A stretch of DNA of 64,000 nucleotides from Phascolarctobacterium sp. ET69 (lineage in GTDB: Bacteria; Bacillota; Negativicutes; Acidaminococcales; Acidaminococcaceae). The stretch covers positions 124,001-188,000 of the forward strand of contig NZ_JAMBLR010000002.1 in the NCBI RefSeq assembly GCF_023336935.1, written 5' to 3'. Made by a program: the position numbers and the translations under genes. Below are positions 1-64,000 of this stretch, piece after piece (the first letter of the stretch is position 1; every line of letters starts with the position of its first letter). The notes under the pieces were generated by a model. It searched no databases, was not told the DNA's origin, and saw only the letters and a list, made by a program, of their open reading frames with translations.

Positions 1-659
1 TTATACAAATCTTCGCTGTACTGCTCGCCAGTAACATTAAAGCTTTCAATTCGGTCAATTCTAAAAAACGCGGGGTATTTATAACCGGAGCCATCTATAA
101 AAGCGATTAGGTAAAAGTAAAAATCAGAAAAAATAAAAATCAGCGGCAATACCCGTTTAGTTACCTGCTCACCATTGCCTTTGATGTAGTGCAGGTCAAT
201 TTTTAAACGCTTGGAAATTACGCGGTTTAAATCTTCAAGCATTTTTAATATCGCTTTGCCGTGTACAGGTGAAATATAATTATCAACTTCGGCATAAACA
301 GAATTTACGGCTTCCCTGCGCGCCGTTGGGTCAAGCATCATACGTACAGAACGCATTATGCCCTGCATTTCATCTTTGCGCAGAACCTTTGAACCGATTA
401 AAACTTTAAGTATCGTTATTACTTCGATACTACTGAATTTGTAATTGCTCCAACCGGAAAGGTAATAGGCGTTTTCGCTTTTATTAAAAAGCACTTCAGC
501 ATTGGAATGGATTTCCGACAGATAGTAACGTATATCCTCAAGGTCCCTGTCTACTGACCTTTCGCTGATATTGTTGCTTTTGGCAAAGTCAGCTTTATTT
601 AGTTTTTGTCCCTGTATAAGGCTATGGAACAGCCTTAAAATTCTGCTTACTTTGTCCAT
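1..659 (-). CDS. WYL-domain transcriptional regulator, C-terminus beyond left edge
   Basis: An open frame runs from an ATG at 659 to the left edge, about 219 residues, and is cut by the window. AAAGGAGG lies just upstream of the ATG. The N-terminus is a winged-helix segment of the DeoR/WYL type (ADFAKSNNISERSVDRDLED, about residues 24-43). The visible C-terminal part (about 150-219) reads like a WYL domain, with a run of aromatics and the pattern FFRIDRIESF. Proteins of this family bind DNA and sense small ligands or nucleic-acid fragments, and they often sit in defence or mobile regions. The target is unknown. The neighbouring XRE gene lies on the same strand. Confidence 0.8.
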   Translation of the reverse strand, partial: MDKVSRILRLFHSLIQGQKLNKADFAKSNNISERSVDRDLEDIRYYLSEIHSNAEVLFNKSENAYYLSGWSNYKFSSIEVITILKVLIGSKVLRKDEMQGIMRSVRMMLDPTARREAVNSVYAEVDNYISPVHGKAILKMLEDLNRVISKRLKIDLHYIKGNGEQVTKRVLPLIFIFSDFYFYLIAFIDGSGYKYPAFFRIDRIESFNVTGEQYSEDLY

Positions 660-746
660 AATGTGCCTCCTTTCCTTTTATCACGATTATAGCAATCAAG
701 GACGACAGATTGTGTCGTCCTTGGTTTTTAGTTTGCAAATATCAAT

Positions 747-965
747 TTATTCTTTTATTATTTCGCACACATCTACATCTAATGCCTGAGCGATAAGCAA
801 AAGCGTTGTAAAAGGCAGGTTCTTTGCATATTTGCCATGCTCGATTTTAGACAAATAAGACGCAGATATACCTGCTTTTTCTGCCAGCTGTTCCTGTGTC
901 ATGCTTTTAAGCATTCTGTAATAAACGATTTTAGCGCCTATTTGTTTATAACGCATAGCAAACAT
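747..965 (-). CDS. Small XRE-family helix-turn-helix regulator
   Basis: A 72-residue protein that is almost entirely one Cro/C1-type HTH (SMTQEQLAEKAGISASYLSK, then IEHGKYAKNLPF). Such single-domain proteins repress their own promoter or control mobile-element genes. AAGGAGG at 974-980 fits an ATG at 965. An in-frame TTG at 971 would lie too close to it. A perfect inverted repeat sits about 65 bp upstream (see 1018-1048), consistent with autoregulation. Its regulon cannot be read from the sequence. Confidence 0.8.
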   Translation of the reverse strand: MFAMRYKQIGAKIVYYRMLKSMTQEQLAEKAGISASYLSKIEHGKYAKNLPFTTLLLIAQALDVDVCEIIKE

Positions 966-1017
966 GGTCAAATCCTCCTTTCTTTATTATCCTACTTTAT
1001 AAAGCACTTTGTGCTGC

Positions 1018-1048
1018 TTGCTAGGCAACTACTTGCCTGATAGGCAAG
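1018..1048. promoter_or_regulatory. Palindromic operator candidate upstream of the XRE gene
   Basis: CTTGCCT-GAT-AGGCAAG at 1032-1048 is a perfect 7-bp inverted repeat. A second, shorter one, TTGC-TAG-GCAA, lies at 1018-1028. Two related palindromes 14 bp apart, upstream of an XRE regulator, are what a dimeric Cro-like repressor would bind. Function is inferred. Confidence 0.45.
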
Positions 1049-1086
1049 ACAACGCATTTTTAAGCAGTTTTATGAAGTTATAGTAC

Positions 1087-1122
1087 AAAATAAAGAAGCC
1101 GCTGACATTTCTGCCAGTGGCT
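1087..1122 (-). terminator. Terminator downstream of the mobilization genes
   Basis: An 11-bp hairpin with one mismatch (arms 1097-1107 and 1112-1122) is followed on the minus strand by TCTTTATTTT. It would end the minus-strand mobC-relaxase transcript. Confidence 0.5.
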
Positions 1123-1230
1123 CATTTCTATGTTCCCTATGTTTATTTGCAAGGACTTCTGTAACGGACACAAAGCTTGCAAGTTATTCATAGTTATAAT
1201 ATATAATTGATTTTTTCAATTTAACACTTT

Positions 1231-1752
1231 TTACAAATCTAATTGATAATTTGGGCTAACATTATGCTCTTTAAAACGCCGAATTATCTTAAATCCATAC
1301 AGTGTAAGTATCCCACTGACCAAATCTTTTAACTGACATAATTCATCAGGACCAATCTGTAATTTATATCCGTCTACATACTTAACAGAATTAAGAACAT
1401 AGTGGGCATGTAGGTTATCTGTATTACCATGCACGGCATATGCAATTTGACATTTATATCTATCGAACAACATGTCTGCAACGTTTCTTACCACCATATT
1501 AAAACGCTGAATATCTTCTTCATCATCTACTTCTGCTTCTTCTAACGATAAAACCATTTGTATGTATTCATTACCACCGGTTTTATCATAATATTTTTTG
1601 ACGTTAAGCATATCTCTTGCTGCTCTAAACGGGTCTGCACCTTTTGCGTAATAATCTAAAACAAGGTTGTTATGTTCTTTGTTACTTGCAATATAATCTA
1701 TCATCCCTGTTAAAGTCATATTAGTTCCATTATAAAGAGTTATCGTTGCCAT
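1231..1752 (-). CDS. Short relaxase / mobilization nuclease
   Basis: A 173-residue relaxase-domain protein that would nick DNA at an oriT to start conjugal transfer. The metal-binding motif is clear: His108, then His115-Ala-His117 and Asn121 in HAHYVLN, as in MobA/VirD2-type relaxases. The N-terminal part holds candidate catalytic tyrosines (Tyr20, Tyr34, Tyr35). The start is the ATG at 1752, whose first bases overlap the mobC stop (TAATG) with GGAGG 10 bp upstream, so translation is probably coupled. Family members usually run to 300-500 residues with a C-terminal extension that is missing here. It is either a minimal relaxase or a truncated one. Confidence 0.75.
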   Translation of the reverse strand: MATITLYNGTNMTLTGMIDYIASNKEHNNLVLDYYAKGADPFRAARDMLNVKKYYDKTGGNEYIQMVLSLEEAEVDDEEDIQRFNMVVRNVADMLFDRYKCQIAYAVHGNTDNLHAHYVLNSVKYVDGYKLQIGPDELCQLKDLVSGILTLYGFKIIRRFKEHNVSPNYQLDL

Positions 1753-2147
1753 TATAAACAACCTCCTAATTTATCAAAAAATTTATCTTTTAAATCATTA
1801 AATTCTGTTCTCAGAGTCTGAGCCATATCATTTCCATTCAATTTCATATGATTGATTTTTTCATCCATTTCTACAATCCTGGTTATCATTGCAGGATCTG
1901 TCTTGTTAATTTTATCTTCCAGTGAAGATTTCCTAATAAAAGCTGTTGGTTTTAACCCTGCTTCTTTACTTCTGGATTGTAACTTTCTGTATTCATCTTC
2001 AGAATATCTAATAGTCATTTTCTTCGTTCTTTTAGGCACATTATTTTTTTCATTTCTTGGTTTATACTTCTTTTGGAATTTAGATTCTTCGGTATTTAAT
2101 TTGATATAAATTTGCCGCAACCCTAATTCGTTACATTTATTCGTCAT
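1752..2147 (-). CDS. MobC-like relaxosome accessory protein
   Basis: 131 residues. The basic N-terminal half leads into a ribbon-helix-helix-like segment (KKMTIRYSEDEYRKLQSRSK, about 42-61) followed by AGLKPTAFIRKSSLEDKI, the usual pattern of MobC/plasmid mobilization accessory proteins. The C-terminal half is helical. In the family this protein binds oriT and helps the relaxase load. GGAGG lies 9 bp upstream of the ATG. The stop codon overlaps the relaxase start, a typical relaxosome pair. Confidence 0.75.
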   Translation of the reverse strand: MTNKCNELGLRQIYIKLNTEESKFQKKYKPRNEKNNVPKRTKKMTIRYSEDEYRKLQSRSKEAGLKPTAFIRKSSLEDKINKTDPAMITRIVEMDEKINHMKLNGNDMAQTLRTEFNDLKDKFFDKLGGCL

Positions 2148-2448
2148 TTTGTAAAACCTCCAATTCGTATTTGCCGTCTTTTTATATATCTAGTATTAAA
2201 TTCCTCTCCACTTTTTATTGACACTGACATTCACGCAGACACTCATTGCTACAAACTCTCTCTGATTAAGCCTCTTGCTCTCTGCTCCTATAGTATTATT
2301 AATAGAATATATATAATACCTATAAGCATTTGCTTTACTAATATGTTATGTTCTTTTATTTTTTAATAACGGTTAAATACCAAAAATACCATTCGATTTT
2401 ATTCGGTATTAACATCTCTGTAATCTAAATGAAAGGAGATGTTATAAT
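2148..2448. other. AT-rich divergent spacer, possible oriT region
   Basis: A 300-bp gene-free stretch between the minus-strand mob pair and the plus-strand excisionase-like gene. It holds two imperfect inverted repeats: arms 2289-2299 and 2313-2324 (TATAGTATTAT against ATAATACCTATA), and arms 2372-2381 and 2405-2413 (GTTAAATACC against GGTATTAAC). oriT often lies beside mobC/relaxase genes, so one of these may mark it. They could equally be regulatory sites for the divergent promoters. Confidence 0.35.
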
Positions 2449-2643
2449 ATGCAGAAAATATTATGTACAGTGGCAGAAGCGGCTTCTATGTTAAATTGCA
2501 GTACTAGCAAAATATATAAACTGATTAACCGTGGCAATCTTCCTTATGCTAAAAATGGTAAAGTAATACTTTTACATATTGACGATATAAATGCTTATGC
2601 AAGATCAGCTGCCAGTAATTACAAATCACCTTGTATCAACTAA
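2449..2643 (+). CDS. Excisionase-family HTH protein
   Basis: 64 residues with a MerR-like/excisionase helix-turn-helix (VAEAASMLNCSTSKIYKLIN, about 8-27) and the usual beta-wing (NGKVILLHIDDINAYARSA). Proteins of this group either aid excision of mobile elements or act as small activators. GAAAGGAGAT lies just upstream of the ATG. It diverges from the mob genes, which supports a mobile-element role. Confidence 0.75.
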   Translation: MQKILCTVAEAASMLNCSTSKIYKLINRGNLPYAKNGKVILLHIDDINAYARSAASNYKSPCIN

Positions 2644-2742
2644 GCTCTACTACTGTTAAAACTCATCTTTTATAATTACTTATACTGCATTAAACATAGC
2701 TATAATTAAATATTTATTAAACTAGAAAGGGGTATTAAAATC

Positions 2743-2928
2743 ATGTTTAACGAATATGGTGATATGTTAACGGTAGAAGATCTTATGGAAGCCTTGGGAA
2801 TTGGCAAAAACGCTGCCTATGATTTATTACGCAATGGTGAACTTAAATGCTTCCGTTTAAAAGGCCGCTGGAAGATTCCCAAAGAATCAGTAATAGAATA
2901 TGTACGTTCAAAAGCATTTTTAAAATAA
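2743..2928 (+). CDS. Second excisionase-family HTH protein
   Basis: 61 residues, nearly all one helix-turn-helix (LTVEDLMEALGIGKNAAYDL, then LLRNGELKCFRLKGRWKIPK). The fold matches the 2449-2643 gene but the two are only distantly alike, so this is not a recent duplication. AAAGGGG precedes the ATG. A hairpin terminator follows directly. The probable role is DNA bending or regulation in the same mobile element. Confidence 0.75.
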   Translation: MFNEYGDMLTVEDLMEALGIGKNAAYDLLRNGELKCFRLKGRWKIPKESVIEYVRSKAFLK

Positions 2929-2930
2929 AC

Positions 2931-2962
2931 AAAGGCAGCATTTCAATGTGCTGCCTTTACTT
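2931..2962 (+). terminator. Terminator after the second excisionase-like gene
   Basis: AAAGGCAGCA (2931-2940) pairs with TGCTGCCTTT (2949-2958), a perfect 10-bp stem. The following T-tract is short, so termination may be partial. Confidence 0.6.
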
Positions 2963-2967
2963 ATTGC

Positions 2968-2996
2968 TTGCCTTATTAAATTTAGTATATTATAAT
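2968..2996 (+). promoter_or_regulatory. Sigma-70 type promoter for the AAA ATPase gene
   Basis: TTGCCT at 2968-2973 and TATAAT at 2991-2996 are separated by 17 bp, 36 bp upstream of the ATG at 3032. Confidence 0.6.
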
Positions 2997-3031
2997 TTAC
3001 TTAATTACGATTTACTAAATGAGGTGATTTT

Positions 3032-4420
3032 ATGTTCATAGGACGTAAAACCGAATTACAACAATTAAATACACTATATAAACAGGATAAATTCCAATGT
3101 GTTATCATCTATGGCCGCAGACGTGTCGGCAAAACCACTCTTATTAATGAGTTTATCAAAGATAAGGACGCCGTTTATTTTACCGGTATTGAAAGCACTT
3201 CTAAGGATAATCTTGAAAATTTCAGCAGAAGCATTGCTGCCTTAAATAACGCTAATACCGATAATGCTCCGGTATATAAGGATTTCCGCAGTGCGTTAAT
3301 TGATATAGACGCACTCGCCCAAAACAGAAAAATCGTTCTTGTAATTGACGAATACCCTTATCTTGCACGCTCTTACCGCCCTATATCATCACTTTTACAG
3401 GAACTGATAGATACCAAATTCAAAAATAACGCCAATTTGTTTATCATACTTTGCGGTTCTTCCATGTCATTTATGGAAAAGCAGGTCCTCGGTTACCAAA
3501 GCCCGTTATACGGACGGAGGACAGCTCAGTTTCATATCAGGCCATTTACCTTTTATGAAGCCGCTGCTTATTATAAAAACTTCAATAATGAAGATTTAGC
3601 TGTTATTTATGGCATAACTGGCGGTATACCGTTGTATATGTCTTTTATAACTGACACTCTCAGTCTGAAAGACAATATCATTAATACCTTCCTTACACCC
3701 AGCGGCTATATGTATGAAGAACCGTTTAACCTTTTAAACCAGGAACTAAGGGAACCGGCCATGTATAATGCTATCATCAGGGCTGTTGCAACAGGCAGTT
3801 CCAGAATTTCCGAAATAGCATCTAAAGTAGGTATTGAAAATGCTGCCGCCACAAGCTATGTAGACAAGCTTATTGAGCTTGGCATTATAGAAAAAGAAGT
3901 TCCGGCAGGTACAGCAGGCAAAAGCCGCAAAAGCATTTACGGCATCAAGGATGGTATGTTCCGTTTTTGGTATAAATTCATACCCGAAAATAACATTCTT
4001 GTTCAGCGTAACATGCCGGAAGCAGCATGGACAAATATTCAGCCACACATCAAGGAATATATGGGTAAAGTTTTTGAAAACATCTGCGCAGACTATTTGC
4101 TGGAAAATTATACCAAACTGCCTGTACAATTTCAAAACCTCGGACGTTGGTGGGGCAATAACCCCAAAATGAAACGCGAAGAAGAAATTGATATTGTTGC
4201 CGCAAGTAATGATAAAGCAATCTTATGCGAATGTAAGTGGCGCAATGAAAAAACTGATAAAGATGTACTGGAAACATTATTGGAAAGGCGCAAACTGCTG
4301 CCGTGGTTTAATGAGTGTTATTATTGCATTTTCTCCAAATCCGGCTTTACTGCCGCCTGCCAGCAACTTGCAAATGAAAATGACAAAGTTAAACTGGTAA
4401 CTTACAAAGATATGATATAA
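3032..4420 (+). CDS. AAA-type ATPase with C-terminal nuclease-like domain (DUF234 family)
   Basis: 462 residues. The N-terminal ATPase domain opens with FIGRKTELQQL and has a clear P-loop, YGRRRVGKTTL (Lys34), and a Walker B VLVIDEYPYL near 100-110. A winged-helix segment follows (SRISEIASKVGIENAAATSY, about 251-270). The C-terminal part fits the DUF234 domain, with EEEIDIVAAS and a later CECKWR, reminiscent of PD-(D/E)XK nucleases. This architecture is common in archaea and anaerobic bacteria and its biological role is not established. It has its own promoter and terminator. No partner gene adjoins it. Confidence 0.8.
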   Translation: MFIGRKTELQQLNTLYKQDKFQCVIIYGRRRVGKTTLINEFIKDKDAVYFTGIESTSKDNLENFSRSIAALNNANTDNAPVYKDFRSALIDIDALAQNRKIVLVIDEYPYLARSYRPISSLLQELIDTKFKNNANLFIILCGSSMSFMEKQVLGYQSPLYGRRTAQFHIRPFTFYEAAAYYKNFNNEDLAVIYGITGGIPLYMSFITDTLSLKDNIINTFLTPSGYMYEEPFNLLNQELREPAMYNAIIRAVATGSSRISEIASKVGIENAAATSYVDKLIELGIIEKEVPAGTAGKSRKSIYGIKDGMFRFWYKFIPENNILVQRNMPEAAWTNIQPHIKEYMGKVFENICADYLLENYTKLPVQFQNLGRWWGNNPKMKREEEIDIVAASNDKAILCECKWRNEKTDKDVLETLLERRKLLPWFNECYYCIFSKSGFTAACQQLANENDKVKLVTYKDMI

Positions 4421-4434
4421 ATTTAAACATTATT

Positions 4435-4463
4435 GCCACATCAATTTTGATGTGGCTTTTTCT
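4435..4463 (+). terminator. Terminator after the AAA ATPase gene
   Basis: GCCACATCA (4435-4443) pairs with TGATGTGGC (4448-4456), followed by seven T, a strong intrinsic terminator. Confidence 0.85.
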
Positions 4464-4483
4464 TTAAGCAATAACTTTCATTC

Positions 4484-4512
4484 TTGTCATGCCAATGAAA
4501 TAGTGCTATACT
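4484..4512 (+). promoter_or_regulatory. Promoter of the Y-family polymerase gene
   Basis: TTGTCA at 4484-4489 and TATACT at 4507-4512 with a 17-bp spacer. I saw no LexA box of the GAAC-N4-GTTC type near it. Confidence 0.55.
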
Positions 4513-4584
4513 TTATTAAAACACTTGTTTGTTGTAATGCTTTAAAAACTCTCTTTTTGTTCGTTATTATATTGAGGTTTTATT

Positions 4585-5826
4585 ATGCGCTCTATTCTTC
4601 ATGTTGATATGAATAACTTTTATGCTTCGGTCGAGTGCCTGTACCGTCCTGAAATCCGGCATCTGCCCGTTGCCGTTGCAGGAGACCCGCTTAACAGGCA
4701 CGGCATTATACTTGCTAAAAATATGATAGCCAAACACTTGGGCGTTAAAACCGGCGAAGCAATCTGGGAAGCCAAGCAGAAAGCGCCAAAGCTTGTTACC
4801 GTACCGCCTGATTTTGCCAAATATCTTAAATTCTCCCGTCTTGCCAGAGGCATACTATATGATTATACAGACCAGATTGAAGCGTTCGGTTTGGATGAAA
4901 ATTGGGCGGATGTTACAGGCTCGTTATCTATTTTTGGTAGTGCGCATGATATAGCAGAACTAATACGTAAGCGTGTAAAAGATGAACTCGGTATTACCGT
5001 AAGTATCGGTGTTTCTTTCAATAAGATTTTTGCTAAATTAGGCTCAGACTATAAGAAACCTGACGCTATTACAGATATTATGCCGGATAATTTTAAGTCT
5101 TTGGTATGGCCACTTCCAGCTTCAGACTTATTGTATGTAGGCAAAGCAACAAGCCGTAAGTTAACAAGTATCGGCATTACAACCATTGGCGGCATTGCCA
5201 ATTGCCCTAAAGATGTTTTATGCCGTAAACTCGGCAAATGGGGCGAGGTACTTTGGCTTTTTGCAAACGGTTTAGATACTGCTCCTGTACGTTTACTTGG
5301 GCAGGAAGCCGCTGTAAAATCTGTTGGTAATGGAATTACCTGCCCAAGGGATTTAACTGCTGATGAAGATGTGCAGCTTGTTTTTACAGTACTTGCTGAA
5401 TCGGTAGCGGCAAGACTAAGGGATTATAATTTAAAATGCACCGGCGTTGAAATACAGATAAGGGACAAGAACCTGTATTACATGACCCGGCAGCAAAAAA
5501 TAAGCCGGCCTACTTTTTTAAGCAGCGATATTATAGCAGCAGCCATGCAGCTTTTCAGAGCAAACTACCGCTGGTTTTATCCAGTGAGAGCCGTTGCGCT
5601 TAGGGGCATTAATTTAGTAACGGCAGATACGTTGGTTGAACTTTCCCTATTTGAAGATGAGAGCAAAAATTTAGCTGCTGAAAATTTAGCCCGTACAATA
5701 GATGGCCTGCGCAAACGCTTTGGGCATGATTCCATACTGCGTGCGTCAAGCCTGTTAGACCGGAATCTGACTGGCTTTAACCCCAAAGAAGACCATACCA
5801 TACACCCGGTATCATATTTTAGATAA
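4585..5826 (+). CDS. Y-family DNA polymerase (DinB/UmuC-like)
   Basis: 413 residues, the usual length for Pol IV/Pol V-like enzymes. The protein should carry out translesion synthesis without proofreading. Palm motifs are present: HVDMNNFYASVE at the N-terminus (metal-binding Asp8) and FGLDENWADVTG near 100-111, where DinB usually has S-(I/L)-D-E-(A/V). The second acidic pair (Asp-Glu) is kept, while the following residues Asn-Trp-Ala differ from Escherichia DinB. This variant is common among mobile-element UmuC-like polymerases. It has its own promoter and is followed 12 bp later by a small gene in the same direction. Whether DNA damage induces it cannot be seen. Confidence 0.9.
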   Translation: MRSILHVDMNNFYASVECLYRPEIRHLPVAVAGDPLNRHGIILAKNMIAKHLGVKTGEAIWEAKQKAPKLVTVPPDFAKYLKFSRLARGILYDYTDQIEAFGLDENWADVTGSLSIFGSAHDIAELIRKRVKDELGITVSIGVSFNKIFAKLGSDYKKPDAITDIMPDNFKSLVWPLPASDLLYVGKATSRKLTSIGITTIGGIANCPKDVLCRKLGKWGEVLWLFANGLDTAPVRLLGQEAAVKSVGNGITCPRDLTADEDVQLVFTVLAESVAARLRDYNLKCTGVEIQIRDKNLYYMTRQQKISRPTFLSSDIIAAAMQLFRANYRWFYPVRAVALRGINLVTADTLVELSLFEDESKNLAAENLARTIDGLRKRFGHDSILRASSLLDRNLTGFNPKEDHTIHPVSYFR

Positions 5827-5838
5827 GAGGTGCTGAAG

Positions 5839-6069
5839 ATGCCACGAATAGAACTGGATATAATTGTTGAACACCGTAAGGACGGGCTTGCCTTACCTAA
5901 AACCATAATTTGGGATGATGGGCGCTGCTTTGATATTGACCGTGTGCTGGATATAAGAAAAGCCGCCGCAACCAAGTGCGGCGGCATAGGCATACGTTAC
6001 ATCTGCCGGATTAAAGGACGTGAGTATAAGATTTTTGATGAAGACGGCAAGTGGTTTATAGAACAATAG
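5839..6069 (+). CDS. Small conserved-looking protein coupled to the polymerase gene
   Basis: 76 residues that I do not recognise. The ATG at 5839 lies 12 bp after the polymerase stop, and AGAGGTG between them serves as the ribosome site. The GTG at 5830 overlaps that site and is less likely. The chain is rich in charged residues and beta-prone (WDDGRCFDIDRV, CGGIGIRYICRIKGREYKIF). Small proteins co-transcribed with umuC-like genes occur in Firmicutes (YolD-like and others), and some modulate the polymerase. Similarity to YolD is not evident to me, so function is open. Confidence 0.6.
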   Translation: MPRIELDIIVEHRKDGLALPKTIIWDDGRCFDIDRVLDIRKAAATKCGGIGIRYICRIKGREYKIFDEDGKWFIEQ

Positions 6070-6532
6070 ACACTTTATAAATTTCTTCTATTTCTAACAA
6101 TCATTCTAATAAAAAAGTTAGTTATATTTATATGGAAATCTTGAACTCAAATTCTACTTAGGTGCGTTATTTAATAAATAAACTTACACAACCTATAACA
6201 TATTAAAAATTTTGCTGTAGATTGTGCAAGTTTAATTAAAATTAAAATTATAATTATTACTTTTGAAAGCTGTCATCAGGTGCAATTTTTTTCATGGTAA
6301 TTAATGGATTTTCAGATACCGCGGTGCTTGTCAGGTGCTTATTAGGTGCTTATTTGAAATAAAATCATCTAAATTCACATAAAATACAAAATTTTTGTAC
6401 TTTGTACAAACACGTTTTCAATCAAAAGATTACAATTTAAAATTTTGCTTGTTTTGACTACATTTCTCAAACGCAGGTATTGCAATGCTTTAGGGAGTTA
6501 TGCTATAATGTGTAAGTACAAATGTTACACAT
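6070..6532. other. AT-rich gene-free stretch with short repeats
   Basis: 463 bp without a credible gene. It contains scattered AGGTGC motifs at 6160, 6278, 6333 and 6344, the last two within a tandem array (6322-6354). The tRNA-Gly promoter occupies the right end, with TATAAT at 6504-6509. Composition changes from the AT-rich left flank to ordinary chromosome at the tRNA, so a boundary of the accessory region probably lies here. Confidence 0.5.
6322..6354. repeat. Three tandem 11-bp repeats (GGTGCTT core)
   Basis: The units CGGTGCTTGTC, AGGTGCTTATT and AGGTGCTTATT lie head to tail at 6322-6332, 6333-6343 and 6344-6354. Short, helically phased direct repeats at an accessory-region boundary resemble recombinase arm sites or iterons. 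Function is inferred. Confidence 0.55.
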
Positions 6533-6607
6533 GCGGGTGTAGTTCAGTGGTAGAACAATAGCTTCCCAAGCTATGTGTCGCGAGTTCGAGTCTCGTCACC
6601 CGCTCCA
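6533..6607 (+). tRNA. tRNA-Gly (anticodon CCC)
   Basis: A full cloverleaf can be folded: acceptor GCGGGTG/CACCCGC, anticodon stem ATAGC/GCTAT with loop TTCCCAA giving CCC, and T-loop TTCGAGT. CCA is encoded at 6605-6607. A promoter with TATAAT at 6504 precedes it and a hairpin terminator follows. Confidence 0.95.
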
Positions 6608-6618
6608 GAAAATATGCG

Positions 6619-6646
6619 CACCTGCATTATTTGCGGGTGTTTTTTT
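6619..6646 (+). terminator. Terminator of tRNA-Gly
   Basis: CACCTGCA (6619-6626) pairs with TTGCGGGTG, followed by seven T. Confidence 0.7.
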
Positions 6647-6981
6647 ATTGCAGTTTTTAAGATAAGATTGATTTTAAGGCGAATATAATAGTAAAGAAAA
6701 ACCGTCCAGATAGTTTTGGTATGCTGAAATAGCGTTTTATTTTGCCGTATTTTGCTTAAGGCTCTTTGCCGTGCCACAATATTTGGTGGAATGAAAAAAG
6801 ATTAAAAAACTGTAAAATTTAGGGATTTTTCCGCTTAAAATTGCCGCTATCAGCGATTATTAAAGTTTTGGGCGCAACTCCTTTAAAATTTTGTAATTTC
6901 TTTCATTTTCCTATTGTACTTTCTGAAAATTGTGGTACAATCATATACGTTAATTAATGCTCAGGCAAGGGGAGAGTGGAT

Positions 6982-8151
6982 ATGAAAAAAGAAAAATATT
7001 TCAGGCTTAACAAAGAAGAAACCGAGGCGCTGGCCCAGGAATATGGTACTCCGCTTCTAGTGCTTTCGCTGGAGCAGATTGAAAAAAATTACCGCCTTTT
7101 GCGCACGCATCTGCCGCGCGTTAAAGTTTTTTATGCCATTAAAGCCAATCCGCACAGGCGCATTTTGGAATTGATGCGTGACCTTGGTTCTAACTTTGAC
7201 GTTGCTTCCGACGGGGAAATTATGGAATTAAGTTCCCTTGGCGTTGACGGCAGCAGGATGATTTACGCCAACCCGATGAAAACGGTAAACGGACTGCGTG
7301 CCTGCCGTAATGCCGGTGTTGGCAAGATGACTTTTGACAGCGCAGGCGAAATAGATAAAATGGCGCGTGAGTGCCCGGGTGCAACGGTACTTTTGCGCAT
7401 CAGGATAGATAACAGTTCGGCTCATGTCGATTTGAATAAAAAATTCGGCGCTGCCCGTGAGCAGGCTTTGGAACTTTTGCTGAAAGCAAGGGATGCAGGG
7501 CTTGACGCTGCCGGTATTGCCTTTCATGTAGGCAGCCAGACTACGAGCGCCGACCCTTATTTGTATGCGCTTGATATTGCGCGTGAAATTTTTGAAGAAG
7601 CAGCGGCGGCAGGCATGCAGCTGCGCATTATGGATATCGGTGGGGGATTCCCCATTCCCGAACCGAAAGTACGCTTTAATTTGCAGGAAATGCTCAATCA
7701 GATTAATGCACGCCTTGACGAAGATTTTCCGGGAGTGGAAATCTGGGCGGAGCCGGGGCGTTTTATCTGCGGCACGGCAGTAAACCTTATTACCAGCGTT
7801 ATCGGCGTAACGGAGCGCGGCGGGCAGCCGTGGTATTTCCTTGATGAAGGCCTTTACGGAACTTTTTCCGGCGTGCTTTTTGACCAGTGGGACTTTAAAC
7901 TTATCAGCTTTAAAGAAGGCGAGCAGGTGGCCGCTACTTTTGCAGGCCCGAGCTGTGATTCGCTCGACATTATGTTCCGCGGCAAAATGACAGTGCGCCA
8001 GGAAGAGGGCGATTTAATCCTTGTGCCTATCTGCGGGGCTTATACATCGGCATCGGCAACAACTTTTAACGGCTTCAGCAAGGCCAATTTTGTTGTGTGG
8101 GAAGATGTAAAGGAAACATTAATGGCACCGCAGCTTTTAAAAGCGCAGTAA
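6982..8151 (+). CDS. ldc: Lysine/ornithine decarboxylase, PLP fold III
   Basis: 389 residues. It decarboxylates lysine to cadaverine and/or ornithine to putrescine. The PLP-binding lysine is in VFYAIKANP (Lys54), HVGSQ and the glycine-rich DIGGGFP follow, and the C-terminal active-site cysteine sits in GPSCDSLD. Length and sequence resemble the dual-specificity enzyme of Selenomonas ruminantium, recalled from its published sequence (for example MIYANP, FHVGSQ, EPGR and YTS-SATTFNGF). In that genus cadaverine is attached to peptidoglycan. The ATG at 6982 has AAGGGGAG 7 bp upstream, better than the GTG at 6976. It is a stand-alone gene with its own promoter region (TTGTAC and TACAAT near 6917-6944). 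Confidence 0.9.
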   Translation: MKKEKYFRLNKEETEALAQEYGTPLLVLSLEQIEKNYRLLRTHLPRVKVFYAIKANPHRRILELMRDLGSNFDVASDGEIMELSSLGVDGSRMIYANPMKTVNGLRACRNAGVGKMTFDSAGEIDKMARECPGATVLLRIRIDNSSAHVDLNKKFGAAREQALELLLKARDAGLDAAGIAFHVGSQTTSADPYLYALDIAREIFEEAAAAGMQLRIMDIGGGFPIPEPKVRFNLQEMLNQINARLDEDFPGVEIWAEPGRFICGTAVNLITSVIGVTERGGQPWYFLDEGLYGTFSGVLFDQWDFKLISFKEGEQVAATFAGPSCDSLDIMFRGKMTVRQEEGDLILVPICGAYTSASATTFNGFSKANFVVWEDVKETLMAPQLLKAQ

Positions 8152-8246
8152 AAGAAAGAATATTTTAGCTGTTAGTGCGTTTATGTTATGCGGCTGCGCT
8201 GAAAATGTTACAAAAAATTAATAATTTTAATAAATTATAGAAAGAC

Positions 8247-8275
8247 TTGACAAATTTCTTTTGGCAGTGTATAAT
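8247..8275 (+). promoter_or_regulatory. Consensus sigma-70 promoter of a candidate small RNA
   Basis: TTGACA at 8247-8252 and TATAAT at 8270-8275 with an exact 17-bp spacer. No gene starts within 150 bp, and a strong terminator follows about 100 bp downstream. Confidence 0.75.
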
Positions 8276-8281
8276 TTGCAT

Positions 8282-8378
8282 TGTGCAATGATGTTTTTAT
8301 ACATTGCCTTAACTAACGCTTTCCCTTATTTTAGGCTGCTGTGCGCACATCTTTCCATGTGTGCGGCAGCCCTTTTTT
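8282..8378 (+). ncRNA. Candidate small RNA of about 97 nt
   Basis: The transcript from the consensus promoter would start near 8282 and stop at 8378. It has a first hairpin (GCAATG/CATTGC, 8285-8307), an unpaired A/T/C-rich linker, and a terminator hairpin (8334-8371, outer stem GGCTGC/GCAGCC, inner stem of 9 pairs) followed by CTTTTTT. No open frame with a ribosome site lies inside. It does not look like 6S, SRP or a known riboswitch to me. The alternative is an attenuated leader for the downstream TPR-like gene at 8440. Confidence 0.5.
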
Positions 8379-8439
8379 ATGCCAAAAATATTTTATTATG
8401 GTACAATTAAATAAAGCAGACTGACAGGAGGCAGATAAT

Positions 8440-9177
8440 ATGGACCAACAGGAATGGATGGGTTATGTTTCCCGTTTGGCTAACGGAGAATACCCTGTGC
8501 CGGTAGGCATGATACAGGATTATAACGATTGGCGCTGCCGCTCGATTGTAGGGCGCGCGCTTTACTGGATGGGCGATACTGAAAGCGCAATGCGTGTTTT
8601 AAGCACGGTTGTAAATGTAGAGCCCAATATGGATGACGACCCGGAATATGGTTTAAGCGAAGCGGAACACAAGGTTTTGTGCCTGCGCGATATTGCTGAG
8701 ATAGTTTGGAAACTGGCAAAAAGCGAAGAAGCGGCTCTTACCTATTTAAAAGAAGCGTATGACCTGAGCCGTGCTTATAAACACAGCTTTCACAGCTGTG
8801 CCCGCGGCGATATGTTTTACCGCAGGCTGATTGTGCTGAGCGAAGCAGGCAAAACGCAGCAGGCTGTTGATGAAGCCAAGGCAATGGTTGAAGCTGAAAA
8901 GGACAACAACGGTGTGAACCCGTATAAATACTTTGCACTGAAGTTTTTGGCAGAAGATGCGCATAACGCAGGCGATGACGCTAAAGCAAGTGAAATTTAC
9001 GCCGAAGCCTTTAAGTATTACCCGCAAAACGATATTGCAGAACGTGACTTGGCTAAAGCCGCAGCGGAAGAAGACGCCGCAAAACGCTATAAAGCCTATG
9101 AATTTTGCAGCACCGTGCAGTACAAACCGTGGGAAAAGCAGCGCCCCATTGTATTGCGCCGCGGTATTGACGGCTGA
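8440..9177 (+). CDS. TPR-like helical repeat protein, function unknown
   Basis: 245 residues, no signal peptide or membrane segment, so probably cytoplasmic. Alpha-helical repeats of tetratricopeptide character are visible, for example GRALYWMGDTESAMRVLSTV near 36-55, YKYFALKFLAEDAHNAGDDA near 165-184 and the following KASEIYAEAFKYYP. AGGAGG lies upstream of the ATG. The gene is monocistronic, with a terminator at 9193. TPR proteins are usually scaffolds. No partner is suggested by the context. Confidence 0.75.
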   Translation: MDQQEWMGYVSRLANGEYPVPVGMIQDYNDWRCRSIVGRALYWMGDTESAMRVLSTVVNVEPNMDDDPEYGLSEAEHKVLCLRDIAEIVWKLAKSEEAALTYLKEAYDLSRAYKHSFHSCARGDMFYRRLIVLSEAGKTQQAVDEAKAMVEAEKDNNGVNPYKYFALKFLAEDAHNAGDDAKASEIYAEAFKYYPQNDIAERDLAKAAAEEDAAKRYKAYEFCSTVQYKPWEKQRPIVLRRGIDG

Positions 9178-9192
9178 TATTATTGTTTTTAT

Positions 9193-9226
9193 AACGCCTT
9201 TTGCTTTATGCAGAAGGCGTTTTTTA
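9193..9226 (+). terminator. Terminator after the TPR-like gene
   Basis: AACGCCTT (9193-9200) pairs with AAGGCGTT (9214-9221), followed by a T-tract. Confidence 0.8.
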
Positions 9227-9308
9227 TTTTAGTAGCCAAAATTTTATTAATCTGTTATAATAGCACCAAGTATTAAAATGTAGGTACTAATTTTACAGAG
9301 GTGATGAT

Positions 9309-10556
9309 GTGAGATTAAAAAATAAAATTATTGCATTTGGCGTGTTGTGTGCTTTGTGTGTACCGCAGCTTGCCGGTGCGGAAGGCTTTGCCATTAACGA
9401 GTGGAGCGCTGAGGGTGTCGCTATGGGCGGGGCGCGCATGTTTGCCGAAGGCGACGCTGCCAACGTGGCGTATAACCCGGCGTCCATAACTAAAGTTGAT
9501 GGCGAGGCATTTAAGGTGAGCGCAACCTACATCAGCCCACACGGCGAATATGATTTGTATAAAAATGATGGTACTCATGAAAATGACACCAACCGCGTAC
9601 ACTTTGGTTTTGCACCGGGCACTTACTATGTTAAAAAGCTGAACGATAAGGACTGGTTCGGTATCGGCGCGTTCAGCCGTTTTGCCATGGTGTCCGAATT
9701 TGAGCGTGATTCTGCCGTTTCTACCAACGCCTTTCTTTCCCGCCTTAACGGCGTGAGCGTTACGCCGACCTTTGCGCACAAGTTTGACAACAAATGGAGC
9801 GCAGCCGTGGGTGCGGAAATTAACTATGTTGGGCTGACGATGGAGAAAAATGCAATGTTAAATCCTGCTGTTCCGACACATACTAAAGGCGAAAGCTATG
9901 CTTTGGGCTGGAACGCTGCTGCCAACTATGCTTTTGACGATAAGAACGAAATCGGCGTAGTATACCGCAGCCGCATTAAACATTCCATGGAAGCAGATTT
10001 TAATGCATATAATCATCCGATTTATGGAAATATTTCCGGTGATGCTTACGGCGAGGTAACTCTGCCGGAATCCTGGCATATCGGTTACAGCCATAAATTT
10101 AACGATAAAACCCGCATAGAATTAAACGCTGTGCGTACCGGTTGGGATACCTATAAAAATCTTGACATTATGTTGAGTGGTACTGGTGGTATGGATGGAC
10201 TTGTAAGCAACCCAAAAAACTGGGAGGATGGCTGGCGTTATGCTATCGGTGTGGAGCATAAATTAAGCGATAAATATACGCTGATGGCAGGTTTTGCTTA
10301 TGATGAATCTTCCATTCCGTATGACGGCGGTGATTTTATGGTACCGACCGGCAACAGAAAAACTTATTCCATCGGCGCACGCTATAACGATAAAGACCAG
10401 ACACTGGCAATCGCCTTGGGCTGGATGGACGTAGGTGATTTAAGTTTTAAATTCAGAGATTCGGCAGACCCTACTGGTGATAAGTTAGGCAGACATGCCC
10501 ATACGCATGACAGTTATACCAAAATTATCGGCATCAGCTACCAGCGCAATTTTTAA
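9309..10556 (+). CDS. FadL/OmpP1-family outer-membrane beta-barrel
   Basis: 415 residues with a signal peptide (positively charged start, hydrophobic core, cleavage after AGA near residue 24). The mature start resembles OmpP1/FadL/TodX proteins: EGFAINEWSAEGVAMGGARM, then NVAYNPASI. The rest alternates polar and hydrophobic residues with aromatic belts, and it ends in a terminal Phe (SYQRNF) as outer-membrane barrels do. Family members move long-chain fatty acids or hydrophobic compounds across the outer membrane. The start is GTG at 9309 with AGAGGTG upstream. It is good evidence that this Firmicute is diderm. Substrate unknown. Confidence 0.88.
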   Translation: MRLKNKIIAFGVLCALCVPQLAGAEGFAINEWSAEGVAMGGARMFAEGDAANVAYNPASITKVDGEAFKVSATYISPHGEYDLYKNDGTHENDTNRVHFGFAPGTYYVKKLNDKDWFGIGAFSRFAMVSEFERDSAVSTNAFLSRLNGVSVTPTFAHKFDNKWSAAVGAEINYVGLTMEKNAMLNPAVPTHTKGESYALGWNAAANYAFDDKNEIGVVYRSRIKHSMEADFNAYNHPIYGNISGDAYGEVTLPESWHIGYSHKFNDKTRIELNAVRTGWDTYKNLDIMLSGTGGMDGLVSNPKNWEDGWRYAIGVEHKLSDKYTLMAGFAYDESSIPYDGGDFMVPTGNRKTYSIGARYNDKDQTLAIALGWMDVGDLSFKFRDSADPTGDKLGRHAHTHDSYTKIIGISYQRNF

Positions 10557-10573
10557 TTCAATGTAAAATTTTT

Positions 10574-10603
10574 AAAATCCCTGTTTTTTAACGGGGATTT
10601 TTG
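10574..10603 (+). terminator. Terminator after the FadL-family gene
   Basis: AAAATCCC (10574-10581) pairs with GGGATTTT (10594-10601), ending in T. Confidence 0.75.
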
Positions 10604-10624
10604 TTTACTTTGACGTCTGTAATT

Positions 10625-10653
10625 TTGAAATTTATGCAGTTTTGTATTATAAT
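10625..10653 (+). promoter_or_regulatory. Promoter of the tandem dehydrogenase genes
   Basis: TTGAAA at 10625-10630 and TATAAT at 10648-10653, spacer 17. A GC-rich hairpin (CTGCC..GGCAG, about 10676-10697) lies in the leader before the ATG at 10717 and could affect mRNA stability. Confidence 0.6.
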
Positions 10654-10716
10654 TATTAAAGATATGTATTTTACCTGCCTGCCATTTGGGCGGCAGTTAT
10701 GGAAGGATGATGAAGT

Positions 10717-12120
10717 ATGAAAACTTATGCTCCTGTTACCGAAGAAGTAATTGAAGCATTAAAAGGTGTTGTAGGCGCTGAATACGTTATGACTGATGCT
10801 GAAACACTGGAACACTATCAGACTGACGAAGAAACAGACCCGCGTAAATTCCACAAGCCGGAAGTTGTTGTAAAGCCTGCTTCTGCCCAGGAAATTGCGG
10901 AAATTATGAAACTTGCCAATAAATTTGATGTGCCCGTTACCGTACGCAGCGCAGGCACCAGCCTTGCCGACGGTGCAATTCCTGTCTGCGGCGGCATTGT
11001 GCTTTTAATGGAACGTTTGAATAAAATTATCGAGCTGAATACCGAAGGCATGTATCTTATTACCGAAGCCGGTGTGCCTACCATTGAAGTTCAGCGTGTT
11101 GCCAACGAAGCAGGTTATCTTTATGCAGGCGACCCGTGCAGCGCCGACAGCTGCTTAATCGGCGGCAACCTTGCAACTAACGCAGGCGGCAATAAGGCAG
11201 TGCGTTACGGCACTACCCGCGACCAGGTTCACGAAATTGAATTTGTAAGCCCGACCGGTGAAATTATTGAAGTTGGCGCACGTTTGAAAAAATGCTCTAC
11301 CGGCTACTGCCTGGAACAGCTGATTATGGGCAGCGAAGGTACTTTGGGCATTATTACCAAAGCAACCCTTAAACTTTTGCCGCTGTGCCCGTATAAGTTC
11401 GACCTTGTTGCCGTGTTTACCGACCCGGACAAAGCTATTGATTTGGTGCCGCTGCTTTTAAAGGCAGGCATTGACCCGACCAGCATTGAATACATGGATA
11501 ATACCTATGTACGCACCACCGCAGATTACTGCGAATATAAAAATGTGCCGCATTATGAGGACGGCATTTATGTTATCGTTACCGTTGAAACCTACAACGA
11601 AGACGAACTGGATATGAAGATGGAACGCCTTGACGAGCTGTGCACCGAAGCAGGCGCGGTAGAAGTGCTGGAAGCAGACGAACGCATCTGGAAAATGCGC
11701 CGCAACTGCCAGGAAAGCGTACGCCTTATCAGCCTCGTATCCCTTACGGACGACGTTGTTGTACCGCGCGATAAAGTTGCCGACGCAGTTAAATTTGTTA
11801 TGAAAACCGGCGAAAAATATCCGTTTACACCGCTTATCTGCGCCCATGTAGGCGACGGCAATCTGCATATTGTATTGTGCAAATGCGATTTGACCGACGA
11901 AGAATGGGAAAACAACGTACAGGCATTCCACGACGAAGTTTATACCTATGCTTACAGCATTGGCGGACGCCTTGCCGGTGAACACGGCATTGGTGCCAAG
12001 AAACTTGCCGAAATGGAAAAATATACCCGCCCGGGCGAACTGAATTTAATGCGCACCATTAAAAAAGCCATGGACCCGAAATGTATTTTGAACCCCGGTA
12101 AGATTTTTAATGTAGATTAA
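10717..12120 (+). CDS. FAD-binding 2-hydroxyacid dehydrogenase (GlcD/D-LDH type), copy 1
   Basis: 467 residues of the VAO/PCMH flavoprotein family. FAD-binding features are RSAGTSLADGAIPVCGGIVL near 82-101, SCLIGGNLATNAGGNK near 145-160, and the C-terminal GRLAGEHGIGAKK and LNPGKIF. Members oxidize D-lactate, glycolate or other 2-hydroxyacids to 2-oxoacids, passing electrons to quinones, EtfAB or an iron-sulfur partner. No etfAB or Fe-S partner lies next to it. A closely similar copy follows 38 bp after its stop, so the pair probably arose by tandem duplication and is co-transcribed. Exact substrate unknown. Confidence 0.88.
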   Translation: MKTYAPVTEEVIEALKGVVGAEYVMTDAETLEHYQTDEETDPRKFHKPEVVVKPASAQEIAEIMKLANKFDVPVTVRSAGTSLADGAIPVCGGIVLLMERLNKIIELNTEGMYLITEAGVPTIEVQRVANEAGYLYAGDPCSADSCLIGGNLATNAGGNKAVRYGTTRDQVHEIEFVSPTGEIIEVGARLKKCSTGYCLEQLIMGSEGTLGIITKATLKLLPLCPYKFDLVAVFTDPDKAIDLVPLLLKAGIDPTSIEYMDNTYVRTTADYCEYKNVPHYEDGIYVIVTVETYNEDELDMKMERLDELCTEAGAVEVLEADERIWKMRRNCQESVRLISLVSLTDDVVVPRDKVADAVKFVMKTGEKYPFTPLICAHVGDGNLHIVLCKCDLTDEEWENNVQAFHDEVYTYAYSIGGRLAGEHGIGAKKLAEMEKYTRPGELNLMRTIKKAMDPKCILNPGKIFNVD

Positions 12121-12158
12121 AAATCTTAAATGAAGGACAGCAGAAAGGATTTGAGAAA

Positions 12159-13559
12159 ATGATGAACTACAAACCGGTCACCGAAGAAGTACTGGAGGCT
12201 CTGCGCAAAGCAGTAGGCGCTGAATATGTAATGACCGACCCCGAAACTCTTGATAAATACAAAACAGATGAAGAAACTGACCCGCATTACCATCATCTGC
12301 CTGAAGTAGTTGTAATGCCTGCCAATACCGAAGAAGTGGCAGCCGTTATGAAAATTGCCAACGAGTTTGACGTACCGGTTACCCCGCGCAGCGCCGGTAC
12401 CAGCGTATCCTGCGGTGCAGTGCCCGTTTGCGGCGGCATTGTGCTTTTAATGGAACGCATGGATAAAATTCTTGAACTTAACAAAGAAGGCATGTACATG
12501 GTTGTTGAAGCCGGTGCCAGAACTTTGGAAATTCAGGAATACGCCAATAAAGAAGGCTTTTTGTATGCAGGCGACCCGTGCAGCGCCGACAGCTGCTTAA
12601 TCGGCGGCAATATTGCAACCAACGCCGGCGGTAACAAGGCTGTGCGTTACGGCACTACCCGCAATCAGGTTTACTCTGTTGAAGTTGTTACCCCTACCGG
12701 CGATATTGTAACGCTTGGCTCCACCCTTAAAAAGAACAGCACCGGCTACTGCCTGGAACAGCTTGTAATGGGCAGTGAAGGCACTTTGGGCATCATTACC
12801 AAGGCCACTCTTAAACTTTTGCCGCTGTGCCCTTATAAACTGGATATCCTTGCTATCTTTACCGAGCTTGACAAAGCCATCGGCGTTGTGCCGAACCTGA
12901 TTAAAGCAGGCCTGAACCCGACCAGCGTTGAGTTTATGGACAACGGCTTTGTACGCAGCGCCAGCGATTACTGCGAACTGAAGCTGCCGCATTACGAGGA
13001 CGGCTATTATGTAATTATTACGGTTGAAACCTTTAACGAAGAAGAACTGGAAAGCAAAATGGAGCAGCTTGACGAAATCTGCACCGAAAGCGGGGCAACC
13101 GATGTTCTGGAAGCCGACGAGCGCGTATGGAAAATTCGCCGCAACTGCCTGGAATCCACCCGCGTGCTGAGCCTTATCAGCACTTCAGACGATTTGGTTG
13201 TGCCGGTTGATAAAATTGCCGAGTGCATTGAACATCTTAACGAAGTTTCCAAAAAATACAGCTTTAAACTGCTGTGCCTGGCACATGCCGGTGACGGCAA
13301 CCTGCATTTCCAGATTTTGAAATGCGATTTAAGCGAAGAAGAATGGGAAAAACAGCTTAGCGAATTCCACGCTGAAGCCTATGCTTATGTTTACAGCCTT
13401 GGCGGACGCCTGAGCGGCGAGCACGGCATTGGCGCCAAGAAGCTGCCCGCTATGGAAAAATATACCGACCCTGTCGAAATGAAAATGATGCGTGCTATTA
13501 AAGCCGCGCTTGACCCGAAAGGGATTTTAAATCCGGGTAAGGTATTTAACGTTCGTTAA
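12159..13559 (+). CDS. FAD-binding 2-hydroxyacid dehydrogenase (GlcD/D-LDH type), copy 2
   Basis: 466 residues, aligning end to end with the upstream gene without large gaps and sharing its FAD motifs (GDPCSADSCLIGGN, GRLSGEHGIGAKK). Differences cluster in the central substrate-side region and around KYSFKLLCLAHAGDGN, where copy 1 has KYPFTPLICAHVGDGN. The two enzymes may therefore differ in substrate or stereochemistry. AGAAAGGA precedes two adjacent ATG codons (12159 and 12162); either may be used. A terminator shared with convergent gluQ follows. Confidence 0.88.
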   Translation: MMNYKPVTEEVLEALRKAVGAEYVMTDPETLDKYKTDEETDPHYHHLPEVVVMPANTEEVAAVMKIANEFDVPVTPRSAGTSVSCGAVPVCGGIVLLMERMDKILELNKEGMYMVVEAGARTLEIQEYANKEGFLYAGDPCSADSCLIGGNIATNAGGNKAVRYGTTRNQVYSVEVVTPTGDIVTLGSTLKKNSTGYCLEQLVMGSEGTLGIITKATLKLLPLCPYKLDILAIFTELDKAIGVVPNLIKAGLNPTSVEFMDNGFVRSASDYCELKLPHYEDGYYVIITVETFNEEELESKMEQLDEICTESGATDVLEADERVWKIRRNCLESTRVLSLISTSDDLVVPVDKIAECIEHLNEVSKKYSFKLLCLAHAGDGNLHFQILKCDLSEEEWEKQLSEFHAEAYAYVYSLGGRLSGEHGIGAKKLPAMEKYTDPVEMKMMRAIKAALDPKGILNPGKVFNVR

Positions 13560-13564
13560 AAAAT

Positions 13565-13596
13565 AAAATCCTCCGCTTTGTGGCGGAGGATTTTTT
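13565..13596. terminator. Bidirectional terminator between the dehydrogenase pair and gluQ
   Basis: AATCCTCCGC (13567-13576) pairs with GCGGAGGATT (13583-13592). It is flanked by A-rich and T-rich tracts, so it can serve both strands. Confidence 0.85.
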
Positions 13597-14536
13597 AGTT
13601 AGTAACAGTAATGTTTTCCTTTGGTATTTTCTGCCAGTCAAATGAAGGAAGAAGTTCTGCTGCTTTTACAGGTTCTTCTTTATCAATCAGCCCGGCTAAA
13701 AAGGCGAGCCTGCCAATAACTTCTTCCGGCGTATAACGGCTGCGCAAAGCGCCCATGTCCAAATCCATGTCGCGTTTTGCAAGGCGGCGGCCGTCGGGCG
13801 CGGTTAAAAGTGGCAAATGCCCAAACTGAGGCGGCTTAAAGCCCAAAAGCCTGTATAAATAAAGCTGCGGCGCGGAAGAACTTAACAGATCGCGCCCGCG
13901 TATTACTTCCGTAACCCCCATAAGCGCATCGTCAATAACAACGGCCAGCTGGTAGGCGTAAATGCCGTCGCTGCGGCGCACGATAAAATCGCCCCATTCG
14001 CGGGCAAGGTTCAGGCTTTGCCTGCCGTAGTGCCTGTCGTTAAAGGTGATGGTTTCATCCGGCACTTTAATGCGCCAGGAATGTTTATGGCTTTGCATTT
14101 TACTGCGGCTTTCATCTTCCGTTAAATTACGGCAGGTGCCTGGGTAAATAAACTGCCCGTCGCTTGTGTGCGGTGCGCTTGCGGCGTGCAGCTCGGCGCG
14201 GCTGCAAAAACAGGGGTAAATTAAATTTTGTGCGGCCAGTTTTTCAAAAAACTCTTTATAAATTCCGCTGCGGCGGCTTTGGTAAAATTCATCCGGCGCT
14301 TTGCCGGGAAAAGCACCGCTGTCCCAGTCAAGCCCCAGCCACAGAAGGTCATCCATTAAAAGGCGCGCTTTTTCTTCTGTGCAGCGCGAAGTGTCGAGGT
14401 CTTCAATGCGCAGGAGCATGCTGCCGTTTTGCGCACGTGCGCTCAGCCAGGCCAAAAGTGCGCAGAATATATTGCCGAGGTGCATTCTGCCGCTGGGTGA
14501 AGGGGCGAAACGCCCGCAGATTTTAGCGTCAGCCAT
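13595..14536 (-). CDS. gluQ: Glutamyl-Q tRNA(Asp) synthetase
   Basis: 313 residues, the short GluRS paralogue lacking an anticodon-binding domain. It activates glutamate and attaches it to queuosine in tRNA-Asp. Signatures are GRFAPSPSGRMHLGN (HIGH-equivalent, near 8-22), the KMSKS-equivalent LAKRDMD, and a zinc site built from CFCSRAEL and a later TCR. RIEDLDTSR marks the glutamate site. It is transcribed divergently from the yybS-like gene. Confidence 0.93.
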   Translation of the reverse strand: MADAKICGRFAPSPSGRMHLGNIFCALLAWLSARAQNGSMLLRIEDLDTSRCTEEKARLLMDDLLWLGLDWDSGAFPGKAPDEFYQSRRSGIYKEFFEKLAAQNLIYPCFCSRAELHAASAPHTSDGQFIYPGTCRNLTEDESRSKMQSHKHSWRIKVPDETITFNDRHYGRQSLNLAREWGDFIVRRSDGIYAYQLAVVIDDALMGVTEVIRGRDLLSSSAPQLYLYRLLGFKPPQFGHLPLLTAPDGRRLAKRDMDLDMGALRSRYTPEEVIGRLAFLAGLIDKEEPVKAAELLPSFDWQKIPKENITVTN

Positions 14537-14692
14537 TGTGTCAGCTCCTTTTTATTTTAATTATATTCATTGTAACATTGATTAAACTAATTTTACAGGT
14601 TTTTTGCAGCTTACTTTTACTTTGCTTTTTTGCCTTTTTGCTGTAAAATATAATTATGTGGGCGTATGCCCGTTGATATAAGGAGGAATATT

Positions 14693-15643
14693 TTGGTAAG
14701 AAAAACTTCTGAAATGGTAGAAGCCGGTATTTTGGCGGCTATTGCCGTTTTGTTTGCTATACTTGGCACTTATCTGCCGGTGCTTGGCGTTATTTTTAAT
14801 TTTCTGTGGGCAGTTCCGGTAGCGGTTTGCGGCATGCGCAACGGCCTGCGCTGGAGCATAATGACTTTAATTGTAGCAGGCGCGGTTATAGGTTCGCTGC
14901 TCGGGCCGGTGCAGGCTCTTTCCGTAATGGCCATGTTCGGCCTTTTGGGGCTGGCGCTGGGCGAGTGCATGTACCGCGGTTACACGCCTGCCAAAACTCT
15001 GGTATATAGTTCTGCGGCAACCTTTGTTTCCATTTTATTAAGCATGGGGCTGGCAATGCTTGTAATGGGCACCAATCCAGTGGATATAATGTTCAGCGGC
15101 CTTGAGGAAGCCTTAAATGAAACTCAGGGTTATTACAGGGCTGCCGGAATGAGTGAGGAGCAAATTGCAGCGGCTGTGCAGTCCAATAAAGATATGATTG
15201 AGCTTATCCGCTTAATCCTGCCCGGCTCGCTTATTGTATGTTCGCCGATAATTGCTTTTGCCAATTATATGGGTTCGCGTAAAGTGCTTTCAAAAATGGG
15301 CGTTGCTTTTGCGCCCCTGCCGCCGTTTAAAAACTGGCGTGTATCGGAATATTTAATCTGGCCTTTCGCGCTTTCCATGGGCTTTATGGCAACTTATCCG
15401 GACGCTCCGAAGCTGGCTTTTGAAATTGCCATCAATATTCAAACCGTAACCAGCGTAGCCTTTTTATTTCAGGGCTGGGCTGTAATTTACTGGTGGCTTG
15501 AGAAAAACGGCAAGCCTTTATGGCTGGGAGCAGTAAGCGTAGTGCTGGCATTGTCGGTGCAGTTGGTTTCTACATTTATTGTACTTCTGGGTGCGTTTGA
15601 ATCTGTTTTTGACAATCGTAATTTAAAAGAACGCAGCCTGTAA
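14693..15643 (+). CDS. YybS-like multi-pass membrane protein (DUF2232)
   Basis: 316 residues with about eight hydrophobic segments. The order yybS-gdpP-rplI-dnaB is conserved in Firmicutes, and both position and membrane topology support a DUF2232 protein. The fold resembles S components of ECF-type transporters, but the substrate is unknown. The start is TTG at 14693, directly after AAGGAGGA at 14680-14687. The upstream ATG at 14666 precedes that ribosome site and would be wrong. Confidence 0.8.
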   Translation: MVRKTSEMVEAGILAAIAVLFAILGTYLPVLGVIFNFLWAVPVAVCGMRNGLRWSIMTLIVAGAVIGSLLGPVQALSVMAMFGLLGLALGECMYRGYTPAKTLVYSSAATFVSILLSMGLAMLVMGTNPVDIMFSGLEEALNETQGYYRAAGMSEEQIAAAVQSNKDMIELIRLILPGSLIVCSPIIAFANYMGSRKVLSKMGVAFAPLPPFKNWRVSEYLIWPFALSMGFMATYPDAPKLAFEIAINIQTVTSVAFLFQGWAVIYWWLEKNGKPLWLGAVSVVLALSVQLVSTFIVLLGAFESVFDNRNLKERSL

Positions 15644-15657
15644 AGGGAGCGGGTAAA

Positions 15658-17733
15658 ATGTTTAACAAAATCTGGAACTTCTGGAATGATATGAAAGTGC
15701 CGTTAGGCATTATCGTTGGCTTTACTGTTGTACTGGCCTTTTACGGCTGGTGGTGGCTTGCCGTTGGCCTTGCGGCGATAGGCTGCTTTTACTGGTATGC
15801 CAGACGGCAGTTTTACAGCAAAGAAGTGCAGTTTAACGGCTACCTTGATACCATTGTGCGCAATATTGAGCGCACCAGCCATTATGCCGTAAGAAATCTT
15901 GATGTAGCTATGGCCGTATTCGGGCAGGACGGCAAATTGCAGTGGAAAAACGAACTGTTTGTGGAATATGCCGGTTTTGCCGGGGTGAAAAATGTAGACG
16001 GCAAATGCCCGGAAGAAATTTTTGACCTGCCGGAAAACGCCTTTGACGCTTTAAGCATTAAAGACGGCGAACGCCTGCTTTTAATTAACGGCCGTTATTA
16101 CCGCCTGCGCCATTGCCGTGTGCTGGCAGGCGAAAGGGCCGGTAAAAAAGAAAGCAAAGGCTACAGCCTGATATTTTATTTAACGGATGTTACGGATTTT
16201 GAACTTTTGCGCCAGAAATACGCCAACGAAAAACTCTGCCTTGCTTATGTGCGCTTTGATAATTACGAAGACGTAACCAAAGGTATGGGCGAAAGCACGC
16301 GCGCCAATATTTCCGGCGAAGTAAACGAAGTCCTCAGCAAATGGGCCGAAGAAGAAAACGGCTTTATTCTTGCCAACAATAAAGAAAGCTTTCTGGTCGG
16401 CATCAACCAGGCTTCCTTGCAGGACTTAATGGAAAAGAAGTTCCCTGTTTTGGATAAGATACATGAAATACAGGTAGGCAATAAAATTACGCCTACCATC
16501 AGCGTGGGCATTGCCTGCGATGGCCGCAGCCTGGAAGAAGTAAGCCTTAACGCTGCCAAAGCGCTTGATTTGGCGCTTGGGCGCGGCGGCGACCAGGTTG
16601 TTGTGGCAATAGGCGGCAGCTTACAGTTCTTTGGCGGCATTACAACCGTTACAGCCAAAAGCACGCGCGTGCGTGCCCGCATTGTGGCGCATACCGTGCA
16701 TGAACTGATGGTTTCGGCCGAAAAGGTTTTTGTAATGGGCCATACAATGGAAGATTTCGACGCTATCGGCAGTGCTATCGGCATGGCAAAAATGGCACGC
16801 AGCCTTGGCAAGGAAACCTATATCGTTGTCAGCGGGCAGAACGAATCGGTGCGCAAAATTGCCGAAACGCTGCGCAGCAACGATATGAAACTGATGGATG
16901 AAGACGACGTTTATGCGGATATTATGGTAGAGGAAGAAGAAGCGCTGAAGCATATTTCGCCCAAGTCGCTTTTAGTTCTGGTTGACCATCACCGCAAAAT
17001 GCTCTGCGCCAGCCAGAAGGTGCTGGACGCTATTCCGTGGCGCATTATTATCGACCATCACCGCCGCGCGGAAGACGCCATTAAAAACACCACGCTGCAA
17101 TATATGGAACCGTCATCGTCATCTACAAGCGAACTGGTAACGGAGCTTGTGGGCTACTTTAACGACAGGCTGGAATTTACCAAAGGCGAGGCAACTGCGC
17201 TTTATGCAGGTATTGTTGTTGATACCAAAAACTTTGCCGTGCAGACCGGCGAGCGTACTTTTGAAGCGGCAGCACTTCTGCGCCGCAGCGGTGCAGATCC
17301 GAATATGGTACGTCAGCTGTTTAAGGATGATCTTGATTCCGTACAGGTTAAATCGCGCCTGGTGGCAGAAGCCGAAATGCCGGAACCCGGTATGGTGATT
17401 TCTGTTTACGAAAATGCGCCGAAAGAAGTTAAATCGTCTGTTATTGCGGCTCAGGCTGCCGATACAATGATTAATATTACCGGCGTTTGCATGAGCGTTG
17501 TTATAACCGAATATTCCGTTGACGGTTCTTTGGGCGTAAGCGCCCGCAGCGACGGTACCGTTAACGTACAGATTATTATGGAAGAACTGGGCGGCGGCGG
17601 ACATCAGACAGTAGCCGGCGTACAGCTTAAAAATATCAGTGTTGAAGAAGTAAAAAAACAAATTATCGCGTTAGCGAAAAAACAGTTAGAGGAGAATGAT
17701 AATAATGAAAGTGATTCTGCTGCAGGACGTTAA
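15658..17733 (+). CDS. gdpP: Cyclic-di-AMP phosphodiesterase (GdpP type)
   Basis: 691 residues in the GdpP order: two N-terminal membrane helices (about 15-50), a PAS-like domain, a degenerate GGDEF domain (about 190-310), then DHH (from GHTMEDFDAIGSAIG near 361) and DHHA1 ending in GGGGHQTVAG. IIDHHRR supplies the DHH motif. The enzyme hydrolyses c-di-AMP to pApA and so affects potassium and cell-wall homeostasis. A second DHH (LVDHHRK) stands where Bacillus has VDVH, a mild difference. Its 3' end overlaps rplI by 29 nt, implying coupled translation. Confidence 0.93.
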   Translation: MFNKIWNFWNDMKVPLGIIVGFTVVLAFYGWWWLAVGLAAIGCFYWYARRQFYSKEVQFNGYLDTIVRNIERTSHYAVRNLDVAMAVFGQDGKLQWKNELFVEYAGFAGVKNVDGKCPEEIFDLPENAFDALSIKDGERLLLINGRYYRLRHCRVLAGERAGKKESKGYSLIFYLTDVTDFELLRQKYANEKLCLAYVRFDNYEDVTKGMGESTRANISGEVNEVLSKWAEEENGFILANNKESFLVGINQASLQDLMEKKFPVLDKIHEIQVGNKITPTISVGIACDGRSLEEVSLNAAKALDLALGRGGDQVVVAIGGSLQFFGGITTVTAKSTRVRARIVAHTVHELMVSAEKVFVMGHTMEDFDAIGSAIGMAKMARSLGKETYIVVSGQNESVRKIAETLRSNDMKLMDEDDVYADIMVEEEEALKHISPKSLLVLVDHHRKMLCASQKVLDAIPWRIIIDHHRRAEDAIKNTTLQYMEPSSSSTSELVTELVGYFNDRLEFTKGEATALYAGIVVDTKNFAVQTGERTFEAAALLRRSGADPNMVRQLFKDDLDSVQVKSRLVAEAEMPEPGMVISVYENAPKEVKSSVIAAQAADTMINITGVCMSVVITEYSVDGSLGVSARSDGTVNVQIIMEELGGGGHQTVAGVQLKNISVEEVKKQIIALAKKQLEENDNNESDSAAGR

Positions 17734-18151
17734 AAATTTAGGTAAAAAAGGTGATATTGTAGAAACCGCGGAAGGCTATGGACGCAACTATCTGCTGCCG
17801 CGCAAAATGGCAAAGGAAGCCAACGCAGCCAACTTAAACCAGGCTAAAAAAGACCAGGCAACGCAGGCACACCGTGCCGCGCAGCGTAAGGATGAAGCTG
17901 TAATGCTTGCCGCCCAGCTGAAAAAAGTACACGTAATTGTTAAAGTGCGTGTTGGCGAAAACGGCAAAATGTTTGGCAGCGTAACCAGCAAAGACGTTGC
18001 CGAAGCTTTAATTGAACAGACCAAACTTGATATTGACCGCCGCAAGGTAGAGCTGAAGGGCGCTGTAAAAGGCATTGGCGAATACACTGCCGTTGCCAAA
18101 CTGCACCCGGAAATTTCTGCCGAGTTTGCCGTAACCGTAGCGGCAGAATAA
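17705..18151 (+). CDS. rplI: 50S ribosomal protein L9
   Basis: 148 residues. MKVILLQDVKNLGKKGD and YGRNYLLPR are diagnostic for L9, which bridges the L1 stalk region and affects frame maintenance. The N-domain and C-domain (IDRRKVELKGAVKGIGEYT) are joined by a long helix. I chose ATG 17705 rather than 17696 because GAGGAGA at 17689-17695 is correctly spaced only for the former. Confidence 0.97.
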   Translation: MKVILLQDVKNLGKKGDIVETAEGYGRNYLLPRKMAKEANAANLNQAKKDQATQAHRAAQRKDEAVMLAAQLKKVHVIVKVRVGENGKMFGSVTSKDVAEALIEQTKLDIDRRKVELKGAVKGIGEYTAVAKLHPEISAEFAVTVAAE

Positions 18152-18161
18152 GGCGTTTGCC

Positions 18162-19517
18162 ATGATTGACAGAGTACCACCGCAAAATATAGAGGCAGAA
18201 CAGGCCGTTTTGGGCGCAATGCTGCTTGAAAGGGAAGCCATTGCCAAAGTAATGGAAAAGCTGCGTGCCGAAGATTTTTACCGCGAGGCACATAAGGTTA
18301 TTTTCAACGCCATGCTTGAGCTTTATAACCGCAATGAAGCAGTCGATTTGGTAACGGTAACCGAGGTTTTAAAAAAGAACGGCAAGCTGGAAGATGTTGG
18401 CGGCATTGCTTATGTTACTTCGCTGGCCAATTCCGTGCCGACGGCTGCCAATGTGGTTTATCATGCCGGCATTGTCGAAGAAAAATCCATTCTGCGCCAG
18501 CTGGTGCGTTCCGCTACGGAAATTGCGGAACTTGGCTACGAGGGCAGCGAAGACGTAAGCGACATTATTGACAGCGCCGAAAAGAAAATACTTGATATTT
18601 CCAACCGCAAAAAGGATACCGACTTTGTGCCGATTAACAACATTGTTATGGATTCCTTTAAGGATTTGGAAGCATTAATGAATAACAAGAACGGCTTAAC
18701 AGGCCTGCCGACCGGTTTTGTTGATTTTGACAACCTTACCAGCGGCCTGCACGGCAGTGATTTTATTATTCTGGCAGCACGCCCTTCCATGGGTAAAACG
18801 GCATTATCGCTGAACATTGTGCAGAACGTTGCTATCCGCAGCGGCAAGCAGACGGACGGCAAGCCGAAAGTAGTTGCTTTTTTCAGTTTGGAAATGAGTA
18901 AGGAGCAGCTTGTACAGCGTATGCTCTGCGCCGAAGCAAATATTGATTCGCAGCGTCTGCGTATTGGTGAACTGCGTGATGAGGACTGGATTCAGCTTAT
19001 ACAGACAGCCGATTCTTTAAGCGCTGCGCAGATTTATATCGACGATACGGCAGGCATAACGGCAATGGAAATGCGCAGCCGTGCGCGCCGCTTAAAGGCT
19101 GAACACGGGCTCGATTTAATTGTTGTCGACTACTTGCAGTTAATGCAGGGCAGCGGCAAGCGCAATTTAAGTGGTGACCGCCAGCAGGAGGTTTCCGAAA
19201 TTTCCCGTTCGCTGAAGGCACTGGCGCGTGAACTGAATGTGCCGATTATCGCACTGTCGCAGCTCAGCCGCAGTGTTGAATCGCGTCAGATAAAACGCCC
19301 GATGCTTTCTGACCTGCGCGAATCCGGATCTTTGGAGCAGGATGCTGATATTGTAATGTTCCTGTACCGCGAAGACTACTATAACCCTGAAACCGAAAAT
19401 AAAAACATAACGGAACTTATCGTCGCCAAGCACCGCAATGGCCCGGTTGGCACGGTAAACCTGTTCTTCCACAAGCAATTCACCAAGTTTGTAAGCCTTG
19501 CTAAAAGGGAAGAATAA
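18162..19517 (+). CDS. dnaB: Replicative DNA helicase DnaB
   Basis: 451 residues, normal length. The N-terminal primase-interacting domain starts PPQNIEAEQAVLGAMLLE. The RecA-like domain has the P-loop ARPSMGKTALSLN, Walker B LIVVDYLQLM, and the SLEMS and ALSQLSR motifs. It unwinds DNA at the replication fork. The start lies 10 bp after rplI with a weak ribosome site, so translation probably depends on rplI. Confidence 0.97.
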   Translation: MIDRVPPQNIEAEQAVLGAMLLEREAIAKVMEKLRAEDFYREAHKVIFNAMLELYNRNEAVDLVTVTEVLKKNGKLEDVGGIAYVTSLANSVPTAANVVYHAGIVEEKSILRQLVRSATEIAELGYEGSEDVSDIIDSAEKKILDISNRKKDTDFVPINNIVMDSFKDLEALMNNKNGLTGLPTGFVDFDNLTSGLHGSDFIILAARPSMGKTALSLNIVQNVAIRSGKQTDGKPKVVAFFSLEMSKEQLVQRMLCAEANIDSQRLRIGELRDEDWIQLIQTADSLSAAQIYIDDTAGITAMEMRSRARRLKAEHGLDLIVVDYLQLMQGSGKRNLSGDRQQEVSEISRSLKALARELNVPIIALSQLSRSVESRQIKRPMLSDLRESGSLEQDADIVMFLYREDYYNPETENKNITELIVAKHRNGPVGTVNLFFHKQFTKFVSLAKREE

Positions 19518-19524
19518 AAAGCAT

Positions 19525-19558
19525 AAAAACTCCCGTACATTACGTGCGGGAGTTTTTG
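19525..19558 (+). terminator. Terminator after dnaB
   Basis: AAAACTCCCG (19526-19535) pairs with CGGGAGTTTT (19547-19556). Confidence 0.85.
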
Positions 19559-19562
19559 CATA

Positions 19563-19594
19563 CAAATAAAGGCAGCATATAAGATGCTGCCTTT
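19563..19594 (-). terminator. Terminator of tRNA-Ala
   Basis: AAAGGCAGCAT (19568-19578) pairs with ATGCTGCCTTT (19584-19594), and the minus strand continues TTTATTTG. It lies just beyond the tRNA 3' end. Confidence 0.75.
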
Positions 19595-19606
19595 AAAAAT
19601 TAATTT

Positions 19607-19682
19607 TGGTGGAGACGAAGGGGATTGAACCCTCGGCCTTACGGATGCGAACCGTACGCTCTCCCAGCTGAGCTACGTCCCC
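19607..19682 (-). tRNA. tRNA-Ala (anticodon CGC)
   Basis: The reverse strand folds as a cloverleaf with acceptor GGGGACG/CGTCTCC, discriminator A and encoded CCA. The anticodon stem TACGG/CCGTA closes loop TTCGCAT, giving CGC. D-arm and T-arm (GAGGGTTCAATCCC) are standard. Confidence 0.95.
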
Positions 19683-19729
19683 ATACAAATTAAGTATAGC
19701 ACTTTGCATATGCAGGTACAATATAAAAT

Positions 19730-21232
19730 TTAAATTTCTGCCTTGGCAGAAGTTTTTTGCTGGCGGTGTTTTGCCGCTTCAAGCAGTTCGGCACGTTCGT
19801 TGGGCAAATTGCCGCTGCGGACACGTTCCAGCAGGTATTTTAAAAATGTGCCAGTTTCTGCGCCGTCCGTTATAATTTGCGCAAGGTCTGCTCCGTTTAC
19901 GGCAAGGTCGGCAGTATGCACAGGCATTTTATTGCGGGCAATTTCTATCACGGCATCTGCCAGTTCGCACCCTTCTGCCATCAGCTGCGGATTGTTGCCG
20001 GCGTGCGTTGCGCCCATATCTGCCAAAAACACTTCTTTCAGCTGCGAGAAGGCTTCCGTTAAGTCTTTGGAGGTACGGAATTCGCCGCTGGCAGCTTCGG
20101 CGCGTACCCAGCGCGTCAGCGTGCGTTCTTTGGTAAACATCATCGGTGCAAAGCGCATGTGGCGCGATACCAGCCATACAACGCGCTTGGCAAAATCTTT
20201 GGGGTAGCGCAGGCGCGTCATTACTCCCTGCGCCATAACTGCGCTTAACGCTTCGTGCCCGTGGTCACTGGGCGAACCGTCCGGGTGGGTGCCGCGGATG
20301 CCGGGCATGCCTTTGCCGAGGTCATGCAGCAGCATGGCCCAGCGGATTGTTAAATCGCGCGGGCTGTTATCAACGGCTTTTAATGTATGCTCCCAGGCGT
20401 TGTAACAGTGAAAGCGCCGGTTTTGCGGCAGCCCTTCCAGGTGGCGCAGTTCCGGCAGAATGTCAGTTTCATGATATGTGCCGTTTTCTTTTACGCGGCA
20501 TTTGGCGTCTGTCAGCCCTGTTGCCATCAGCAGCATCAGGCCTTTGCCTGCATATTTGCCTGTAAGCAGCTTGTCAAGTTCGGTGCGCACGCGTTCAAGC
20601 GATAAACCGGCGCAGTTTCCGGCGGGGAAACTGAAATTGCGCGGCATATAGTAAGGCGTGTTTTCTTCACCGAAGGGCGGCAGCACGCCGCTTTCCTGCA
20701 CATAGTCGAAGCCAAGCTGGGCAACAAAACGGCAGGCGCGCAGCATACGCAATGCGTCTTCGCTGTAACGCTGTCCGGCATCGCCGACAGTTCGCAGAAT
20801 ATGGTTCTGTAAATCCTCCATGCCGTTATGGTAATCATATATTCTGCCGTTTATATCCATTGCCATGGCGTTAACGGTAAAATCACGGCGGCTTAAATCT
20901 TCGCGCAGCGATTTGCTGAACCATACTTTTTCCGGCTTGTGGGCGTCAGCGCCATAACTTTCTCCGCGGAAGGTGGTAATTTCCGCAGGCACGCCGTCTA
21001 TAACGGCAACCACGCAGCCAAAGTTCTGCCCGAGGTTATCAATGGTTTTAATATTGTTGGCACGGCATACTGCGCTGATTTCTTCCGGCGTAGCGCTGGT
21101 GGTAATGTCAAAATCGCCGGGCGGCAGTTTTAAAAGCAAATCGCGCACGGCGCCGCCGACAATGTAAGCCTCATAGCCTGCTTCTGTAAGCATATGCAGT
21201 ATTTTTTTTACATAATCCGGTATTGCAGTCAT
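19730..21232 (-). CDS. cca: CCA-adding / poly(A) polymerase family nucleotidyltransferase with HD domain
   Basis: 500 residues. It would add or repair the CCA end of tRNAs. The class II head domain is clear: YIVGGAVRDLLL then the catalytic DFDITTSATPEE (two aspartates), and RRDFTVNAMAMD. A neck domain and an HD domain (LLHDLGKGMPG near 300) follow. ATG 21232 has GAGGT upstream; earlier in-frame codons lie within the upstream gene. It starts 8 bp after the acetyltransferase stop, so the two share an operon. Many local tRNAs already encode CCA, so repair may be its main role. Confidence 0.92.
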   Translation of the reverse strand: MTAIPDYVKKILHMLTEAGYEAYIVGGAVRDLLLKLPPGDFDITTSATPEEISAVCRANNIKTIDNLGQNFGCVVAVIDGVPAEITTFRGESYGADAHKPEKVWFSKSLREDLSRRDFTVNAMAMDINGRIYDYHNGMEDLQNHILRTVGDAGQRYSEDALRMLRACRFVAQLGFDYVQESGVLPPFGEENTPYYMPRNFSFPAGNCAGLSLERVRTELDKLLTGKYAGKGLMLLMATGLTDAKCRVKENGTYHETDILPELRHLEGLPQNRRFHCYNAWEHTLKAVDNSPRDLTIRWAMLLHDLGKGMPGIRGTHPDGSPSDHGHEALSAVMAQGVMTRLRYPKDFAKRVVWLVSRHMRFAPMMFTKERTLTRWVRAEAASGEFRTSKDLTEAFSQLKEVFLADMGATHAGNNPQLMAEGCELADAVIEIARNKMPVHTADLAVNGADLAQIITDGAETGTFLKYLLERVRSGNLPNERAELLEAAKHRQQKTSAKAEI

Positions 21233-21239
21233 TTTTACC

Positions 21240-22067
21240 TCATTCGTAGTCCATACCGTCATTTTTCAGGCGGTATTCAACATTAAGGCCAAAGTATTCC
21301 CAAAGCACCTCTTTTAAGTCGGCGCCGTTTTTTATTTTATAGCGGTATTTAACCCTGCCGCTCAGGTAAAATTTTAAAAAGTTGCCGCGGATGGTGATGT
21401 TGCAGTCCTCGCGGAAGATGGAAAGCTCTTTTTCTTTGTTAAAGGGCGAATCGGGATGTGCGTCGCACCAGAAAGAAGGGAAAACGTAATCTTTTTCCAG
21501 CTGCGGTTCTTCGGTAAAGCCCAGCATGCGTTTCCATGGTTTTCCTTTTTCCTTCTGCCACAGCAGCCAGCCCCAAAACTCGTCGCGCGTAAATTTGTAC
21601 TGGCTGATGCCGTCGCTCTGCACGCGCTGTTCTTCCAGCAAAAGCGGGATGCGCGGGCTTTCGCTGTTGACGCCGACATCGGTGATATAGCGTTTGCCGT
21701 CAATAGTTACGCACATGTTGCGGTGCTGGCGCATCTGGTACACGTTTATTTTATTAATAAAGCGCCCGGCGAAGCTGACGAAATTAAAGCCCAGCGATTC
21801 GAGCAGCCAGGCGTACAGCCCGTTCAGCTCAAAACAAATGCCGCCGCGGTTGTGCAGGATGAGTTTATTAAACATGTCCTCGCGCTTCAGCGACGTTATT
21901 TTGCTGTTAAGGCAGTCAAAATTATCATAGGGGATGTATTTTAAATGCGCGTCATGCAGTTTCTGCAGCGTTGCTAAATCAGCCCTGGGCGTAAAATTTT
22001 CTAGCTGGAGCTTATGCAGGTACTGCTTTATTTGTTCTTTGGTCATCGGTTTAGAGCGCAGTTTCAT
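21240..22067 (-). CDS. nat: Arylamine N-acetyltransferase
   Basis: 275 residues, the usual NAT size. It moves an acetyl or acyl group from CoA to arylamines or similar acceptors. The Cys-His-Asp triad is visible: Cys in NRGGICFELN, His in MRQHRNMCV and Asp in YITDVGVN. ATG 22067 is favoured because GGAG at 22077-22080 is well spaced for it but too close for the ATG at 22076. It leads an operon with cca. The physiological substrate is unknown; xenobiotic acetylation is known for the family. Confidence 0.88.
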   Translation of the reverse strand: MKLRSKPMTKEQIKQYLHKLQLENFTPRADLATLQKLHDAHLKYIPYDNFDCLNSKITSLKREDMFNKLILHNRGGICFELNGLYAWLLESLGFNFVSFAGRFINKINVYQMRQHRNMCVTIDGKRYITDVGVNSESPRIPLLLEEQRVQSDGISQYKFTRDEFWGWLLWQKEKGKPWKRMLGFTEEPQLEKDYVFPSFWCDAHPDSPFNKEKELSIFREDCNITIRGNFLKFYLSGRVKYRYKIKNGADLKEVLWEYFGLNVEYRLKNDGMDYE

Positions 22068-22175
22068 AGGCTTCATCTCCAATCGGCTTTCCTATATTTA
22101 TTGTAGCATGGCAGAAGTTTAATTAAAATGTTTTTGTTATTATTATGGTAAAATATAAAGTGGCGGAGGTGTAAA

Positions 22176-22703
22176 ATGGTAATTTTAATAGGCGGAGCAG
22201 GGCATACCGGCAAAACTTTGCTGGCTCAGAACCTGCTTGAAAAGTATAAAATAAATTATCTTTCGATAGACCATTTAAAAATGGGGCTGATACGGAGCGG
22301 AAACACAAGTTTAACGCCGGAGGATGACGCTGAGTTAGTACCGTATTTATGGAACATTGTGAAAGAAATAATAAAAACGGTTATTGAAAACGGACAAGAC
22401 CTTGTTATTGAAGGCTGCTATATTCCGTTTGACTGGCGCAAGAGTTTTGAAAGCAGATATTTAAAAGAGATTGACTATTATTGTTTAATAATGAGTGAAA
22501 GGTATATTAAAAATAATTTTGAAAAAATCTGCGCCAATGCGGATGTTATAGAACGCCGGGCGGCAGACAGCTGTAATGAGGAAGATATGCTGGCAGAAAA
22601 TGCAGCTAATTTACGCTTGTGCCGTGAATATGGCTGCAAGTATATTCTGATTGACGGAAATTATGGTGCAGCGCAAATCGCCGCGCAGATTAAAATGCTT
22701 TAA
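22176..22703 (+). CDS. Small P-loop kinase-like protein
   Basis: 175 residues. A Walker A motif sits at the N-terminus (GGAGHTGKTLLAQNLLEKY), followed by YLSIDHLKMGLIRSG, the pattern of small-molecule kinases such as 2-phosphoglycerate kinase, shikimate kinase or zeta-toxin-like proteins, and by VIEGCYIPFDWR. The substrate cannot be told. GGCGGAGGTG precedes the ATG. It stands alone, divergent from nat-cca, with lower GC than its neighbours by eye, which may mark acquisition. Confidence 0.75.
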   Translation: MVILIGGAGHTGKTLLAQNLLEKYKINYLSIDHLKMGLIRSGNTSLTPEDDAELVPYLWNIVKEIIKTVIENGQDLVIEGCYIPFDWRKSFESRYLKEIDYYCLIMSERYIKNNFEKICANADVIERRAADSCNEEDMLAENAANLRLCREYGCKYILIDGNYGAAQIAAQIKML

Positions 22704-22765
22704 TTAGGCGGCGTGCTGTGATAAAATATAAAGATAACATGGGTTAATATGCCTTGGAGGTTGTT

Positions 22766-24217
22766 TTGCAGAACAGAATGCCGCTTGTTGAAGCGATGCT
22801 GAAATATAAAAACGAAAAGGTTTATCCCTTCCATACGCCCGGGCACAAGGGCGGGCGCGGAATGGAAGCGCTTTTAAAAAACGAACTCGGCGCAGGGGCC
22901 GTGGCGATGGATGTATCGCTGATGAGCGAACTGGATGATATTCATGCGCCTTCTTCATATATTATGGAAGCGCAGAATTTAGCGGCGCAGCTGTATGGCA
23001 GCGACAGATGCTTTTTTGCCGTTAACGGTACAACGGGCGCTATTCATGCCATGCTGATGGCGGCCTGCAAAGCGGGAGATAAAGTTTTAGTGCCGCGCAA
23101 CGCTCACCGCAGTGTGGCAGGCGCGTTGCTTCTGGCAAATTTGGAGCCTGTTTTTGCAATGCCGGAATATGACGCGGTATTTGGCATTAACACACAAATT
23201 ACGCCGCAGGCGGTGGAAGCAATGTTTGCGCGCCATGCGGATATTAAAGCCGTGCTGGTGACAAGCCCCAATTATTACGGGCAGGCTGCGGATTTAAAAG
23301 CCATTGCCGGAATTGCCCATGCCCATAATGCCGCCCTTTTGGTAGATGAGGCACACGGGCCGCACCTTGGCTTCAGCAGTAAGCTGCCGCCTTCGGCTTT
23401 GCAGTGCGGGGCGGATGCCTGCGCGCAGAGCACGCATAAAATTCTGGGCGCTATGACGCAGTGCTCGCTGCTGCATGTTAAAGGCGGGCGCATTAATTTA
23501 ACGCGTGCCGCGGAAGCGGTGAGCCTTTTGACAACTACAAGCCCCAATTATTTGCTGATGGCTTCAATAGACGCCGCGCGCTATACTTTGGCTGTACAAG
23601 GCGAAAAACTGATTGAGCGAGCGCTGACAGCGGCAGAAAAGCTGCGCAAGTGCTTAAGTAAATTTGCCGGGCTGAAACTTTTGGAGGCAGAGTGCACCGG
23701 CAAAAACGGCATAGCCGGGTTTGACTGCACCAAAGTAACGGTTAATACGGCGGCGTGGGGTTACAGCGGCACGGAAGCCGGCGATGCCCTGCGCAAAGCA
23801 GGAATTGCCGTGGAGCTTACCGATGCGCAGAGCGTGCTTTTTTTGGTAACCTTTGCGGATGGCGGCGCAGAATATGATGCCGTGCTTGAAAAAATAAGCA
23901 GTGTTTTTGCAGACTTGGAGCAGCATAAACGCGCCCCTTTAAAAGAACAAAACTGCTGGAAGCTGCCGGAGTTTGTTACGGCAGTGCCGCTGCGCAGCGC
24001 GTTTGATGCGGAAACTGAAAGCCTGCCGCTGAAAAAGGCGGAAGGCAGAATCTGCGCGGAGCAGGTGAGCTTTTATCCGCCGGGCATACCGGTGCTGTGG
24101 CCGGGCGAACTTGTTACGGCAGAAGTAATTGACTACTGCCTGCGCATGAAAAAGCTGGGGCTGCCTGTAAGCGGGCCGGCCGATTATACATTAACAGAAC
24201 TGCGGGTGATTAAATAA
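22766..24217 (+). CDS. Orn/Lys/Arg decarboxylase, PLP fold I (SpeA/YaaO-like)
   Basis: 483 residues. It follows the short Gram-positive form of this family, without the wing domain of Escherichia inducible enzymes. The PLP lysine lies in QSTHKILGAMTQ, preceded by VDEAHGPHLGF. The N-terminus has YPFHTPGHKGG, typical of the family. It would produce agmatine, cadaverine or putrescine. The start is TTG at 22766, 5 bp after GGAGG; the TTG at 22754 overlaps that site. As in Bacillus (yaaO-tmk), it heads the tmk-holB operon. Confidence 0.88.
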   Translation: MQNRMPLVEAMLKYKNEKVYPFHTPGHKGGRGMEALLKNELGAGAVAMDVSLMSELDDIHAPSSYIMEAQNLAAQLYGSDRCFFAVNGTTGAIHAMLMAACKAGDKVLVPRNAHRSVAGALLLANLEPVFAMPEYDAVFGINTQITPQAVEAMFARHADIKAVLVTSPNYYGQAADLKAIAGIAHAHNAALLVDEAHGPHLGFSSKLPPSALQCGADACAQSTHKILGAMTQCSLLHVKGGRINLTRAAEAVSLLTTTSPNYLLMASIDAARYTLAVQGEKLIERALTAAEKLRKCLSKFAGLKLLEAECTGKNGIAGFDCTKVTVNTAAWGYSGTEAGDALRKAGIAVELTDAQSVLFLVTFADGGAEYDAVLEKISSVFADLEQHKRAPLKEQNCWKLPEFVTAVPLRSAFDAETESLPLKKAEGRICAEQVSFYPPGIPVLWPGELVTAEVIDYCLRMKKLGLPVSGPADYTLTELRVIK

Positions 24218-24841
24218 ATGGCAAAAGGTTATTTTATCAGCCTGGAAGGCGCAGACGGCTGTGGCAAAACCACGCAGCTGGAGCATGTGGCTGAAGAATT
24301 GAGAAGGCTTGGGCGCGAAGTTGTATGCACGCGTGAACCGGGCGGTACGAGGCTTGCTGAAAGCCTGCGCGCAATGGTGCTTGACCCGGAACTGATAATG
24401 AATGCCCGTACGGAAACGCTTTTATATATTACGGCACGTGCCGACCATGTTGCGCGGGTAATAAAACCGGCGCTGCTGGCGGGCAAAATTGTGCTGTGCG
24501 ACCGTTTCAGCGATTCTACCGAAGTATACCAGGGAATTGTACGCGGTCTGCCCTTACAGGCCATTCATGGTTTAAGCACTTTTGCTTCCGGCGGTTTGGA
24601 GCCGGATTTAACAATACTGCTTGACGGCGACCCGGACCTTTTAGCGGCAAGGCGTGCTTTGCGCGGCGTTGAAGACCGCTATGAAAATGCCGGGCTGGAA
24701 TTTCAGAAGAAGGTGCGGGACGGTTTTATGCTGCTGGCAGAAAAATACCCGGAACGCATTTTTAAAATTAATGCCTTGCAGGATGAACAGAAGGTAACTG
24801 CTGAAATTATGCGTGTTATTAATACTACCATTAAAATATGA
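24218..24841 (+). CDS. tmk: Thymidylate kinase
   Basis: 207 residues. It phosphorylates dTMP to dTDP. P-loop LEGADGCGKTTQ (about 8-19), the DR(Y/F/H) motif in CDRFSDSTEVYQG, and CTREPGGT for substrate binding are present. The ATG follows the decarboxylase stop with no gap, and its TGA overlaps the ATG at 24838. Confidence 0.95.
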   Translation: MAKGYFISLEGADGCGKTTQLEHVAEELRRLGREVVCTREPGGTRLAESLRAMVLDPELIMNARTETLLYITARADHVARVIKPALLAGKIVLCDRFSDSTEVYQGIVRGLPLQAIHGLSTFASGGLEPDLTILLDGDPDLLAARRALRGVEDRYENAGLEFQKKVRDGFMLLAEKYPERIFKINALQDEQKVTAEIMRVINTTIKI

Positions 24842-24849
24842 GGTTAATT

Positions 24850-25845
24850 ATGTGGGATGAAGTGCTGGGACACCAACAGAATAAAGAGTTTTTGCAAAAA
24901 CTGCTGAAACCCGGCAGCCGCCCGCATGCCCTTTTGTTTTATGGTATGGGCGGCATTGGCAAAAAAATGCTGGCCCTGCATTTTGCAAAAACGTTTTTAT
25001 GCAAGTCTGCGGCAAAAAAGCCCTGCGGTATTTGCGAAAGCTGCCGTTTGATGGATATTGAAAACAATAGTTTTGCCCATCCGGATTTTTACCTGCTGAC
25101 GGCAGAAGAAGCAGGCAAAGACATCAAAATCGAGCAGGTTAAGGAAATGGCAAAGCAGGCGGCATTTGCGCCGGTGCTTTCCGAACATAAAGTATGCATT
25201 ATAGACGATGCCGGGCAGATGACGGCAGAAGCAGCCAACAGTCTTTTAAAGCTTCTGGAGGAGCCGCCTCCGGGCTGGCTGTTTATTTTAATTACGCAGC
25301 AGGCAGAGCGCCTTTTGCCGACGGTGCTGTCGCGCGTGGTACGCCTGCGTTTTGATGCGCCGGACAACAGTGCCGTCCAGCAGATACTGGAAGCAAAAGG
25401 CATTGTTCAAAACACACGGGTACTGGCGGCTCTTGCAGGCGGTTCGCCGGGCAGGGCGTTAAGTTATAATCAGGCAGATATTTTTGCAATCCGCCGTGAG
25501 GCGCTTGATTTACTGAAAAAACTGCCGCTGCAAAACCCTTTTGGTTATATTGCGGCGCTGGGCTGGGGCGAAAAATATGACCGCGCGGCCGCGCTGCTTT
25601 TAACGGAACAGTTTATTTACCTTCTGCGCGATGTGCTGCTTTTGCAGAGCGGTGCAGGCGGGCAGGTGTACAATACGGATATTATGGCCGGGCTTGACGG
25701 CATTGCCGCAGATTGGCCTTTACATACAGCCAGGCAGGGCGTAAACGCTGCGCAGGAAGCCTGGCAGAACATAAATAAAAATGTAAGCGCCAAAAATGTT
25801 TTGGAGGCGCTGGTTTTGAAACTTGATTTACTGCGGAAGGAGTGA
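24850..25845 (+). CDS. holB: DNA polymerase III delta-prime subunit
   Basis: 331 residues. A clamp-loader AAA+ protein with GMGGIGKKML in the P-loop position, a four-cysteine zinc module (C-x8-C-G-I-C-x2-C, near residues 54-67) and SLLKLLEEPP plus LSRVVRLRF typical of delta-prime/DnaX-like subunits. ATG 24850 is chosen because GAGG lies 6 bp upstream. The in-frame ATG at 24838 overlaps the tmk stop. It cooperates with DnaX (43714). Confidence 0.92.
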   Translation: MWDEVLGHQQNKEFLQKLLKPGSRPHALLFYGMGGIGKKMLALHFAKTFLCKSAAKKPCGICESCRLMDIENNSFAHPDFYLLTAEEAGKDIKIEQVKEMAKQAAFAPVLSEHKVCIIDDAGQMTAEAANSLLKLLEEPPPGWLFILITQQAERLLPTVLSRVVRLRFDAPDNSAVQQILEAKGIVQNTRVLAALAGGSPGRALSYNQADIFAIRREALDLLKKLPLQNPFGYIAALGWGEKYDRAAALLLTEQFIYLLRDVLLLQSGAGGQVYNTDIMAGLDGIAADWPLHTARQGVNAAQEAWQNINKNVSAKNVLEALVLKLDLLRKE

Positions 25846-25850
25846 AAATT

Positions 25851-26693
25851 TTGCTGAAAGTAGTAGGCATTAGGTTTAAAAAAGCAGGTAAAATATATTA
25901 TTTTGACCCGGTTGATACCGGCGTGGAAGTTGGTGACCACGTAATTGTGGAAACGGTGCGTGGTTTGGAATACGGCACGGTTGTTATCGGCGCGAGAGAG
26001 GTTGAGGAGAACAAGCTTGTTTCTCAGCTGAAGCCCGTTATGCGCAAGGCAACCGAGCAGGACGCGCTGAAGGTGCAGGAAAATAAAGTGCGCGAAAAAG
26101 AAGCCTTTAACATCTGCCTGCGCAAAATTGCCAAGCACGGGCTCCCCATGCGGCTGATTGACGTGGAATTTACTTTTGATGTTAACAAGATTATTTTTTA
26201 TTTTACGGCGGACGGGCGTATTGATTTCCGCGAACTGGTTAAGGATTTGGCGTCCGTATTCCGTACCCGTATTGAGCTGCGCCAGATTGGTGTGCGCGAC
26301 GAAGCAAAAATGCTGGGAGGAATCGGCAGCTGCGGCAGGCCCTTGTGCTGCGCTACCTTACTCGGCGATTTTGAACCGGTATCCATCAGGATGGCCAAAG
26401 ACCAGAACCTGTCGTTGAACCCGGCGAAGATTTCAGGCGTGTGCGGCAGGCTGATGTGCTGCTTGAAATACGAAAACGATGTTTATTGCAGCGGCTGCTG
26501 CGGTAAACGTCCGGCACCGGAGCGCGTGGAAGCACCGAAGGTTGGCGTTATGGTTGTTACGCCGCTCGGCGAAGGCCGCGTTATGGGCGTTAACCGTGCT
26601 ATGCGTACTGCTTCCGTACAGCTTACGCCGGACAATACCATTCAGGTGGAATGGGACGAAATCGTGGATGCTTCCAAGGCGGATAAAATTTAA
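25851..26693 (+). CDS. ricT: PSP1-domain protein, RicT/YaaT family
   Basis: 280 residues. It begins MLKVVGIRFKKAGKIYYF, matching the N-terminus of Bacillus YaaT. The PSP1 domain has GSCGRPLCC and SGVCGRLMCCLKYE, whose cysteines bind an iron-sulfur cluster in the Bacillus Y-complex (RicA/F/T) that aids RNase Y processing. The start is TTG 25851, with AAGGAG 8 bp upstream. The GTG at 25842 overlaps the holB stop. The position after holB is conserved in Firmicutes. Confidence 0.9.
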   Translation: MLKVVGIRFKKAGKIYYFDPVDTGVEVGDHVIVETVRGLEYGTVVIGAREVEENKLVSQLKPVMRKATEQDALKVQENKVREKEAFNICLRKIAKHGLPMRLIDVEFTFDVNKIIFYFTADGRIDFRELVKDLASVFRTRIELRQIGVRDEAKMLGGIGSCGRPLCCATLLGDFEPVSIRMAKDQNLSLNPAKISGVCGRLMCCLKYENDVYCSGCCGKRPAPERVEAPKVGVMVVTPLGEGRVMGVNRAMRTASVQLTPDNTIQVEWDEIVDASKADKI

Positions 26694-27424
26694 TGGTACA
26701 CAGCGGAATAAGGCGTGATTCATTGCCGGGCTGCGGTTATGTAGTCTGGCAGGACGCCGGTGAATTTACTTTTACAACGGATTCTGTGTTCGTGGCGGCA
26801 TTTGCCCATCTGGTAAAAAAGGCGCAGGTGCTGGAACTTGGCAGCGGCACAGGGGCAATAAGCCTGTTTTTGGCGGCGCGCGGCGCGGAAAAGGTAACCG
26901 GAATAGAGTTTAACCCCAAAGTTACCGCCCTTATGGAGCGCAGCATTAAAGATAACGGGCTTGAAGAAACAGTAAAGGTAATTGGCGGCGATTTGCGTGA
27001 AATTAATAAATATTTTAAAACCGAAAGCATGGATTTGGTAATTGCCAACCCGCCCTACCGCAACAGCGGCAATACCCGCAAAATTGGCACTGCCGCCTGT
27101 CATGAGGTAACGGCAGATTTGCGTGACTTTTTTAAAGCGGCGGCGTATGCCGTGCGCTACCGCGGGCGCTTTGCCATTGTGCAGCTGCCCGACCGTTTTG
27201 CCGAGTGCATGCAGCTGGCGGCGGAGTTTGGCTTGCAGCCCAAACGTTTGCAATGGGTACACAGCGCGGTTGACAAACCTGCATGGATATTTTTAATGGA
27301 AATGGTTAAGGGCGGCAGCTACGGGCTTGACGTTTTGCCGCCGCTTGTAATGTACAACGCCGACGGAACTTTAAGCGCGCAGGCACTGGCGTATTACGAT
27401 AAATCGAAGGAGCTGGCAAAATGA
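26693..27424 (+). CDS. SAM-dependent methyltransferase, TrmN6/YabB-like
   Basis: 243 residues. SAM motif I is VLELGSGTGAISLFLA (about 42-57) and the catalytic NPPY motif is in LVIANPPYR. N6-adenine methyltransferases of tRNA1(Val) (position 37) carry these features, and YabB takes this place in Bacillus. Its ATG overlaps the ricT stop by one base, and its 3' end overlaps rsmI by four bases. Confidence 0.85.
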   Translation: MVHSGIRRDSLPGCGYVVWQDAGEFTFTTDSVFVAAFAHLVKKAQVLELGSGTGAISLFLAARGAEKVTGIEFNPKVTALMERSIKDNGLEETVKVIGGDLREINKYFKTESMDLVIANPPYRNSGNTRKIGTAACHEVTADLRDFFKAAAYAVRYRGRFAIVQLPDRFAECMQLAAEFGLQPKRLQWVHSAVDKPAWIFLMEMVKGGSYGLDVLPPLVMYNADGTLSAQALAYYDKSKELAK

Positions 27425-28257
27425 CGGAAGCCGGAACTTTATATCTTTGCGCAACGCCGATAGGCAATCTGGAAGATATTACGCCGCGCGTACTGCGCAC
27501 TTTAAGCGAAGCCGATATTATTGCGGCGGAAGATACGCGCCATACCTTACAGCTTTTAAACCATTTTAATATTAAAGGGCATTTGGTGCGCTATGATGAG
27601 CACAGCAAGGATAAAAACGGGCCGAAGCTGATAGCAGAACTTTTGGACGGCAGGAATGTAGCGCTTGTCAGCGACGCGGGCTTTCCCGGCATTGCCGACC
27701 CCGGCGAGCAGCTGGCACGCGAAGCGATTGACGCAGGCATAAAAGTTGTGCCGCTGCCGGGCGCAAATGCCGCACTGTGCGCGCTGATTGCTTCGGGGCT
27801 GCCGTCGTCACCGTTCTTTTTCGGCGGTTTTCTGCCCAAAAGCAAAAAGAACAGGGCAGAGCAGCTTGCGGCGTGGAAGAACATTCCTTCGACAATAATA
27901 TTGTATGAAGCACCGCACCGCATTAAAGACGTGCTTAAAGAAATACTGGCGGCGTGGGGCGACAGGCAGCTTGCCGCTGCGCGCGAGCTTACCAAGCTGC
28001 ACGAAGAATTCTTCCGCGGCAGCATAACGGAGTGCCTGGCATGGCTGGAAGTGCAGCCGCCGCGCGGTGAGTTTTGCCTTGTTATAGCGCAGGGCGAGGC
28101 TGATGTGCAGGAAGAAACGCAGGAAGCCGACCCGCTGGACGAAGTAAAGACGCTGATTGCGCAGGGCATGGATAAAAAAGCAGCGCTGGCACAGGTTGCC
28201 AAAGCGCGCAAAGTGCCAAAGCGAGAACTTTATAACAGATTATTGGATGAAGAATAA
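27421..28257 (+). CDS. rsmI: 16S rRNA (cytidine(1402)-2'-O)-methyltransferase
   Basis: 278 residues. It methylates the 2'-OH of C1402 in 16S rRNA. Family motifs are LYLCATPIGNLEDITPR, AAEDTRHT, VSDAGFPGIADPG and LPGANAALCALIASGLP. The ATGA overlap with the preceding gene makes it the last gene of the operon begun at 22766. It is followed directly by the candidate toxin-antitoxin locus. Confidence 0.95.
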   Translation: MTEAGTLYLCATPIGNLEDITPRVLRTLSEADIIAAEDTRHTLQLLNHFNIKGHLVRYDEHSKDKNGPKLIAELLDGRNVALVSDAGFPGIADPGEQLAREAIDAGIKVVPLPGANAALCALIASGLPSSPFFFGGFLPKSKKNRAEQLAAWKNIPSTIILYEAPHRIKDVLKEILAAWGDRQLAAARELTKLHEEFFRGSITECLAWLEVQPPRGEFCLVIAQGEADVQEETQEADPLDEVKTLIAQGMDKKAALAQVAKARKVPKRELYNRLLDEE

Positions 28258-28269
28258 AAGGGTTTACGT

Positions 28270-28298
28270 TTGCTTTTATACAAAAGCCGTGCTATAAT
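28270..28298 (+). promoter_or_regulatory. Promoter of the candidate antitoxin RNA
   Basis: TTGCTT at 28270-28275 and TATAAT at 28293-28298, spacer 17 bp. The only downstream item on this strand before metG is a short RNA ending in a strong terminator. Confidence 0.65.
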
Positions 28299-28304
28299 TA
28301 AGGC

Positions 28305-28374
28305 ATAAAAAGCTGCTGTATCGTTTATGACGTACAGAAATAAAAAACCGGGAGTGCCAGCTCCCGGTTTTTTA
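28305..28374 (+). ncRNA. Candidate type I antitoxin RNA, about 70 nt
   Basis: The predicted transcript starts near 28305 and ends in the terminator at 28342-28373. Bases 28305-28335 form a near copy of 28456-28488, the complement of the toxin start region: ATCGTTTATGACGTAC against ATCGTTCATGGCGTAC (14 of 16 alike), preceded by ATAAAAAGCTGC against ATAAAAGCTGC. Because the toxin is on the other strand, this RNA is complementary in trans to the toxin mRNA around its start codon. A hairpin (CTGTA/TACAG, 28316-28337) would present the pairing loop. The layout matches the Fst/par type I systems. Confidence 0.6.
28342..28373. terminator. Bidirectional terminator shared by toxin mRNA and antitoxin RNA
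   Basis: ACCGGGAG (28347-28354) pairs with CTCCCGGT (28361-28368). It is flanked by six A on the left and six T on the right, so it works from both sides. Confidence 0.85.
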
Positions 28375-28391
28375 TTTGGGCTCACTGTGAT

Positions 28392-28481
28392 TTACAAATA
28401 TCTGTCGAGCCACTTGCAGATATAGTACGATACTATACCCGCCGTAACAGATACGATAAAAGCTGCAATAAAATCGTTCAT
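28392..28481 (-). CDS. Candidate Fst-like type I toxin, 29-residue membrane peptide
   Basis: The ATG at 28481 follows AAGGAGG with 6-bp spacing, and the frame ends at TAA 28392. The peptide begins MNDFIAAFIV, continues as one hydrophobic helix and ends YYICKWLDRYL. A short N-terminus, single membrane helix and Trp-Leu-Asp with charged tail are the pattern of Fst/Ldr-like toxins, which damage membrane function when over-expressed. The leader can fold CCTTTCC against GGAAAGG (28491-28507), partly hiding the ribosome site, as in par RNA I. A convergent RNA with sequence complementary to its start lies downstream. The frame fits no larger protein. Confidence 0.65.
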   Translation of the reverse strand: MNDFIAAFIVSVTAGIVSYYICKWLDRYL

Positions 28482-28521
28482 GGCGTACCTCCTTTCCGCC
28501 GGAAAGGATCACAGCTTTTCC

Positions 28522-28550
28522 ATTATGCCCAAAAAGTAAAGTTCTGTCAA
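28522..28550 (-). promoter_or_regulatory. Promoter of the candidate toxin mRNA
   Basis: On the minus strand TTGACA (28550-28545) and CATAAT (28527-28522) are 17 bp apart, putting the transcript start near 28515, about 34 nt before the toxin ATG. Confidence 0.7.
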
Positions 28551-28687
28551 TGATTTGCCAAAAAGAAGTAAAACTTTTGCACAGCGGCGCAGAATGTGAT
28601 AAAATTACAAAGGAATTGTCTGCAAAAATCAGCATTGCAGGCGCTTACACCGTTAAAACAATATTAACATAAAAGAAGGGAAAGCAC

Positions 28688-30655
28688 ATGAGCAAGAACA
28701 GTTTTTATATCACTACCCCAATTTATTATCCCAGCGATAATCTGCACATTGGCCACGCTTACTGCACAACCATTGCCGATACCGTTGCCCGTTATCACCG
28801 CGCGAAAGGCGAAGATGTATTCTTTTTAACCGGCAGCGACGAACATGGCCTGAAAATTCAGCGTAAAGCAGCCGAAAAAGGCATTACGCCGATTCAGTAT
28901 GTTGATGCAATCGTAGCCAACTTTAAAAAGCTGTGGAAAATGCTGAACATTTCCAACAACGATTTTATCCGCACCAGCGAAGAACGCCACCATAAAGTTG
29001 TGCAGGCTGTACTGCAGAAAATTTATGACCAGGGCGACATTTATAAAAAGAATTATGAAGGTTTGTACTGCGTTCCGTGCGAATCTTACTGGCTGGAACG
29101 CCAGCTTGTAGACGGTAAATGTCCGGACTGCGGCCGCCCGGTAGAGAAAATGGCGGAAGAAAGTTATTTCTTTAAACTGTCCAAATATCAGGATAGAATT
29201 CTGGAATATATTGAAACCCATCCTGATTTTATTCAGCCCGTTTCCCGCCGCAACGAGATGATTAATTTCATCAAACAGGGTTTGGAAGATTTGTGCATTA
29301 CCCGCACAACTTTCGACTGGGGCATTCCCGTTCCGTTCGACCCGAAACATGTTGTTTACGTTTGGTTTGACGCGCTCTTAAATTACTTTACCGCTATCGG
29401 CTACGGTACGGATGAAGAAAAGTTTAAAAAATTCTGGCCTGCCAATATTCACCTTGTCGGTAAGGAAATTGTACGTTTCCACAGCATTATCTGGCCGATT
29501 ATGCTGATGGCAATGGGCGAAGAACTGCCGAAACAGGTTTACGGCCACGGCTGGCTGGTTGTTGACGGCGACAAGATGTCCAAATCCAAGGGCAATGTTA
29601 TCGACCCTATTGCTTTAATTGAAGAATTTGGCCCGGATGCTATCCGCTACTTCCTGCTGCGCGAAATTACGCTCGGCAGCGACGGCAACTTCTCGCGCGA
29701 CGCGCTGATTAACCGCATTAATGCCGACCTTGCCAACGACCTTGGCAACCTGCTGCACCGCACCGTAAGCATGATTGAAAAATACCACGGCGGCGTTGTA
29801 ACGCATAAGGAAGGCACGGAAGCCGTTGATAAGGAATTTATCGCTCTTGTTAACGAAACTGTTGCCGGTTACAGTGATGCCATGGATCATATGGAACTGA
29901 ACCAGGCTATTAAGGATGTATGGAACCTTATCGGCCGCGCCAATAAATATATTGATGAAACCGCACCGTGGATTCTGGCAAAAGACCCTGCGCAGGCAGA
30001 ACGCTTGCAGGCCGTTATGTACAACCTTGCCGAAGCGCTGCGCATTATTGCTATTTTGATTGCGCCGTTTGTGCCTGTTACCGCGCCGAAAATTTACGAA
30101 CAGCTCGGCCTTGGCAACCCGGAAAGCTTCTTTATGGCAGACGCTATTTGGGGCAAACTGGCAACCGGCACCAAAGTGCAGAAGGGCGAACCGCTTTTCC
30201 CGCGCATTGAAGTTACCGAAGCCGGTGAAACCGTAATTGCGGCTACCAAAAAAACTGCCGCCAAGGCAATTAAAGCCGAAGCTCCGAAAGCTGAAGCCAA
30301 AAAAGAAGCAAAACCTGCAGCGGCAGCAGCCGGTGAAATTAGCATTGATGATTTTGCAAAGATAGATTTGCGTGTGGCAACCGTTATTGCCGCAGAACGC
30401 GTGCCCAAAACCGATAAGCTGATTAAATTGCAGGTTAAAATCGGCAATGAGGAACGCACCATTGTAAGCGGAATTGCCCAGCATTATGAACCGGAAAACC
30501 TGATTGGCAAAAACGTTATTGTTATTGCCAACCTTAAACCGGCCAAGCTGCGCGGTATTGAAAGCCGCGGCATGGTGCTGGCAGCCAGCGACGATGAAGG
30601 CAATCTGGTACTGGCAGACGCACCGGGCATTGCCAGCGGCAGCAAGGTGAAATAA
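28688..30655 (+). CDS. metG: Methionyl-tRNA synthetase with C-terminal tRNA-binding domain
   Basis: 655 residues. It charges tRNA-Met. The HIGH motif appears as NLHIGHAY (about 19-26), the KMSKS loop as KMSKSKGN, and a zinc knuckle with CVPCESYW and CPDCGRP is kept. An Ala/Lys-rich linker (about 521-550) leads to an EMAP-II-like domain (SIDDFAKIDLRVATV to the end), the dimerizing form of the enzyme. No T-box leader is visible upstream. It heads metG-tatD. Confidence 0.97.
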   Translation: MSKNSFYITTPIYYPSDNLHIGHAYCTTIADTVARYHRAKGEDVFFLTGSDEHGLKIQRKAAEKGITPIQYVDAIVANFKKLWKMLNISNNDFIRTSEERHHKVVQAVLQKIYDQGDIYKKNYEGLYCVPCESYWLERQLVDGKCPDCGRPVEKMAEESYFFKLSKYQDRILEYIETHPDFIQPVSRRNEMINFIKQGLEDLCITRTTFDWGIPVPFDPKHVVYVWFDALLNYFTAIGYGTDEEKFKKFWPANIHLVGKEIVRFHSIIWPIMLMAMGEELPKQVYGHGWLVVDGDKMSKSKGNVIDPIALIEEFGPDAIRYFLLREITLGSDGNFSRDALINRINADLANDLGNLLHRTVSMIEKYHGGVVTHKEGTEAVDKEFIALVNETVAGYSDAMDHMELNQAIKDVWNLIGRANKYIDETAPWILAKDPAQAERLQAVMYNLAEALRIIAILIAPFVPVTAPKIYEQLGLGNPESFFMADAIWGKLATGTKVQKGEPLFPRIEVTEAGETVIAATKKTAAKAIKAEAPKAEAKKEAKPAAAAAGEISIDDFAKIDLRVATVIAAERVPKTDKLIKLQVKIGNEERTIVSGIAQHYEPENLIGKNVIVIANLKPAKLRGIESRGMVLAASDDEGNLVLADAPGIASGSKVK

Positions 30656-30656
30656 A

Positions 30657-31442
30657 ATGTCGCGTACAGGTTTGTGGGATTCGCACGCCCATCTTGATTC
30701 CGATTATTTTACCGACGACCGTGACGAGCTGATTGCCAAAATCGGCGAAGAAATGGAAGGCTTTATCAACCCCGGCTGTGACGAAACAAGCTCTGCTTTT
30801 GCCGTACAGCTTGCAGAAAAGTATGATTTTGTTTATGCCGCTGTGGGCTGGCATCCGGAAGAACTTGCCGGTATTAAAGACGAGCATTATCTTGATAAAC
30901 TGGCAGCGTGGGCTGTGTATCCAAAAGTTGCGGCAATCGGCGAAATAGGGCTTGATTATTACTGGAAAGAAAACGAGCCGAAAGAAGTACAGAAAAAACG
31001 CCTTTTGGAGCAGATTGACCTTGCCGTACAGTTTGATTTGCCGGTAATTATCCATGACCGTGAAGCACACGGCGATATTTTCGATATTTTCCGCAATGAA
31101 GTGCCAAACGGCACAAGGGCAGTGTTTCACTGCTATTCCGGCTCGCTGGAAATGGCAAAGGAACTTGCTAAACGCGGCTATTACTTTGGCTTTGGCGGTA
31201 CAAGTACTTACAAAAATGCAGCCAAAGTGCGCGAGGTGCTTGCTTTTGTGCCAGACGAACTGCTGCTTTTTGAAACGGATTCGCCGTATTTAACGCCGGT
31301 GCCTTACCGTGGCAAGCGCAATAATCCGCTTTATACGGAACTTGTGGCGCAAAATGCTGCGCTGGTACGCGGAACAACTTTTGAAGCGTTGGCAGCGCAG
31401 ACAACGAAAAACGTTAAAACGCTTTTTAATAAAATTAAATAA
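30657..31442 (+). CDS. tatD: TatD-family metal-dependent DNase
   Basis: 261 residues. The N-terminal DSHAHLDSDYF supplies the first metal ligands, and GEIGLDYYW, IIHDREAH, FHCYSGS and FETDSPYL the rest of the TIM-barrel site. TatD proteins are 3'-5' exonucleases that act in DNA repair and turnover. The ATG is one base after the metG stop, so translation is coupled; metG-tatD-yabE-rnmV-ksgA is the Firmicute order. Confidence 0.93.
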   Translation: MSRTGLWDSHAHLDSDYFTDDRDELIAKIGEEMEGFINPGCDETSSAFAVQLAEKYDFVYAAVGWHPEELAGIKDEHYLDKLAAWAVYPKVAAIGEIGLDYYWKENEPKEVQKKRLLEQIDLAVQFDLPVIIHDREAHGDIFDIFRNEVPNGTRAVFHCYSGSLEMAKELAKRGYYFGFGGTSTYKNAAKVREVLAFVPDELLLFETDSPYLTPVPYRGKRNNPLYTELVAQNAALVRGTTFEALAAQTTKNVKTLFNKIK

Positions 31443-31446
31443 TGCT

Positions 31447-31479
31447 GACGCGGCAGTCTGCTACTGCTGCGTCTTTTAT
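31447..31479 (+). terminator. Terminator after tatD
   Basis: GACGC-G-GCAGT pairs with ACTGC-T-GCGTC (31447-31473), followed by TTTTATTT. Confidence 0.75.
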
Positions 31480-31616
31480 TTACCATAAAGGTGCTTGTGC
31501 ATAATACTTTTCGTAAAGAGTTGTTTGATTTTAAACTAAAAGTACCTTCAAGGAAGATGGCTTGACATTATAAAAAAGGCTGTGATAAAATACCCCCGAA
31601 TTAAGGAGGTAATATT

Positions 31617-32591
31617 ATGCCTAAAAATGTTACAGTTTTCAGAAGAACCATTTTGATAGCCATAATGTTTGTAATTTTATTCAGTGGGCATACGCATCTT
31701 GGTTTGGCGGAAGCACCTGTTACCATTTTAAAGTTTGACGGTACGGAAAGAACAGTTACAACGGAAATTTCCGACCCGCACGCTGTTTTTAAAGAAGCGG
31801 GCATTGCCGTAGGTCAGGCAGACCGTATTGAAGAAAAAACGAGCGGCCGCGGCAAAGTGCTGGTTTTAAAACGTGCCGTGCCGGTTATTGTTGTGCGCGG
31901 AGATTCACAGCAGAAGTTTTTTACCAATAAAGACACTGTTGGCGAAGCGTTAAAGGAGTTAAACATCCGCTTTAACAAAAAACGTGTTTACCCTGCCGCA
32001 GATACTCCGGTTACTGCCAATGTGGAAATCCATATCCTTAATAAAGGCGATACTTTAAGCTCCGTTGAGGCCGATTCGGAAATTCCCGTAAAGTATATTG
32101 ATGACGAGAATATTCCTTACGGGCAGGAGCAGCTTGTGGAACAGGGCAAAGCCGGCAAGGTAAAAGTTGTAAAAAAATCCGTGGTAAGCACGGGCAAAGC
32201 ACCAAAAGAAGTGGAAATTGCCCGCGAAGTTCTGGCTGACCCCAAATATTCCGTTATCAGGCGCGGCATTGGCATGTCGGTGGAAACGCCGGAAGGCAGA
32301 AAAAAATACAGCCGCATCATTACTGCTGAAGCAAGCGCTTATACCGTACACTGCGGCACCGGCACGGGCCTTACATCCATCGGCCTTGTGGCTGCCCGCG
32401 GCATTGTTGCCGTTGACCCGCGTGTAATACCGTACTATACCAAAATGTATATCCCCGGTTACGGCATTGCCATTGCAGGCGATACCGGCGGCGCTATCCG
32501 CGGCAACCGCGTGGATTTGTTTATGGACAGTTACGAGGAAGCAATTAACTGGGGCCGCCGTAATGTGGAAGTTTATATTTTAGAGGAATAA
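31617..32591 (+). CDS. YabE-like cell-wall protein with DUF348, G5 and 3D domains
   Basis: 324 residues. A signal-anchor (about 10-32, ending LGLAEA) exports it. DUF348-like repeats (about 35-135), a G5-like segment (VEADSEIPVKYIDDENIPYG near 142-161) and a C-terminal 3D domain (EASAYTVHCGTGTGLTSIG; aspartates in AVDPRVIP, GDTGG and VDLFMDSY) follow. The 3D domain is the lytic transglycosylase-type catalytic fold of YabE/MltA/Rpf-like proteins, so the protein probably cuts peptidoglycan during growth. AAGGAGG precedes the ATG. Confidence 0.88.
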   Translation: MPKNVTVFRRTILIAIMFVILFSGHTHLGLAEAPVTILKFDGTERTVTTEISDPHAVFKEAGIAVGQADRIEEKTSGRGKVLVLKRAVPVIVVRGDSQQKFFTNKDTVGEALKELNIRFNKKRVYPAADTPVTANVEIHILNKGDTLSSVEADSEIPVKYIDDENIPYGQEQLVEQGKAGKVKVVKKSVVSTGKAPKEVEIAREVLADPKYSVIRRGIGMSVETPEGRKKYSRIITAEASAYTVHCGTGTGLTSIGLVAARGIVAVDPRVIPYYTKMYIPGYGIAIAGDTGGAIRGNRVDLFMDSYEEAINWGRRNVEVYILEE

Positions 32592-32594
32592 TAA

Positions 32595-33137
32595 GTGCTG
32601 AAAGAAGTTATTGTAGTAGAAGGAAAAAGTGATACCGCGGCAATCAGGCGCGCGCTGGAAGCCGACACGATAGAAACGGGCGGCTTTACGCTGGCCGCGT
32701 CTACCCTGCGCAAAATTGAAGCAGCGTATAAAAAGCGCGGCATTATCATACTTACTGACCCTGACGGAGCAGGCAACCGCATACGCCGCTTTTTAACGGA
32801 GCGTTTTCCGGAGGCGGGGCAGGCTTTTATACCGCGCATTGATGCAACCGCTAATGGCGATGTCGGCGTGGAACAGGCAAGCCCCAAGGCTATTTTAGCG
32901 GCGCTGGGCAAAGTGCGCCATCATGAATTTACGCCGCAGAAAGAATTTACAGAACGTGACTTAATGATAAACGGGCTCAGCGGCGGCAGCATGGCAAGCG
33001 CAAGGCGCGATAAGCTGGCTGCGCTTTTGGGAGTCGGTTACGGCAATGCCAAATGCTTTTTGCAAAGGCTTAACACCTACGGCGTAACGCGCGAAGAATT
33101 TAATTCCGCACTGGCGGAAATTGGAGAAGTTGAATGA
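32595..33137 (+). CDS. rnmV: Ribonuclease M5
   Basis: 180 residues. It matures the ends of 5S rRNA. The Toprim motifs are VVEGKSDTAAIRRALE and LTDPDGAGNRIRR. The start is GTG 32595, three bases after the yabE stop with AGAGGA upstream. It overlaps ksgA by four bases (ATGA). Confidence 0.93.
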   Translation: MLKEVIVVEGKSDTAAIRRALEADTIETGGFTLAASTLRKIEAAYKKRGIIILTDPDGAGNRIRRFLTERFPEAGQAFIPRIDATANGDVGVEQASPKAILAALGKVRHHEFTPQKEFTERDLMINGLSGGSMASARRDKLAALLGVGYGNAKCFLQRLNTYGVTREEFNSALAEIGEVE

Positions 33138-33985
33138 AGAAACCTGTAATTGCTACACCGGAAGTTACTAATTATATATTGCGCAGGTTTAACCTGCATG
33201 CCGATAAAAAGCTTGGGCAGAACTTTTTAATTGATGAAGACATTGTGCGCCGCATTGCCGCTGCCGCAGAACTTGCGCCCGGCGAACCGGTGCTTGAAGT
33301 AGGGCCCGGCATTGGCACGCTTACGCAGGCGCTGGCAGAAACCGGCGCGGACGTAACCGCTGTTGAACTGGACAAACGCCTTTTGCCGGTGCTTGAAAAA
33401 ACGCTGGAAGGCTACGAGAACGTGCGTGTTATTAATGCCGACGTGCTTGAACTTGACGTTAACAGTGCCATGGGCGGCAAAACCTTTAAGGTTGCAGCCA
33501 ATTTGCCGTATTACATTACTACGCCGATAATTTTTGCGCTGCTTGAAAAGAAGCTGCCGCTTGAACGCATGGTAATTATGGTGCAGAAGGAAGTTGCCGA
33601 GCGCATCACGGCAGCGCCGGGCGGAAAAGATTACGGCGCGCTTTCGGTTGCCATGCAGTATTACACGGAGCCGGAAATTGCCTTTATCGTGCCGCCGTCA
33701 AGTTTTATTCCGCGCCCAAGCGTGGACAGCGCCGTTGTGGTGTGCAAAAACCGTACCGTGCCGCCGGTGAAAATTTGTGATGAAAAACTGTTTTTCCGGG
33801 TGGTAAAGGCAGCATTTTCGCTGCGCCGCAAAATGTTAAGCAATGCGCTGAAGAACATGGGCATTACCTCGCAGCAGGCACAGGAATGGCTGAACCTTGC
33901 GGGTATTGACCCCAAACGCCGCGGCGAAACGCTTTCATTGCAGGATTTTGCAAACTTAACCAATACCTTTGAAAAGATAAAATAG
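33134..33985 (+). CDS. ksgA: 16S rRNA dimethyladenosine transferase
   Basis: 283 residues. It dimethylates A1518 and A1519 of 16S rRNA. Motifs are LGQNFLIDEDIVRRI, the SAM loop VLEVGPGIGTLTQAL, and NLPYYITTPI. The C-terminal helical domain (FSLRRKMLSNALKN) is intact. A terminator ends the operon. Confidence 0.96.
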   Translation: MKKPVIATPEVTNYILRRFNLHADKKLGQNFLIDEDIVRRIAAAAELAPGEPVLEVGPGIGTLTQALAETGADVTAVELDKRLLPVLEKTLEGYENVRVINADVLELDVNSAMGGKTFKVAANLPYYITTPIIFALLEKKLPLERMVIMVQKEVAERITAAPGGKDYGALSVAMQYYTEPEIAFIVPPSSFIPRPSVDSAVVVCKNRTVPPVKICDEKLFFRVVKAAFSLRRKMLSNALKNMGITSQQAQEWLNLAGIDPKRRGETLSLQDFANLTNTFEKIK

Positions 33986-33998
33986 TAATATTAAATTT

Positions 33999-34028
33999 AG
34001 CAGGCTTAAACGGCCTGCTTATTTTTTT
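33999..34028 (+). terminator. Terminator after ksgA
   Basis: AGCAGGC (33999-34005) pairs with GCCTGCT (34013-34019), followed by TATTTTTTTT. Confidence 0.8.
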
Positions 34029-34049
34029 TGCAAATTTTTTGGTTAGTTA

Positions 34050-34095
34050 TTGACAACCGAATAAAAAAAGAGTATAGTGTTCTTGAACAGGAACA
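34050..34095 (+). promoter_or_regulatory. Promoter with overlapping operator for the TrmB-like gene
   Basis: TTGACA at 34050-34055 and TATAGT at 34073-34078, spacer 17. The inverted repeat TGTTC (34078-34082) / GAACA (34091-34095) straddles the likely transcript start. A repressor bound there would block transcription; autoregulation by the gene product is a natural guess. Confidence 0.6.
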
Positions 34096-34111
34096 ATATA
34101 CAAGGGGCTGA

Positions 34112-34816
34112 ATGAGGGGAATGGAAATCGTAGAACGCTTAATGCACTTTAACCTTACACGCCAGGAGGCAACATTATACCTGCTGCTGGTAAAAGCCGG
34201 ACGCCTCACAGGCTATGAAGCGGCCAAGCAGACAGGCATATCGCGCTCCAACACCTATACGGCACTGGCCGGGCTGGTGGAAAAGGGTGCTGCCTATATA
34301 ATGGAAGAAGGCAAAGTGACGCGTTATACGCCGGTTGCACCGGAGGAGTTCTGCAATAATAAAATCCGCCGTCTGGCGGAAATGCGCGACGCGCTTATAA
34401 AAGAACTGCCCAGTGTAAAAAATGAGGCCGAAGGTTATATAACCATTAAAGGCAACGCAGAAATTATCAGCAAGCTGCAAAACACCGTACTTAATGCCAA
34501 AGCGCGCATTTATGTATCGGCAAATGCTGCCGTAATGGAACTTTTGCGTACTGAACTTGAAGACGCGCTTGGCCGCGGCTTAAAGGTAGTGGTTATTACC
34601 GGCAGTGATTTCCTGCTTCCGGGGGCAATTTGCTACAACACCGTTAAACAGACAGGGCAGATAAGGCTGATAGCCGATTCGCAGACGGTGCTGACCGGTG
34701 ATTTGGATGAGGGGGCAAATTCAACCTGTTTATATTCCTGTAAGCGTAACCTGGTGGATTTGTTTAAGGACGCGCTTAAAAACGAAATTAAACTGATTGA
34801 ATTACAGAAAGGTTGA
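34112..34816 (+). CDS. TrmB-family transcriptional regulator
   Basis: 234 residues. The N-terminal winged helix is of TrmB type (LTRQEATLYLLLVKAGRLTG near 13-32, then ISRSNTYTALAGLVEKG). The C-terminal half resembles the PLD-like part found in some TrmB proteins (KARIYVSANAAVMELLRTEL). AGGGG lies before the ATG at 34112. The next gene, a LysA-type decarboxylase, starts six bases after its stop, so regulator and enzyme are one operon and the ligand may be an amino acid or diamine of that pathway (inference). Confidence 0.8.
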   Translation: MRGMEIVERLMHFNLTRQEATLYLLLVKAGRLTGYEAAKQTGISRSNTYTALAGLVEKGAAYIMEEGKVTRYTPVAPEEFCNNKIRRLAEMRDALIKELPSVKNEAEGYITIKGNAEIISKLQNTVLNAKARIYVSANAAVMELLRTELEDALGRGLKVVVITGSDFLLPGAICYNTVKQTGQIRLIADSQTVLTGDLDEGANSTCLYSCKRNLVDLFKDALKNEIKLIELQKG

Positions 34817-34821
34817 GATTA

Positions 34822-36087
34822 ATGTCTGAAAAAATTCCGTTTGTTACCAAAGAACAACTTGAAGATATTGCATCACGTTATGCAACGCCGTTTTATTTAT
34901 ATGACGAAAAAGGTATCCGTGAAACTGCGCGCAGGGTAAATAAGGCTTTCAGCTGGAATAAAGGCTTTAAGGAATATTTTGCGGTAAAAGCAACGCCTAC
35001 TCCGGGCATTTTAAAAATTTTGCACGAAGAAGGCTGCGGCGCGGACTGTTCTTCTTATACAGAGCTTTTAATGGCTGATGCGGTTGGCTTTAAGGGTGAC
35101 GAAATTATGTTTTCGTCCAACGATACGCCTGCCGAAGATTTTCAGCTGGCACGCAAACTCAATGCTACTATAAATCTGGATGATATTACCCATATTGACT
35201 TTTTAGAGCGCGTGGCCGATATTCCCGATACCGTGTGCTGCCGCTACAACCCGGGCGGGCATTTTGCCATTGCCAACAACATTATGGATAACCCGGGCGA
35301 CGCTAAATACGGCATGACGCGCGAGCAACTTACCGAGGCTTACAAACGCCTTATGGCTAAGGGCGTAAAACACTTTGGCCTGCATGCGTTTTTGGCAAGC
35401 AACACCGTTACCAATGATTACTACCCGGAACTGGCACGTATTTTATTTAAAGTTGCCGTTGAATTAAAAGAAGAAACCGGCGCTTCCATTGAATTTATCA
35501 ATCTTTCCGGCGGTGTGGGCATTGCCTACCGTCCCGGACAGCCGCAAAATGATATTATGGAAATAGGCGAAGGCGTGCGCCGTGCTTATGAAGAAGTGCT
35601 GGTACCGGCAGGTATGGGCAATGTAAGGCTTTATACCGAAATGGGACGCTACATGCTGGCACCTTACGGTGCGCTGGTGAGCCGCGTTATTCACCAAAAG
35701 CATATTTATAAAGAATATATCGGGCTGGATGCCTGCGCTGCCAACCTGATGCGCCCGGCTATTTACGGCGCTTACCACCATATAACCGTTATGGGTAAGG
35801 AAAACGCGCCCTGCGACCACAAATATGACGTTACGGGCGGTTTGTGCGAAAACAACGATAAATTTGCCATTGACCGTATGCTGCCGGAAATAAATATCGG
35901 CGATTTGGTGTTTATCCATGACGCCGGTGCGCACGGTTTTGCCATGGGATATAACTACAACGGCAAACTGCGCAGTGCAGAACTTTTACTGAAAGAGGAC
36001 GGCAGCGTTGAAATGATACGCCGCGCCGAAACTCCGGCAGATTATTTTGCCACTTTTGATTTTACGGGTTTGTTTAATAAGGATTAA
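34822..36087 (+). CDS. Diaminopimelate decarboxylase-like PLP enzyme (fold III)
   Basis: 421 residues. The PLP lysine is in EYFAVKATPTPGIL (near 47-60), the glycine loop in NLSGGVGIAYRPG, and the C-terminal active-site motif is GGLCENNDKF, which resembles the LysA pattern G-x-x-C-E-x-x-D. It therefore belongs nearer to diaminopimelate decarboxylase than to ornithine decarboxylase, but some relatives act on other amino acids. ATG 34822 has AGAAAGG 9 bp upstream. It is co-transcribed with the TrmB-like regulator rather than with lysine genes, so biosynthesis of lysine is likely but not certain. Confidence 0.8.
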   Translation: MSEKIPFVTKEQLEDIASRYATPFYLYDEKGIRETARRVNKAFSWNKGFKEYFAVKATPTPGILKILHEEGCGADCSSYTELLMADAVGFKGDEIMFSSNDTPAEDFQLARKLNATINLDDITHIDFLERVADIPDTVCCRYNPGGHFAIANNIMDNPGDAKYGMTREQLTEAYKRLMAKGVKHFGLHAFLASNTVTNDYYPELARILFKVAVELKEETGASIEFINLSGGVGIAYRPGQPQNDIMEIGEGVRRAYEEVLVPAGMGNVRLYTEMGRYMLAPYGALVSRVIHQKHIYKEYIGLDACAANLMRPAIYGAYHHITVMGKENAPCDHKYDVTGGLCENNDKFAIDRMLPEINIGDLVFIHDAGAHGFAMGYNYNGKLRSAELLLKEDGSVEMIRRAETPADYFATFDFTGLFNKD

Positions 36088-36094
36088 CGAGGAT

Positions 36095-36133
36095 AACTCC
36101 GGTGCTTGTTTGGGCAGGCATCGGAGTTTTTTG
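36095..36133 (+). terminator. Terminator after the LysA-like gene
   Basis: AACTCCG (36095-36101) pairs with CGGAGTT (36122-36128), with an inner TGC/GCA pairing and a following T-tract. Confidence 0.75.
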
Positions 36134-36209
36134 TATGCCTGTGCTAATTGAAGAATAGGGCAACGTATGGTATGATTGTAAAGTAAATCTGATTATGCTT
36201 GAAATAAAG

Positions 36210-36352
36210 AAGATGTCAATACTATTACAGCCATGCAAAAATGCTGCGGCTTCTGCGATTCCGTCCGGGCTGCGCAGCCGGACTCTCTTATGTTAAATTT
36301 ATAATTTTTGCCGCCGCAGTTTTTGCTTATGGCTTTATAGCATTAACATCTT
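36210..36352. repeat. Long-hairpin element, copy 1
   Basis: A 143-bp imperfect palindrome. Outer arms AAGATG/CATCTT, CTAT/ATAG, AGCCA/TGGCT, GCAAAAA/TTTTTGC and CTGCGGC/GCCGCAG pair in register (36210-36250 with 36313-36352). Inside lies GTCCGG-GCTGCGCAG-CCGGAC (36263-36283). The inner 76-bp core matches the element at 38524-38677, while the outer arms differ in sequence yet still pair. A promoter-like TTGAAG-17-TATGAT stands upstream (about 36151-36173). It sits ahead of the M24 peptidase gene. Confidence 0.65.
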
Positions 36353-36400
36353 CCTGGAATAAGTTCGTTTACAATAAAACTATCATAAAGGAGCAATATT

Positions 36401-37627
36401 ATGTCGATATTGGAACATGCCTCGCTGATGACCGACGAAATAAGACGCGTACCGCTTGAAGAACTGCAGATACGCCTTGTGCGTTTCCGTGAGGAAATGG
36501 AAAAAGAACATCCTGGCTGGCAGATGGCGGTTATTAATAATAAAGTTAATATGTACTATTTTACAGGTACCATGCAGGAGGGCGCACTGGTTATCCGTCC
36601 GCAGGACGAGATTTTGTGGGTGCGCCGCAGCTATGACCGTGCCCGCAATGAATCGCTGCTGCCGGATATCCGCCCGATGCAAAGCTTCCGCACTTTGGCG
36701 GAATTTTATGGCGCTTGCCCGGAAGTTATGTATGTGGAATGCAGAAAAGCCACTGTTGACTGGCTGAATATGCTGCGCAAATATATGCCGTTTAAAGAAT
36801 ATGCCGATATCGACGGCCTGCTGTGCAGCCTGCGCCTTGTAAAAAGCAGCTATGAACTGGAACTGATGAAGCGCAGCGGCGCTATTCATCAGACGGTGCT
36901 GGAGAAGCTGGCGCCGAAAATGATAAAGGAAGGCATCAGTGAAGCCGAACTTGCCGTAAGCCTGTACACCGAAATGTTAAAGCGTGGTTCGCACGGCATT
37001 GCACGCATGAATCTGCCCCTGGGCGAAGATGTTATCGGCGTGGCGTCGTTTGGCAAAAGCGGGCTGGTGCGTACGGCTTTTGACGGCCCCGGCGGCACGG
37101 GCGGCACCTGCATTGCGGTGCAGAGCATTGGTTCGCCGTTCCGCAAATTAAAAGCGGGCAGGCTGGTTTATCTGGATATTCCCTGCGGCGTGGAAGGCTA
37201 CCATACCGATAAAACGATAGTATATTATTTTGGCGATATTAATAAAGACCCCAACCGCGATTTGATTTTGGCAGCGCACGAACATTGTATAATGCTGGAG
37301 CGTTTTGCCGCTGCCATGTTAAAGCCCGGCACGGTGGTGGAAGATATTTATAACGAAACAATGAAGCAGTTTGACAGCCGCTTTGCTGCAGGCTTTATGA
37401 ACGGCGGCAAGTTTTTGGGGCACAGCATAGGGCTTACCATGGATGAAAGCCCGGCTATTGCCAACCGTTTTAAAGAAGTGCTTACGGAAGGCATGACCTT
37501 TGCACTGGAGCCGAAGATTGCCCTGCCCGACATTGGCATGGTTGGCAGCGAAAACACTTACCTTGTAACGGCAAACGGAGGCAAGGCGCTTACAGGCTCG
37601 CCGCACAAGCTGTACTGCATTTATTAA
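36401..37627 (+). CDS. M24-family metallopeptidase (Xaa-Pro aminopeptidase-like)
   Basis: 408 residues: an N-terminal creatinase-like domain (about 1-150) and a C-terminal pita-bread domain. Likely metal ligands are Asp in VYLDIPCG, Asp in YHTDKTIVYY, His in LGHSIGLTMDESP, and Glu in ALEPKIALP and GSENTYL. Family members cleave N-terminal X-Pro bonds or related substrates; substrate here is unproven. AAAGGAG precedes the ATG. It is monocistronic behind the long-hairpin element. Confidence 0.88.
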   Translation: MSILEHASLMTDEIRRVPLEELQIRLVRFREEMEKEHPGWQMAVINNKVNMYYFTGTMQEGALVIRPQDEILWVRRSYDRARNESLLPDIRPMQSFRTLAEFYGACPEVMYVECRKATVDWLNMLRKYMPFKEYADIDGLLCSLRLVKSSYELELMKRSGAIHQTVLEKLAPKMIKEGISEAELAVSLYTEMLKRGSHGIARMNLPLGEDVIGVASFGKSGLVRTAFDGPGGTGGTCIAVQSIGSPFRKLKAGRLVYLDIPCGVEGYHTDKTIVYYFGDINKDPNRDLILAAHEHCIMLERFAAAMLKPGTVVEDIYNETMKQFDSRFAAGFMNGGKFLGHSIGLTMDESPAIANRFKEVLTEGMTFALEPKIALPDIGMVGSENTYLVTANGGKALTGSPHKLYCIY

Positions 37628-37646
37628 ACCATATACGTATAAAAAT

Positions 37647-37688
37647 AACGGCAATAACTTTTGCATAGAGCAGGTTATTGCCGTTTTA
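37647..37688. terminator. Bidirectional terminator between the M24 and crp-like genes
   Basis: AACGGCAATAAC (37647-37658) pairs with GTTATTGCCGTT (37674-37685), a perfect 12-bp stem between convergent genes. Confidence 0.8.
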
Positions 37689-37754
37689 GTTTTCTTTTGT
37701 ATCATTTGAAGCAGACGTTTCTGCTTCTGCGCTTTATAATAAAAGCACATAATA

Positions 37755-38429
37755 TCAGCCGGTGGTTTCGGAAGAACAGAGCCGTGCCAGTGCCGGTAAA
37801 TCCGTAACGGTAATTTTGCCGCGCCCTGTGGCGATGATGCTTTGCCGGCGCAGCTGCGCAAGCCCGCGCGTTATCTGCACGCGGCTCAGGCCGAGCATTC
37901 CGGCAAGGGCGTCCTGCGTAATGGCAATATCAAAACCGTAGTTTTGCGGGTTATTTACTGTTAGCAGATACAGCAGGTTGCAGATTTTGACAAAGGATGA
38001 ATTATATTCCTGATGTACGGTTTCAAACAGCAGGCGGTTGACATACATGGAATACCAGTTGACAACCTGCTCGCTTAATTCTGTGTTTTCTTCAAACATT
38101 TGGTTGAACTGTTGCCGCGTAAATTCCAGCACGGAAATTTCCGTCAGGGCAACCGTTGTAAGCGAAAGCTCTATTTTAAAGCCGCAGGTATGGTAACCGG
38201 GAAAAATACTGCCTTCGCCGTGGAAGCTGATGATTTTGCGGTGCCCGTTTTCGTGGTCGGCGTAGTGCATCAGCGCGCCGCTTTTTATGTAATGAATTTT
38301 TTCGTGCGGCTGCCCCGGACGCCACAGGTATTCGCCTTTGGCAAAGTGTTTTTCGGTATGCGGGTGCGACAGAAAATAGTCGTAAAAACGGCAGAATTCG
38401 CCTGTGAAATAATAACGTGGTGTCAGCAT
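37755..38429 (-). CDS. Crp/Fnr-family transcriptional regulator
   Basis: 224 residues with an N-terminal cyclic-nucleotide-binding-like beta-barrel (FAKGEYLWRPGQPHEKIHYI near 29-48) and a C-terminal winged helix (ITQDALAGMLGLSRVQITRG). No four-cysteine cluster of Fnr is present, so a small-molecule or redox ligand other than an N-terminal Fe-S cluster is implied. GGAGG precedes the ATG. Targets are unknown; the M24 gene is convergent, not divergent, so it is no obvious target. Confidence 0.85.
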   Translation of the reverse strand: MLTPRYYFTGEFCRFYDYFLSHPHTEKHFAKGEYLWRPGQPHEKIHYIKSGALMHYADHENGHRKIISFHGEGSIFPGYHTCGFKIELSLTTVALTEISVLEFTRQQFNQMFEENTELSEQVVNWYSMYVNRLLFETVHQEYNSSFVKICNLLYLLTVNNPQNYGFDIAITQDALAGMLGLSRVQITRGLAQLRRQSIIATGRGKITVTDLPALARLCSSETTG

Positions 38430-38999
38430 GGCGGTTCCTCCGATGTGTTGTGTTCAGTTAAATTGTAGCATTGGCGGCGTGGTTAGGCAATGGGTGTATT
38501 TGGGCTTTATAATAGGTTTGAATAAACAAAAGCTATGTACTGATGCGGTTCACGCTAAAAACTGCGGCTTCTCCGATTCCGGTCAGGCTGCGCGGCTGAC
38601 CTCTCGTTTGAATAGATAAAAAAATTTAGCCGCCGCAGTTTTTTTATCATTCACCTTACAGCACACAGCTTTTGTTTAATTAAGGTTTTTTACTATGATA
38701 TACAGATTTTTCTTTATTAAATAGTGATAAAGTACGAATTTGCAGCAAATGCGGCATATATTTTTAGCAATATTTAATAAGAAAAATTGCAAAAACTGTG
38801 TTTGTTTGAGCGAAGCGAGTTACGCAGTTTTTGTGATTTTTAAACTGGAATGTTGCGTTAAGAAAATATTCTGCCGCGAAAACTTTTTGGTTACTTTTTA
38901 GTTATAAAAAGTAACATGAGTAATAAAGTAAAAATAAAAAATTAGCGTATGGTCAAAGGCGTTAAAACAAAAATAATTAAAATAAAAGGAGCGAGCATT
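38430..38999. other. Gene-free, hairpin-rich spacer
   Basis: 570 bp with no credible gene. It contains long-hairpin element copy 2 (38524-38677), a second hairpin GCAAAAACTG..CGCAGTTTTTGTG (about 38788-38835) enclosing GAGCGAAGCGAG, and a perfect 11-bp stem GTTACTTTTTA/TAAAAAGTAAC (about 38890-38915). A TATAAT at 38508-38513 may drive transcription. The 3' end carries the ribosome site of the gene at 39000. Confidence 0.6.
38524..38677. repeat. Long-hairpin element, copy 2
   Basis: AAACAAAAGCT (38524-38534) pairs perfectly with AGCTTTTGTTT (38667-38677), and AAAAACTGCGGC (38557-38568) with GCCGCAGTTTTT (38632-38643). Inside, GGTCAG-GCTGCGCGG-CTGACC occupies 38581-38601. The core matches copy 1 (36210-36352), whose inner stem is GTCCGG/CCGGAC: both sides have changed together, which is covariation. 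The T-tract after GCCGCAG would allow it to act as a terminator. Confidence 0.65.
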
Positions 39000-39542
39000 A
39001 TGCAGCACAAATGCAAAGTAACGGTTATTGACAAAAAATGCTTTAACGATTATCAGGAAAAATATCTGGCTGACCCTAAAAGCGGCCCGTGCCCGTTTTA
39101 CAATGTGGGCGACGAGTTTGTTTTTGAGCGCTACGGCGGCGACGATACCTTCTGGCGCACCGGCAACGGCACACAGTGCGGCGAAGCGTGGGACTGCATA
39201 AGCCGTTATATTTACACTGCGCTTCAGGGCGGCAGCATTATGCGCGGCTGGACTAACGACGAACGCATGATGATTGCCTGCTGCAACGACGGTACGCGCC
39301 CGGTAATTTTTAAAATTGAGCGTTTGGATTACCTGGTTGTTAAAATTGAAGGCATGGCGTGCGGAAAATGCGCGGAAAAAGTACAGGCTGCGCTGGCACA
39401 GGTGCCGGGTGTAAAAAGCGTGGCTGTAAGGCTTGACAGAAACTGGGCAGAGGTTTTTGCAGACAAAGGGCAGGAGCCTGAAGTTTCTGCTTTAACGGCG
39501 GCGGTGGAGGCTCTGGGCTACAAAGTGACAGGCATTGATTAA
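39000..39542 (+). CDS. TIGR04076-like domain fused to a heavy-metal-associated (HMA) domain
   Basis: 180 residues. The N-terminal part (about 1-108) has the Cys-rich pattern of the short TIGR04076 family (GPCPFYNVGDEF, CGEAWDCISRYIY, MIACCNDGTRPVIFKI), whose function is unknown. The C-terminal 70 residues are an HMA/CopZ-like fold with GMACGKCAEKVQAAL, holding the metal-binding CxxC. HMA domains carry Cu(I) or other soft metals. ATG 39000 follows AAAGGAG; the earlier in-frame ATG at 38949 has no ribosome site. The fusion suggests a metal-binding or metal-sensing role, which is inference. Confidence 0.8.
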   Translation: MQHKCKVTVIDKKCFNDYQEKYLADPKSGPCPFYNVGDEFVFERYGGDDTFWRTGNGTQCGEAWDCISRYIYTALQGGSIMRGWTNDERMMIACCNDGTRPVIFKIERLDYLVVKIEGMACGKCAEKVQAALAQVPGVKSVAVRLDRNWAEVFADKGQEPEVSALTAAVEALGYKVTGID

Positions 39543-39563
39543 AACCTAAAACGCATAAAAATA

Positions 39564-39597
39564 GCGGCAGCAGCCTAAAAAGGTTACTGCCGTTTTA
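39564..39597. terminator. Terminator between the HMA fusion gene and clcA
   Basis: CGGCAG-C-AGCC pairs with GGTT-A-CTGCCG (39565-39592), followed by TTTTATTATTTT. Confidence 0.7.
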
Positions 39598-41166
39598 TTA
39601 TTTTGCTGTAAGTTTTTGCAGTTCCTCAATTTCCGTAGGGTAGCACAGCACATACAGCGTATCGCCGCTGTGCAGGCGCGTATTGCCTTCGGGGATGAGT
39701 TCTTCGTCGCCGCGTTTTACGTCTACCAAAAGCGAATGGCGCGGCCAGTTAATTTCGCGCACCAGGCGCCCGTCGGCAGTGCTGCCGGTATCTACCGTCA
39801 GCTCCATAATGCTGCGTTCCTGTTCGGCATGGTTGCGTTCTAGTGCTTTGGTGTTTTTTAAAAGGCGCATAAACAGTTCGCCGTACAGCGGTTTGGCGCG
39901 CCAAACTTCCGTTGTGGCAAAAGCCGTAAGCGAAGCAAGCGCCAGCGGCAAAAGGTGCAGAAACGAACCTGTCATTTCCATAACAAGCACCGTGGCGGTG
40001 ATGGGCGTGCGTACGGAAGCCGTAAAAAATGCCGCCATGGAAAGTATAACGATATTTGTTTTATAAGCGCTGCTTAAAAGGCTCGCCTGAGAAAACAGCC
40101 CGGCCATAACCGCACCGGCAACCCCGCCCGCAACAAGCGTCGGTATAAAGGCGCCGCTAGGCAGCCCGCGCCCGAAGGCGAGCAGCGTAAGCAGTATTTT
40201 TGCGGCTAAAAACATCAGCAGTACCGTTACGGGGTAGGAGTTAAATGCTGTATTGGTTAGTAAATCGTCGCCGCCGCCTAATGCTTCCGGCAGATATAAG
40301 CCGGTAATGGCTGTAACGGCAAGCAGCAGAAAGTTTTGCAGGCAGCTGTTATTTGGCAGCAGCTTGTAAAGACGTGCGGCATTTAAAAGCCCGTAGTTAA
40401 ACAATGCTCCTAGTACGCCGCAGATGATGCCTGCCGCCAGAATTACCCAGTAATCGCTGTACTGCAAAACGGGCAGCCCGGAAAAATTAAAAACCGTATC
40501 GCGCCCCAGTATTAAGCGGCTTGTAAAGGTTGCCGCCACGGATGCCGAAAGAACGGGAAACAGCAAAAAGCCTGAAAAATTGTGGTTGATTTCTTCCAGA
40601 ACGAAAATAACGCCTGCCAGCGGAGCGTTAAAAACTGCGGCCAAGCCTGCTGCCGCGCCGCCGCTGATAAGGTAGCGTTCTTCGATGCGCGGGCGTGCCA
40701 GAAGGCGGCTTACGCCCTGCCCGGCCATAGCGCCCATTTGAATGGACGGGCCTGCCCTGCCGAGCGAAAGCCCGCTGCCTATGGCAAGGGCGCAGGCGGC
40801 GAATTTAATAAGTAAAATACGCAGCCAGCGCAGCTTAAAAACGCCCAGTACGGCGCCCTTTACCTGCGGAATGCCGCTGCCTGCCGCCTGCGGTTCCGCT
40901 TTGGCAAGCCACGCAAGCAAAGCGGCGGCAATAAGCAGTGCGCCGCAGAAAAGTGCAATGGCAGGCGGCGTATAACCGCCGGCAAAAACAAGGCTTTGCA
41001 AATTGGCGCGGAGTGAAGCAGCACCGGTTAAAACAAGGCGGAAGCAGCTTATGATAACGCCTGCCAGTACGCCGGTAACAACGCCGCCGGCACATAAGCG
41101 CAGGCGGAAATAGCGCGTATTGTTAAGCAGTTTGTAAGTTGTAAGAACCCTCAGCCTTGTGTCCAT
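39598..41166 (-). CDS. clcA: ClC-family chloride channel/transporter with TrkA-C domain
   Basis: 522 residues with 10-12 hydrophobic helices and a cytoplasmic TrkA-C (RCK_C) domain at the C-terminus (about 455-522). GSGIPQVK is the Ser-centre chloride loop. The next motif reads GRAGPSIQ where ClC proteins have GREGP: the gating glutamate (Glu148 in Escherichia ClC-ec1) is Ala, encoded GCA. In characterised exchangers loss of this Glu uncouples proton transport. GLPSGAFIP, the third motif, is kept. It overlaps hydE by 16 nt, so the two are coupled. Confidence 0.9.
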   Translation of the reverse strand: MDTRLRVLTTYKLLNNTRYFRLRLCAGGVVTGVLAGVIISCFRLVLTGAASLRANLQSLVFAGGYTPPAIALFCGALLIAAALLAWLAKAEPQAAGSGIPQVKGAVLGVFKLRWLRILLIKFAACALAIGSGLSLGRAGPSIQMGAMAGQGVSRLLARPRIEERYLISGGAAAGLAAVFNAPLAGVIFVLEEINHNFSGFLLFPVLSASVAATFTSRLILGRDTVFNFSGLPVLQYSDYWVILAAGIICGVLGALFNYGLLNAARLYKLLPNNSCLQNFLLLAVTAITGLYLPEALGGGDDLLTNTAFNSYPVTVLLMFLAAKILLTLLAFGRGLPSGAFIPTLVAGGVAGAVMAGLFSQASLLSSAYKTNIVILSMAAFFTASVRTPITATVLVMEMTGSFLHLLPLALASLTAFATTEVWRAKPLYGELFMRLLKNTKALERNHAEQERSIMELTVDTGSTADGRLVREINWPRHSLLVDVKRGDEELIPEGNTRLHSGDTLYVLCYPTEIEELQKLTAK

Positions 41167-42209
41167 GGCTCCTCCGTATAATCGCCGCGGGCAGAAACAA
41201 TCCGGTAGCCAATGGAGGCTACTTCACGCTTCAGTTCGTTCAGCGCTTCGGCTGCTTCTGCACCGGTGTGCAGTTTATTGTCGTACAAAAGGTATTTGCC
41301 GCGTACGTTCTGCGGCGAAAGATTGGGCATAATAACGTTTGCACCGGCCTTAATGCCCAAAAGCCTGCCGCCCGGGGCCAGAGTTCCCAGCGCCGTTGTT
41401 GCGGGCAATAAAACGTGCGGAAATAAAAGCCGCAGGACGGCAAGCAGCACCAAAGTAAGTTCCACGCTGCCTGCGGGTTCGTCCTTAAACGGCGTATCAT
41501 GGTGTGGGATGAAAGGCCCTATGCCAATCATTTGTGGGCGCAGTTTTTGAAGAAACATTAAATCGTCCGCTAAATTTTCCGCCGTCTGGTAAGGAGAGCC
41601 AACCATAAAGCCTGCGCCTGCCTGATAGCCGAGTTCTTTTAAAGTATACAGGCAGTTCTGACGGTTTTGGGCACTCAGTTCTGCCGGGTGCAGTTTGGCG
41701 TAATGCGCACAATCTGCCGTTTCGTGGCGCAGAAGATAACGGTCAGCGCCTGCTTTTTTCCACAGAGCGTAGGTTTCACGGCTGCGCTCGCCGATGGAAA
41801 GCGTAACGGCGCAGTCCGGATGCTGCGCTTTAATGGCGCGCACAATGGCGGCGATATCCTCGTCACTGTAAAAATAATCCTCGCCGCCCTGTAAAACAAA
41901 AGTGCGGAAGCCAAGCCCATACCCTGCTCGGCAGCATTCCAGAATTTCTTCCTGCGTAAGGCGATAGCGCGCGGCATTTTTGTTGCTGCGCCTTATGCCG
42001 CAGTAATAGCAGTCGTTTTTGCAGTAGTTGGTAAACTCTATCAGCCCGCGCACAAAAATCTGCCTGCCGAAGCTTTTTTGTGCTGTTTGCTGTGCCAGCG
42101 CAAAAAGCAGGTTTTTATGCTGCGCGCCCTGTTTGATAAGCTGCAAGGCTTCGTCTTTATTAAGGCTGTGCGTATTGTTTAATTTTTCTATCAGCAAGGC
42201 TGTATCCAT
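41151..42209 (-). CDS. hydE: [FeFe]-hydrogenase maturation radical-SAM enzyme HydE
   Basis: 352 residues. The radical-SAM cluster motif is CKNDCYYC (Cx3Cx2C), in the HydE context GLIEFTNYCKNDCYYCGI; LQGGEDYFYSD and GFMVGSPYQT match HydE/BioB-like enzymes. HydE takes part in assembling the H-cluster dithiomethylamine ligand. No hydF, hydG or hydrogenase gene is in the window, so those would be elsewhere. It is transcribed with clcA. Confidence 0.85.
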   Translation of the reverse strand: MDTALLIEKLNNTHSLNKDEALQLIKQGAQHKNLLFALAQQTAQKSFGRQIFVRGLIEFTNYCKNDCYYCGIRRSNKNAARYRLTQEEILECCRAGYGLGFRTFVLQGGEDYFYSDEDIAAIVRAIKAQHPDCAVTLSIGERSRETYALWKKAGADRYLLRHETADCAHYAKLHPAELSAQNRQNCLYTLKELGYQAGAGFMVGSPYQTAENLADDLMFLQKLRPQMIGIGPFIPHHDTPFKDEPAGSVELTLVLLAVLRLLFPHVLLPATTALGTLAPGGRLLGIKAGANVIMPNLSPQNVRGKYLLYDNKLHTGAEAAEALNELKREVASIGYRIVSARGDYTEEPWTQG

Positions 42210-42358
42210 ACATAAAAACTCCTTTAAATACTTTTATTATATCATGTTCTGGCAGCGGCGGCTGCAAATTTGCGGCAGGATTTTTGGCGGCGGCGGAGAA
42301 TTAAAATAATATTAAGTAACTTTTCGCTGATTTTAAGTTTTGGAGGAAAGAAACAAAA

Positions 42359-43213
42359 ATGTTTGATAAGGTTTTGCTTGCAACAGATTTATCGGAGGAA
42401 GCGGACGGTCTGCTTCCGTGTTTTTACAGCTTGTGCCCTGATGACGATACCGAGGTTGCGGTAGCGCATATTTTTAAAGACAAAGAGGATGCGGAGCCCG
42501 GCAGCAGCAGCTTTAAAAAAGTGCAGAGCCGTGTGCGGGCGGTGGTTGCCGAACTGCGCCGCGCCGGATATGAAAACGCGCGTGAAATTTACCGCAGCGG
42601 CGAAGTTTTTGAGCAGTTAACGGAAATTGCCGATGATGAGGACGCAGGGCTTATTATGGTGGCGTCGCACGGAAAAGGCTTTTTTAAAAGCGCGCTTTTG
42701 GGAAGCACCACCTTTGATTTGGCGCGTGCTACCGACAGGCCGCTGTTTGTTTCAAAACCGGTGGAAGATGCAGGCGACGAACTGCTGCAGAAAAATCTGC
42801 TGCACCGCATTCTGGTGCCGACCGATTTTTCGCTGAAGTCTTTGTCGGCGCTGGACGTTATCCGTATGCTGCGCGAGCATATCAGCGAAGTTGTGTTTGT
42901 GCATGTGGTGGAACGCAGCCGCAGCCAGGATGATTTGGAAGATAAAATGAAAACGGCTTCAAACCGCCTGCAGGAACTGGTGGACGAAATGAAAATTTTC
43001 GGCATTAAAGCAGGGTTTCATGTACGCAAAGGTGCGGCTTCCAAAGAGATTCTGCGCATTGCCGAAAAAGAGGATGTTTCGCTGATTGTAATGGCCAAAA
43101 CAGGCGCGGGGCTGGTTAAAGGTTTGGTAATGGGCAGCACGGCACAGAACGTAACTTTAAATTCCGAAAGGTCGCTTTTACTTTTGCCGCCGGAAAATGC
43201 AGCGGATGATTAA
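42359..43213 (+). CDS. Tandem universal stress protein (two UspA domains)
   Basis: 284 residues, two UspA-like domains in series (about 1-140 and 150-284). The ATP-binding loop motif is present twice: SHGKGFFKSALLGST and KTGAGLVKGLVMGST. Each domain starts with the usual beta-strand (KVLLATDLSEEADG, RILVPTDFSLKSLS). Tandem UspA proteins take part in stress survival, target unknown. GGAGG lies upstream, and the gene diverges from hydE. Confidence 0.88.
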   Translation: MFDKVLLATDLSEEADGLLPCFYSLCPDDDTEVAVAHIFKDKEDAEPGSSSFKKVQSRVRAVVAELRRAGYENAREIYRSGEVFEQLTEIADDEDAGLIMVASHGKGFFKSALLGSTTFDLARATDRPLFVSKPVEDAGDELLQKNLLHRILVPTDFSLKSLSALDVIRMLREHISEVVFVHVVERSRSQDDLEDKMKTASNRLQELVDEMKIFGIKAGFHVRKGAASKEILRIAEKEDVSLIVMAKTGAGLVKGLVMGSTAQNVTLNSERSLLLLPPENAADD

Positions 43214-43242
43214 ATAATTTGCAGAAAAATTATGTAAAAACC

Positions 43243-43271
43243 TTGACAAGTAAGCAAAATATAGGTATACT
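43243..43271 (+). promoter_or_regulatory. Promoter of the tRNA-Ser transcript
   Basis: TTGACA at 43243-43248 and TATACT at 43266-43271, spacer 17. A hairpin ACTTGCGG/CCGCAAGT (43275-43302) with a T-tract follows at the start site and may affect the leader. Confidence 0.75.
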
Positions 43272-43346
43272 GTTACTTGCGGCTGATGCCATAACCGCAA
43301 GTTTTCTTTTGCGGCAAAAACCAAATATTTATCACATTTTCAACAC

Positions 43347-43436
43347 GGAGAGATGACCGAGTGGTTGAAGGTGCACGCCTGGAAAGCGTGTGTGCGGGAA
43401 ACCGTACCGAGGGTTCGAATCCCTCTCTCTCCGCCA
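43347..43436 (+). tRNA. tRNA-Ser (anticodon GGA)
   Basis: 90 nt with a long variable arm as expected for serine. The acceptor GGAGAGA pairs with TCTCTCC, the anticodon loop CTGGAAA gives GGA, discriminator is G and CCA is encoded at 43434-43436. Confidence 0.95.
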
Positions 43437-43446
43437 CTTAAAAACT

Positions 43447-43467
43447 GCCGCGTAAGCGGTTTTTTTA
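43447..43467 (+). terminator. Terminator of tRNA-Ser
   Basis: CCGC-GTAA-GCGG at 43448-43459 followed by T-rich sequence; a short hairpin. Confidence 0.5.
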
Positions 43468-43475
43468 TTACTTCT

Positions 43476-43601
43476 TTGTAGGACCGCAGATGGCGGGTCC
43501 TGCGCAATGAAAGCCTGTGAACCGTGTCAGGACCGGGAGGGAGCAGCACTAAGCAGTTACTTGCATGTGCCGCAGGGGTGCCTGCATTTGCGGCCCTACA
43601 A
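43476..43601 (+). ncRNA. ffs: Signal recognition particle RNA (small bacterial form)
   Basis: The conserved SRP helix-8 is clear: GTCAGGACCGGGAGGGAGCA, then GCACTAAGC. The ends pair (TTGTAGG with CCTACAA), giving about 126 nt. SRP RNA with Ffh and FtsY guides membrane proteins to the translocon. The place before dnaX and after a tRNA-Ser is the usual Firmicute arrangement. The exact ends are estimated. Confidence 0.93.
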
Positions 43602-43612
43602 GGAAGTAGCTT

Positions 43613-43639
43613 AAGCAGCTCTGATGGGCTGCTTTTTTT
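43613..43639 (+). terminator. Terminator of the SRP RNA
   Basis: AAGCAGC (43613-43619) pairs with GCTGCTT (43628-43634), followed by T. Confidence 0.8.
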
Positions 43640-43713
43640 GTTAATTTTGTTGTACTTATGGGCAGAAATTTTATATAATTATGTGGTAGGCATATTATAA
43701 GGAGGTGCGGCAG

Positions 43714-45480
43714 TTGGCATACGTTGCGTTATACAGAAAGTGGCGCCCGCAGGGGTTCGATTCCCTCGTAGGGCAGGAGGCGGTGCGTACTGCGCTTACC
43801 AATGCGCTGGAAACGGGGCGCATAGCCCATGCCTATCTGTTTGCCGGGCCGCGCGGAACAGGCAAAACCAGCACGGCAAAAATTCTGGCCAAAGCTGTTA
43901 ACTGCGAACACGGGCCGACCCCTAACCCCTGTAATAAATGCCAGAACTGCGTGCGCATAAATGACGGCACATCCATGGATGTGTTTGAAATCGACGCAGC
44001 TTCCAACCGCGGCATTGATGAAATCCGCGATTTGCGCGAAAAAGTTGCTTTTGCGCCCGTAAACGGACGTTATAAAGTATATATTATCGACGAAGTGCAT
44101 ATGCTTACGACGGAGGCCTTCAATGCGCTTTTAAAAACGCTGGAAGAACCGCCGCCGCATGTAATTTTTATTCTGGCGACAACTGAGCCGCATAAAATAC
44201 CGGCAACGATACATTCGCGCTGCCAGCGCTTTGATTTTAAGCGCGTAACCGACAGCGACATTGTTAAACGCCTGCGTGAAGTTGCCGATGGCAGCGGCAT
44301 TGCAGCCGATGAGGACGCCTTGCAGCTGATTGCCGTGCAGGCAGACGGCGGCATGCGTGACGCATTGAGCCTTTTGGACCAGTGCGGTGTTATGGCAGAG
44401 CGCGTAAGCGCTGAAACCGTGCGAAGCGTGCTGGGCATTGTAGGGCGCGAAGCCCTGCGGGAACTTGTAAAAGCGGTTGGCGAAGGCAATGTGCCGAAAT
44501 CGCTGGAGCTTTTGGAAGCCCTGCTTGCAGGCGGCAAGGATGTTAAGCAGATTATTACTGAACTTGCGGAATACCTGCGGGCAGTGCTGCTTTACAAGGC
44601 TTCGCCCGAATACCGCGAGATTTACCTGACTGATACGAAAGAAGCAATAGCTGCTATGGAAGGCCTGTTCAGTACCGACAGGATGATGGCGGCGCAGGAA
44701 CGCCTGCACCAGTGCATGCTGGAACTGCGGCAGAGCGTGCGCGGCAGAATTGCCGCTGAAATGTGCCTGTTTGATTTGTGCCGTGTGGAAGGCAGCACGC
44801 TGGCAGCTTTAACCGCGCGCGTGGAAAAACTGGAAGCCATGCTTGCCGGAAGAATACCGGTAATACAGCAAACGGTTCCTGCTGCGCCTGTGCATCAGGA
44901 TTATTCCCAGCAAGCAGTCGCTGCGCCGGAAACCGGGCCTAAATTCGGCTATGTGCTTGACGAAGGGCATGGCATTCACACCGAAGCGCCGGAACCGCAG
45001 CCTCAGAAAGCTGCTGCGGAAGCAGAAAATTATCAGCCCGCGGCTGAACCTGTTAAAGCCGTGCCTGTAAAAAAAGCCGCTCCCGTGCAGAAAGCAGAGC
45101 CTGCTCCAATTATGGAGGCGGATGCCGCTGCCGGAGATTTGTGGCAGCAGGTGCTTGAAATTTTAAAAACGGAAAAGAAACGCTCCATGGTGGCCTGTGC
45201 TGCTGGTGGGCGTGCAGTAAGCTATGTCAACGGTATTTTAACGGTTGCTTTTAAAAACAAGTTTAACTGCAAGCGCATGAATGCCGATGATTATAAAAAG
45301 GCTTTTGAAGCCGTTTTGCTGCGCCTTGCACGCTGCGAGGTGCGCTTAAACTGCGTTGAAGAAGCCGGACTTGTGCAGAAACCGCCTGCACCGGCGCCTG
45401 CAAAAACGCAGGAAGAAGAACTTGAGCCGGTGGTAAAAAAAGCCATGGCGGCTTTTGGCGGAACATTGCAGAAACTGTAA
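43714..45480 (+). CDS. dnaX: DNA polymerase III gamma/tau subunit
   Basis: 588 residues. Start TTG 43714 has GGAGG 8 bp upstream and gives MAYVALYRKWRPQ; the GTG at 43705 overlaps the ribosome site. The AAA+ domain holds GPRGTGKTSTAKI, a zinc module (C-x8-CNKCQNC) and FNALLKTLEEPP. A Pro/Ala-rich linker (about 385-480) leads to a C-terminal tau-like domain. It loads the sliding clamp together with HolB (24850). Confidence 0.95.
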   Translation: MAYVALYRKWRPQGFDSLVGQEAVRTALTNALETGRIAHAYLFAGPRGTGKTSTAKILAKAVNCEHGPTPNPCNKCQNCVRINDGTSMDVFEIDAASNRGIDEIRDLREKVAFAPVNGRYKVYIIDEVHMLTTEAFNALLKTLEEPPPHVIFILATTEPHKIPATIHSRCQRFDFKRVTDSDIVKRLREVADGSGIAADEDALQLIAVQADGGMRDALSLLDQCGVMAERVSAETVRSVLGIVGREALRELVKAVGEGNVPKSLELLEALLAGGKDVKQIITELAEYLRAVLLYKASPEYREIYLTDTKEAIAAMEGLFSTDRMMAAQERLHQCMLELRQSVRGRIAAEMCLFDLCRVEGSTLAALTARVEKLEAMLAGRIPVIQQTVPAAPVHQDYSQQAVAAPETGPKFGYVLDEGHGIHTEAPEPQPQKAAAEAENYQPAAEPVKAVPVKKAAPVQKAEPAPIMEADAAAGDLWQQVLEILKTEKKRSMVACAAGGRAVSYVNGILTVAFKNKFNCKRMNADDYKKAFEAVLLRLARCEVRLNCVEEAGLVQKPPAPAPAKTQEEELEPVVKKAMAAFGGTLQKL

Positions 45481-45507
45481 TCAGTAAATTTAAGGAGGAA
45501 TTTATTT

Positions 45508-45834
45508 ATGTTTAATCCCGGAATGGCAAATATGCAGGGTATGATGAAAAAAGTACAGAAAATGCAGCAGGATATGCTGAAAATGCAGGAGGAACTGAAA
45601 AACCGCACTGTTGAAGCAACTGCCGGCGGCGGTGCTGTAACCGTTGTTGTAACTGGCCGCAAAACCGTTGAAAAGGTTACCATTGCCCCCAGCGCAGTTG
45701 ACCCCGAAGACGTGGAAATGCTGGAGGATTTGGTTACTACTGCCATTAACGAAGCAATGCGCAAAGTAGACGAAATGACCGAAAAAGAAATGGGCAAAAT
45801 TACTGGCGGGATGAAACTGCCGGGCATGTTCTGA
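45508..45834 (+). CDS. YbaB/EbfC-family nucleoid-associated protein
   Basis: 108 residues. It starts with a Met/Lys/Gln-rich helix ([20 protein letters not shown] near 12-31), then the conserved [12 protein letters not shown] and [17 protein letters not shown]. Family proteins form DNA-binding dimers. It lies between dnaX and recR, as in most bacteria. AAGGAGG precedes the ATG. Confidence 0.93.
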
Positions 45835-45835
45835 T

Positions 45836-46435
45836 ATGGCGCGCCTGATACGCCCGCTGGCAAACCTGCATGAACAGCTGCGGCGTTTGCCGGGCATTGG
45901 TTCCAAAACGGCGCTGCGCCTTGCCTATCATATTATTAATATGCCGGCGGAGGACGTGCAGCGGCTGGCTGCTGCTTTGGTTGATGCCAAACGCCAGGTA
46001 TGCCTGTGCCGTACCTGCTATAATTTAAGCGACAAGCCGGAGTGCGGCATATGCAGCGACCCCGGGCGCGACAAAACCACCATCTGCGTGGTGGAACAGC
46101 CGCAGGATGTAATGGCCATGGAACGCAGCCGCGGGTACAGAGGCCTGTACCATGTCCTGCACGGAGCGCTTTCACCGCTGGACGGCATTGGGCCGGATAA
46201 CCTGCGGATTAAGGAGCTTCTGCGCCGTTTGCAGCAGGGCGAAGTAAAAGAAGTAATTCTGGCAACCAATTCCAATGTGGAGGGTGAAGCAACGGCAGCC
46301 TATCTGGCGCAGCTGCTGAAACCCCTGGGCGTTGTAACCAGCCGTATTGCGCATGGTTTGCCTGTCGGCGGCGATTTGGAGTACGCCGACGAACTGACTT
46401 TGGCACGCGCGCTGGAGAATAGGCTGCGTCTGTAA
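45836..46435 (+). CDS. recR: Recombination mediator protein RecR
   Basis: 199 residues. Helix-hairpin-helix [16 protein letters not shown], a four-Cys zinc finger ([16 protein letters not shown]), and the Toprim domain with [12 protein letters not shown] and [11 protein letters not shown]. It works with RecO/RecF to load RecA onto SSB-coated gaps. The ATG is one base after the ybaB stop. Confidence 0.96.
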
Positions 46436-46453
46436 GAAAGGCAAGATTAAAAA

Positions 46454-46783
46454 ATGGAAATACAGGATGCGGAAAACGCAGTCAGGGAAATCGGCACGGC
46501 AGCCATTGATGCTGTACAGGGGCTCGATTCTGCAACGATAGAAGGCTCGCTGCCTTTTATTGCCGGCGTTTTAATTTTACTGATAGCGGTAAAGTTTTTG
46601 TCGCTGCCGTTTAAGCTGGTGTGGAACGGTGTTATCGGCGCCGCTGCGCTGTGGCTGGTAAACCTTATCGGTGCAGCCGTGGGCTTCGGGCTGAAAATAA
46701 CTGTTGCCAAAGCGCTTATCGCCGGTATTTTCGGCGTGCCGGGCCTGCTTGCGGTTTTGTGCTGGGAAATATTTATTAAATAA
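46454..46783 (+). CDS. BofA-like membrane protein (pro-sigma-K processing inhibitor family)
   Basis: 109 residues with two to three hydrophobic segments (about 34-52, 55-75 and 80-106). The GVPGLLAVLCWEIF end and a place after recR fit the BofA family, which in Bacillus restrains the SpoIVFB protease. In a non-sporulating relative its role would differ. Ribosome site GAAAGGCAAG is weak. Confidence 0.8.
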   Translation: MEIQDAENAVREIGTAAIDAVQGLDSATIEGSLPFIAGVLILLIAVKFLSLPFKLVWNGVIGAAALWLVNLIGAAVGFGLKITVAKALIAGIFGVPGLLAVLCWEIFIK

Positions 46784-46786
46784 AGT

Positions 46787-46831
46787 AAAATGCTCTCTTG
46801 TAAGCTGCGTGCTTACAAGAGAGCATTTTTT
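46787..46831. terminator. Strong bidirectional terminator
   Basis: A perfect 16-bp stem (46790-46805 with 46811-46826) closed by TGCGT and flanked by AAAA and TTTTTT, between the convergent bofA-like and pdxR-like genes. Confidence 0.9.
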
Positions 46832-48173
46832 ATAACTGCCATACTTTTTTTAATTCCAAGAGCGCCGGTTCAATATCTTCTTCGGCAATGCCTGCAAACG
46901 AAAGCAAAATTTCCGGGCTGCTGCTTTCGGCTGCTTTAACTGGCAGAATGTGAATGCCTTTTGACATGGCATTTTGTGCAAGTTCTTCTGCCGTGGCAGC
47001 GGCGTGTACCGCCAGGCGGATATGCAGGCCGGATTCGTAAGCCATAATGCTTGCCTTGCTGCCAAAAATATTGGCAAGGGCAGTGCGCAGCAAAGTGTTT
47101 TTTACGGCATAACGGCGGCGCATTTTTTTTATGTGGCGGCGCAGCCCGCCGGACGCAATAAATTCCGCCAGGGCAAACTGCTCAATGCTGGAGGAAGTTT
47201 GGTTATACAAATGCTTGATACGGTTATAAACGGGCAGCAGGTTTTGCGGCAGCACCAAATAGCTTATGCGCAGGCTTGGCAGCAGAATGCGCGAGAACGA
47301 GCCGCAGTAAATTACATTCTGCCCGCCGCTCATGCCCTGCAATGACGAAATGGGGTGCGAAAAATAACGGAATTCGCCGTTGTAATCGTCTTCTAAAATG
47401 TAGGCGCCGTTTTGCTGTGCCCAGCGCAGTAAATCAAGCCTGCCCTGCGGCGAAAGCGAGCGCCCCTTGTATGGGTTGGAGGGGCTTACATAAAGCAGCT
47501 GCGGCAGTTTGTTATGCAGGTTTTCGGTGTTAAAATGGCGCACCTGCCAGCCGCTCATTGCAAAAATATGTTCCGCTTTGGTAAAGCCGGGTTCTTCAAA
47601 AGCAACTGTGTGCGGCAAAGCGTCAAGCACGTCAATAAGTATTTGCAGCAGGCTCTGCATACCGGCACCAATAACTATCTGTTCCGGCGTGCAGATAACG
47701 CTGCGCGCCTCGTGGCTGTAACGCGCAAGCGTGCTGCGCAGGTAGGGTTCACCCTGCGGGTTGCCGTAACCGGCGAGCAGCGCCGAATTTTGCAGGGCAT
47801 GGCCAAGGCAGCGCTTCCAAAGCGAGGCGGGAAAAAGGCTGCTGTCGATATAGTTATTGCCGAAGTCGTACCGTATGGTTGCGGCAGAAGGCTTTTGCGG
47901 CGGAAGAATTTTCTGCGGTTTGCGGGAAACTATGCTGCCCGCAAAGTAACCGCGTTTGGGGCTGGCAATAAGGTAGCCTTCGGCAACAAGCTGGCTGTAT
48001 GCCGCTTCTGCCGTGGTGCGGCTTACATCCAAATCGTGTGCCAGTTTACGCAGCGACGGCATTTTTTCTTCGGCTGCAATTTCACCGCTGTGTATTTTGC
48101 TTTTTATTTCGTTTATCAGGCGCAGATAAAGCGGAAAATCTTTTTTATCTGCCTGCGGCAAGGTTATAAGCAT
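46830..48173 (-). CDS. pdxR: MocR/PdxR-type regulator (GntR plus aminotransferase domain)
   Basis: 447 residues. The N-terminal GntR winged helix (LRKLAHDLDVSRTTAEAAYS near 48-67) is joined to an aminotransferase-like fold I domain that binds PLP; SFSRILLPSLRISYLVLP is the region around the PLP lysine, where the lysine expected at the Schiff base reads as S-R-I-L-L rather than the usual S-K. It is divergent from a pyridoxal-type kinase, so it probably controls vitamin B6 salvage. AAAGGGG precedes the ATG. The symbol is inferred from context. Confidence 0.8.
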   Translation of the reverse strand: MLITLPQADKKDFPLYLRLINEIKSKIHSGEIAAEEKMPSLRKLAHDLDVSRTTAEAAYSQLVAEGYLIASPKRGYFAGSIVSRKPQKILPPQKPSAATIRYDFGNNYIDSSLFPASLWKRCLGHALQNSALLAGYGNPQGEPYLRSTLARYSHEARSVICTPEQIVIGAGMQSLLQILIDVLDALPHTVAFEEPGFTKAEHIFAMSGWQVRHFNTENLHNKLPQLLYVSPSNPYKGRSLSPQGRLDLLRWAQQNGAYILEDDYNGEFRYFSHPISSLQGMSGGQNVIYCGSFSRILLPSLRISYLVLPQNLLPVYNRIKHLYNQTSSSIEQFALAEFIASGGLRRHIKKMRRRYAVKNTLLRTALANIFGSKASIMAYESGLHIRLAVHAAATAEELAQNAMSKGIHILPVKAAESSSPEILLSFAGIAEEDIEPALLELKKVWQL

Positions 48174-48285
48174 AAATTGTCCCCTTTAAAATTGGAAATT
48201 CTGGATATTTTTTTAATAACAGTTTTAGTATATCATAATATCTGTGTTAAAAACATAAATTTTTTGTATTACAGGGGGCTTTAAA
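48174..48285. promoter_or_regulatory. Divergent pdxR/pdxK control region
   Basis: A 112-bp AT-rich spacer. Repeats of CTG(T/G) stand at 48208 and 48241 with AT-rich 20-bp intervals to AACAG and TACAG. PdxR-type regulators bind direct repeats in such spacers, so these are candidates only. Confidence 0.35.
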
Positions 48286-49086
48286 ATGGCATTACATAAG
48301 GCTATGACCATTGCCGGCAGCGATACAAGCGGCGGCGCAGGCATGGAAGCAGATTTAAAAACATTTACCGCCATGGGCGTATACGGCATGACGGCGCTGA
48401 CGGTTATTGTGGCGCAGAACCCGCTCAACTGGGACCACGAGATGTACCCAATAGGCATGGATGTTATTGAAAAACAGATAAAAACCATTGTGGAAGGCAT
48501 CGGCATTGACGCCATGAAAACAGGCATGCTCGGCAGCGCGGAACTGGTGCAGCTGGTTGCCGATACCATTGATAAATACAGTTTGAAGAATGTTGTTATT
48601 GACCCGGTAATGGTGTGCAAGGGCATTGATGCAATTATGGTGCCGGAAGCAGCCAAAGCCATTAAAGAAGTGCTGGTAAGCCGTGCCGACGTTATTACGC
48701 CGAATACTCTGGAAGCGGCGTATATTGCCGGTATGGATAAGGTGGAAACGCTTGACGAAATTAAAGAAGCTGCGGCGCGCATTCAGGAAATGGGCGCAGG
48801 CTATGTTGTTATTAAAAGCGGCTCGCGCAATAACAGCGATGAAGCGGTAGATGTACTGTATGACGGCAAAAACTATGTTGTTAATACCGAAAAGAAAATT
48901 CCCGGCTGCTTTAACCACGGCGCAGGCTGCACTTTTTCGGCAGCCATTACCGCAGGGCTTGCCAAAGGACTGAGCGTTAAGGAGGCTTTGGCGGAAGCCA
49001 AGGAATTTATTACGGTGGCACTTAAAAATTCCTTCCGCCTGAACCAGTTCAGCGGCGCAACCGACCACTGCAAATGGAAGAAATAA
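48286..49086 (+). CDS. pdxK: Pyridoxine/pyridoxal kinase (ThiD-like ribokinase fold)
   Basis: 266 residues. The N-terminal AMTIAGSDTSGGAGMEADLK and GVYGMTALT are ThiD/PdxK features; VIDPVMVCKG and a C-terminal NHGAGCTFSAAITAGLAKG give the catalytic loop (Asp is expected; here the GAGC motif with Cys as in the Gram-positive PdxK group). It phosphorylates pyridoxal, or hydroxymethylpyrimidine in ThiD. The divergent PdxR-like regulator favours vitamin B6 salvage. Confidence 0.83.
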   Translation: MALHKAMTIAGSDTSGGAGMEADLKTFTAMGVYGMTALTVIVAQNPLNWDHEMYPIGMDVIEKQIKTIVEGIGIDAMKTGMLGSAELVQLVADTIDKYSLKNVVIDPVMVCKGIDAIMVPEAAKAIKEVLVSRADVITPNTLEAAYIAGMDKVETLDEIKEAAARIQEMGAGYVVIKSGSRNNSDEAVDVLYDGKNYVVNTEKKIPGCFNHGAGCTFSAAITAGLAKGLSVKEALAEAKEFITVALKNSFRLNQFSGATDHCKWKK

Positions 49087-49103
49087 TTAAAAATAAATAA
49101 TTT

Positions 49104-49152
49104 AAACGGGCTCTGTTTAGGCAGTAATGCTAAAATGCGGGCCCGTTTTTTG
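49104..49152 (+). terminator. Terminator after pdxK
   Basis: AAACGGGC (49104-49111) pairs with GCCCGTTT (49141-49148), followed by T. The loop is long. Confidence 0.7.
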
Positions 49153-49218
49153 TTTAAAAATTTTACTAACCGGTGCAAATACCTTATACTGTAATCAGGA
49201 AAACTGATTGAGGTAAGT

Positions 49219-50532
49219 ATGCTTAAAAAATTTTACCATCCTAAACTGTATATTGGCATTATTATTGTTGCGCTTGTTGTAACCGGCGTATATTTCTGGC
49301 TGTGCCGCCTTGCGGGTGAACATGCGGCCGAAATTTTTAACGCCGAAATGGCGCGGCAGAAAACGCTTGAAGGAAGCGTTGCCGTTGAAAGCATTACGGC
49401 CGATATGTGGGGCAATGTTGGCTTCCGCGGGCTGAAATGGCTGGACGCTGAAGGAGAACCGGTTGTATTTGTGCCGGACGGGCGTTTTAAAGTTAAACCG
49501 TGGGATGTTGTTACCGGCAGCATAAATTTAAACAGCCTGGAAGAAGCGGAACTTAACCACCCTGTAATAGCCATCCGCTTCAATAAAGATATGCGCCCGG
49601 CTTTTTTGCCGGAAAAGAAAAAGGACGCAGGGCAGGAAACAAAAAAGCGTCATAAAGGGCTGCATATCAATTTGCCCGAAAATCTGCCGCAAAGCAGCAT
49701 AAAAATTAATGACTGCACTATTACTGCCAGTTATAGGCACCGTTATTTTGTTTTAAGCGGCGTTAACGCTGCTGTTCGCACGATTAATCCGCAGGAGGCG
49801 GCGCTTAAAATTACCGCAGCCGGTTTTGGCGGCATGATGATTGGCGACGAACTGGGCATAAGCGGCAAACTGTTGCTTAACGGCGGGCAGCCGCAGTGCG
49901 ATTTGTATATTTCCATGAAAAATGTTGTGCCGGAATCCTTAGGGCTTGGCAAGGTTAAGGATACAGCCAGTGTTTACGGGCACGCTACGGGGCCGCTTGC
50001 CGGGCCTTCTATCGACGGCAGAATTGAATTTTTACAGCTTAATATACCGGCACTGCGTTTTTACAAAGTTAACGGCGATTTCTTTTATAAAGACGGAAAA
50101 ATTGATTTCAGCAATGTAACAGGCGGCATTTACGGCGGTACGGTGGAAGCAACCGGAACCTATGACGTAGATACGCGCGGTTACAGCATTGATGCGCTGG
50201 GGCACGATTTAATGGCGTCCATTGCGGCCAAAACAAGCAAAATTAACTGCCGTGTGGAGCTTGATTTAAAAATGCGCAGCGACGGCAACCCCAAAAACGT
50301 ACTTACTTACGGCAGTTTTACAAGCGGCGCGGGCACATACAGCCTGATACCGTTTGAACAGATTTCTGGCAAATTTAATGACAGGCATGGAGTGCTGAAA
50401 TTTACGGATGTAAAAATAAAAACGCCGCTTGGCGAAGTTACAAGCGACGCTTTTGAAATCGTTAAGGGGCGCGTGCATATTAATGATATCTGGCTGACAG
50501 CGCCGGACGGTGAAAAAATACAGGTAAAATAA
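49219..50532 (+). CDS. AsmA/TamB-like envelope protein
   Basis: 437 residues. One N-terminal membrane helix (about 10-30) is followed by a beta-rich domain. The run from GHATGPLAGPSIDGRIEF (about 255-272) through VNGDFFYKDGKIDFSNVTGG and FTDVKIKTPLGEVTSDAFEI is typical of AsmA-like/DUF3971 beta-taco proteins, which span the periplasm and move lipids to the outer membrane. A Lys-rich loop (about 135-150) interrupts it. Its presence supports a diderm cell. Precise role is inferred. It is monocistronic. Confidence 0.7.
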   Translation: MLKKFYHPKLYIGIIIVALVVTGVYFWLCRLAGEHAAEIFNAEMARQKTLEGSVAVESITADMWGNVGFRGLKWLDAEGEPVVFVPDGRFKVKPWDVVTGSINLNSLEEAELNHPVIAIRFNKDMRPAFLPEKKKDAGQETKKRHKGLHINLPENLPQSSIKINDCTITASYRHRYFVLSGVNAAVRTINPQEAALKITAAGFGGMMIGDELGISGKLLLNGGQPQCDLYISMKNVVPESLGLGKVKDTASVYGHATGPLAGPSIDGRIEFLQLNIPALRFYKVNGDFFYKDGKIDFSNVTGGIYGGTVEATGTYDVDTRGYSIDALGHDLMASIAAKTSKINCRVELDLKMRSDGNPKNVLTYGSFTSGAGTYSLIPFEQISGKFNDRHGVLKFTDVKIKTPLGEVTSDAFEIVKGRVHINDIWLTAPDGEKIQVK

Positions 50533-50565
50533 AAAGAGCGTGTGCTTGAAGCATACGCTCTTTGT
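50533..50565. terminator. Terminator between the AsmA-like and arsR-like genes
   Basis: AAAGAGCGT-G-TGCTT pairs with AGCATACGCTCTTT around a GA loop (50533-50564). Confidence 0.75.
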
Positions 50566-50575
50566 GTTTATGGCA

Positions 50576-50914
50576 TTATACCCTGTGCTTGATATGGTCC
50601 AGAGCCTGGGCAAACAGGGTTAAAACGTGGTTGTCGTCAAGACTGTAAATAACTTCCTTGCCGGTTTTGGTAAATTTAACCAGCCCTGCGTGGCGCAGAA
50701 GGCGCAGCTGGTGCGAGATTGCTGACTGCGTCATTTCCAGTGTTTCTGCAATATTCGTTACGCAGGATTCGTTTTCGGCAAGCAAAGCCAGAATACGGAT
50801 ACGCGTGGGGTCGCCCAGAACTTTAAAAGTATCGGCCATGGGTTGTACAAATTTTTCTGCAATGGGCACATCCAGTTTTAAATTATGCAGTTTACCTTCA
50901 GTATTTTCGTTCAT
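50576..50914 (-). CDS. ArsR-family transcriptional regulator
   Basis: 112 residues with an ArsR/SmtB winged helix. FKVLGDPTRIRILALLAENE (about 29-48) is the typical opening, and CVTNIAETLEMTQSAISHQL contains the metal-binding-like Cys. Only one cysteine is seen, so metal sensing of the CadC/ArsR Cys-pair type is not assured. ATG 50914 follows AGAGGTG. It ends an operon with the small membrane protein and thiW. Confidence 0.85.
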   Translation of the reverse strand: MNENTEGKLHNLKLDVPIAEKFVQPMADTFKVLGDPTRIRILALLAENESCVTNIAETLEMTQSAISHQLRLLRHAGLVKFTKTGKEVIYSLDDNHVLTLFAQALDHIKHRV

Positions 50915-50918
50915 AATT

Positions 50919-51185
50919 TCACCTCTTGTTGTAACCCTTGCTGAAAAAGAAAAGCAAAACAGCGTAATATACAAAGCTGCCCATTACCGTACGGGTAGAA
51001 AAAAGCAGCGGAAAAGCAATAAATGCGATGAGCAGAATACATACCTGCAAAAGCGACGCAAAAATGCCGCGCGCGCAGATGGTGCGCCAGGACAGCACGC
51101 TGTAGCGCGACGCAAAAATGCCGAATAAAAAGCCGCTTATAACATATAAAATTTGCGAAAGAAAATTATCAAGATTAAAATCCAT
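50919..51185 (-). CDS. Small membrane protein between thiW and arsR
   Basis: 88 residues with two to three hydrophobic segments (about 10-25, 42-60 and 65-82). I do not recognise it. The ATG overlaps the thiW stop (TAATG) and its stop lies four bases before the arsR ATG, so it is a middle gene of one operon. It could be an extra part of the transport system. Confidence 0.65.
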   Translation of the reverse strand: MDFNLDNFLSQILYVISGFLFGIFASRYSVLSWRTICARGIFASLLQVCILLIAFIAFPLLFSTRTVMGSFVYYAVLLFFFSKGYNKR

Positions 51186-51691
51186 TATTTACCTTCCCTG
51201 CCGGAAAATGAAGCCGGCATAAGATGAGTAAGAATGCCGCTTTTTATGAGCAGCCCCGCGATTATGCTGCCGCCCATGGTGCTGATTAAAAACGGCGGCA
51301 CAAAGAACCAGGCTGCCGCCTTGCTGTTTAATATTGCCCAGGCAATAACCCATGCTGCCAGCCCGCCTAAAATGCCGGTGCCGAAAATTTCGCCAAGCAT
51401 GGCTGCGCCGGTATTATGCCAGCGGCGGTAGGCAAGCCCGGCTAAGAAGGCGCCAATCATGCTGCCGGGAAATGCCAAAAGCGAACCTGTGCCTGCCATA
51501 TTGCGTAGGCAGGAAATAACAAACGCAACGGAAACGGCTTCTTTAGGCCCTAAAATAACTGCGCAGAGTACATTTATAGCATGCTGAACCGGAAAGCATT
51601 TGGAAGCGCCTGCCGGTATATAAACCAGATGCGCGCTTAAAGTGCCTATGGCAACAAGCAGTGCCGCCAGCGTTAATTTATGGATATTCAT
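51185..51691 (-). CDS. thiW: ThiW-like transporter S-component (thiazole uptake)
   Basis: 168 residues with five to six hydrophobic helices. The opening (LTLAALLVAIGTLSAH) and the GASKCFPVQHAINVLCAVIL region match ThiW, which is thought to bring the hydroxyethylthiazole moiety of thiamine into the cell with an ECF module. ATG 51691 follows CGGAGTGA. No TPP riboswitch can be seen upstream, which is odd for a thi gene; instead an ArsR-type regulator closes the operon. Confidence 0.8.
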   Translation of the reverse strand: MNIHKLTLAALLVAIGTLSAHLVYIPAGASKCFPVQHAINVLCAVILGPKEAVSVAFVISCLRNMAGTGSLLAFPGSMIGAFLAGLAYRRWHNTGAAMLGEIFGTGILGGLAAWVIAWAILNSKAAAWFFVPPFLISTMGGSIIAGLLIKSGILTHLMPASFSGREGK

Positions 51692-51856
51692 AAAAATCAC
51701 TCCGGAACATGAAAATGACAAAAATATTTTTTATAATAATTCATACAATAATATTATACATGTTTGTAATATCTGCCGCAAGATAAAAAGGAAAACACAG
51801 TATGGCGTAGAAGTATATAGCATATTAATTGTTTGTTGTACAAAGGGGTAGTAATT

Positions 51857-53014
51857 ATGCAGGCTTTGGAAGGAATAAAAATAATTGATTTCAGCAAATG
51901 GCTGCCGGGGCAGTATTGTGGCATGGTTATGGGCGATTTCGGCGCGGACGTAATTAAGGTTGAAGATGTAAAGGGCGACGTTACCCGCGGCTTTACGCCG
52001 GCTAAAGAACCGGGCATGAGCTACTGGCATTTAATGCTGAACCGCAATAAGCGAGGCATTACCGTAAATTTAAAAACGCCTGCCGGGCGTGAAGTTTTGC
52101 TGCGCCTTTTAAAAGAGGCAGATGTATTTCTGGAAGGTTTCCGCCCCGGGTATTTAAAAATGCTGGGGCTTGATTACGAAAGCGTAAGCAAAATTAACCC
52201 GCGGCTTATTTACTGTTCCATTACCGGTTTCGGGCCGGAAGGGAAATATAAACACATGCCTTCGCATGACCTTAATGTTATAGGTCTTGCCGGTGTGGCA
52301 GCTCCGGAAGACGGAACGGATATAAGCGTGCCTTCGGTGCAGGTGGCGGCACTTGGCGGCAGTTTAAACGCCATCAGCGGCATTTTAATGGCACTGTATG
52401 CCCGCGAGCGCACCGGCAAAGGGCAGCTTGTAAACGTTGATTTGTACAGCTCGGCAATCAATGCGGAAATTACGGCCATCAGCAGCGTCATCGGCTGCCG
52501 CGAAACCGGCATGCCTTCTTTCGGGCGTACGGCATCGCATTATTACAGCGTATACAAAACAAAGGACGGCCGTTATTTAAGCATCGGCACTATTGAGCCG
52601 AAGTTCTGGCAGAAAATGTGCAGATTGATTGACCTGCCGGAACTTGAAAGCCGCCAGTTTGATTTTGCCCATTCGGCAGAAATAAAAGAGAAACTGGCAG
52701 ATGCTTTTGCAGGTAAAACTCAGGCCGAGTGGCTGGAACTTATCGGCAAAGACGAGTTTTGCGTAACGCCAATCCGCACCTTGCAGGAGGCTTTGGACAG
52801 CAGTTTGACGACGGAACAGTCGCAAATGCTTGTAACCAAAAAAGAAGATTTCGGAAATTATACTTATGTAAAATCTGCGGCGAAGCTGTCTGACACACCG
52901 GGCACTATCCGCAAACGCGCGCCTTATTTGGGCGAGCATACGCAGGAGGTGCTGGAAAGCGCGGGCTATACCAAAGAAGAAATTGCTGCCATGCACGAAA
53001 AAGGGGAGATATAA
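51857..53014 (+). CDS. CaiB/BaiF-family CoA transferase (class III)
   Basis: 385 residues. The family opening LEGIKIIDFSKWLPGQYCGM and FGADVIKVE, plus LNLKTPAGRE-like NLKTPAGREVL, are clear. The catalytic Asp should be the one in PSHDLNVIGLAG. Class III enzymes move CoA between carboxylic acids (for example formyl, carnitine or bile-acid CoA). ATG 51857 follows AAAGGGG. The M48 peptidase begins directly after its stop; substrate unknown. Confidence 0.88.
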   Translation: MQALEGIKIIDFSKWLPGQYCGMVMGDFGADVIKVEDVKGDVTRGFTPAKEPGMSYWHLMLNRNKRGITVNLKTPAGREVLLRLLKEADVFLEGFRPGYLKMLGLDYESVSKINPRLIYCSITGFGPEGKYKHMPSHDLNVIGLAGVAAPEDGTDISVPSVQVAALGGSLNAISGILMALYARERTGKGQLVNVDLYSSAINAEITAISSVIGCRETGMPSFGRTASHYYSVYKTKDGRYLSIGTIEPKFWQKMCRLIDLPELESRQFDFAHSAEIKEKLADAFAGKTQAEWLELIGKDEFCVTPIRTLQEALDSSLTTEQSQMLVTKKEDFGNYTYVKSAAKLSDTPGTIRKRAPYLGEHTQEVLESAGYTKEEIAAMHEKGEI

Positions 53015-54103
53015 ATGGCATTAAAAAATTTTTTTAAGTTATTTGCCGGTTTGCTGTTTGCCTTTTATTTACTGCTTGGCACTGCTTTTCCGGCAGAAGC
53101 CGGCATTATAAGCAAGCAGCAGGAAATTGAGATGGGGCGCGAAACCGCCATGGCGCTGGAAGCGCAGTACGGAGTTGTGCAGGATTACGAACTGCAGGAA
53201 CGTGTGAACCGCATTGGGCAAAGCCTTGTGGCTGTAAGCGACCGTCAGGATTTGGAATATACCTTTAAGGTGCTTAACTGCGACGAAGTTAACGCACTGG
53301 CCTGCCCCGGCGGGTTTGTATATGTGTTTAAAGGGCTTATTGATTACATGCCGAGTGATTCTGAACTGGCAGGCGTTTTAGGGCACGAAGTAAGCCATAT
53401 TGTTGAAAAACATACCGTACACCAGATTGAAAAACAGCTTTTAACAACCCTTTTGCTGGCTGTTGCCACCAAGGGCGATATGGGGCTTACCGGGCTCGCC
53501 TCGCAGGCACTGGCAGCAGGTTACAGCCGCACTGATGAACGCGGTGCCGATAAGGAAGGGTTTAACCTGTGCGTTAAGGCAGGCTACAATCCGTACAGCA
53601 TGGTGCTTACCATTAATAAACTGGAAGATTTGGCAAAGGAAAAAGGCAATCCGGGCTATGGCCTGTTCAGCAGCCATCCGGAGCCGGAAGAACGCCTGAA
53701 ACGCGTAATGAAGCAGATTAAAAAGTTAGACCCTCATCCCGATATTACGGTGCATGAAGACGGCACGGCAACCGTACACGAAGGCGACTGGACTTTTAAC
53801 ATTACCCAGACCGTGGGCAACGATAAGCCTGAATACCGCGCCTATATGCTGGCAGGTTCGCTGTATGTAGCGCGTCAGCGCGGCCCTGTTGACCCGTACC
53901 GTTTTATTGTGTACGACAACGGCAGCAGCGCAACGCTGTACTATGAAGACGTTCAGCTTTTAACAGTATATAACCAGGATGCCTATGCCGCAGGCTTTGG
54001 CGATGCAGGCAGCTACGCCAACGGCTGTGCCCAGCTTTTGCGCGAATGGGCACCGGTAGCCAATGCCAACGACGCTGCTAAAGCCGATAAGGATAAAGAT
54101 TAA
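53015..54103 (+). CDS. Secreted M48-family metalloprotease (LoiP/BepA-like)
   Basis: 362 residues. A signal peptide ends near AEA (about 28). The M48 domain starts EIEMGRETAMALEAQYG and has HEVSH (zinc HExxH form GHEVSHIVEKH) with a downstream Glu in YSRTDERGADKEG. The C-terminal 120 residues (from about 245) form an extra domain rich in aromatics, without a known function. In Gram-negatives such periplasmic proteases control outer-membrane protein quality. The ATG follows the CoA transferase stop with no gap. Confidence 0.85.
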   Translation: MALKNFFKLFAGLLFAFYLLLGTAFPAEAGIISKQQEIEMGRETAMALEAQYGVVQDYELQERVNRIGQSLVAVSDRQDLEYTFKVLNCDEVNALACPGGFVYVFKGLIDYMPSDSELAGVLGHEVSHIVEKHTVHQIEKQLLTTLLLAVATKGDMGLTGLASQALAAGYSRTDERGADKEGFNLCVKAGYNPYSMVLTINKLEDLAKEKGNPGYGLFSSHPEPEERLKRVMKQIKKLDPHPDITVHEDGTATVHEGDWTFNITQTVGNDKPEYRAYMLAGSLYVARQRGPVDPYRFIVYDNGSSATLYYEDVQLLTVYNQDAYAAGFGDAGSYANGCAQLLREWAPVANANDAAKADKDKD

Positions 54104-54120
54104 ACGTTAAAGGTGAATTT

Positions 54121-54672
54121 ATGGACTTAGGGAAAATTATCGCGTTTAACTTAAATAAACTGCGTACGGAGCGCAGCCTGACGCTGGGGCAGCTGGCAAA
54201 ACTTTCCGGCATCAGCAAAGCGATTTTATCGGATATTGAAAAAGGGGGCAGCAACCCTACCATTAACACTATCTGGAAAATTGCCAACGGGCTGAATGTG
54301 CCGTACACACGCCTGATGGAAGTTAAAGAGCCGGACGGCACCGTAGTGCGCAGAAGCGACACGGCGGAGCAAAGTGACGAAACGGGCGTATACCGTGTTC
54401 ACTGCTATTTTTCCACTGTGCCGGACCGCAATTTCGAACTGTTTTACTGCGAACTTGACGCGGAAAGCGCCAATGCTTCAATCGCTCATTCGCCAAGGGC
54501 GCAGGAATATATTTATGTTATCGAAGGCTCACTCACTCTTAAAACGGATACTGCCGTTTATGAGCTCCATGCCGGTGATTCGCTTGTGTTCAGTTCTTCC
54601 GTTAACCATACGTATATTAACGATGGCAAGATTAAAGTAAAATTTATGGTCATCAACTATTATCCGTATTAA
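54121..54672 (+). CDS. XRE-family regulator with cupin domain
   Basis: 183 residues. N-terminal Cro/C1 HTH (RSLTLGQLAKLSGISKAILS near 18-37) and a C-terminal cupin (EYIYVIEGSLTLKTDTAVYE, then LHAGDSLVFSSSVNHTY). Such regulators sense small molecules and often control amino-acid or polyamine uptake (PuuR-like). AAAGGTGAA precedes the ATG. It may be the third gene of the CoA transferase operon. Confidence 0.85.
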   Translation: MDLGKIIAFNLNKLRTERSLTLGQLAKLSGISKAILSDIEKGGSNPTINTIWKIANGLNVPYTRLMEVKEPDGTVVRRSDTAEQSDETGVYRVHCYFSTVPDRNFELFYCELDAESANASIAHSPRAQEYIYVIEGSLTLKTDTAVYELHAGDSLVFSSSVNHTYINDGKIKVKFMVINYYPY

Positions 54673-54685
54673 AACGGCAAAATAA

Positions 54686-54722
54686 AAACTCCTGCTATCC
54701 GTGGATAACAGGAGTTTCTTTT
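54686..54722. terminator. Terminator between the XRE-cupin and rubrerythrin genes
   Basis: AACTCCTG-C-TATCC pairs with GGATA-A-CAGGAGTT (54687-54716), followed by TCTTTT; convergent genes meet here. Confidence 0.75.
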
Positions 54723-54747
54723 GCTTATTGCTTAAACAACTCTTTAA

Positions 54748-55293
54748 TTATTTGTTGAAGTAACGAGCGAGCAGGCCTGCAAATGCTCTGCCATGGCGGG
54801 CTTCGTCACGAGCCATTTCATGAACGGTGTCATGGATAGCGTCAAGACCGAGTTCTTTAGCACGTTTTGCAAGGTCGGTTTTGCCTGCGGTTGCGCCGTT
54901 TTCAGCTTCTACGCGCATTTCAAGGTTCTTTTTGGTGCTGTCGGTAACAACTTCGCCGAGCAGTTCAGCAAATTTAGCAGCATGTTCTGCTTCTTCGAAA
55001 GCAGCTTTTTCCCAGTACAGGCCGATTTCCGGATAGCCTTCACGGAAAGCAACGCGGCTCATAGCAAGGTACATGCCTACTTCGCTGCATTCGCCGTTGA
55101 AGTTAGCGCGCAGGTCTTCTTTAATATCTTCGGGAACGTCTTTAGCTACGCCAACAAAATGTTCAGCAGCCCAGGTCATTTCGCCTTTCATTTCTACAAA
55201 TTTGGAAGCCGGAGCTTTGCACTGCGGGCAGTATTCCGGAGCAGCTTCACCTTCATAAACATAGCCACAAACTTGGCAAACCCATTTTTTCAT
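54748..55293 (-). CDS. Reverse rubrerythrin (N-terminal rubredoxin, NADH peroxidase system)
   Basis: 181 residues. The rubredoxin-like domain comes first ([12 protein letters not shown] and EYCPQCKAP), then a ferritin-like di-iron domain with Glu/His motifs ([35 protein letters not shown]). This reverse order is known from clostridial revRbr, which reduces hydrogen peroxide and oxygen in anaerobes. A strong promoter and a PerR-like box lie upstream. Electron donors are not adjacent. Confidence 0.92.
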
Positions 55294-55363
55294 TATTCAT
55301 TCCTCCATAAAGTACAAATTTTAAAATTATCATGGCGGTTCGTTCTAACCGCTTACTGTAATG

Positions 55364-55404
55364 ATTTTAACACAGCACCGGCAAGTTGTCAATAATTATT
55401 ATTA
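55364..55404 (-). promoter_or_regulatory. Rubrerythrin promoter with PerR-like box
   Basis: On the minus strand TTGACA (55392-55387) and TAAAAT (55369-55364) are 17 bp apart. The sequence at 55390-55404, CAATAATTATTATTA, matches 9 of the 12 fixed positions of the PerR consensus TTAnAATnATTnTAA and overlaps the -35 element. PerR control of rubrerythrin is known in clostridia. Confidence 0.5.
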
Positions 55405-55564
55405 ATTGTTAGAGATTGCTAACATTAAAATTTTTGTGAAATGCCGTAAAAATATCTGTTAAAGGCAGCATACTGCAAAATTCGGCTGTAAACAGCCTTT
55501 AATTGAAGTGCCCTATTGTAGAATAAGCGATAAATTGCTATAATATACAGAACGGAGGTATATT

Positions 55565-55870
55565 ATGGAAAAATTTACTGTTACGTTAAACCACCATGCT
55601 CATTATGGTTATGTAGAATATGACCCGGAAACCAAAACCGCCAATGTCGTGCTGGATGTTCCGGAAGCCAAAGCAAGGGTAGAAGAATTTTTAAGCAAAC
55701 CCTTAACGCTTGATTTGCCTGAAGGCGAAACTATCCGTCAGTTTGTTACCAAAACTTTAATGCCGCTTGACAGTTTGGAAAACTTTAAAAACTGCCTTGG
55801 CAGATTATGGTTCAATACCGATGTAAGGGTAGAGTGGAGCATGCCTCCCGGAGCAATGGATAATTTATAA
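55565..55870 (+). CDS. Small conserved-looking cytoplasmic protein, unknown
   Basis: 101 residues, no membrane segment or signal. It begins MEKFTVTLNHHAHYGYVEYD and has an acidic, beta-rich first half followed by a helical second half. I do not recognise it. A TATAAT promoter and GGAGG ribosome site precede it, and codon use is like the neighbours, so it is probably a real gene. It ends 45 bp before tRNA-Arg. Confidence 0.65.
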   Translation: MEKFTVTLNHHAHYGYVEYDPETKTANVVLDVPEAKARVEEFLSKPLTLDLPEGETIRQFVTKTLMPLDSLENFKNCLGRLWFNTDVRVEWSMPPGAMDNL

Positions 55871-55915
55871 TTGCCCGCTGTTTAAAACTGTGATACACTT
55901 AATAAGTTAATATTC

Positions 55916-55992
55916 GGTTCCGTAGCTCAGTTGGATAGAGCATTCGCCTCCTAAGCGAAGGGTCGGCAGTTCGAATCTGCCCGGGATCACCA
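55916..55992 (+). tRNA. tRNA-Arg (anticodon CCT)
   Basis: 77 nt with a cloverleaf: acceptor GGTTCCG/CGGGATC with two wobble pairs, anticodon stem TTCGC/GCGAA and loop CTCCTAA giving CCT, T-loop TTCGAAT, discriminator A and encoded CCA. Confidence 0.93.
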
Positions 55993-56001
55993 GTAAATAT
56001 G

Positions 56002-56033
56002 CGCACTTGCAAGTAATTGTAAGTGCGTTTTTT
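56002..56033 (+). terminator. Terminator of tRNA-Arg
   Basis: CGCACTTGCAA (56002-56012) pairs with TTGTAAGTGCG (56017-56027), followed by six T. Confidence 0.85.
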
Positions 56034-56050
56034 AATGTTTTTAAAGCAAT

Positions 56051-56074
56051 GCGACAAAATTTGCGACAAAATTT
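56051..56074. repeat. Tandem 12-bp repeat beside tRNA-Arg
   Basis: GCGACAAAATTT occurs twice head to tail at 56051-56062 and 56063-56074, 58 bp from the tRNA 3' end. Such pairs are seen as arm sites or C-terminal coding repeats of phage-type integrases next to tRNA attachment sites. Confidence 0.6.
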
Positions 56075-56087
56075 CAAAATAAATAAA

Positions 56088-56127
56088 AAATCCGTCAGAG
56101 AGTTTTTCGGACTCTGACGGATTTTTT
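56088..56127. terminator. Strong hairpin terminator
   Basis: AAATCCGTCAGAG (56088-56100) pairs with CTCTGACGGATTT (56112-56124), flanked by A and T tracts. No gene reads into it except from tRNA-Arg, so it may belong to a lost gene. Confidence 0.75.
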
Positions 56128-56334
56128 ATTAGTAAAATAACCGATATTATGAATATGAGGAAATGTTGAATTTCAGAATTTTTCTATTGGAAAATTCATA
56201 GCATAAATTCATAAAAAAACAAAGTTTGTGCTATCGAAAGCATAAATTTTTAAAATGCAAAATAAACATTGCTGTCTGATTTACAAACCTTTTTCCTCCT
56301 TAACCATAAACATCGCTAAGTCAGCCGCTGCAAT

Positions 56335-56378
56335 AACAAACCCCAGCCGGAAGTTTATGCTTCAAGCGGGGGTTTGTT
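56335..56378 (-). terminator. Terminator of the pot operon
   Basis: CAAACCCC pairs with GGGGTTTG across a loop with inner GC pairing (56336-56377), just downstream of potD. Confidence 0.65.
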
Positions 56379-56400
56379 TAATGCAAAGTATCAGTAAATT

Positions 56401-57471
56401 TTATTTAGCTGTTTTCAGTTCGGTCCAGTAACGGTCGTACATAGGCAGTGCATCGCCGATATCAATCAGCCATTCGCCTTTGTCGATGTTATCCATACCG
56501 ATTTTCAGCATCGGGTCATTTTTAAATTCTTCGCTGTGGAATTCCTGAGCTTTTTCGTTCGGGTCATTGTAGCCGATGTATTCATAGTTTTTAGCGCTGA
56601 TTTTCGGGTCATAGATAAAGTTGATGAATTTTTCGGCCAGTTCTTTATGTTTTGCGCCTTTGGGGATAGCAAAGGTATCAGCCCAGATGGTAGCGCCTTC
56701 TTTAGGTACTACAAAGCCGATATTGGGGTTGTCTTTCAGGGTGTAGCTTGCGTCACCGGTCCACATAGTGCCAATCCATGCTTCTTCGGCAATGAATTTT
56801 TGTTTAATGGTATCGGTATCGAAGGCAAGTACGTTAGGTGCAAGCGCTTTCAAATCCTGGAAGGCTTTTTCAACCTGTGCAGGGTCGGTGCTGTTGTTGG
56901 AGAAGCCGTTTTTCTTTAATGCCATGCCGATGGTTTCGCGGCTGTCGTTTAAAAGAATCAGGCGGCCTGCATATTCAGGGTTCCACAAATCTTCCCAGCT
57001 GTCGGGAATGTCTTTAACATAGTTTTTGTTGTAGGCAATGCCGGTAATGCCCCAGGTGTAAACGAGGGAATGGTCGCCGGTGGGGTCATAAACCGGTGCT
57101 TTTAAAGTGCTTACAATGTTTTTGGCGTTGGGGATGTTGTCCATGTTCATTTTTTCCAGCAAATCAAGTTTGAGCATGGTTGCAACCATATAGTCAGAAG
57201 GCTGGATTACATCGTACTGTGCTCCGCCGGCCTGAATTTTAGCCAGAAGTTCTTCATTGTTGGCAAATACGTCGTAATTAACCTTACAATTGTATTGCTT
57301 TTCAAATTCGGCAATTACCTCCGGGTCAAAATTGTCGGCCCAGCTAAAGAGGTTGAGAACCTGCTGTTCTCCTCCTGCCGCTGCATCTTTCTTTTCTGTG
57401 TCACCTCCGCAGCCTGTCAGGAGAAGGGCCATGGTCAGTACGGAAACGAGAAAGACCAAAAGTTTTTTCAT
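56401..57471 (-). CDS. potD: Spermidine/putrescine-binding lipoprotein
   Basis: 356 residues. A lipoprotein signal peptide ends with LLLTGC, the cysteine near residue 20. The mature part follows PotD/PotF: LFSWADNFDPEVIAEFEKQY, YDVIQPSDYMVATML and a C-terminal YWTELKTAK. Substrate polyamine binds in the cleft. Length fits the family. ATG 57471 has AAAGGA upstream; the ATG at 57483 is too close. It is the last gene of potABCD. Confidence 0.92.
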   Translation of the reverse strand: MKKLLVFLVSVLTMALLLTGCGGDTEKKDAAAGGEQQVLNLFSWADNFDPEVIAEFEKQYNCKVNYDVFANNEELLAKIQAGGAQYDVIQPSDYMVATMLKLDLLEKMNMDNIPNAKNIVSTLKAPVYDPTGDHSLVYTWGITGIAYNKNYVKDIPDSWEDLWNPEYAGRLILLNDSRETIGMALKKNGFSNNSTDPAQVEKAFQDLKALAPNVLAFDTDTIKQKFIAEEAWIGTMWTGDASYTLKDNPNIGFVVPKEGATIWADTFAIPKGAKHKELAEKFINFIYDPKISAKNYEYIGYNDPNEKAQEFHSEEFKNDPMLKIGMDNIDKGEWLIDIGDALPMYDRYWTELKTAK

Positions 57472-57521
57472 TTTGCAAATCATCCTTTCTTTATTTGGTT
57501 TTATTGAACCGTTTTACGGAA

Positions 57522-58316
57522 TCAATCTTTGTTTTTGCTGCTGTGCTGCGGCTGTAAAATCTGCGCAATTACAATCAGCGAAATGGTTGCGAACATTAAG
57601 AGTGTGGAAAGGGCGTTAATTTCCGGGGAAATGCCGCGTTTTACCATTGCGTAAATATATAGCGGCAGCGTGGTGGAGTTAGGCCCGGCCACAAAGAAGC
57701 TGATGATAAAATCATCAATGGAAAGGGTAAAGGCAATCAGCGCGCCGGCGATAATACCGGGCATGGCAAGCGGCAGGGTAACGTAACGGAAGGTTTGAAA
57801 CGGCGTTGCGTACAAATCCATGGCTGCCTGCTCAAGTTCATGGCGCATGCCTTCAAGCCTTGCGTTAACGGTAATTACCACAAAGGAAAGGCAGAAGGTG
57901 ATGTGCGCTAAAATAAGCGTAACTTTACCGAGCGGAACCTGCGTCTGTGCAAACAGCACCAGAAGGCTCAGGCCCATAACGATTTCCGGAATCAGTATTG
58001 GCAGATACAAAAGTCCGTTAATAACAGGTTTGCATTTATACTGATAGCGGTTGAGGGCAATGGCGGCAATTGTGCCGAGCACGGTGGAAACAACGGTGCT
58101 GATAACTGCGATAAACAGGCTGTTCATAAGGGCTTCCAGCACGCGTCGGTTTTGGAAAAGGGAAGCGTACCAGTCAAGCGTAAAACCTGTCCATACAGCG
58201 TTAATACGCGATTCGTTAAAGGAATACAGCGCAAGAATTAAAAGAGGAAGGTATAAAAAGGCCAGTATTACAAGCGAATAGGCCAGAAGAAGATGGCTAC
58301 GCCACGTCTTTTGCAT
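57522..58316 (-). CDS. potC: Polyamine ABC transporter permease PotC
   Basis: 264 residues, six membrane helices, with the EAA loop AAMDLYATPFQTFRYVTLPL. GGAGGGG inside the end of potB is 7 bp before the ATG, and the two genes overlap by 20 nt. It pairs with PotB to make the channel. Confidence 0.92.
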   Translation of the reverse strand: MQKTWRSHLLLAYSLVILAFLYLPLLILALYSFNESRINAVWTGFTLDWYASLFQNRRVLEALMNSLFIAVISTVVSTVLGTIAAIALNRYQYKCKPVINGLLYLPILIPEIVMGLSLLVLFAQTQVPLGKVTLILAHITFCLSFVVITVNARLEGMRHELEQAAMDLYATPFQTFRYVTLPLAMPGIIAGALIAFTLSIDDFIISFFVAGPNSTTLPLYIYAMVKRGISPEINALSTLLMFATISLIVIAQILQPQHSSKNKD

Positions 58317-59154
58317 CTTTAGCCCCTCCTTCCTGCGACTGCAAAGCCTTGTAGTAAAGGATAATCAGCACAAGGCTCATTACTGCCAGCACAATGGAGA
58401 GCGCGGAGCCAAAAGGCCAGTCGCGCGCTGCCAGAAACTGGTTCTGGATGAGGTTGCCGATAAGGGCGGATTTGGCACCGCCCATAACATCCGGCACAAC
58501 GAACATGCCGAGCGAGGAAATAAACACTAAAATTGTGCCTGCGGCAATGCCGGGCATTGTCAGCGGCAGAGTAACCTTGCGGAAAGCCGTCATCGGCGAT
58601 GCGCCAAGGTCGGAGGCCGCTTCAAGCAGGCGCATGTCAAGCTGTTCTATGGAAACGTAAATCGGCAGCACCATAAAAGGCAGCAGGGCGTAAATCATTC
58701 CCAGCATTACGGCCGCGTCGTTGTACAGCATCTGAAGTGGCTGCTCCATAAGCCCCAGTTTCATTAAAAAGGTGTTTACCACACCCTGCGTGCGCAGAAT
58801 GATAACCCACGCATAAGAGCGGATTAAAAAGTTAATCCAGAAAGGTATCATCACGAGAATCAGCCCCGGCTGCTGCCATTTTTTAGGCAGGCGTGCAATG
58901 AAATATGCCAGCGGGTAGCCCATGATTATGGTAGCAACGGTAGTAATAACCGCTACTATCAGAGTGTCGGCAAAAATCTGCAAATATAAAGGTTCTAAAA
59001 AGCGCAGATAATTTTTTAGGGTGAATTCAAAAATTATTTGTCCGTAAGGCGTGCGCCCGGCAAAGGAAACGGCAACTACGATGAGAAGCGGGATAACGAA
59101 AAAGATGCTTAACCAGAGCATTGCCGGGGCAACCATCAGTTTTCCGTTTTTCAT
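58297..59154 (-). CDS. potB: Polyamine ABC transporter permease PotB
   Basis: 285 residues, six membrane helices. The EAA loop is EAASDLGASPMTAFRKVTLP. The start overlaps the potA stop by four bases. The C-terminal segment (QEGGAKDAKDVA) is charged. Confidence 0.92.
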   Translation of the reverse strand: MKNGKLMVAPAMLWLSIFFVIPLLIVVAVSFAGRTPYGQIIFEFTLKNYLRFLEPLYLQIFADTLIVAVITTVATIIMGYPLAYFIARLPKKWQQPGLILVMIPFWINFLIRSYAWVIILRTQGVVNTFLMKLGLMEQPLQMLYNDAAVMLGMIYALLPFMVLPIYVSIEQLDMRLLEAASDLGASPMTAFRKVTLPLTMPGIAAGTILVFISSLGMFVVPDVMGGAKSALIGNLIQNQFLAARDWPFGSALSIVLAVMSLVLIILYYKALQSQEGGAKDAKDVA

Positions 59155-60155
59155 CGCGATACTTTCACCTCGTCTTTTTTATACCACCAAATGCCTACGC
59201 GCTCGTCGGGCGACCAGCGTTTAACGTCGTCAAAATACTGGTAGGCCACAACGGTTTGGTTGGAGTTGTCCAGACGGATAAATACTTTATCAATGGTACC
59301 GTAAAACACAACGTCTACAACGGTACCGTAATAACCGGGTTCCGGGTGCTGCTTTTCCGCCTGTTCGTCTTCGTATTCCGGGCAGAGGTTGAGTTTTTCC
59401 GGGCGGATAACAAGCGTTTCGCTTTCCGTTTCAAAAAAGTTGCTTTCGCCGATAAATTTGGCGACAAAGCGGGTGTTGGGATAATGGTAAATCGTATCCG
59501 GGTTGTCGTCCTGTTCGATAACGCCTTTATTCATAACCACAATGCGGTCGCTCATGGTAAGCGCTTCTTCCTGGTCGTGCGTTACATAAATGAAGGTAAG
59601 GCCAAGGCCGCGCTGCAAATTCTTAAGTTCCAGCTGCAAATTTTTGCGCAGCTGGTAGTCGAGTGCGCCAAGCGGCTCGTCCAGTAAAAGCACTTTGGGG
59701 TTATTTACAAGGGCACGGGCGATGGCTACGCGCTGCTGCTGGCCGCCGCTCATCTGCTGCGGACGGCGGTTGCGGAATTCTTCAAGCTGCGTAAGGTACA
59801 GTACCTGCGCTACACGTTCCTTTTGTTCTTCGGCGGGTACTTTTTTCATCATCAGCCCAAACTTTATGTTTTCCTCAACAGTCATGTGAGGGAATAATGC
59901 GTAGTGCTGAAAAACCATATTGACATCACGTTTATAGGGCGGTTTATTGGTAACGTCTTCGTCATCAAGGAAAACCTTGCCGGTAGTAGGCGTATCAAGC
60001 CCCGCAATCATACGCAGCAAAGTGGTTTTGCCGCAGCCGGAAGGCCCTAAAAGCGTTAAAAACTCACCGTCGTAAATGGTAAGGTCCAGCTTGGGGATGA
60101 TGAGGTTATTGCCGTACTTTTTGGTAATTCCCTGCAAACGGATCATTTCTTCCAT
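59151..60155 (-). CDS. potA: Polyamine ABC transporter ATPase PotA
   Basis: 334 residues. ABC motifs are LLGPSGCGKTTLLRMIAGLD (Walker A), MSGGQQQRVAIARALV (signature), LLLDEPLGALD (Walker B) and FIYVTHDQEEALTMSDRIVV. A C-terminal TOBE-like domain follows from about 265. The start is unsure: ATG 60155 opens the conserved part with AAAGG about 16 nt upstream, while in-frame ATGs at 60179 and 60197 lack a ribosome site. It powers PotBC and is the first gene of the operon. Confidence 0.92.
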   Translation of the reverse strand: MEEMIRLQGITKKYGNNLIIPKLDLTIYDGEFLTLLGPSGCGKTTLLRMIAGLDTPTTGKVFLDDEDVTNKPPYKRDVNMVFQHYALFPHMTVEENIKFGLMMKKVPAEEQKERVAQVLYLTQLEEFRNRRPQQMSGGQQQRVAIARALVNNPKVLLLDEPLGALDYQLRKNLQLELKNLQRGLGLTFIYVTHDQEEALTMSDRIVVMNKGVIEQDDNPDTIYHYPNTRFVAKFIGESNFFETESETLVIRPEKLNLCPEYEDEQAEKQHPEPGYYGTVVDVVFYGTIDKVFIRLDNSNQTVVAYQYFDDVKRWSPDERVGIWWYKKDEVKVSR

Positions 60156-60370
60156 TTTTTTGTTGTCACAACCTTTCATAAAAAATTTTGTTTGCATGAT
60201 ACTAATATAATAATATCATATTATAAACAATTTTGTGTAAAAAAATCAATGCTTTTTTGAAAAAAATGCAGGAGAGGCAAAAGAAACAGAGAATATTAAA
60301 CTTCATAAAGAATAATTTGGAAATTTTGCTGATTTTCATGAAAAATGCGTATTTTTTGCGGGGTGAAAAA

Positions 60371-61585
60371 ATGCTGAGTAAAAAGTTTATAGAGTTTTTG
60401 TTTGAAGGTGCGCATATACAGCGGTGGAACGACCATATCCGCCCCAACGGCTTTACGGAACTGGACAAACAGGCGCATAAAATGATGATTTTGTATATTC
60501 TTGCCAAATATGAGGAGCAGGACCACGGCGCGAAATTAAACTGGCGCGTGCTTATTGAAGGCGGTATTTTTGAATTTATGCACCGCATTATTTTAACGGA
60601 CATCAAGCCGCCTATTTACCACGAGCTGATGCGTGTGCACGGGCGCAAGCTGAACGCCTGGATTTACAGCCAGCTTGAACGCCGCGTGCCGGAACTGGAT
60701 GAAGTGTTTTTCGATAAACTTAAACGCTGGTTTGATTATCCGGAAGAAAACCGGCTGGAGAAAAAACTTTTGCGGGCGGCACACTATCTTGCCACGCAGT
60801 GGGAATTTGGCATTATTTACCATTTTAACCAGGCAATTTACGGCATTGATGCCACTAAAGCTGCCATTGAAAGCAACATTGAGGACCATTACGATTTGGC
60901 CGGCGTTCAGAAAATATCGCTGAAAGGCAAAACCAGCAAATTTATTGACCTTGTAGGGCAGCTGCGCTTTCAAAAACGCTGGGCGCAGTCGCCGCGCGTG
61001 CCGGAAACTTCCGTTATGGGGCATGTGCTGATAGTTGCCATTTTGGGTTATTTCTGCGCTGTGGAAATGAACGCTTGTGATGAGCGCGTGGTTAACGACT
61101 TTTTGTGCGGCCTGTTCCATGATTTGCCGGAGGTACTGACACGCGATATTATTTCGCCGGTTAAAACTTCTGTAGAAGGGCTTGATGATTTAATTAAGGA
61201 TATTGAAAAGCGCCAGGTTGCCGAAAAACTGCTGCCGCTGCTGCCGTGGGGCTGGCATGAGGAAATTATTTACTTTACGCAGAATGAGTTTACCAACCGC
61301 GTAATGCTTGACGGTGTTCCCACCGAGGTGAGCGAAGAAGAATTGAACAGCAAATATAATGTTGACGGGCATGGCTATAAAGCGGTGGACGGCAGAATGT
61401 TAAAAGGCTGCGACCATCTGGCAGCTTTTGTTGAAGCCTATCTTTCAACGGAATACGGCATAACAAGCAAGCATCTGCTTAACGGCATGGCCGATTTGCG
61501 TGAAAAGTATAAAAATAAAACCGTTGCCGGCATTAATTTTGGCGCAGTTTATGATGAATTTCCTGAGCTTAAAACCAATTTGTAA
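60371..61585 (+). CDS. HD-domain hydrolase, YfbR-like
   Basis: 404 residues. The C-terminal half has the HD pattern H..HD..D: MGHVLIVAILGYF, then LFHDLPEVLTRDII and CDHLAAFVEAYLS. YfbR-type proteins are 5'-deoxynucleotidases, but this one is twice as long, and the N-terminal half (HD-like ELDKQAHKMMILYILAK) may be a degenerate second HD domain. GGGGTGA precedes the ATG at 60371; longer frames start in sequence without a ribosome site. It diverges from the pot operon. Substrate unknown. Confidence 0.78.
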   Translation: MLSKKFIEFLFEGAHIQRWNDHIRPNGFTELDKQAHKMMILYILAKYEEQDHGAKLNWRVLIEGGIFEFMHRIILTDIKPPIYHELMRVHGRKLNAWIYSQLERRVPELDEVFFDKLKRWFDYPEENRLEKKLLRAAHYLATQWEFGIIYHFNQAIYGIDATKAAIESNIEDHYDLAGVQKISLKGKTSKFIDLVGQLRFQKRWAQSPRVPETSVMGHVLIVAILGYFCAVEMNACDERVVNDFLCGLFHDLPEVLTRDIISPVKTSVEGLDDLIKDIEKRQVAEKLLPLLPWGWHEEIIYFTQNEFTNRVMLDGVPTEVSEEELNSKYNVDGHGYKAVDGRMLKGCDHLAAFVEAYLSTEYGITSKHLLNGMADLREKYKNKTVAGINFGAVYDEFPELKTNL

Positions 61586-61743
61586 ATTGAATGCAAGTTT
61601 ATGAAAATTCAGTTTATTGCAAAAAGAAGTGGACACTTGTATTTGCAAGAGTTATAATGAAGCTGAAAGCAGCTCTTTAGATATGCAATTATCTTGGACT
61701 GTACAATATATTATATTTAAGTTTTTTAAAGGAGGCATGGATT

Positions 61744-62979
61744 ATGAATTTATTTGAAATGGCGCAGATTCCGCTGAACAAAGCTATTGAGGTTATGAAA
61801 CTTGACCCGAATGCGGCGGCAATTATTGCCTGCCCGGAAAGAACTCTGGAAGTTTCCATTCCTGTAAAAATGGATGACGGCACTACCAAAGTATTTACCG
61901 GTTACCGCAGCCAGCACAGCACAATTATGGGTCCGGCCAAAGGCGGCATCCGTTATCATCAGAGCGTTAACATGGACGAAGTAAAAACTCTGGCTTTCTG
62001 GATGACCTGCAAATGCGCAGTTGCCAATCTGCCTTACGGCGGCGGCAAAGGCGGCATTATTGTTGACCCGTCCAAACTTTCGCAGGCAGAACTTGAACGT
62101 TTGACCCGCGGCTACATTGACAGAATCGCTCCCATTATCGGCGAAAAAATGGATATTCCTGCCCCTGATATGAATACCAACGCTCAGATTATGGGCTGGA
62201 TGATGGATGAATACAGCAAGCTGAAAGGCCAGTATGAACCGGGATTCATTACCGGCAAACCGATTTGCATCGGCGGCTCTTTGGGCCGTACCGCAGCTAC
62301 CGGCCGCGGCGTAATGGTTGCAGCAGGCGAAGCAATTAAAGCCATGGGCATTAAACCCGAAGAAGCAACCTGCGCAGTACAGGGCTTCGGCAACGTAGGC
62401 AGCTGGACTGCTAAACTGATTCACGACCTTGGCGTTAAAATTGTGGCTTTAAGCGATGTTTACGGCGCTATTATGAATGAAGACGGACTTGACCCGTACG
62501 AAGTTGAAAAACACGTACAGGCAACCGGCAGCGTAGTAAACTTCCCGGGCAGCAAAGCAATCAGCAACGCCGACCTTCTGGCAATGGAAGTTACCGTGCT
62601 TGCTCCGTGCGCAATGGAACTTCAGATTACAAAAGACAATGCGGCTGATGTTAAGGCAAAAATTATCGTTGAAGGCGCTAATGGCCCGACAACTCCGGAA
62701 GCTGACGAAATCCTTGATAAGAATGGCATTCTGGTTGTGCCGGATATTCTCGCCAACGGCGGCGGCGTAACCGTAAGCTACTTTGAATGGGTTCAGTGCC
62801 TGTACCGTTACTTCTGGACTGAAGAAGAAGTTATTGATAAACAGACCCAGTTGATGATTGGCGCGTTTAAACAGGTATATGACACCGCTAAAAAATACGA
62901 AGTTAACATGCGTACCGCAGCTTATATCGTAGCCCTTAACCGTCTGGACGAAGCTATGAAATTCCGCGGCGCATATTAA
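61744..62979 (+). CDS. gdhA: Glutamate dehydrogenase
   Basis: 411 residues, the length of bacterial hexameric NAD-type enzymes. GPAKGGIRYHQSVNMDEV and LPYGGGKGGIIVDP contain the glutamate-binding lysines; the Rossmann loop is VQGFGNVGSWTAKL, and EGANGPTTPEADEIL follows. It converts glutamate to 2-oxoglutarate and ammonia, central to amino-acid fermenters such as Acidaminococcaceae. The coenzyme cannot be fixed from sequence alone. AAAGGAGG precedes the ATG and a terminator follows. Confidence 0.95.
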   Translation: MNLFEMAQIPLNKAIEVMKLDPNAAAIIACPERTLEVSIPVKMDDGTTKVFTGYRSQHSTIMGPAKGGIRYHQSVNMDEVKTLAFWMTCKCAVANLPYGGGKGGIIVDPSKLSQAELERLTRGYIDRIAPIIGEKMDIPAPDMNTNAQIMGWMMDEYSKLKGQYEPGFITGKPICIGGSLGRTAATGRGVMVAAGEAIKAMGIKPEEATCAVQGFGNVGSWTAKLIHDLGVKIVALSDVYGAIMNEDGLDPYEVEKHVQATGSVVNFPGSKAISNADLLAMEVTVLAPCAMELQITKDNAADVKAKIIVEGANGPTTPEADEILDKNGILVVPDILANGGGVTVSYFEWVQCLYRYFWTEEEVIDKQTQLMIGAFKQVYDTAKKYEVNMRTAAYIVALNRLDEAMKFRGAY

Positions 62980-63025
62980 TAAGCGTTTTAAACTTCATTA
63001 AAATTTAATTGATTAATGGCAGTAT

Positions 63026-63058
63026 TAAACCCCGGCAGCCGTTACTGCCGGGGTTTTG
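63026..63058 (+). terminator. Terminator after gdhA
   Basis: AAACCCCGGCAG (63027-63038) pairs with CTGCCGGGGTTT (63045-63056). Confidence 0.85.
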
Positions 63059-63080
63059 TGTGAATGCAGAGGGAGGATTT

Positions 63081-64000
63081 ATGAAAGATTGGCAAAAGAG
63101 CTGCAAGATTGCTGTGGTACAGGCTGCTCCTGTATTGTTTGATAAAAAAGCCTGTGTGGAAAAGGCAGTGGCACTCATTAAAGAATGTGCTGAAAACAAG
63201 GCTGAATTAATTGTATTTCCGGAATTGTTTATACCGGGATATCCTTACGGAATGACTTTTGGTTTTACTGTTGGCAGCAGAAATGAAGCGGGGCGTAAAG
63301 ATTGGCTGCGGTATTATGAAAACAGCATTGTTGTACCTGGACCTGAAACGGCGCTTTTGGCAAAAGCGGCAAAAGACGCAGGTGCCTGGCTCAGTATTGG
63401 CGTATCTGAACGTGATGCCGTAACGGCAACGCTGTATAATACTAATTTGTTCTTTTCACCGGAAGGTGAAATTATTGTACACCGCAAATTAAAACCTACC
63501 GGTTCGGAACGCGTGGTATGGGGTGATGCCGACAAAAACTATTTCCCGGTTGCCGAAACGCCGTGGGGGCCAATGGGCAGTATGATTTGCTGGGAAAGCT
63601 ATATGCCGCTGGCAAGGGCTGCGCTTTATCAAAAAGGCATTACTCTGTATATTTCGCCAAATACCAATGATAATGATGAATGGCAAAGCACAATTAAGCA
63701 TATAGCTATTGAAGGCCACTGCTATTTTATAAACTGCGATATGTATTTTACACGTGATACTTACCCGGCAGATTTGCAGGCGCAGGATGAAATTGCTAAA
63801 CTGCCTGAAAAAGTGTGCCGCGGCGGCAGCTGCATTGTTGACCCTTATGGGCATTACCTGACAGAACCGGTATGGGACAAAGAAGCTGTTATTTATGCCG
63901 AGCTTGATATGAGCAAAGTGGCTGCAAGCCGTATGGAATTTGATGTATGCGGCCATTATGCAAGGCCTGATGTTTTAAAACTGGTTGTTGAAGATAAATA
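63081..64000 (+). CDS. Nitrilase / carbon-nitrogen hydrolase, cut at the right edge
   Basis: 306 full codons are visible and the window ends at TA, so the stop may be one base beyond. The E-K-C triad is present: Glu in VFPELFIPGYPYG, Lys in HRKLKPTGSERVVWG, Cys in MICWESYMPLARA. The CWES form and HRKLKPT are of the true nitrilase branch, converting nitriles to acids and ammonia. Ribosome site GGGAGG lies 5 bp before the ATG. It follows gdhA but behind a terminator. Natural substrate unknown. Confidence 0.88.
   Translation, partial: MKDWQKSCKIAVVQAAPVLFDKKACVEKAVALIKECAENKAELIVFPELFIPGYPYGMTFGFTVGSRNEAGRKDWLRYYENSIVVPGPETALLAKAAKDAGAWLSIGVSERDAVTATLYNTNLFFSPEGEIIVHRKLKPTGSERVVWGDADKNYFPVAETPWGPMGSMICWESYMPLARAALYQKGITLYISPNTNDNDEWQSTIKHIAIEGHCYFINCDMYFTRDTYPADLQAQDEIAKLPEKVCRGGSCIVDPYGHYLTEPVWDKEAVIYAELDMSKVAASRMEFDVCGHYARPDVLKLVVEDK

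Follow-up and report, generated by a model that had tools for sequence, protein, structure and literature searches.

The window analysed here, 64,000 nucleotides of a Phascolarctobacterium contig, contains two long palindromes, at positions 36210-36352 (copy 1) and 38524-38677 (copy 2), that resemble each other in the middle and differ at their ends. The question they raise is whether they belong to a family of elements that is selected for its folded structure, and whether such a structure would matter as RNA or as single-stranded DNA. An earlier note, made from the sequence alone, had proposed selection on structure because base pairing appeared to be kept while the bases themselves had changed.

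Structure and surroundings of the two copies

Both palindromes are present, and their common core, for which a length of 76-77 bp had been reported, was found to be approximately 77 bp long, consisting of two ungapped repeats, D1 and D2, that are 78% and 81% identical. The inner, or apical, stem had been described as changed in sequence and nevertheless fully paired, and this is the case: it reads GTCCGG/CCGGAC in copy 1 (36263-36268 and 36278-36283) and GGTCAG/CTGACC in copy 2. The outer arms, as also claimed, differ in sequence between the two copies and pair within each. A covariance-model scan of the 64-kb window returned these two elements, both on the minus strand and spanning 36203-36359 (155 bits) and 38521-38680 (130.6 bits), and no third copy. 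Copy 1 folds best on the minus strand, at -57.5 kcal/mol (z = -6.4), compared with -49.3 kcal/mol (z = -4.6) on the plus strand, none of 200 shuffles being as good in either case, and the fold of copy 2 has a z value of -4.3.

From the outside inwards, copy 1 is built from a locus-specific outer arm, with the halves AAGATGTCAATACTAT (36210-36225) and ATAGCATTAACATCTT (36337-36352), followed by a middle stem in which 36229-36241 pairs with 36320-36334. The left side of this stem includes an A-tract, AAAAA (36237-36241), that is near-invariant in 29 copies, and the right side carries the T-tract TTTTT. Further inside are the two halves of a conserved GC stem, TGCTGCGGC (36242-36250) and GCCGCCGCAG (36310-36319), and finally the apical stem.

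Copy 1 is located between two plus-strand genes, encoding a PLP-dependent (ornithine/DAP/arginine) decarboxylase (34813-36087) and an M24 metallopeptidase with creatinase N-terminal and Peptidase_M24 domains (36401-37627). The decarboxylase gene is followed by an ordinary terminator (36095-36128) upstream of copy 1 and by a predicted plus-strand promoter, the consensus match TTGAAG-17-TATGAT with an extended -10 (36148-36176), which would place copy 1, read from the plus strand, in the 5' leader of the peptidase gene. Copy 2 is located between divergent genes, for a Crp-family regulator (37755-38429, minus strand) and an HMA-domain protein. At both copies, good predicted promoters were found only in the plus-strand direction, leading into the element and opposite to the better-folding strand. 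At 38767-38935 the window contains a second dispersed repeat, in which an imperfect hairpin (AAAAACTGTGTTTGTTTGAGCGAAGCGAGTTACGCAGTTTTTG) precedes TTTTTGGTTACTTTTTAGTTATAAAAAGTAACATGAGTAATAAAG, with similar stretches near G000:C2:274281 and at other loci; scoring 16 bits with the covariance model, it is not a member of the hairpin family.

A hairpin family restricted to one genus

The element is a dispersed repeat of approximately 157 nt. BLAST identified 13 close copies in its own 1.88-Mb genome, 11 of them beyond the two in the window, and the covariance-model search of this genome and its relatives that had been suggested in the earlier note yielded 15 own-genome copies with ordinary filters and 2 weak ones in a deeper search, which gives 13 close and 4 divergent copies altogether. 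Sorted by eye, these comprise 13 copies of type 1, two of type 2 (C1:110219 and C3:281901) and two of type 3 (C1:138763 and C6:87008), and in G005, the most divergent genome of the genus, a single type-1 copy is joined by three copies belonging to a fourth type. All types follow the same plan of outer stem, bulged middle stem, A-tract, GC stem, apical hairpin, and T-tract. The six genomes that make up the genus (uncultured Phascolarctobacterium-like Acidaminococcaceae) all carry the family, and a search of 53 other genomes from the taxonomic family found it in none, showing that it is genus-restricted. Named records carrying the core are assemblies of uncultured Phascolarctobacterium or Acidaminococcaceae, and no match was obtained in the plasmids, phages, and viral contigs searched. 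Rfam release 15, searched with strict and permissive settings, gave nothing above the gathering threshold and no credible weak match, in line with the previous failure to assign the palindromes to a known RNA or repeat family.

Within the genus, copies occupy intergenic gaps of every arrangement; they are often close to a gene end, and an ordinary terminator is often next to them. At least six abut genes that appear autotransporter-like by eye from their translations and C-terminal ends, and several (G004:C9, G004:C77, G002:C25, G001:C22, G003:C15, and G000:C5:71406) follow directly after the stop codon of such genes, whose C-terminal ends are paralogous. The two type-2 hairpins (L002 1250-1408 and L009 1652-1811) occupy two intergenic gaps of the own genome; each shares its gap with a type-1 copy of opposite strand, at a distance of no more than approximately 60 bp. 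The two type-3 copies (L164 1501-1659 and L165 1501-1656) have cores that are about 81% identical and outer arms that are unrelated to each other, each being almost perfectly complementary within itself. One remnant (L150, G004:C94) ends after the left arm, at an apparent foreign insertion.

Conserved pairing, bulges, and strand preference

In an alignment of 29 copies made without regard to structure (A2), 91.9% of cells are paired. Changes on both sides were found at 31 of 48 base pairs, compared with 17.2 expected from shuffles, and the covariation score is 0.358 compared with 0.159 in shuffles; neither value was reached in any of 500 shuffles. Sliding the partners by 1-3 columns lowered pairing to 35-46%, every slid control being far lower. 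Double changes affect 16 of the 19 outer-stem pairs, and orthologous copies differ within a single locus by 4-10 of them (L021/L015, L005/L123, L010/L032, and L004/L024). Inner-stem pairs are kept to about 95% over the 29 copies, so the unpaired inner stems in other copies that the earlier note had named as an argument against itself were not encountered. These data support its proposal of selection on structure, and RNA and single-stranded DNA both fit, as it had allowed; part of the agreement between arms could, in addition, stem from template switching in DNA.

Several unpaired bases are conserved too. The GG beside the GC stem is conserved in 98-100% of copies, the GA/GGAA internal loop of the apical part in 93-100%, and an unpaired A in the arm in 96%, this base also being an A in five of five divergent copies compared. 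Such conserved bulges argue against free copying from arm to arm, which would erase them. Between close orthologues the element is 97% identical, compared with 88% and 91% in the 50-bp flanks. With its unpaired bases conserved and its sequence better preserved than the flanks, the element has thus been retained at its loci in a specific bulged form, beyond a mere palindrome.

The two strands are not equivalent. In 34 of 36 copies the better fold is that of the minus strand (in the orientation of the window), with a mean advantage of about 10 kcal/mol, and outer-arm mismatches on this strand, counted in an alignment not fitted to structure, comprise 68 G-U and 16 A-C pairs. A mutational strand bias was considered as the cause of the G-U excess and rejected, since the own-genome copies lie both ways with respect to replication (5/13 and 8/13, orientation being inferred from GC skew) and the excess appears in both sets, with 13 G-U vs 5 A-C where the minus strand is leading and 16 vs 2 where it is lagging. 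When rare mismatches were counted once per locus, in an alignment fitted to structure, the outer arms contained 24 G-U vs 7 A-C (p = 0.003) and the apex 14 vs 8, and the inner stem leaned the other way (3 vs 10, p = 0.09); the asymmetry is clear in the outer arms only. This count was relied on instead of a parsimony count of wobble events, which favours Watson-Crick roots. Near-identical orthologues show G-U and A-C differences in close to equal numbers, suggesting that selection removes A-C mismatches later. The pattern of mismatches thus provides moderate evidence pointing to a single-stranded folded form of one strand, be it RNA or DNA.

Insertion, inversion in place, and possible explanations

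Individual copies insert at new intergenic sites and then stay at the same locus over species divergence. One filled site, flanked by an aroQ-like gene and an RND transporter gene (identified by eye on their translations), is empty in five of five relatives, where the gap is contiguous, and a copy that is common to G003 and G001 is absent in G002. No target-site duplication is visible at two loci, where the flanks have diverged, and the copies have no common terminal inverted repeats, the outer arms being inverted repeats within each copy that differ between copies. The arms are not taken from the target at insertion, since near copies at different loci share arms (L024 and L016) and the empty aroQ-like locus does not contain those of its filled counterpart. 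At one locus (AAAAAGCGCA in G002) the element seemed likely to have entered the stem of a terminator; this was rejected, as G004 has arm and terminator side by side and the aroQ-like locus keeps an intact terminator upstream. Between G000 and G002, three copies present in both have flanks with 94-97% identity (G000:C2:158-164 kb, corresponding to window 34-40 kb, and G000:C1:62-68 kb), other loci shared by these two genomes being approximately 74-87% identical; judged by this identity, the three regions probably reflect recent recombination between species.

Comparison of shared loci shows that the element can be turned end for end in place. Sequence that lies upstream in one species was found downstream in another at several loci, with the element and its locus-specific arms unchanged; the two flanks have simply been exchanged, and on each side their match extends to within about 2-17 bp. 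The clearest pairs are G001/G002 at C25/C10, G000/G002 at C1/C1, G003 vs G001 and G002 at C5/C2, and G004/G002 at C9/C1; in these, identity of the element is 90-95% when it is aligned in its own orientation compared with 57-65% in the orientation of the flanks. Inversion was found at about 5 of approximately 16 loci shared by more than one genome; some others are ambiguous, because additional genes or pairs of copies are present. The relatives are mostly represented by metagenome assemblies, in which a few inversions could be misassemblies, and inversion recurs in independent assemblies. As in a phase-variable inverton, a segment between inverted repeats thus occurs in both orientations at the same locus, here between species. 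The most likely source of the inversions, and of part of the co-change of the arms, is an exchange between arms during replication, through template switching or recombination. According to the available text of PMC3820800, mutation of a quasi-palindrome to a perfect palindrome is an established process, and that of PMC12928735 describes small hairpin-flanked inversions that flip-flop in chloroplasts.

We favour the interpretation, with a probability of about 0.5, that the family is a genus-specific small interspersed repeat whose entire 157 nt form one long bulged hairpin, kept for its folded form and tolerant of orientation. The folded form probably acts as RNA. Transcription from either neighbour would run through the intergenic gap, so that the element would fold within the read-through RNA, where it could serve as a target of RNase III or RNase E or, alternatively, its inner portion of A-tract, GC stem, and T-tract could act as a block or stop. 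Such a role in RNA, played in either direction, would keep pairing, bulges, and A- and T-tracts and leave arm sequence and orientation free, and exchange between the arms in replication, by template switching or recombination, would flip the element, as at the chloroplast hairpins. Several points speak against this interpretation. A promoter is conserved on neither side of the element, the good promoters predicted at the window copies face the wrong way for the better-folding strand, and the strand asymmetry is confined to the outer arms. An ordinary terminator stands beside several copies, so termination is not an obvious need.

A neutral explanation is possible but a good deal less probable: a functionless mobile hairpin in which template switching copies arm onto arm and flips the middle, by correction of the quasi-palindrome. 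That exchange between arms occurs is shown by the inversions at about five loci, and quasi-palindrome correction and the chloroplast flip-flops are, in the excerpts cited above, known processes. The main reason to consider it is that double changes in the outer arms include 65 transversions vs 60 transitions, since near-equal numbers would fit DNA-level copying between arms as well. A symmetric DNA process does not, however, predict the excess of G-U over A-C on one strand, and mismatches and bulges conserved across all subfamilies, together with an element more conserved than its flanks, also speak against neutrality.

It is improbable that the copies form a family of bidirectional transcription terminators or attenuators, in which the A-tract, GC stem, and T-tract would work both ways and orientation would be irrelevant. 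The near-invariant tracts that flank the GC stem would suit this role, as would the conservation of GC stem and T-tract on both strands, the T-tract that directly follows the stem on the plus strand (a mean of 7.4 T in 12 nt vs 5.4 on the other strand), the many copies at gene 3' ends or in convergent gaps, and the outer arms, which often resemble the AAAAGCCAAAGG...CCTTTGGCTTTT terminator stems usual in the genus. Nevertheless, a terminator scanner with a loop limit of 8 nt reported neither window copy, the loop of the element being about 60 nt; ordinary terminators already accompany several copies, copy 2 lies between divergent genes, and selection would not reach the outer arms if transcription ended at the inner tract.

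Movement as single-stranded DNA by an HUH/RAYT or IS200-like enzyme, with the hairpin of one strand as its substrate, would account for a strand-specific hairpin, dispersed copies, and empty sites, and Y1 transposases are present in some relatives; we consider it very unlikely that such a non-autonomous element explains the family. The RAYT/Y1_Tnp profile (PF01797) has no match in the own genome, which rules out mobilisation by RAYT there; old copies at fixed loci are still paired, where transposability would not be selected, and the outer arms are not common terminal sequences. A match to an IS end or a MITE accompanied by a transposase, which the earlier note had set against its own interpretation, was not found, the RAYT family being the sole transposase searched. 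A multi-copy trans-acting small RNA made from the better-folding strand is the least probable of all, since strand preference and conserved unpaired bases would suit it but neither side of the element carries a conserved promoter, no strong one stands out inside (an autonomous small RNA was rejected for want of a promoter signal next to or within the element), the flanks are not conserved, and orientation to them flips.

Among known systems, the family is closest in kind to ERIC/IRU (127 bp) and YPAL/RU-2 (168 bp) of enterobacteria, which the available text of PMC2229807 describes as intergenic palindromes of 100-200 bp with a stem-loop of the whole element, few to many dispersed copies, and filled and empty sites. 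The present element is likewise dispersed, intergenic, about 100-200 bp long, folded into one long stem-loop, and found at filled and empty sites, as are repeats of the ERIC/YPAL/RUP kind, and it differs in lacking a common terminal inverted repeat and a visible target duplication, in having locus-specific arms that are nevertheless paired, in its inversion in place between species, and in belonging to another phylum and genus. It is therefore ERIC/YPAL-like, yet we refrain from classing it as a strict MITE, because common terminal repeats are absent and no target duplication has been seen so far. The Correia/NEMIS repeats of Neisseria are also hairpins, of approximately 107-155 bp, whose transcripts are proposed RNase III substrates (PMC2229807, available part); in the same text they have conserved terminal repeats of 24-26 bp and a TA target duplication, neither of which was found here. 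SPRITE, RUP, and BOX of Streptococcus pneumoniae are structured small interspersed repeats, SPRITE being terminator-like (PMC3049150, available part), but their sequence and architecture differ, BOX is modular, and in-place inversion is not noted for them in that portion. The chloroplast inversions resemble the present ones in that a loop flip-flops between species via its own inverted arms, but they are single loci with arms of 11-24 bp (PMC12928735, available part), whereas here a dispersed, covarying family is involved. REP/REPIN elements with RAYT (TnpA-REP) are also dispersed palindromes, possibly moved as single strands, but their units measure 20-40 bp (PMC3733652, available part) and the own genome here is without RAYT. 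Locus-specific paired arms together with in-place inversion were not found described for ERIC, YPAL, NEMIS, or SPRITE in the available portions of these sources.

The family enlarges the known inventory of a gut-bacterial group for which the literature searched describes no noncoding RNA or repeat. Whether small palindromic repeats are parasites or parts with a job is a long-standing debate, and this family is an exceptionally clear case, since loci can be compared across several species and show occupied and empty sites, double changes, bulges that are conserved, and inversions at once. It offers a means of distinguishing selection for a folded RNA from DNA-level copying between hairpin arms, which can look like covariation and lead searches for RNA astray. 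We tentatively suggest that it may represent a new class of structured element, namely orientation-free hairpins in which arm sequence is nearly unconstrained, pairing, bulges, and strand preference are constrained, and exchange between the element's own arms turns it over, and which would regulate transcript ends in both directions or act as slow flip-flop switches.
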